Virus record (IMG/VR): IMGVR_UViG_3300034418_000397 | Location: 1-20,068 of that record | Strand: one strand, 5' to 3' | From: a virus | Length of the DNA: 20,068 nucleotides | In this document: positions 1 through 20,068 of the stretch, piece after piece | How the letters are laid out: each line of letters opens with the position of its first letter | Position numbering within the stretch: position 1 is the first letter of the stretch | The notes under the pieces: model-generated | What the model saw: only the letters and a program-made list of their open reading frames with translations | What the model was told of the DNA's origin: nothing | Database searches by the model: none | Position numbers and translations under genes: made by a program

Positions 1-678
1 GATCTTGCAGGGCGGAATTCTGAACTCCAGTATGAATTGGCAAAGAAGGCCTCCGAGCTAAAGAGGGACATGGAATTTGCGTTGACGCAAAACCAGATCG
101 CAGTAGCAGGAGACGCTTCAACTGCGCGTAAGACAGCTGGTCTCGAGTCTTGGCTCCGCACAAACACCAATCGTGGTACTGGTACGACGACTGATGGTGC
201 TGATCCAGAGCTTTCGGCGACAACTTCTGGTTTCCCAGATACAGCGCCTGTCGACTCAGACACAACTCGCGCGTTCACTGAAGTGATGCTGAAGGACGTC
301 GTTCAATCCGTCTGGACCGAAGGGGGGGACCCCTCAATCTTGATGGTTGGCGCAGCGCAGAAGCAGGTTGTTTCTGGATTCGCGGGTATCGCAGAACAGC
401 GTTACATGGCTCCATCTGAAGGACCAACTACAATCATCGGTGCAGCTGATATCTATCAGTCAGACTTCGGTGCAATGTCGATTGTTCCTAACCGTTTTCA
501 GCGTAACCGTTCAGCATTTGTTGTTGATCCAGAGTACGTTGAAGTTGGATACCTCCGTGACTTCGAGATCCAAGAACTGGCGAAGACAGGCGATGCTGAA
601 GATCGTCAAATCGTTGTTGAGTTTGGACTCCAAGTCTCAAACGAAAAAGCACACGGTATCATTGCCGACTTGTCTTAA
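1..678 (+). CDS. Major capsid protein, copy 1 (SU10-like, 5'-truncated)
   Basis: This is the C-terminal 225 residues of a HK97-fold major capsid protein of the phage SU10 / DUF5309 type, which forms the icosahedral shell. The frame is open from base 1 (DLAGRNSELQYELAKK...), so the gene starts outside the window and the TTG at 37 is not a real start. The assignment rests on clear alignment with the complete capsid protein at 17157-18131. Both share VAGxxxTAR-xxAG-xxW-xxxNT, then TDGADP, a QSxWxxGG(D/N)P helix, and an LxKTGDxExRQ-V-NEKAxGIIAD C-terminus. About half the residues match in the best blocks and far fewer between them. Copy 1 has a longer loop after TDGADP, at about residues 72-92 of the fragment. 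A strong hairpin terminator follows the stop codon. It is intact as far as seen, and nothing suggests decay. Confidence 0.9.
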   Translation, partial: DLAGRNSELQYELAKKASELKRDMEFALTQNQIAVAGDASTARKTAGLESWLRTNTNRGTGTTTDGADPELSATTSGFPDTAPVDSDTTRAFTEVMLKDVVQSVWTEGGDPSILMVGAAQKQVVSGFAGIAEQRYMAPSEGPTTIIGAADIYQSDFGAMSIVPNRFQRNRSAFVVDPEYVEVGYLRDFEIQELAKTGDAEDRQIVVEFGLQVSNEKAHGIIADLS

Positions 679-690
679 TTGACAAAACCG

Positions 691-716
691 AGAGGGGGCT
701 TCGGCCCCTTCTTTTT
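691..716 (+). terminator. Rho-independent terminator after capsid gene copy 1
   Basis: A stem of 8-9 base pairs pairs AGAGGGGGC with GCCCCTTCT around a TTCG tetraloop (700-703). A run of five T follows at 712-716. One G-T wobble lies in the stem. The C(UUCG)G loop is exceptionally stable in RNA. It sits 12 bases after the capsid stop codon and would limit read-through or protect the 3' end of the abundant capsid mRNA. The hairpin after the second capsid gene at 18144-18165 has the same layout. Confidence 0.85.
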
Positions 717-731
717 ATCTAAGGGTGTTGC

Positions 732-1043
732 ATGGGAAACAAAAAGGTACTGAGCCACGACGCGCAGACAGGGATTACAAAATACTGGGTCGATAATGGT
801 GATGGCACATACACGATCGAAACCGATCAAGACTTCAAAGAAATTATTCAGAACAATCGAAACTTAACGAAAGAAACGGATAAGCACACTAAGTGGGGCG
901 AATGGTCGCGTGTCGCGTCTATCCCGTTGACGGTGTATTACGATCTAAAACAGAAGGGAATACTGGACGACGAGAAGGCGCTGAAGAAGTGGCTGAATGA
1001 TCCAGAGAATAAATATTTCAGAACACGCGAGGGGAAAGTATGA
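732..1043 (+). CDS. Small head-associated protein (paralogue of the 96-residue protein at 18366)
   Basis: This 103-residue soluble protein has no signal peptide or membrane segment. The N-terminal half (KVLSHDAQTGITKYW...) looks beta-rich. The C-terminal half carries RVASIPLTVYYDLKQKGI, then KKWLNDPENKYFRTR, which looks helical. Proteins of this kind recur in marine podoviruses directly after the capsid gene, and a head-completion or capsid-associated role is inferred from that position only. The protein at 18366-18656, which lies close behind the second capsid gene, has the same pattern: KVL near the N-terminus, then IPL followed by a helix, then K-x-FR near the end. The start ATG at 732 has AAGGG (721-725) as ribosome-binding site. 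The end overlaps the next gene by 4 bases (ATGA). Confidence 0.75.
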   Translation: MGNKKVLSHDAQTGITKYWVDNGDGTYTIETDQDFKEIIQNNRNLTKETDKHTKWGEWSRVASIPLTVYYDLKQKGILDDEKALKKWLNDPENKYFRTREGKV

Positions 1044-1756
1044 AGATTGTTGTCGGAGTCCCATGCCGGGACGAAGTACATACAACATTCTCTTATGATT
1101 TAGCGATGGCAATATCGACGCATCAACGGAATCATCCAGAGGACGAGATTGTGCTGTCGATGAAGCGCGGGACGTTGATCGCCGACCAGCGGCACGAACT
1201 GGCAAAGAAAGCGATTCTTGAAGAAGCGGATTATCTGTTGATGTTGGATTCGGACATGCGTTTCCCCCATGACATCATCGAGCAAATGGGTTCTCGCGAT
1301 AAAGAGATACTCGCTGCGTGTTCCTCGACGCGTAAGTTTCCTGCAAAGACCAATGCGTTCCGGTCCATCCGCCCGTCGCTTCACCTGTGGATTGATAAAG
1401 ACTCCACTGGGTTACATGAAGTCGCAGCGGTAGGAACTGCGATCATGCTGATTAAGACCGAAGTGTTTTTCCGCATGGACCTGCCGTTCTTTGAGATCGT
1501 TTGGGATGACTACTTCCAACATTTTATGGGGGAAGATGTATACTTTTGTGCAAAGGCGCGTCAGGCCGGTTACCAAGTGTGGGTCGATCAAGACTTGTCG
1601 CACAGTATTCGACACACGGGTTCCTATGAGTTTAGTCACGAAGATGCGATCATTAACAAGGACGACGACGAAGAGGTCGTCAAAGAGTTTATCGAATTGA
1701 GGAAGAAACTAGATGAGCGTGACGAATTACGGCGAACTGAAGTCAACGATAGCTGA
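1040..1756 (+). CDS. GT-A fold glycosyltransferase (family 2-like)
   Basis: This 238-residue protein probably transfers a sugar from a nucleotide-sugar donor. The N-terminus KIVVGVPCRDEV matches the opening strand and loop of GT-A enzymes. LLMLDSDMRFP (residues 66-76) holds the DxD metal/nucleotide site, D70-S-D72. GEDVYFCAKARQAGY (164-178) matches the 'ED' catalytic-base helix. HSIRHTGSY (188-196) supplies the usual late metal-binding histidine, so all key residues appear present. The last 20-30 residues are charged and partly overlap the next gene. It lies between a head protein and the head-tail adaptor, so it is probably expressed late. Capsid or tail glycosylation, or modification of host surface sugar, are all possible; the acceptor is unknown. 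Ribosome-binding site GAGGGG lies 5-10 bases before the ATG. Confidence 0.85.
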   Translation: MKIVVGVPCRDEVHTTFSYDLAMAISTHQRNHPEDEIVLSMKRGTLIADQRHELAKKAILEEADYLLMLDSDMRFPHDIIEQMGSRDKEILAACSSTRKFPAKTNAFRSIRPSLHLWIDKDSTGLHEVAAVGTAIMLIKTEVFFRMDLPFFEIVWDDYFQHFMGEDVYFCAKARQAGYQVWVDQDLSHSIRHTGSYEFSHEDAIINKDDDEEVVKEFIELRKKLDERDELRRTEVNDS

Positions 1757-2339
1757 CTTTCTAAACCGATCGGATTTGACGTCAGTCATCCCGACATTTA
1801 TCGACTTCGCCGAGGCGGAGTTCAATCGTAACTTGCGCGTCCGCCAGATGGTGTTGCGCGCCGAAGCGCAGATCGACGCACGCTTCTCAGCGGTTCCAGC
1901 TGACTTCATTGAAGCGAAAGATTTAGTGATCGTGACCACGAATCCCGTCCAGCCGCTTGAGTTCATTACGCAGCAAGAAATGGCGCAAGAGCGAAACACG
2001 ACTTACACGGCTGCATCGACACCGAGGTACTTTTCAGTGGTTGGCGGTCAGTTCGAGTTTGTGCCGACACCGGATCAACAGTATTCGTTGGAGATGTCGT
2101 ACTTCGCGAAGATTCCTGCGTTGTCAGCTGACACGGACACCAACTGGTTATTGACAGACTATCCAGACATTTACCTGTATACTTCACTTATGCATTCCGC
2201 GCCTTATCTGAAAGATGACGAGCGGATTGGAGTTTGGTCGCAACTGGCGGCTAAAGCGCGCGAGGAATTGATTGCGCGAGATGCCAGTTCGTCATTTAAT
2301 GGGTCAACACCACGGATCAAAATTAGGAGCTTCGGATAA
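1713..2339 (+). CDS. Head-tail adaptor protein (SU10 adaptor-like)
   Basis: This 208-residue protein resembles the adaptor family of SU10/P22-like podoviruses, which forms a ring below the portal and links it to the tail. The N-terminus (TNYGELKSTIADFLNRSDL, then IPTFIDFAEAEFNRNLR) is the typical helical start of the family, which fixes the ATG at 1713 even though this lies 44 bases inside the glycosyltransferase gene. A beta-rich centre follows (PADFIEAKDLVI, then PRYFSVVGGQFEFVPTP). Near the C-terminus come LLTDYPDIYLYTSLMHSAPYLKDD (about residues 145-168) and a closing helix, as usual in this family. The stop overlaps the next start (TAATG). Its sequence is unusually rich in CpG compared with genes further downstream. 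Confidence 0.8.
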   Translation: MSVTNYGELKSTIADFLNRSDLTSVIPTFIDFAEAEFNRNLRVRQMVLRAEAQIDARFSAVPADFIEAKDLVIVTTNPVQPLEFITQQEMAQERNTTYTAASTPRYFSVVGGQFEFVPTPDQQYSLEMSYFAKIPALSADTDTNWLLTDYPDIYLYTSLMHSAPYLKDDERIGVWSQLAAKAREELIARDASSSFNGSTPRIKIRSFG

Positions 2340-2728
2340 TGGCCGGTTTTTCAAACTATCTCGAAACAGAGATTCTGGATCACGTTTTTGGCGGCAATGC
2401 GTATACAGCGCCAGCAACTTTGTACCTAGCGCTGCACACAGCTGATCCAGCTGAAGATGGTTCAGGAACTGAAGTATCAACTTCAGGTACTGCATATGCG
2501 CGTCAAACTGTGGCATTCACGGTTTCAGGCGATACAGCAACGACAAGCGCAGCAGTTGAATACTCAACAGCGACAGCAAACTTCGGAACTGTGTCTCACG
2601 TTGCAGTATGGGATGCATCGACAGCAGGCAACATGCTCGCATTTGCGGCATTGACGAGTTCAAAGACAATCGAGACAGGCGACGTGTTCCGCGTACCAGC
2701 CGGTGATCTCGATATCACACTGGACTAA
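2339..2728 (+). CDS. Gp80-like phage tail/structural protein
   Basis: This 129-residue protein begins with FSNYLETEILDHVFGGNAYTAPATLYLALHT, a characteristic start of a widespread phage structural family often labelled tail fibre protein Gp80. The rest is a compact beta-rich domain: YARQTV at about residues 52-57, then FGTVSHVAVWD and AFAALTSSKTIETGDVFRVPAGDLDITL. No membrane segment or enzyme motif is seen. It starts on the stop codon of the adaptor gene (TAATG), so translation is probably coupled. The position between adaptor and fibre genes fits a small virion component, but the exact site in the particle cannot be told from sequence. Confidence 0.7.
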   Translation: MAGFSNYLETEILDHVFGGNAYTAPATLYLALHTADPAEDGSGTEVSTSGTAYARQTVAFTVSGDTATTSAAVEYSTATANFGTVSHVAVWDASTAGNMLAFAALTSSKTIETGDVFRVPAGDLDITLD

Positions 2729-2732
2729 TTAA

Positions 2733-3404
2733 ATGCCTAGCAGTCGTATTGGATACGGCTACGGCCCATACAGTGATGCCGATTTTGGTACTGAAGGAGT
2801 TATTCAGACCGGATCGGCTTCCGTCGTTGTAACATCCAGTGTTACAGCGAATGGCGGTATTCGTAAGGACGGATCAGCATCTGACTCAATCGTAACGTCG
2901 TCGATCACTGCATCTGCCACGCGAGTACGAGAGTCTGGAGCGCTAGTCAGTTCAACGGCAACCAATGCGTCGAGCGGCGAAGAGTTTGTTCTCAAGATCA
3001 TTAGCGAATACGACTACGGTGATGGCGCATATGGTTATGGGTCGTATGGACAGGGACCGCTAGATACAACGGCAACTGCTTCGGCGTCAGTGACGTCAGC
3101 CGCAACCAAAGTATTCCAAGGTTCGGCGACAGCAAATGCTTCAGCGTCAGCAACGTCTTCTGCGCTCACAGTGGTCGATGGAGTTGCGACAGTATCTGCA
3201 AGCAGCACGAATACGGCTGATGGTGTTGCGACTGCTGGCGGATCGGGTACAGTTAACGTGTCGGCGACATTTACATGTACAGCGTCTGCGACATTTATTG
3301 CAGCAGGCATCACGGCATCGGAATCATCGTTTGCTGCTGTTGCTCGCGAAAAATGGGAGCCAATACCAATAGCTCCTGAAACTTGGGTTAGAATAGCCTC
3401 ATAG
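2733..3404 (+). CDS. Ala/Ser/Thr-rich repeat protein, probable fibre component
   Basis: This 223-residue low-complexity protein is built of imperfect 20-25 residue units of the form GSAS-xxx-VTSS-(V/I)TA. Two clear units lie at about residues 27-47 and 47-70, and looser ones at 111-195. Two Gly/Tyr-rich stretches interrupt it: GYGYGPYSDADFG (7-19) and YGDGAYGYGSYGQG (95-108). Strand-like alternation suggests a beta-solenoid or intertwined fibre. The C-terminus has two tryptophans in W-EPIPIAPETW. Similar repeat proteins sit next to fibre genes in marine phages, but no function is established to my knowledge. A related Gly/Tyr motif occurs in the tail hub-like protein at 6188-6235. The ribosome-binding site is weak and the gap to the previous gene is 4 bases. 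Confidence 0.65.
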   Translation: MPSSRIGYGYGPYSDADFGTEGVIQTGSASVVVTSSVTANGGIRKDGSASDSIVTSSITASATRVRESGALVSSTATNASSGEEFVLKIISEYDYGDGAYGYGSYGQGPLDTTATASASVTSAATKVFQGSATANASASATSSALTVVDGVATVSASSTNTADGVATAGGSGTVNVSATFTCTASATFIAAGITASESSFAAVAREKWEPIPIAPETWVRIAS

Positions 3405-3429
3405 ATTAACTTGGACGAAGGTGGCTTAA

Positions 3430-3969
3430 ATGGCTGATACTACAACCACTACTTATGGATTGACGAAGCCAGAGGTCGGCGCGTCGACAGATACTTGGGG
3501 AACCAAGATCAACAACAATTTGGATTCGTTGGACGATCTTCTCGATGGAACAACTGCGATTGCTCCGAATCTGACAGAGGGTTCTTGGGAGATCGGCGGG
3601 ACTGCTGTTACATCAACAGCGGCAGAACTGAACAAGCTAGATGGGTTTGGTGATATCGGGTTCCGCGAGATTCCTGCTGTCGGAACTAAGACATCTTCTT
3701 ACACATTGGCAACAGGCGATGTTGGTAAGTATGTACAAGTCGGTTCTGGCGGATCAATCACAATCCCAGACGCTACCTTCTCAGAAGGTGATGCGATTGT
3801 GCTGTTCAACAACACAACTGGCGATATCACTGTCACATGCTCAATCACAACTGCTTACATTAGCGGAACAGATTCAGATGTTGCTTCTGTCACTTTGGCG
3901 ACAAGGGGTGTTTGTAACATCTTGTTTATTAGCGGCACAGTAGCAGTTCTAACAGGGAACGTATCGTAA
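3430..3969 (+). CDS. Tail fibre protein with T-AELNKLDG motif
   Basis: This 179-residue protein begins with [35 protein letters not shown] (residues 6-40), a recurrent N-terminal module of phage fibre proteins. [11 protein letters not shown] follows at about 62-72, the hallmark repeat seen in many trimeric tail fibres. The C-terminal 100 residues form a beta-rich domain: [16 protein letters not shown], then [16 protein letters not shown] and [16 protein letters not shown]. This type of domain also caps fibres in marine phages. It should therefore be a short trimeric fibre or a fibre segment used in host contact. The start at 3430 has AAGGTGG (3419-3425) upstream. The stop overlaps the next ATG (TAATG). 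Confidence 0.75.
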
Positions 3970-4814
3970 TGAGCGGAATACTTCTTGGTTTCGTAGGAGG
4001 TAATTATGGACCTCCTCCAGTCGAAGCATCTGGTGGCGATGAAACACAGACTATCGGTGACTACAAATACCATGTGTTCACATCATCAGGAACTTTCACC
4101 GTTACAGGCGGAGGAACTATTGAAGTAACTTCAGCAGGCGGTGGAGGTGGCGGAGGCGCCAACGGTGGCGGTGGTGGCGGCGGCGGGGAGCTTGACGTAT
4201 TGTCGTCAGTCGAAGTTGCGGCAGGAACTTACTCAATCACTATTGGCGCAGGAGGCGCAGGAAGGCGACACGATGAAGGTATAGCCGCATCTAATGGAGG
4301 AACCAGTAGTTTTGCAGTAAGCGTCACCTCATTAGGTGGAGGACGTGGTGGATCTGGAGAACAATCAGGTGCAACTGGAGGTTCTGGCGGAGGCGGGGGC
4401 CAATACCTTGGAGGCGGTGGAGCTAGTGGTTCCAATACGTTTGCCGGCGGTAGCGGACAATTCCAGTTTACAGGCGGTGGCGGTGGAGCTACTGAAGCAG
4501 GGAGTAATGCGGTTTCATTTCAAAACGGCGATGGAGGCGAGGGTTATACACTAACTGATATTGACTCCAACCTTACTTCTGCAAATTTCACATCGTTGTC
4601 AAGCATGACAGTTATTTGTTCTGGCGGAGGCGGAGGCAACTATGATGGAGCCGCTGGCACTGCAGGCACAGGAGGCGGAAATGGTCGCAGTGGACACAGG
4701 CCGGGAGCCGCATACAATGCAGTATCTTATGGCTCTGGCGGCGGCGGCGGAGCAAATGAAGATGATGGCGGGTCAGGAAAGTCTGGTGTTGTAATTATTC
4801 GGTATGCGGCATAG
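3969..4814 (+). CDS. Glycine-rich receptor-binding/adhesin protein
   Basis: This 281-residue protein has many poly-glycine tracts, the longest at residues 56-73 and others at about 136-147, 166-172, 217-224 and 257-263. Between the tracts lie strand-forming segments such as YKYHVFTSSGTFTVTGGGTIEV (32-53) and TYSITIGAGGAG (87-98). The end, GKSGVVIIRYAA, is typical of phage Gly-rich proteins whose tracts pack as polyglycine II helices. In phage S16 gp38 such a domain forms the adhesin tip and the loops between tracts bind the receptor. This comparison is by architecture only. The N-terminal [14 protein letters not shown] probably docks it to the fibre or tail. Host recognition is the likely role. 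The gene starts on the stop codon of the fibre gene. Confidence 0.7.
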   Translation: MSGILLGFVGGNYGPPPVEASGGDETQTIGDYKYHVFTSSGTFTVTGGGTIEVTSAGGGGGGGANGGGGGGGGELDVLSSVEVAAGTYSITIGAGGAGRRHDEGIAASNGGTSSFAVSVTSLGGGRGGSGEQSGATGGSGGGGGQYLGGGGASGSNTFAGGSGQFQFTGGGGGATEAGSNAVSFQNGDGGEGYTLTDIDSNLTSANFTSLSSMTVICSGGGGGNYDGAAGTAGTGGGNGRSGHRPGAAYNAVSYGSGGGGGANEDDGGSGKSGVVIIRYAA

Positions 4815-4823
4815 GGATAGAAA

Positions 4824-5192
4824 ATGGCTTATTTCGCACAAATAGATGCAAACAATACAGTAACAAATGTGATTGTTGTTAAAGATTCAGACTGTCTTGA
4901 TAGTGATGGCAATCATTCAGAGACCGTAGGCGTAAACTTTTGCAAGTCTTTGTTTGGCAGTCAGACAGAATGGAAGCAAACATCACGGGATGGATCAATT
5001 AGGAATCAGCAAGCAGACATCGGCGACACTTATGATGCTACTAACGACTGGTTTGTTTCTCCTCAACCTTATCCATCATGGACTTTAGATCAGTCAGGTC
5101 TTTGGGAGCCGCCTGTTTCACGCCCATCTTCTGACGGTACAAATTGGTTTTTATGGAACGAAGACACCCTATCTTGGGATGAGTATAGCTAA
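4824..5192 (+). CDS. Small fibre-associated protein (PYPSW type)
   Basis: This 122-residue protein opens with MAYFAQIDANNTVTNVIVV. It contains DTYDATNDWFVSPQPYPSW (about residues 68-86) and ends in a tryptophan-rich stretch (WFLWNEDTLSWDEYS). Proteins with this opening and the P-x-PYPSW motif recur next to tail fibre genes in marine myo- and podoviruses. Their role is not established, and both a fibre-tip domain and a fibre-folding chaperone have the right size. No signal peptide, membrane segment or catalytic motif is visible. GGGATAG lies ahead of the ATG as a plausible ribosome-binding site. Confidence 0.65.
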   Translation: MAYFAQIDANNTVTNVIVVKDSDCLDSDGNHSETVGVNFCKSLFGSQTEWKQTSRDGSIRNQQADIGDTYDATNDWFVSPQPYPSWTLDQSGLWEPPVSRPSSDGTNWFLWNEDTLSWDEYS

Positions 5193-5209
5193 GGCTAATG
5201 GTGAGCTAG

Positions 5210-5875
5210 ATGGCGAATCAGTCGCAACCGCCAAGCCCAACTGGATCTTTATGGACCGATTGGGCTATACGGCTCAACACATACCTGAACCGCGTCAGGA
5301 CTCTTTTACAGCACAAGTCTGGAGATGAGTCGGCGGAGACAGAAGGTGTCTTGCTGTATGACCCAGAGTTAGATCATGTTGTCGTCTCAAGCAATGGTGC
5401 GTTTGAGCCTTTAGCCTGGGGACATAACAGCTATGGTTCTTTTTACAGCACTGCCACTCATTCAGCAGGATCGACAAATACCGCAACAGCTATCACATGG
5501 GAAAACACTGCGCTCAGTAACGATGTAGCAATAGACGGTGTTGTGACAAGTCGCATCAACTTCACCTACGCTGGGACGTATCAGATCGACTTCTCATGCG
5601 AGTTGCAGTCTGGTAACTCAAGCAGTAAGACGGTGTACATCTGGCCTCGCGTCAACGGGACTGATGTTACATTCTCAACAATTGTCCACACAGTCGCAAA
5701 CGCTGGTGAGTCCAAAACAGTCAGCAGATCTGGTATATTTGAGCTTAGTGCAGGCGATTACATTGAAGCATATTACGCGGTAACAGATACAAATCTCACT
5801 ATTGATGGTTCAGCCGCAACAGCATTCTCCCCTGCTTCACCATCCGCAACTATCATGATTACGGAGTTGAGATAA
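5210..5875 (+). CDS. Fibre protein with C1q-like jelly-roll domain
   Basis: This 221-residue protein appears to have two parts. Residues 1-75 contain a helix (WAIRLNTYLNRVRTLLQHKSGDE) and a short strand-turn-strand (EGVLLYDPELDHVVVSSNG), which is a common attachment module. Residues 76-221 look like a C1q/TNF-type jelly roll. They hold TYQIDFSCELQSGNSSSKTVYIWPRVNG and a GIFELSAGDYIEAYYAV strand pair, then a beta ending (SATIMITEL). Such domains usually trimerise and bind ligands at fibre tips. It lies at the end of the fibre block, just before the tail hub-like gene, which suits a host-contact protein. The fold is inferred from strand pattern, not from a search. Confidence 0.65.
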   Translation: MANQSQPPSPTGSLWTDWAIRLNTYLNRVRTLLQHKSGDESAETEGVLLYDPELDHVVVSSNGAFEPLAWGHNSYGSFYSTATHSAGSTNTATAITWENTALSNDVAIDGVVTSRINFTYAGTYQIDFSCELQSGNSSSKTVYIWPRVNGTDVTFSTIVHTVANAGESKTVSRSGIFELSAGDYIEAYYAVTDTNLTIDGSAATAFSPASPSATIMITELR

Positions 5876-7774
5876 ATGCCATTAGTACCACTCGAAATAC
5901 AACCAGGTGTTTATCGCAACGGCACTGAGTATCAGGCAAAGGGCAGGTGGTATGACACTAACCTTGTCCGCTGGAGAGAAGGTAAGTTAGAGCCGATTGG
6001 TGGGTGGACTAAATACTCAGACACTCAACTTACTGGTATATGCCGAGGCATCCTCACATGGCGAGCTAACGATGCAACTCGTTGGTTAGCACTCGGCACA
6101 GAGACTAATCTGTACTCTGCACAAGGCGGAACGCTGTACGACATCACTCCAGCTAACTTCACTGACGGGAAGGCGAGTTCAGTCCCTGGTTACGGTTATG
6201 GCGCAGGAGCGTATGGTGATGCGAACTACGGTGACGCTCGCTCAACATCACTCCTTATTGAATTAACAACATGGTCAATGGATAACTGGGGCGAGTATTT
6301 GGTTGCTTGTTCTAGCACTGATGGACGAGTCGTTGAGTATCAATTAGGCGTGACCGGCGGCAGTAATTTGGTCACAAACGGGACTTTTGATGCCGACTCT
6401 GATTGGACAAAGGGTACAGGATGGGCAATTGCTTCTGGTGTTGCGTCATGGACTGGAACCACTGCGGCTAACTTAGAGCAAACGATTACTGGTTTGACAG
6501 ACACCAAGACCTATGAAGTCTTGATCACTCTGATCGATCCAGACAACGATGCGGATGCGACTACGATCCCTAGCGCAAAGATCAAGGTGACCGGCTCTAC
6601 ATCAACCACAGAGCTAATGGACAAGACGCTGACTGTCGGAGCCAACGTGTTCCGGTTCGTTACTGACGATACATCTGTGGATATTGATATCTACCCATCG
6701 TCTGACTCTGAGCCTAACTTTGACGTTGACGCTGTGAGCATCTTATTGGTTCCTGCGGCAGAGGTCATTGCTAACGCGCCAGTGAATAATGTAGGCGTGA
6801 TCGTGACAAACGAGCGTTATCTCGTGTGCCTGGGTGCTGGCGGTAACAAGCGCAAGGTCCAATGGTCTACGCAGGAAGACAACACAGTCTGGACACCTGC
6901 GGCTACGAATACTGCTGGTGACCTAGAGTTAGAAACCTCTGGACGTATCCGGTGCGCTCGCAAGGTAGGCAACGACATTCTAATCTGGACAGACACAGAC
7001 GTACACTTGATGCGTTACGTTGGACCTCCATTCGTTTATGGCATTGAGCGTGTCGCGACTGGTGCTGGTATTGTTGGCCCTAACGCTGTCGCTGTGGCAG
7101 GTAACACTGCGATCTGGCTGAGCGAATCAGGGTTCTGGACCTACGATGGTTCTGTAAGGCCGCTTCAGTGTGACGCATTGTTAGAGGTCACAGATAGTAT
7201 GAATCGCCAACAGCAGGCTAAGACCTTTGGCGGCCACAACTCTGAGTTTGGTGAGTTCTGGTTCTTCTATCCATCAACCGACACGCCAGAAGATACCGGC
7301 GAGAACGACAAGTACATCGCGTACAACTATCGTCTAAGCCACTGGATGATCGGGTCACTCAGCAGAACTGCATGGGAGGACCAAGGGACATACAACAATC
7401 CATTCGGTGTTGGTGCTGATAGATACATCTACGAGCATGAGAACGGTTGGACTAATGATGGCACGACTCGTGTCGGTACAGTCTACGCTCAGTCTGGACC
7501 AGTAGAGATCGGGCAAGGTGATCGCTTTGCAGTGGTCAACAGGATCATCGCAGACGAGTACGCACAGTTACCTTCGGTGAAGGCGACTATCACCGCACAA
7601 AAGACACCACAGGACACTGGATCATCCTATGAATACACATTCGATCAGGTTGATGGCTATGTGGACACCAGGATCAATGCTCGACAGCTACAGGTTAAAC
7701 TAGAGGCTGTTGAGGACGATGGATTTAAGTTTGGCACACTCCGCATGGACGTAAGACAAGGTAGTCGCCGGTAG
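5876..7774 (+). CDS. Tail hub/nozzle-like structural protein with inserted carbohydrate-binding-like domain
   Basis: This is a large (632-residue) beta-rich virion protein. It starts LEIQPGVYRNGTEYQAKGRWYDTNLVRWREGKLEPIGGW (residues 6-44), typical of marine podovirus tail proteins that probably form the propeller-like tail nozzle or hub. Propeller-like segments continue at 52-92, 128-157 and 300-400 (NDILIWTDTDVHLMRY, SESGFWTYDG). The domain at about residues 161-296 looks inserted. It begins NLVTNGTFDADSDWTKGTGW, the opening pattern of galactose-binding/CBM-type beta sandwiches, and ends in FDVDAVSILLV. A Gly/Tyr-rich linker (GYGYGAGAYGDANYG, 105-119) precedes it. The inserted domain probably touches cell-surface sugar. 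The stop TAG shares one base with the GTG of the next gene. Confidence 0.7.
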   Translation: MPLVPLEIQPGVYRNGTEYQAKGRWYDTNLVRWREGKLEPIGGWTKYSDTQLTGICRGILTWRANDATRWLALGTETNLYSAQGGTLYDITPANFTDGKASSVPGYGYGAGAYGDANYGDARSTSLLIELTTWSMDNWGEYLVACSSTDGRVVEYQLGVTGGSNLVTNGTFDADSDWTKGTGWAIASGVASWTGTTAANLEQTITGLTDTKTYEVLITLIDPDNDADATTIPSAKIKVTGSTSTTELMDKTLTVGANVFRFVTDDTSVDIDIYPSSDSEPNFDVDAVSILLVPAAEVIANAPVNNVGVIVTNERYLVCLGAGGNKRKVQWSTQEDNTVWTPAATNTAGDLELETSGRIRCARKVGNDILIWTDTDVHLMRYVGPPFVYGIERVATGAGIVGPNAVAVAGNTAIWLSESGFWTYDGSVRPLQCDALLEVTDSMNRQQQAKTFGGHNSEFGEFWFFYPSTDTPEDTGENDKYIAYNYRLSHWMIGSLSRTAWEDQGTYNNPFGVGADRYIYEHENGWTNDGTTRVGTVYAQSGPVEIGQGDRFAVVNRIIADEYAQLPSVKATITAQKTPQDTGSSYEYTFDQVDGYVDTRINARQLQVKLEAVEDDGFKFGTLRMDVRQGSRR

Positions 7775-8142
7775 TGAGTGTAGAGGCCGAGCTAGATCGG
7801 TGCAGGCCGTGGATTGAGGCGGCACTAGAGTACGCAGGCGGGACGCACATCTATGAGGATATCGTCCAGTCTGTGATGGAAGGCAAGATGCAATTGTGGG
7901 CAGGAGAAAAGGGATGCGCTGTTACAGAAATCATCCAATACCCACGCAAAAAGGTCATCCATGTGTTTCTAGCGGGTGGAGATATGAGTCAAATCATTGA
8001 TTTTGAGGCATCTGCGCTAGAATTTGGTAGAATGAACGGGTGTACAACAATGACGCTTGCAGGGCGCAAGGGTTGGACAAAAGTTTTAGGCAACCACGGT
8101 TGGAAAGAATCGTTCGTTGTCATGAGCAAGGAGACTTCTTAA
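7774..8142 (+). CDS. GNAT-like small protein, probable internal virion protein
   Basis: This 122-residue protein begins at GTG (TAGTG junction with the tail hub-like gene). ALEYAGGTHIYEDIVQSVMEGKMQLW (residues 17-42) is followed by AVTEIIQYPRKKVIHVFLAGG and ends with MNGCTTMTLAGRKGWTKVLGNHGW (87-110). The arrangement of strands and the closing GRxGWxxxLxxxGW are those of compact GNAT-like phage proteins, some of which are annotated as internal virion protein A in podoviruses. A clear acetyl-CoA pyrophosphate loop (Q/RxxGxG/A) is not obvious, so catalysis is doubtful. It precedes the internal virion/ejection gene set, which supports a structural or assembly role. Confidence 0.65.
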   Translation: MSVEAELDRCRPWIEAALEYAGGTHIYEDIVQSVMEGKMQLWAGEKGCAVTEIIQYPRKKVIHVFLAGGDMSQIIDFEASALEFGRMNGCTTMTLAGRKGWTKVLGNHGWKESFVVMSKETS

Positions 8143-8910
8143 ATGAGCGGCGGTAAAGGCGGAAGCCAGTCAGCACAGGTTCAAATTCCACAGTGGGCGG
8201 AAGACGCGGCAAGACAAAACATCGCTCGCGCTCAGGCCGTTCAGAACATGCCGTATGCGCCGATTATGGGGCCGACTATGGCAGGGTTCACATCTGGACA
8301 AAAAGCCGGTATGGAGTCTCAGGCGGCACTTGCACAGCGCATGGGCATCATCCCACAAAGCTACGATGTTGCATCTGGTTACATGCCAGGTGAGATCGAT
8401 GTGGGCAATGGTCTGACAGCATACGCAAGCTATCCTGGAGCCAAAGAGCGAGTCCTTGCCGCCTTTGAAGAGAATCCAGCACTGCAACGCTCGTATGAAT
8501 CTCTGTACGCAAACGCTCCAACGTACCAAGAAATCAGAACTGCTGACTTAATGAGTCAATTACCAAGCAACACACTTGATGCATTGATGGCCTCTCAAGG
8601 CGGCGATGGCGATAACACACCTTCAGGCGGTGGGTTCACCGTGGGAGATATACAAGGTTTCGCGCAAAATGATCTAGGCGCTTTGGCGTTCTTACCAGGA
8701 AGTATTCTCGCGCAAAAAATAGCTCAAGATTACGTCAATAAGCAAGCAAAAGACCCAACTAGCGACTATTACAATATTAACCAAGGCATTGATGGTAATA
8801 CTTACACTACAAGCACAGGCGAAGAGCGTGATATTTCAGGCTTGAGCGCAGAAGCAAGATCAGGTTTATCGAAAACATCTTTCGATAGCGCTTATGGGTT
8901 TGGAGATTAG
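8143..8910 (+). CDS. Probable internal virion protein (255 residues)
   Basis: The N-terminus GGKGGSQSAQVQIPQWAEDAARQNIARAQAVQNMPYAPIMGPTMAGFTSGQKAGM (residues 3-58) is a module often seen in internal or ejection proteins of marine podoviruses. A middle part, PGAKERVLAAFEENPALQRSYESLYANAP (99-127), looks helical. The C-terminal 100 residues are polar and low in order (GGDGDNTPSGGGF and onwards). No membrane segment or catalytic motif is seen. The strong ribosome-binding site AAGGAG lies at 8129-8134. It is followed after 2 bases by the next gene and is probably co-translated with it. Function is inferred from position and the N-terminal module. Confidence 0.6.
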   Translation: MSGGKGGSQSAQVQIPQWAEDAARQNIARAQAVQNMPYAPIMGPTMAGFTSGQKAGMESQAALAQRMGIIPQSYDVASGYMPGEIDVGNGLTAYASYPGAKERVLAAFEENPALQRSYESLYANAPTYQEIRTADLMSQLPSNTLDALMASQGGDGDNTPSGGGFTVGDIQGFAQNDLGALAFLPGSILAQKIAQDYVNKQAKDPTSDYYNINQGIDGNTYTTSTGEERDISGLSAEARSGLSKTSFDSAYGFGD

Positions 8911-8912
8911 TA

Positions 8913-10025
8913 ATGGCAGTTTTAATCGGATCACAACCAGGTGCTACTTTCGCATTACCTCAGCGTGATACATTGAATTACGGCGCTCCTGCTCCAGTAG
9001 CTATCGGCCCTACACCAACAGATATTGCTATGAGCAGTGGGGTTACGCAGGGTACTACTATTGATACCCCTTATATTCCTACAGCAAATGACATTGGGTT
9101 GTACTTAAATGCGCGTCCAGATATCACTGATCAAGAAATCAGAGATGCTTTAGCGCAATATAACATCAGCCCTGAATTGGTTGCACAGGCGTCACAAGAT
9201 GCTCAATCAAGAATCGCATCTGCATCTGCACCTGTAGAGGACACGGCAGTGAGTGACCAATACTCTGCCGGAGGAAGACCTGCTCCTACAGCGGCTACAG
9301 AGCCAAAAAGCCTGTTCGATACTTCACTAGACTACATGAAGCGTAGCGCTGAAGGCACTGAGACGTTAGCTAGTTACACTCCAGAGACAGTTACAGCAGG
9401 AACACTACCTGGTGTAGATATCTCTCAATACATGGACCCATACACTCAACAGGTCATTGATACATCACTAGCAGATCTTGAGCGTCAGCGTTTAATCCAA
9501 CAGCAAGGTATCGGCGCACAGGCGCAGGCGGCAGGTGCGTTCGGCGGATCTCGCATGGGCATCCAAGAGGCAATGACCAATGAGGCGTTTGCTCGTCAAG
9601 CAGGTACATTGGCGGCAGGACTACGTTCAGCAGGATTTACTCAGGCGCAAAACCTCGCGCAAACAGATTTGGCTCGTCAGCTACAGGCTGATCAGTTAAA
9701 TCAAGCGGCAGGACTTTCTGGCGCTCAGTTCCAACTCGGTGCTTACAACCAACTTGGTGGCATGGGTCTAACTGGGTACAACCTAGCAAACCAACAGATG
9801 AACCAGTTCATGGCGAACGAGGCTATGAAGCAAGGCTTGCAAACTAACCTGTACGGTCAGCAAGTAGGTCAGGCTACAGGATTCTTTGGACAGCCAGTAC
9901 AAAGCCTACCGTATGTATCAGCGGCACTCGGAGCATCTCCAATGCCACAGACAACAACACAAAGCCGTTCGCCAGGTGCGTTTGATTACCTTACGTTAGG
10001 CGCGTACATGTTCCCATACAGGTAA
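8913..10025 (+). CDS. Probable internal virion protein (370 residues)
   Basis: Residues 61-93 (IGLYLNARPDITDQEIRDALAQYNISPELVAQA) form a small helical unit also seen in other phage internal proteins. Residues 163-330 hold a long Gln/Ala-rich helical region, starting PGVDISQYMDPYTQQVIDTSLADLERQR and passing through AQAAGAFGGSRMGI (205-217). The YMxPYTQQV and GAFGGSR signatures recur in internal core proteins of marine phages, where this helical protein is packaged and ejected with DNA. The C-terminus ends FDYLTLGAYMFPYR. No enzymatic motif is seen. The start has GGAG 8-11 bases upstream within the end of the previous gene. Confidence 0.65.
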   Translation: MAVLIGSQPGATFALPQRDTLNYGAPAPVAIGPTPTDIAMSSGVTQGTTIDTPYIPTANDIGLYLNARPDITDQEIRDALAQYNISPELVAQASQDAQSRIASASAPVEDTAVSDQYSAGGRPAPTAATEPKSLFDTSLDYMKRSAEGTETLASYTPETVTAGTLPGVDISQYMDPYTQQVIDTSLADLERQRLIQQQGIGAQAQAAGAFGGSRMGIQEAMTNEAFARQAGTLAAGLRSAGFTQAQNLAQTDLARQLQADQLNQAAGLSGAQFQLGAYNQLGGMGLTGYNLANQQMNQFMANEAMKQGLQTNLYGQQVGQATGFFGQPVQSLPYVSAALGASPMPQTTTQSRSPGAFDYLTLGAYMFPYR

Positions 10026-10037
10026 GCGGAGAAGACA

Positions 10038-11483
10038 ATGTTAAGACCACGCGGAATGGGGATCATGGATTTCATCGCTAAGACAGGCGCTGATCTCATC
10101 ACTCCTCCACAGGCAAGTCCAATAGTTCAAAATCAAAGTTATTTGAGCAGATCAATGGGCCGCCCACAGGTTGATATTTCAGCAACATTGCCAACAAAGA
10201 TGAACACAGCATACCCATCTGGGATGGTTGCTATGCAGGAAACAACCCCACAAGTTCAGGCAATGATGCGCGGACAAGCTCCAGAGCGCACTGCGACAGT
10301 AACACCTCCACAGGTAACAGCGGCTCGCCCACAGATGCTTGAGCCTAACCGCATGATAGGTGAGCGTGGACCTGTTGGATCTGGCGTAATGCAACCAGGT
10401 ATGGATCGCGAGAAGATGATCGCGGCGGCTAAGGTTGCAGAGGTTGAAGCCAAGAACCCAGAACTCAAAGCAGATCCATCATTCCAAGATCGAGTCAAAG
10501 GATTTTTTGGCGACAGAGAGAAGATGCTCGGACTCGCACTGGCGTTCAACTCGATGCGGTTAAATCCAGACACTGGACTTGCTACGATCATTGGCTCTGA
10601 ACTGAAGGACATCCGGGACACTCGCAGGATACAGGCGACAGCAAATCGTACAGCAGATGCTTTAGAGAAGTTCGATCCTAAGCTCGCGCAAGCAGTTAGA
10701 GAAGGAATGGACCCTAAAACTGCTATCGAGATGTATCAATCTCAGAGAAAAGGTGTTGTTGTCGGCAAGAAGATCGTCAACCCATACACATCACAAGTCA
10801 TTTATGACGGCACTGGTGAAGATGGAGAGCTTCCGGCGGCATATAGAACATTACAGTTGCGCGCTGAAGCGGCAGGACTAAAACCTGGAACCGAACCGTT
10901 CAATCAATTTATGATCAATGGCGGTCAACGCTCAGGATTGAGTATTAAGACAAATCCTGACGGCACATTTGAGATCACTGAAGGCGGTGCGACTGCAAGT
11001 AAGTTGACTGAAGGTCAGACAAACGCTTTGACATTCGGCGGACGTATGCAGTCATCTGGACAAATCTTGAATCAGGTTGAGTCGCAAGGGACAGACCTTT
11101 ATCAAAGTTTAGTGCAAAATATTCCAATTGCAGGTAACTATTTATTGAGTCCTGAATATCAGTCGTACTCACAGGCAAAACGCGATTTCATTAACGCTGT
11201 GTTGCGTAAGGAGTCAGGTGCGGCAATTGCGGCCAGTGAGTTTGATAACGCTGACAAACAATACTTCCCACAACCTGGGGACAGCGATCAAGTAATATCA
11301 CAAAAACGTGCTAATCGTGAATTGGCAACTAAATTGATGATGGCTGGCGTTCCTATCAAGGGATTAACAGAAGATCCAAAAGTGATCTTGCAAAATGTAG
11401 CTCAAGGTATTCAAAAGCCTGCTGGGGTATCTCAGCAAATCTGGGATGCAATGACTAATGAAGAAAGGCTTGCATTTAAGTAA
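10038..11483 (+). CDS. Probable DNA-ejection/internal virion protein (481 residues)
   Basis: Residues 1-115 are polar, proline-rich and probably unstructured. A helical centre follows (about 127-240, including FFGDREKMLGLALAFNSMRLNPDTGLATIIGSELKDIRD). The most telling part is near residues 383-425: AKRDFINAVLRKESGAAIAASEFDNADKQYFPQPGDS followed by VISQKRANRELATKLM. The LRKESGAAI-x-EF and YFPQPGD motifs are recurrent in podovirus and some siphovirus proteins delivered into the host at infection. It lies between two other internal proteins, with GGAG upstream of the ATG. No lytic transglycosylase or peptidase motif is visible. Confidence 0.65.
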   Translation: MLRPRGMGIMDFIAKTGADLITPPQASPIVQNQSYLSRSMGRPQVDISATLPTKMNTAYPSGMVAMQETTPQVQAMMRGQAPERTATVTPPQVTAARPQMLEPNRMIGERGPVGSGVMQPGMDREKMIAAAKVAEVEAKNPELKADPSFQDRVKGFFGDREKMLGLALAFNSMRLNPDTGLATIIGSELKDIRDTRRIQATANRTADALEKFDPKLAQAVREGMDPKTAIEMYQSQRKGVVVGKKIVNPYTSQVIYDGTGEDGELPAAYRTLQLRAEAAGLKPGTEPFNQFMINGGQRSGLSIKTNPDGTFEITEGGATASKLTEGQTNALTFGGRMQSSGQILNQVESQGTDLYQSLVQNIPIAGNYLLSPEYQSYSQAKRDFINAVLRKESGAAIAASEFDNADKQYFPQPGDSDQVISQKRANRELATKLMMAGVPIKGLTEDPKVILQNVAQGIQKPAGVSQQIWDAMTNEERLAFK

Positions 11484-11492
11484 GGAGCGGAA

Positions 11493-13769
11493 ATGACCCC
11501 GACACCACAACAACAGGCCGCTATTGATGCCGCAACAGCAAGGCTTGGCGGATCGGTAACAACTCCAGGTGGGCAAACATTCACTCCTGAACAAATGCGT
11601 ATCATGGAGCAAGTGCAGGAAAGGGTTAAGGCCAAGTCATATGATGTGGTTAAGACTCTTCCTGATGGCTCTCAAGTTTTGCAGTTCAGTGATGGAACAA
11701 TGCAAGTTCTCAACCAAGAGGCAGGACTTGCATCGAAAGACCCAGATATCGTCAACGCGGCAATGCGCGGCGAAAGCCCAGTAGAGGCATCAAGGCAGAA
11801 ACGCGCAGGAGAGATCCTTGCACAGCCTGGAGCGATGCGAGGCGCTAAAGGTGCAACTTTACTCAAGGGTCTTCCTTTTGCTGGATCGTACATGGATGAG
11901 TTCATTGGTCAGACACCTCGTGAAGAGGCGCAGATCAGAGGTCTACAATCGGCATTTGAAACACAGCGTCCAGGTGAGGCATTAGCAGGACAGGTTGCTG
12001 GCGGAGTTGCTGGTGGCTCGGTATTGGGCTTAGGTTCAACATTCGTTGGCGGGGCGCAGTTAATTGATAAAATCTCTCGCCTACCGAGAGCAGGAAAGTA
12101 TCTATCGTATCTTGGTCTTGGTGGCGCACTCGGCGGCAGTGAGGCCGCTATCTATGCGACTGGCGAAGACAAAGATCCAACAAAGGCTGGAATGATTGGC
12201 GGTGCTATTGGTGGTGCAGTTGCAACAGGTGTCCCCGCAATTGGCTCAACATTAGCCAAAGGGTACGCAAACCTCAAAACATTCTTAGGACGTAAAGACC
12301 TAACGAACATTGCATCGACTCTTGGTGTATCAAACGAAACTGCAAAAGTTATTCAGTCTGTTGTACAGCAGGGTGATGCTGATCTCGCTGATATGTTGGC
12401 GGCGATTGATCGCGCAGGCGAGCAGGGTATGATCGCTGATGCAGATATCGCTACTCAGGTGTTGCTTGATGCGGCGGCGGCTACAGAAGGTGGAGCGGCG
12501 GCCATTGTTCGTTCTGCTGTAGAAGGCAGAGCCAAGCAAGCAGGTCAGCAGTTAGAGACGACTCTTGGTGAAACCATTTCTCCGCGCCCAACTACTGCGG
12601 CAGGTGAAGCGGCTGATGTACAAGATATCGCCTCAGAGATTGCGGCTCAGACAAGACCACAAAGACAAGCGGCATACAACAAGGCATACAACACTCCAGT
12701 ACGTTATGACACAGACGCAGGTAGAGCGATTGAGTCTCTGATCGGACGCATTCCATCTGGAACTTTGCGTAAGGCGATCAGTGAAGCAAACGACACAATG
12801 CAAGTAGAGGGTGTTGGCACTAAACAGATTATGGCTGATATCGCTGATGATGGATCAGTAACATTTATCGAAATGCCAAACATGGTACAGCTAGACTATA
12901 TCAAGCGCTCTCTCGGAAAGATCGGCCAAGAAGTAGACAACCTCGGAAGACCAACATCTGAGGCAGGCCGCGCTCAGTCTCTATATCGTGAGTTAAGCAC
13001 AGCGCTTGGCATAGCGGTTCCAGCATACAAGGAAGCCGTGAAACTTGGCGGAGATAAGATAGGCCGAGATCAGGCGCTACAGATTGGCGAGAGCGCATTA
13101 AAAACAAATGTGACTCCTCGTCAGGTTGCTCGTGATCTTGCAGGTCTTGATGAGGGCCAAAAGTTATACGCTCGTGTTGGACTGCGTGACGCGATTGAGC
13201 GCACTATCGATAACGTAAAGGCAACCATTGCATCTCCTGATGTTGATGTGAAAGCACTGCAAAACATTTTGCGTGATCTTTCATCTAAGGCAAATCAGTC
13301 TAAGGTGAAGTACATAATCGGTAATGAGAACGCGGCTAAGTTGTTCAGAGAGTTAGAAAAAGCCAATGCGGCGCTCTCTCTACGGGCGGCTGTTGCAGTG
13401 AACTCAAAGACAGCGATTAGGCAGTCAATGAAAGAAAGCATTGAGGCTTTAACAGAGCCTGGTGCTTTACAAACTGCAATGCAGGGTGAGCCAATCACAG
13501 CAATTCAGCAAGTAGTTAAGGCAACCACTGGCGCTGGCACTGAGTACACAGAAGCTCAGAAGAGCCAGATCATGCGTGAGATTGCTCGTGCAATGACCCA
13601 GGCTCGTGGCGAGGCGGCAAAAGATCAGTTGAAAGTGATTTATAATGCTGTGAAAGAGAATCGTGCGACAGCCGAAGAAATGCAGAGGGCGGCAGATTTC
13701 TTAGTGAATAGTGTTACATTACCATCTGCAATGTTTGGAACAGCGGCGGCGACTAGGGATCAACAATGA
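11493..13769 (+). CDS. Large internal/ejection protein with glycine-zipper membrane segments
   Basis: This 758-residue protein has a beta-like N-terminal unit (about residues 45-76, DVVKTLPDGSQVLQFSDGTMQVL). Three Gly/Ala-rich hydrophobic segments follow at about 166-190, 204-221 and 233-258 (for example AGQVAGGVAGGSVLGLG and GMIGGAIGGAVATGV), which look like glycine-zipper membrane helices. The rest (about 270-758) is almost entirely helical and rich in Ala, Gln and charged residues. The whole suits a protein stored in the head and ejected to form a channel across the cell envelope, as T7 gp15/gp16 or P22 gp16/gp20 do, although no sequence kinship is claimed. No muramidase motif is seen. TAAGGAGCGGAA precedes the ATG. 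The end overlaps the portal start (ATGA). Confidence 0.65.
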   Translation: MTPTPQQQAAIDAATARLGGSVTTPGGQTFTPEQMRIMEQVQERVKAKSYDVVKTLPDGSQVLQFSDGTMQVLNQEAGLASKDPDIVNAAMRGESPVEASRQKRAGEILAQPGAMRGAKGATLLKGLPFAGSYMDEFIGQTPREEAQIRGLQSAFETQRPGEALAGQVAGGVAGGSVLGLGSTFVGGAQLIDKISRLPRAGKYLSYLGLGGALGGSEAAIYATGEDKDPTKAGMIGGAIGGAVATGVPAIGSTLAKGYANLKTFLGRKDLTNIASTLGVSNETAKVIQSVVQQGDADLADMLAAIDRAGEQGMIADADIATQVLLDAAAATEGGAAAIVRSAVEGRAKQAGQQLETTLGETISPRPTTAAGEAADVQDIASEIAAQTRPQRQAAYNKAYNTPVRYDTDAGRAIESLIGRIPSGTLRKAISEANDTMQVEGVGTKQIMADIADDGSVTFIEMPNMVQLDYIKRSLGKIGQEVDNLGRPTSEAGRAQSLYRELSTALGIAVPAYKEAVKLGGDKIGRDQALQIGESALKTNVTPRQVARDLAGLDEGQKLYARVGLRDAIERTIDNVKATIASPDVDVKALQNILRDLSSKANQSKVKYIIGNENAAKLFRELEKANAALSLRAAVAVNSKTAIRQSMKESIEALTEPGALQTAMQGEPITAIQQVVKATTGAGTEYTEAQKSQIMREIARAMTQARGEAAKDQLKVIYNAVKENRATAEEMQRAADFLVNSVTLPSAMFGTAAATRDQQ

Positions 13770-15874
13770 TAGACAAACCACAACCAATGGATGAAGGTCA
13801 GATCGAAAGCATTGCTCGTGATGCTGTATCTGACGCTATCGACTTCATTGAGTCTGAGATCGCTCAGGATCGTATTAAGGCGCAACGCTACTTTGAAGGC
13901 GAGGTAGACCTCGGTGAAGAGGAAGGCCGGAGCAAGATTGTAGCGACTAAGGTGCGTGACACCATTCGCCAGATCAAGCCATCCCTGATGCGTGTGTTCC
14001 TATCAAATGAGAGCTATGTCCAGTTCACTCCATCTAAGCCACAGGACGTTGAGGCGGCTGACGTAGCCACTCGGTACGTCCACTCTCAGTTCACTGAGAA
14101 GAATGGCTATCGAGTTATCAACGATGTGTTCCACGATGCACTGTTGAAAAAGGCAGGTGTTGTAAAGGTCTACTGGGACGAGGCACAGAAGTCAGATACA
14201 CACGAGTACACTAACCTGACAGAAGAAGAGTTCATGCTTCTGGCCCAGGATGATGACGTTGATGTCACTCAGCACTCAGTTACTTACGAGGTGCAGATGG
14301 ACGAGCAAGGAGTGGAGATACAGATTCCATTCCATGACGCAAAGATTGTACGCACAACAACAGAAGGCTCGTTGCGCGTTGAGTCAGTACCTCCAGAAGA
14401 GTTCTTTGTAGACCGTAACTCTAAGTCGATTGACGACTTCTATGTGATCGGCCACAGAACAGAGATGCGAGCCGGTGACTTGGTTGCGATGGGTTATGAC
14501 CCTGACATCGTGTTCAGCCTATCTGGTATCTCTGATCACGACACAATGGCTGAGGCGGAAGACTTTGAACGCCGTGGCTACGATCAAGAGCAAGATGAAG
14601 ATATCCGCGATCCATCAATGCGTAAGGTTGCTGTCACAGAAGCCTATATGCGTATCGATGTGGATGGCACTGGCGTGGCACAGTTGCACAAGATCACGAT
14701 GGGCGGTGGGCAGTATCAACTACTCGACTATGAGCCTTGGGATCAAATCCCATTCGCAGTATTTGAGTGTGACCCAGAGCCACATGCGTTCTTTGGGCGC
14801 TCAGTTGCTGATCTGATCATTGAAGACCAGGATGCGGCAACGGCTATCTTGCGTGGTGTTCTTGATAACATTGCAATGGTCAACAATCCTCGCCTAGCGA
14901 TGGTTGAGGGTCAGGTAAACATTGATGATCTACTGAACAACGAGATCGGTGGCATTGTTCGCCTACGCGATCCAAACGCAGTACAGCAACTCAACATCCC
15001 ATTTGCGGCAGGCCAAGTGCTTGGAGCGATGCAGTATTACGATCAGGTAGTCGAGTCAAAGACTGGTGTCTCAAAGGCATCTGTTGGCCTAGATCCTGAT
15101 GCGCTGAACAATCAGACAGCGACAGCGGCTCGTCTCACAGCGAGTGCGGCGGCAGGACAGATTGAGGTCATTGCTCGCAACTTAGCAGAGGGCGGTATGT
15201 CACGCATGTTCAAGCTCATGCTGAAGCTACTTGCCGAGAACTCTCCAGAAGAACAAATGATGCGTATGACCGGCGGTATGTTTAGACCGATTGATCCGCG
15301 CTCATGGAACACAGAGATGTCGATTTCTGTGAATGTAGGCTTGGGTACTGGTAAGGAAGATGAGCGTCTCATGGCGCTTCAGCAGACCTTACAGACACAG
15401 TTGCAGTTCTATCAGACAGGCGGTCCAAACAACGGCATCGTCAGTATGACAAACATCCGCAATACTTTGGCCGATATCCTGGCGATCACAGGTATCCGCA
15501 ACTCTGATCGCTACTACCAGACAATGACTCCTGAGATCGAAGCTCAGTTGATCATGATGCAACAGCAGGCAATGGCTCAGGCGGCACAAGGTCAGCAAGA
15601 CCAACAGGCGCAAGCACTGGTGCAGGCCGAGACAATCCGAGCGCAGGCTAAGGCTCAGTCAGATCTGGCTAAGATCCAGTTGGATGCTCAGAAGGCTCTG
15701 GCACAGGATGACCGCGAGCGCGATAAGATGGATCAAGACCTACTTATCAAGGCCGCTGAGATCATCGGCAAGTACGGCACTGCGGTAGACGTAGAGAACA
15801 TCAAGAGCATGCAAAAACAGCAACGATTCGCTGATGTGTCTCCGGCTCAAGCAGTCGCTCAAAGTAGGTACTAA
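13766..15874 (+). CDS. Portal protein (P22/SU10-like)
   Basis: This 702-residue protein has the expected size for P22-type portals, the dodecameric ring at the packaging vertex. The N-terminal helix region (RIKAQRYFEGEVDLGEEEGRSKIVATKVRDTIRQIKPSLMRVFL, residues 36-79) is typical of this family. So is the central part, with VPPEEFFVDRNSKSIDDFYVIGHRT and the stem/clip region PFAVFECDPEPHAFFGRSVADLIIEDQDAATAILRGVLDN. The last 120 residues (from about 582) form a long Gln/Ala-rich coiled coil like the P22 portal barrel. It overlaps the ejection gene by 4 bases and the next gene by one. The arrangement with tail and ejection genes before the portal differs from T7-like order. Confidence 0.9.
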   Translation: MIDKPQPMDEGQIESIARDAVSDAIDFIESEIAQDRIKAQRYFEGEVDLGEEEGRSKIVATKVRDTIRQIKPSLMRVFLSNESYVQFTPSKPQDVEAADVATRYVHSQFTEKNGYRVINDVFHDALLKKAGVVKVYWDEAQKSDTHEYTNLTEEEFMLLAQDDDVDVTQHSVTYEVQMDEQGVEIQIPFHDAKIVRTTTEGSLRVESVPPEEFFVDRNSKSIDDFYVIGHRTEMRAGDLVAMGYDPDIVFSLSGISDHDTMAEAEDFERRGYDQEQDEDIRDPSMRKVAVTEAYMRIDVDGTGVAQLHKITMGGGQYQLLDYEPWDQIPFAVFECDPEPHAFFGRSVADLIIEDQDAATAILRGVLDNIAMVNNPRLAMVEGQVNIDDLLNNEIGGIVRLRDPNAVQQLNIPFAAGQVLGAMQYYDQVVESKTGVSKASVGLDPDALNNQTATAARLTASAAAGQIEVIARNLAEGGMSRMFKLMLKLLAENSPEEQMMRMTGGMFRPIDPRSWNTEMSISVNVGLGTGKEDERLMALQQTLQTQLQFYQTGGPNNGIVSMTNIRNTLADILAITGIRNSDRYYQTMTPEIEAQLIMMQQQAMAQAAQGQQDQQAQALVQAETIRAQAKAQSDLAKIQLDAQKALAQDDRERDKMDQDLLIKAAEIIGKYGTAVDVENIKSMQKQQRFADVSPAQAVAQSRY

Positions 15875-16107
15875 TGTCGAACATTAAAGATAGGGCTGGA
15901 AAGATACGCGATCTCATGCGTGACGAGACATTCAGGGATGTCATGCAAGGGGTCAGAACTGAGCAAGTTGGTGTATTTTTATCCAGTAATGCTACAATCG
16001 AAGATATTGAGGAAGCGCATCAAATCGTTGTTGCACTTGATAAAATTGAGGCGTACATGCGTACCGTACTAAATGACGAGGCCGTGTACGACAAGAAAAA
16101 CACTTAG
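15874..16107 (+). CDS. Conserved small protein between portal and scaffold
   Basis: This 77-residue, probably all-helical protein (IKDRAGKIRDLMRDETFRDVM, then NATIEDIEEAHQIVVALDKIEAYM) has no membrane segment, no cysteine cluster and no recognisable catalytic motif. Short proteins of this type occur between portal and scaffold genes in other marine podoviruses, where the role is not known to me. Its start overlaps the portal stop (TAATG), so it is probably made by translational coupling. A part in portal or procapsid assembly is inferred only from location. Confidence 0.6.
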   Translation: MSNIKDRAGKIRDLMRDETFRDVMQGVRTEQVGVFLSSNATIEDIEEAHQIVVALDKIEAYMRTVLNDEAVYDKKNT

Positions 16108-16124
16108 ACTGGAGACACTGGACC

Positions 16125-17141
16125 GTGGAAACGACAGAATCTAGTAATGGGCCAATGACTGTTGAGTCGGCGGCGGAACTTCTCGTACAGCGGGAAGAAG
16201 AGCAACCAGAAGCGACTGAAGAGGTAGCTGAGGCTGAGGAAGGACAACCCGTAGCGGATTCTTTCGATGAGGCCGATGACTCGGATGACGGTGAGGTTGA
16301 GGATGTCGATGCCGATGAAGTCAACGAGGTTGATGATGACGCAGAAGACGAGGATGAGTACGAAGACAACGAGGAAGACGTTGAGGAAACGGACCCTGCG
16401 CTAGAAGCACATACCGTAAAGGTAGACGGGCAAGAATTGCAGGTAACTCTCGAAGAACTCAAGCGTGGTTACTCAGGTCAGCAGTACGTCCAAAAGGGCA
16501 TGCAACAGGTTGCTGAGGCGCGTAAAGCGGCGGAGGCACAGTACAGCGCCCTAATGCAAGAAAGACAAAATCTTGCACAGTTGGTAGAACAGGTACAACA
16601 CGGTGGTATTGCGCCTCCTGTAGAGCCAAATGAGGAAATGTTTAAGGATGACCCCATCGGCTACTTTGAAGCCAAGATGGAGTTTGACGCGCAAGCTAAG
16701 AAGTGGAACGCGGTACAGCAAGAGCTAGCCGCCAAAGCAGAACAGCAAACTTACGCTGAGCAACAAGCCAAACAGGCTATGGCTCAACAAGAGGCGCAGA
16801 TCCTTATGGAGAAGATACCTGAGTTGCGTGACGCTGGTAAGGCAACGCAGTTCAAGAAAGATATCGTACAGGTAGCGACAGAGGTATATGGATACCCAGA
16901 GGAGCTACTAGGTAACATCACAAGTCACCGAGACTTATTAGTGTTACGAGACGCGATGATGTATCGGAAACTCATGGGCAACGAGGACAAGGTGAAGGGT
17001 AAGGTCAAAAAGGCCAGTCCAGTCATCAAGCCAGGTACTAAGAAAGTTACTACCAACAATGACGTAGCTCGTAAGAAGCGAGCCAAACTGAGAAAGTCAG
17101 GTAGCGTTGAAGACGCACTGGCACTGATGTTGAATAACTAA
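16125..17141 (+). CDS. Capsid scaffolding protein
   Basis: This 338-residue protein begins at GTG 16125, with GGAG at 16111-16114. The N-terminal 95 residues are extremely acidic (for example DDDAEDEDEYEDNEEDVEE at 70-88). HTVKVDGQELQVTLEELKRGYS (96-117) follows, a motif typical of phage scaffold proteins. Next comes a Gln/Ala/Glu-rich coiled coil (about 118-250). The last 48 residues are basic and end in KLRKSGSVEDALALML, the kind of helix that binds the inside of capsid proteins in T7- and P22-like phages. It lies directly upstream of the capsid gene, as expected. Scaffolds of this kind act inside the procapsid and leave before DNA is packaged. Confidence 0.85.
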   Translation: METTESSNGPMTVESAAELLVQREEEQPEATEEVAEAEEGQPVADSFDEADDSDDGEVEDVDADEVNEVDDDAEDEDEYEDNEEDVEETDPALEAHTVKVDGQELQVTLEELKRGYSGQQYVQKGMQQVAEARKAAEAQYSALMQERQNLAQLVEQVQHGGIAPPVEPNEEMFKDDPIGYFEAKMEFDAQAKKWNAVQQELAAKAEQQTYAEQQAKQAMAQQEAQILMEKIPELRDAGKATQFKKDIVQVATEVYGYPEELLGNITSHRDLLVLRDAMMYRKLMGNEDKVKGKVKKASPVIKPGTKKVTTNNDVARKKRAKLRKSGSVEDALALMLNN

Positions 17142-17156
17142 CTTGAGGTAATAGAC

Positions 17157-18131
17157 ATGGCACAGCCAACCAACACTTTTGACAGCTATGATGCTGTCGG
17201 TATCCGCGAGTCGCTAGAGGACCTGATATACGATGTAAGCCCCGAAGACACGCCGTTTTATAGTGCTTGCGCGAAAGTAAAGGCAACTAACACTTTGCAC
17301 GAGTGGCAAACAGACGCATTACGCGCATCAGCGGCAAACGCTCACGTTGAAGGTGACGACACCACTGCTGAAGCTCGTACAGCGACTTCACGTTTGGGTA
17401 ACTACACTCAAATCTTCAAGAACGCAGTATCTGTACCTGATACAGACAACGGTCTTGATAAGGCTGGCCGCGCTAAAGAAATGGCGTACCAGACACTGAA
17501 GATCGCTAAAGAGCAAAAGCTCGACATCGAGAAGGCATTGTTCGACAACAACGCTCGTGTAGCAGGTAACTCTACTACTGCGCGTGAATTGGCGGGCGCT
17601 CCTGCTTGGATGATCACTAACACTGACTTTGTTACTGGCGGCGCGACTGATGGTGCAGATCCTACTGGTGACGGTACTGACGCTCGTACAGATGCAGTTG
17701 GCTCGTTAACAGCGTTCAGCCAAGCCAAGTTTGACGGTGTTATGCAGTCAATCTGGGAGCAAGGCGGAAACCCTGATGTTGTTTACTTGTCAGCGTTCCA
17801 GATGAACAAGGCACTCGGATTCACTGGTATGAACAACCAGCGTTCAACTATCGGTGCTTCTGTTGGTGGTACTAACGCTGTGATCAACGCAGTTGACGTA
17901 TACGTTACTCCTTGGGGGACTGTAGAATTTATCCCTACTCGTGAGAACCGTTCACGCGATGTGTTCATCATGCAAAACGACATGTGGTCTGTTGGCGTTC
18001 TACGTCCAACTAAGAACACTGCGTTGAGCAAGACAGGTGACTCAGAGCGCCGCCAGGTGGTTACTGAACTGACTCTTATTTGTAAAAATGAGAAGGCCTC
18101 AGGCATCATCGCTGACAACACAACTTCTTAA
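17157..18131 (+). CDS. Major capsid protein, copy 2 (SU10-like, complete)
   Basis: This complete 324-residue major capsid protein of the SU10/DUF5309 type has HK97 fold by family knowledge. The N-arm reads TFDSYDAVGIRESLEDLIYDVSPEDTPFYSACAK (residues 7-40), followed by HEWQTDALRA and the spine helix (AKEMAYQTLKIAKEQKLDIEKAL, about 105-127). The C-terminus, SKTGDSERRQVVTELTLICKNEKASGIIAD, is the family signature. It follows the scaffold gene after 15 bases, with GAGGTAA as ribosome-binding site. A UACG-loop hairpin follows. The coding sequence appears intact. It is a diverged homologue of the truncated capsid gene at the left edge. As this copy sits next to portal and scaffold, it is probably the main shell protein. 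Confidence 0.92.
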   Translation: MAQPTNTFDSYDAVGIRESLEDLIYDVSPEDTPFYSACAKVKATNTLHEWQTDALRASAANAHVEGDDTTAEARTATSRLGNYTQIFKNAVSVPDTDNGLDKAGRAKEMAYQTLKIAKEQKLDIEKALFDNNARVAGNSTTARELAGAPAWMITNTDFVTGGATDGADPTGDGTDARTDAVGSLTAFSQAKFDGVMQSIWEQGGNPDVVYLSAFQMNKALGFTGMNNQRSTIGASVGGTNAVINAVDVYVTPWGTVEFIPTRENRSRDVFIMQNDMWSVGVLRPTKNTALSKTGDSERRQVVTELTLICKNEKASGIIADNTTS

Positions 18132-18143
18132 TGAAGTGACCAA

Positions 18144-18165
18144 GGAAGGGGCTACGGCCCCTTTC
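18144..18165 (+). terminator. Hairpin terminator after capsid gene copy 2
   Basis: The stem GGAAGGGGC pairs with GCCCCTTTC around a TACG tetraloop (18153-18156), giving about 9 base pairs with one G-T wobble. TGCTTT follows, a weaker T tract than that after copy 1. C(UACG)G loops are very stable. The hairpin begins 13 bases after the stop codon. It may act as a partial terminator or mRNA-stabilising end, so that capsid message exceeds downstream message. Confidence 0.75.
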
Positions 18166-18183
18166 TGCTTTGGGGGATAGGAA

Positions 18184-18369
18184 ATGGCTAAATACAAAGT
18201 AGTTGTTGGAACACTGTTCATGGCAGGTCAGAAGTACCGCCGAGGCGACATCGTAGAGTGCGCCAACCCACAAGATTTCGGAACCCGACTAGAAGTAGTC
18301 GCGGAGCCAAAGGTAGAAGAGAAGCCAAAACCTGCTCGTAAGCCACGAGCTAAGAAGGCGGCAGAATGA
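18184..18369 (+). CDS. Small SH3-like head protein with basic tail
   Basis: This 61-residue protein has two visible parts. Residues 1-38 (KYKVVVGTLFMAGQKYRRGDIVECANPQDFGTRLEVV) form a strand pattern resembling the SH3-like small proteins often found after phage capsid genes. Residues 42-61 are a lysine/proline/alanine tail (PKVEEKPKPARKPRAKKAA). The basic tail could touch packaged DNA. A virion role is inferred from position. A strong ribosome-binding region (GGGGGATAGGA) precedes ATG 18184. The stop overlaps the next start (ATGA). Confidence 0.6.
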   Translation: MAKYKVVVGTLFMAGQKYRRGDIVECANPQDFGTRLEVVAEPKVEEKPKPARKPRAKKAAE

Positions 18370-18656
18370 AGTTAGGTGAGAAGGTTCTGTATGACCACAC
18401 TGAAGATAAGGTAGTGGTCCAGAAGACTCATGACGTAAACCCTGAGATGCATCGCGCACAGATGTTGCGTGAGGCTGGTGCAGGCCAAAAGGGCGAGCAT
18501 CGGCTCGTTGGAACAATTCCACTGAACCTTATTGCAGAATGGTGCAAAGAGGCCGGAGTAAGGTGGAATGACATACAAGCTCGGCAGGAAGTTGTGAAGC
18601 GCAAGATCCTGTCAGGGGACTTTGACAAGTTCAGAGTGTGGAAGGGAACGTATTGA
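18366..18656 (+). CDS. Small head-associated protein (paralogue of the 103-residue protein at 732)
   Basis: This is a 96-residue soluble protein. Near the N-terminus is EKVLYDHTEDKVVVQ. GEHRLVGTIPLNLIAEWCKEAGV follows at about residues 43-65, and KRKILSGDFDKFRVW near the end. This matches the layout of the protein at 732-1043 (KVLSHD..., RVASIPLTVYYDLKQKGI, KKWLNDPENKYFR). Both lie shortly after a capsid gene and its hairpin. I read them as diverged copies of one family. The likely role is capsid-associated or head completion, but this is not shown. It overlaps the previous gene by 4 bases. Confidence 0.7.
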   Translation: MKLGEKVLYDHTEDKVVVQKTHDVNPEMHRAQMLREAGAGQKGEHRLVGTIPLNLIAEWCKEAGVRWNDIQARQEVVKRKILSGDFDKFRVWKGTY

Positions 18657-18657
18657 G

Positions 18658-18852
18658 GTGGACAGACGTACTGCGGCTTCTGCTCATAAGCGGATCGATG
18701 ATCTGGAGAAACAACTCGTGAAACATGAGGCAGTGTCTACAGAGCGTTGGACAGAAACAATTTTACGAATCAAAAGGATTGAGGCGATCATGATCGGGAC
18801 AGCGGGTGCTACCATCATGCTCCTGATCACCCTGTTAACCAAAACGGGATAG
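18658..18852 (+). CDS. XhlA/holin-like small membrane protein
   Basis: I place the start at GTG 18658, one base after the preceding stop, giving 64 residues. An upstream ATG at 18622 lies deep inside the previous gene and has no ribosome-binding site. The N-terminal 40 residues form an amphipathic helix/coiled coil (DRRTAASAHKRIDDLEKQLV and onwards). The C-terminus has one membrane helix (IMIGTAGATIMLLITLL, about residues 44-60). This is the layout of haemolysin XhlA-type holin accessory proteins. No endolysin is visible in the window, so a lysis role is plausible but unproven. Confidence 0.65.
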   Translation: MDRRTAASAHKRIDDLEKQLVKHEAVSTERWTETILRIKRIEAIMIGTAGATIMLLITLLTKTG

Positions 18853-18858
18853 AGAGCC

Positions 18859-19308
18859 ATGATATTTGAGGCAATAGCCGCCATAAAAATTGCGAACGAA
18901 GCTGTGTCCGCAATAAAAGAGTTTGCAGGCCACGTTTCTTCTGTAGGAGAAATGGGTAAGGATTTAACAAAATTGGCTGATGCCAAGGACGATATCGAGA
19001 AAGCGGCCAAGGATGGCGATATGGAAGCGTTCTGGGCGTTAGAAGATATCAAGCGGCATGAGGCTGAGGTGAAGCAACAGTTCATCTACGCGGGCCGGGC
19101 TGGCCTTTGGGATGATTACTGTAAGTTCATAGCCAACCGCAAGCAATTGCGTGAGAACGAGCGTAAACGTGCGGAAGCTAAGAAATTGGCTCGAAAGAAA
19201 GCCATACAGAATGGATTTTTGTATGTGGCTGTTGGCATTGCTGTTCTCGGTATTGTGGGTGGGGCCGTGGCCTTACTACTGTGGCTTATTAGCCTTAAAG
19301 GTACTTAG
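18859..19308 (+). CDS. C-terminally anchored membrane protein of unknown role
   Basis: In this 149-residue protein the first 35 residues are an amphipathic helix (FEAIAAIKIANEAVSAIKEFAGHV). A charged helical region follows (DLTKLADAKDDIEKAAKDGD, then IKRHEAEVKQQFIYAG), then a very basic stretch (about 98-117, with KRAEAKKLARKK). One strong membrane helix lies at about 119-145 (LYVAVGIAVLGIVGGAVALLLWLI). The basic residues before the helix predict the N-terminal bulk in the cytoplasm. Its place next to a holin-like gene suggests a lysis or envelope role, but similar proteins in marine phages are uncharacterised. Six bases separate it from the gene before. Confidence 0.6.
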   Translation: MIFEAIAAIKIANEAVSAIKEFAGHVSSVGEMGKDLTKLADAKDDIEKAAKDGDMEAFWALEDIKRHEAEVKQQFIYAGRAGLWDDYCKFIANRKQLRENERKRAEAKKLARKKAIQNGFLYVAVGIAVLGIVGGAVALLLWLISLKGT

Positions 19309-19310
19309 AG

Positions 19311-19586
19311 ATGGCTATTGAGTATCGAGGCGAACGATTCGCCGGTTACAACAAACCTAAGAGGACACCAAATCATCCTCGTAAGTCGCATGCTGTTCTG
19401 GCAAAAGAAGGCGACACAATCAAGCTTATTCGTTTCGGTCAGCAAGGAGTCAGCGGTGCGGGCAAGAAGCCGAAGACCGAGAAGGAGAAGGCGCGGCGTA
19501 GATCATACTATGCTCGCCATAACGCGCAGGGAAAACCCACAAGCAAGCTCTCTGCAAAATACTGGTCACACAAGGTTAAATGGTGA
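19311..19586 (+). CDS. Conserved basic phage protein of unknown function (91 residues)
   Basis: The sequence opens EYRGERFAGYNKPKRTPNHPRKSHAVLAKEGDTIKLIRFGQQGVSG (residues 3-48). KTEKEKARRRSYYARHNAQGK and SAKYWSHKVKW follow. This opening and ending recur in many aquatic phages and some plasmid-borne genes, but I know of no established function. It is strongly basic, has no membrane segment, and could bind nucleic acid. An overlapping longer frame at 19318-19644 is a shadow. Weak AAAGG lies upstream within the end of the preceding gene. Confidence 0.65.
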   Translation: MAIEYRGERFAGYNKPKRTPNHPRKSHAVLAKEGDTIKLIRFGQQGVSGAGKKPKTEKEKARRRSYYARHNAQGKPTSKLSAKYWSHKVKW

Positions 19587-19591
19587 AGAAC

Positions 19592-19729
19592 ATGGCAATG
19601 TACGGCAAAAAGACAGCAAAGAAGGGCATGAAGAAGATGGCTAAGAAGGAGTTCACTCCATGTAGCCGGTGTCCTAACCCAGCATCATGCAAGCGGGCAG
19701 GAATGTGCCTGGCTAAGGCGATTGGCTAA
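19592..19729 (+). CDS. Lysine-rich mini-protein with four cysteines
   Basis: This is a 45-residue protein (MAMYGKKTAKKGMKKMAKK, then a cysteine cluster). The cysteines at 24, 27, 33 and 39 have spacing C-x2-C-x5-C-x5-C (CSRCPNPASCKRAGMC), which could bind zinc or form disulphides. The basic first half could bind DNA or RNA. An in-frame GTG at 19583 would add three residues and overlap the previous gene by 4 bases, so either start is possible. The stop overlaps the next ATG (TAATG), which supports a real translated gene. It is not recognised as any named family. Confidence 0.6.
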   Translation: MAMYGKKTAKKGMKKMAKKEFTPCSRCPNPASCKRAGMCLAKAIG

Positions 19730-19893
19730 TGGCTAAGTCAGGACTGTACGCAAACATTCATGCAAAGCGGAAGCGCATTGCAGAAGGCTCGAAAGAGAAG
19801 ATGCGGAAGCCTGGTTCTAAGGGTGCGCCTACAGACGCGGCATTCGCTAAGGCCAAGAAGACGGCTAAGAAAAAGCCAAAGAAAAGGACATAA
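19729..19893 (+). CDS. Lysine-rich mini-protein with KMRKPGSKGAPT motif
   Basis: This 54-residue, highly basic protein reads MAKSGLYANIHAKRKRIAEG, then SKEKMRKPGSKGAPTDAAF and a lysine/alanine tail. The LY-NIHAKRKRI and EKMRKPG-KGAPT motifs are widely shared by small phage proteins of unknown function (possibly the family named DUF6321; I am not certain of the number). It starts on the stop of the previous gene. No membrane segment is seen. A DNA-binding or packaged minor protein is possible because of charge, without direct evidence. Confidence 0.65.
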   Translation: MAKSGLYANIHAKRKRIAEGSKEKMRKPGSKGAPTDAAFAKAKKTAKKKPKKRT

Positions 19894-19898
19894 CGGGC

Positions 19899-20068
19899 AT
19901 GACAAAAGAGATGTTGGAGAAATATGATGCGAACGGCAACGGCGTTCTCGATCCGGATGAGCTTGCTCTTATTGAACTTGAGGATCGCCGCCGTAAGATG
20001 GAAGATGAAGACGCTCAGCGTGATTCGATCCGCAAGATGGCGTGGTTCGCGCTGTTTGGCTTACTGCT
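19899..20068 (+). CDS. EF-hand plus membrane-segment protein (3'-truncated)
   Basis: The frame runs open off the window edge after 56 residues. Residues 9-20 are DANGNGVLDPDE, a canonical EF-hand calcium loop with ligand positions 1 (Asp), 3 (Asn), 5 (Asn), 9 (Asp) and 12 (Glu), and Gly at 6. It is preceded by a short helix (KEMLEKY) and followed by a charged helix (LALIELEDRRRKMEDEDAQRDSIRKM). A hydrophobic segment then begins (WFALFGLL). This suggests a calcium-responsive or calcium-stabilised membrane protein. Position next to membrane-protein genes suggests lysis or envelope function, by inference only. Ribosome-binding signal is weak (ACGGGC). Confidence 0.65.
   Translation, partial: MTKEMLEKYDANGNGVLDPDELALIELEDRRRKMEDEDAQRDSIRKMAWFALFGLL

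Follow-up and report, generated by a model that had tools for sequence, protein, structure and literature searches.

A Phage Membrane Protein with a Conserved Calcium-Type Loop as a Candidate Lysis Protein of the Holin Class

The virus record analysed here in its full length of 20,068 bases (the window) ends in a gene for a small protein, which will be referred to as EF-TM (EF-loop/membrane-hairpin protein). We put the probability at roughly 0.57 that EF-TM is a holin-class lysis protein with a putative cytoplasmic calcium loop, calcium tuning the oligomer formed by its membrane hairpin. This reading was built on loop conservation, hairpin prediction and gene order, and from the sequences a function in lysis appears likely. 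Holins set the time at which phages lyse their hosts, and a holin that senses ions would add a new kind of input to this timing. As the conserved loop belongs to a membrane protein encoded mostly among lysis genes, it is conceivable that calcium may help to control when phages kill their hosts. The EF-TM family is common in environmental phage contigs, and since it is also present in cultured phages, deletion and calcium-shift experiments are possible.

The EF-TM Gene and Its Complete Copy

EF-TM is truncated in the window by the end of the contig. The missing 3′ end was obtained from a contig of a virus collection (L002), which shares 99.96% identity with the window across 5,170 bases and completes EF-TM to 107 residues. 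The features of the gene are as follows.

19899..20068, plus strand: EF-TM, ATG start, last open reading frame of the window, 56 residues, cut by the contig end
19926..19961, plus strand: calcium-type loop DANGNGVLDPDE, 12 residues (residues 10-21)
19962..20036, plus strand: conserved charged helix (residues 22-46), which runs into membrane segment 1 (AlphaFold2 helix 19-67)
20037..20066, plus strand: membrane segment 1, start only (residues 47-56); segment 2 lies beyond the window
L002:5001-5324: complete EF-TM copy, 107 residues

The complete protein consists of the N-terminal calcium-type loop, the charged helix, a two-helix membrane hairpin and a lysine-rich end. A dual-start reading was considered, using the Met residues at positions 1 and 5 in the manner of lambda S, which has two starts, but was dropped because the second Met is absent from most relatives. 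Scanning L002 for promoters and terminators gave no more candidates than scanning shuffled sequences. Elsewhere in the window, two genes for SU10-type major capsid proteins were observed (1-678, cut by the contig start, and 17157-18131), whose products are 41% identical over 225 residues. They are paralogues rather than an assembly repeat, as no DNA-level self-match was found in the window.

Conservation of the Calcium-Type Loop

The loop pattern tested comprises 12 residues with oxygen ligands at positions 1, 3, 5, 9 and 12 and glycine at position 6. It is matched by DANGNGVLDPDE, in agreement with the initial annotation, which had found acceptable EF-hand residues at all ligand positions. 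Two of the 27 window proteins tested contain the pattern, EF-TM and one protein with an acidic run (DDSDDGEVEDVD); by chance it is rare, with 0.0275 matches per set of shuffled residues. Pfam EF-hand_1 matched the 56-residue fragment with an E value of 3e-5 and 23.7 bits, which is just under the curated gathering cut-off of 25.4, and the full protein with 22.0 bits, likewise below 25.4. A profile of seven relatives searched against the PDB matched a calcium-binding protein (E 8e-9) and calmodulin (approximately 4e-8) over the loop and the exit helix.

In scans seeded with the membrane half only, the full loop pattern was kept in 150 of 152 non-duplicate loci; homologues without conserved ligand residues, which had been named beforehand as evidence against an EF-hand, were thus looked for and not found as a set. 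In a larger set of loci the pattern was present in 239 of 242, and in 235 of 238 after removal of the duplicate contigs L213, L235 and L240 and the window's own locus (L001). The three exceptions are L073, whose frame starts inside the loop, L103 with Q at position 12 and L228 with N at position 6. Two later scans gave 79/80 and 80/80 best loci with the pattern, numbers that provide no independent test since their seeds included part of the loop. The invariant loop columns of alignment A4 (62 rows) are partly forced, as A4 was drawn from the 236 of 242 loci with a stop, a start and a loop-like pattern.

Residue counts were made on 208 distinct genes, a set which, like the 199 distinct proteins used below, carries the same loop-selection bias as A4, the counts of 239/242 and 150/152 being less biased. 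D at position 1 was present in all 208 genes, and G at position 6 and E at position 12 in 207 each. Positions 3, 5 and 9 were occupied by D, N, S, T or E only, with N rather than D at position 5 in 102 genes, and positions 2, 7, 10 and 11 varied widely. The synonymous codons of the fixed ligands vary freely as well, so that the ligands look to be under purifying selection.

Membrane Hairpin and Predicted Structure

Two membrane segments were predicted by hydropathy and a charge rule in all 199 distinct proteins, each of which also has a higher positive charge on the two sides flanking the hairpin than in the stretch linking its segments. A topology with both termini inside the cell (N-in/C-in) is therefore predicted. 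AlphaFold2 modelled EF-TM with a mean pLDDT of 87.6 and a pTM of 0.55, placing a short helix at residues 3-9, then the loop, an unbroken helix at 19-67 that joins the loop exit to membrane segment 1, and the helix of the second membrane segment at 81-106. The same plan was obtained for a member of the T4-like clade (see below) at a pLDDT of 78.9, the first 20 residues being of low confidence. Since helix 19-67 is unbroken from loop to membrane in the model, calcium putatively bound at the loop could act on the membrane part via a rigid helix.

These results bear out the description of EF-TM in the initial annotation as a single calcium-type loop joined to a small membrane protein. The charged helix and the start of a membrane segment noticed there are real, and relatives continue into the second segment and a lysine-rich tail. 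Because the entering helix is short (3-9) and many relatives have only 4-9 residues in front of the loop, the predicted motif is closer to a loop with its exit helix than to a full helix-loop-helix.

Family and Distribution

Neither Pfam nor NCBIfam contains a family for EF-TM, and the closest PHROG, 27150, has no function assigned to it. None of the holin families in Pfam, PHROGs and NCBIfam matched EF-TM above cut-off, the CRP-207 member reaching an E value of 0.051 with Phage_holin_3_6, below cut-off. A fold search against the PDB returned one meaningless match (E 9.4). In a viral fold library one relative without a name was found (E 1.3e-5); weak matches included two named holin or holin-antiholin at E values of 1.5 and 3.1, to which no weight was given. 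EF-TM is thus without a sequence or fold match to proven holins in these searches.

In environmental phage contigs, individual scans detected 425, at least 590, 193 and 325 stretches that match the family, the sets overlapping one another. No match was found in plasmids, and nine loci on genome contigs, all from metagenome bins or MAG contigs, are probably phage. EF-TM occurs in phages of Roseobacter, Pelagibacter, Methylophilales and Limnohabitans. In a tree of 68 proteins, calculated from 110 columns only with quick support values and containing two long branches (L086, L087), most proteins split into a lysis-gene clade (30 rows) and a T4-like clade (32 rows), with an SH-aLRT of 90 on each side of the split. 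None of the 30 rows of the lysis-gene clade lies in a T4 tail cluster, and none of the 32 rows of the T4-like clade lies with lysis genes.

The locus counts given below are based on the best 80 loci per scan and hence lean towards close relatives; loci were assigned to clades by best match after duplicates were dropped. For gene calling, the longest ORF was taken as a simple rule, and the names of neighbour clusters rest on one or few representatives, that of M15 cluster 14 being taken from the name given in the DC31 record.

EF-TM Is Encoded beside Lysis Genes in Several Lineages

The supposed place of EF-TM next to lysis genes was confirmed in the window's clade and also in two more distant lineages, CRP-1-type and DC31-type. 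An endolysin, defined as a member of a GH24, M15, GH108 or GH19 cluster within four genes downstream, occupies one of the positions +1 to +4 in 100 of the 112 window-clade loci with at least 2 kb of downstream sequence (77/87 when counted once per protein). A holin-type gene (PF11351, phrog_2524 or other) lies within three genes in 88 of the 112. EF-TM is constant while the holin-type slot downstream of it (four clusters) and the endolysin slot (GH24, M15, GH108 or GH19) vary. The genes downstream of EF-TM on L002 are a small ORF, one for a phrog_2524-type membrane protein and one for a GH108 endolysin. The phrog_2524-type gene (L002:5553-5963), whose function is unassigned, fills the holin slot before the endolysin. 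A comparison of its cluster with the PF11351 holin cluster aligned 27 columns only at an hhalign probability of 82%, and phrog_2524 may be a divergent holin.

Upstream of EF-TM the window encodes two further small proteins with membrane segments.

18622..18852, plus strand: small protein with a coil and a membrane segment at its C terminus; weakly matched by PF23831, uncertain start codon
18859..19308, plus strand: phrog_32327-type protein with a C-terminal membrane segment, approximately 150 residues

The former is a common upstream neighbour of EF-TM. The latter was found at -1 to -4 in 80 of 97 window-clade loci and is a rival lysis candidate in the same neighbourhood; in CRP-345 its counterpart (gp45) lies elsewhere in the genome, apart from the EF-TM cassette. 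Three very basic small proteins are encoded just upstream of EF-TM, at 19311-19586 (phrog_7595), 19580-19729 (with cysteines) and 19729-19893 (phrog_16028), and basic small proteins of similar kind recur in related Roseobacter phages.

Of 69 CRP-1-type loci, 59 carry an endolysin and 67 a spanin-like gene within 2 kb. The corresponding numbers for DC31-type loci are 71/71 and 68/71, and in all nine DC31-type loci compared with Pfam the endolysin is Peptidase_M15_3. A PF11351 or phrog_2524 holin-type gene is present in 0/69 CRP-1-type and 1/71 DC31-type loci. In the Roseobacter phages CRP-1 (gp56) and CRP-9 (gp72), EF-TM directly precedes the endolysin, followed by a spanin-like gene (lipoprotein/signal plus anchor); apart from EF-TM, only the product of the latter has two segments in the stretches read. 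EF-TM therefore occupies the usual holin place in these two phages and is the sole candidate for a holin seen in their cassettes. The CRP-1 spanin-like gene itself matches only PHROGs of unknown function, its label being derived from the annotation in CRP-345 together with a weak match.

In CRP-345, EF-TM (gp69) is followed by an annotated spanin2 and an endolysin. Scanning 80 of its 81 proteins identified gp02, gp69 (EF-TM) and gp68 (the spanin) as short two-segment proteins; gp02 (56 residues) is encoded far from the lysis cassette, and gp42, with 180 residues, also scores two segments. The genes after EF-TM in CRP-810 code for a PF11351 holin and a GH108 endolysin. CRP-207 (MZ892987.1) was not considered lysis-linked, as the neighbouring gp73 (L087:3292-3873), despite the annotation as putative lysozyme, was not counted as an endolysin. 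The protein looks like a membrane anchor with a coiled coil, and PHROGs yielded no lysozyme for it and only a weak match to a tape measure (E 0.0015).

The T4-Like Clade

No endolysin was found near EF-TM in the T4-like clade (0/71 loci). Here 55 of 95 loci lie inside a tail-gene cluster (baseplate hub, hub assembly catalyst), and Rz-type spanin genes occur within four genes in 9 of the 29 non-tail loci. In HTVC008M and Melnitz, a gp51-type hub-assembly gene lies before EF-TM, and a putative tape-measure gene or a large unnamed gene comes after it. For the role in entry that had been offered as an alternative to lysis, nothing in the window's clade speaks in favour; such a role is conceivable only for the T4-like clade among tail genes.

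Function of EF-TM and the Possible Role of Calcium

According to the holin-class reading, EF-TM would accumulate late in infection in the inner membrane, which it would help to open for the endolysin. Free calcium is low in the cytoplasm, and the loop would therefore stay largely unoccupied up to the onset of membrane leakage or the injection by a second phage. Inflowing calcium would then order the loop and shift the helix, and the EF-TM oligomer would be sped up or switched. Calcium binding, the oligomer, the pore and a calcium effect on timing are thus what we infer from the predicted protein. CRP-1/CRP-9-type and DC31-type phages probably use EF-TM as their main holin. Its likely part in the window's clade is that of a second holin or a holin regulator, and it need not itself be the pore there, because another holin-type gene usually follows.

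Direct sensing of calcium in seawater, as proposed in the initial annotation, was rejected as stated, since the loop is predicted to lie inside, where free calcium is low, and the freshwater Limnohabitans phage DC31 carries an EF-TM relative. A more specific version, in which EF-TM is a calcium-gated holin whose cytoplasmic loop reads the first calcium inflow, from the earliest leaks or from a superinfecting phage, is possible, though we hold it tentatively and well short of even odds. If it were true, calcium from the earliest membrane leaks would make lysis all-or-none, and calcium entering via a superinfecting phage would shift the lysis time. The affinity of isolated EF loops for calcium is often low.

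Against a single lysis role, the tail location in the T4-like clade and the co-resident holin genes of the window's own clade weigh most. The latter suit a role as antiholin or lysis timer, in which the hairpin would pair with the neighbouring holin and restrain it until calcium changes, so that lysis would be delayed under calcium control. A holin-type gene to be restrained does follow in 88/112 window-clade loci, and a precedent exists in the mycobacteriophage protein LysF1a, which has two segments, a predicted N-in/C-in topology and a second holin-like protein as its partner (PMC13056207). With the PF11351/phrog_2524 gene nearly absent from CRP-1-type and DC31-type loci, there is perhaps nothing to restrain in those lineages, and we regard an antiholin as rather unlikely. 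The tail location would be accounted for if EF-TM were a membrane anchor or virion factor for tail-hub assembly or DNA entry, its proximity to lysis genes reflecting late transcription only. The T4-like tail clusters, with the gene order of HTVC008M and Melnitz, argue for such a factor, but in three other lineages EF-TM is found next to endolysin and spanin genes, not tail genes, and even among the non-tail T4-like loci nearly a third have spanin genes close by, making it distinctly improbable as a general explanation. Finally, the loop could be structural, always filled or always empty, shaping the start of the helix while calcium regulates nothing. Many EF-type loops are structural, and position 5 is often N. 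The strict retention of E12 and D1 suggests real metal binding, without separating sensing from structure; of the explanations considered, we find a structural loop the least probable.

Comparison with Known Systems

PHROG 27150 matched the EF-TM of CRP-1 over profile positions 55-138 of 139 (E 9.2e-12) and that of HTVC008M (E 2.4e-4), but gave no match to the window's own EF-TM; the profile has approximately 50 more N-terminal positions than EF-TM. In its loop and exit helix EF-TM resembles calmodulin-type EF-hand proteins, as seen in the family profile match, and differs from them in having a single loop, a short or missing entering helix and an attached membrane hairpin. Loop-helix calcium motifs are also known from dockerins. 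An EF-hand-like calcium site has been described in a phage lysis protein, the endolysin LysGH15, where it is reported to sit in the enzyme, whereas the loop of EF-TM belongs to a membrane protein (PMC4022735).

Class II holins, such as that of the lambdoid phage 21, have two segments and an N-in/C-in topology. EF-TM shares with them the size, the predicted hairpin, the topology and the gene place before the endolysin, but no sequence match, and the N-terminal calcium-type loop and the charged helix of approximately 25 residues are its own. We know of no described holin with this combination, and a search of titles and the beginnings of abstracts in the full-text literature, which takes in few subscription papers and preprints, returned no EF-hand holin or antiholin. 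GTA_holin_3TM (PF11351) occurs in the same lysis cassettes and follows EF-TM in CRP-810; EF-TM gives no PF11351 match, and PF11351 is a separate, co-occurring family. LysF1a of F1 mycobacteriophages has two segments with predicted N-in/C-in topology and works with a second holin-like protein; in contrast to EF-TM it has 88 residues, its host is Mycobacterium smegmatis, and no calcium motif is named in the abstract (PMC13056207).

For Melnitz, the CsgGF curli pore has been proposed as a pinholin analogue, and that paper contains no word starting with "holin" and names no conventional holin, so that EF-TM represents a concrete candidate (PMC9004378). EF-TM is encoded in Melnitz as well as in HTVC008M. 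CsgGF is an outer-membrane-type pore, whereas EF-TM is a second, simpler candidate and, if the calcium-gated holin were true, would be the better inner-membrane holin candidate in Melnitz- and HTVC008M-like phages.
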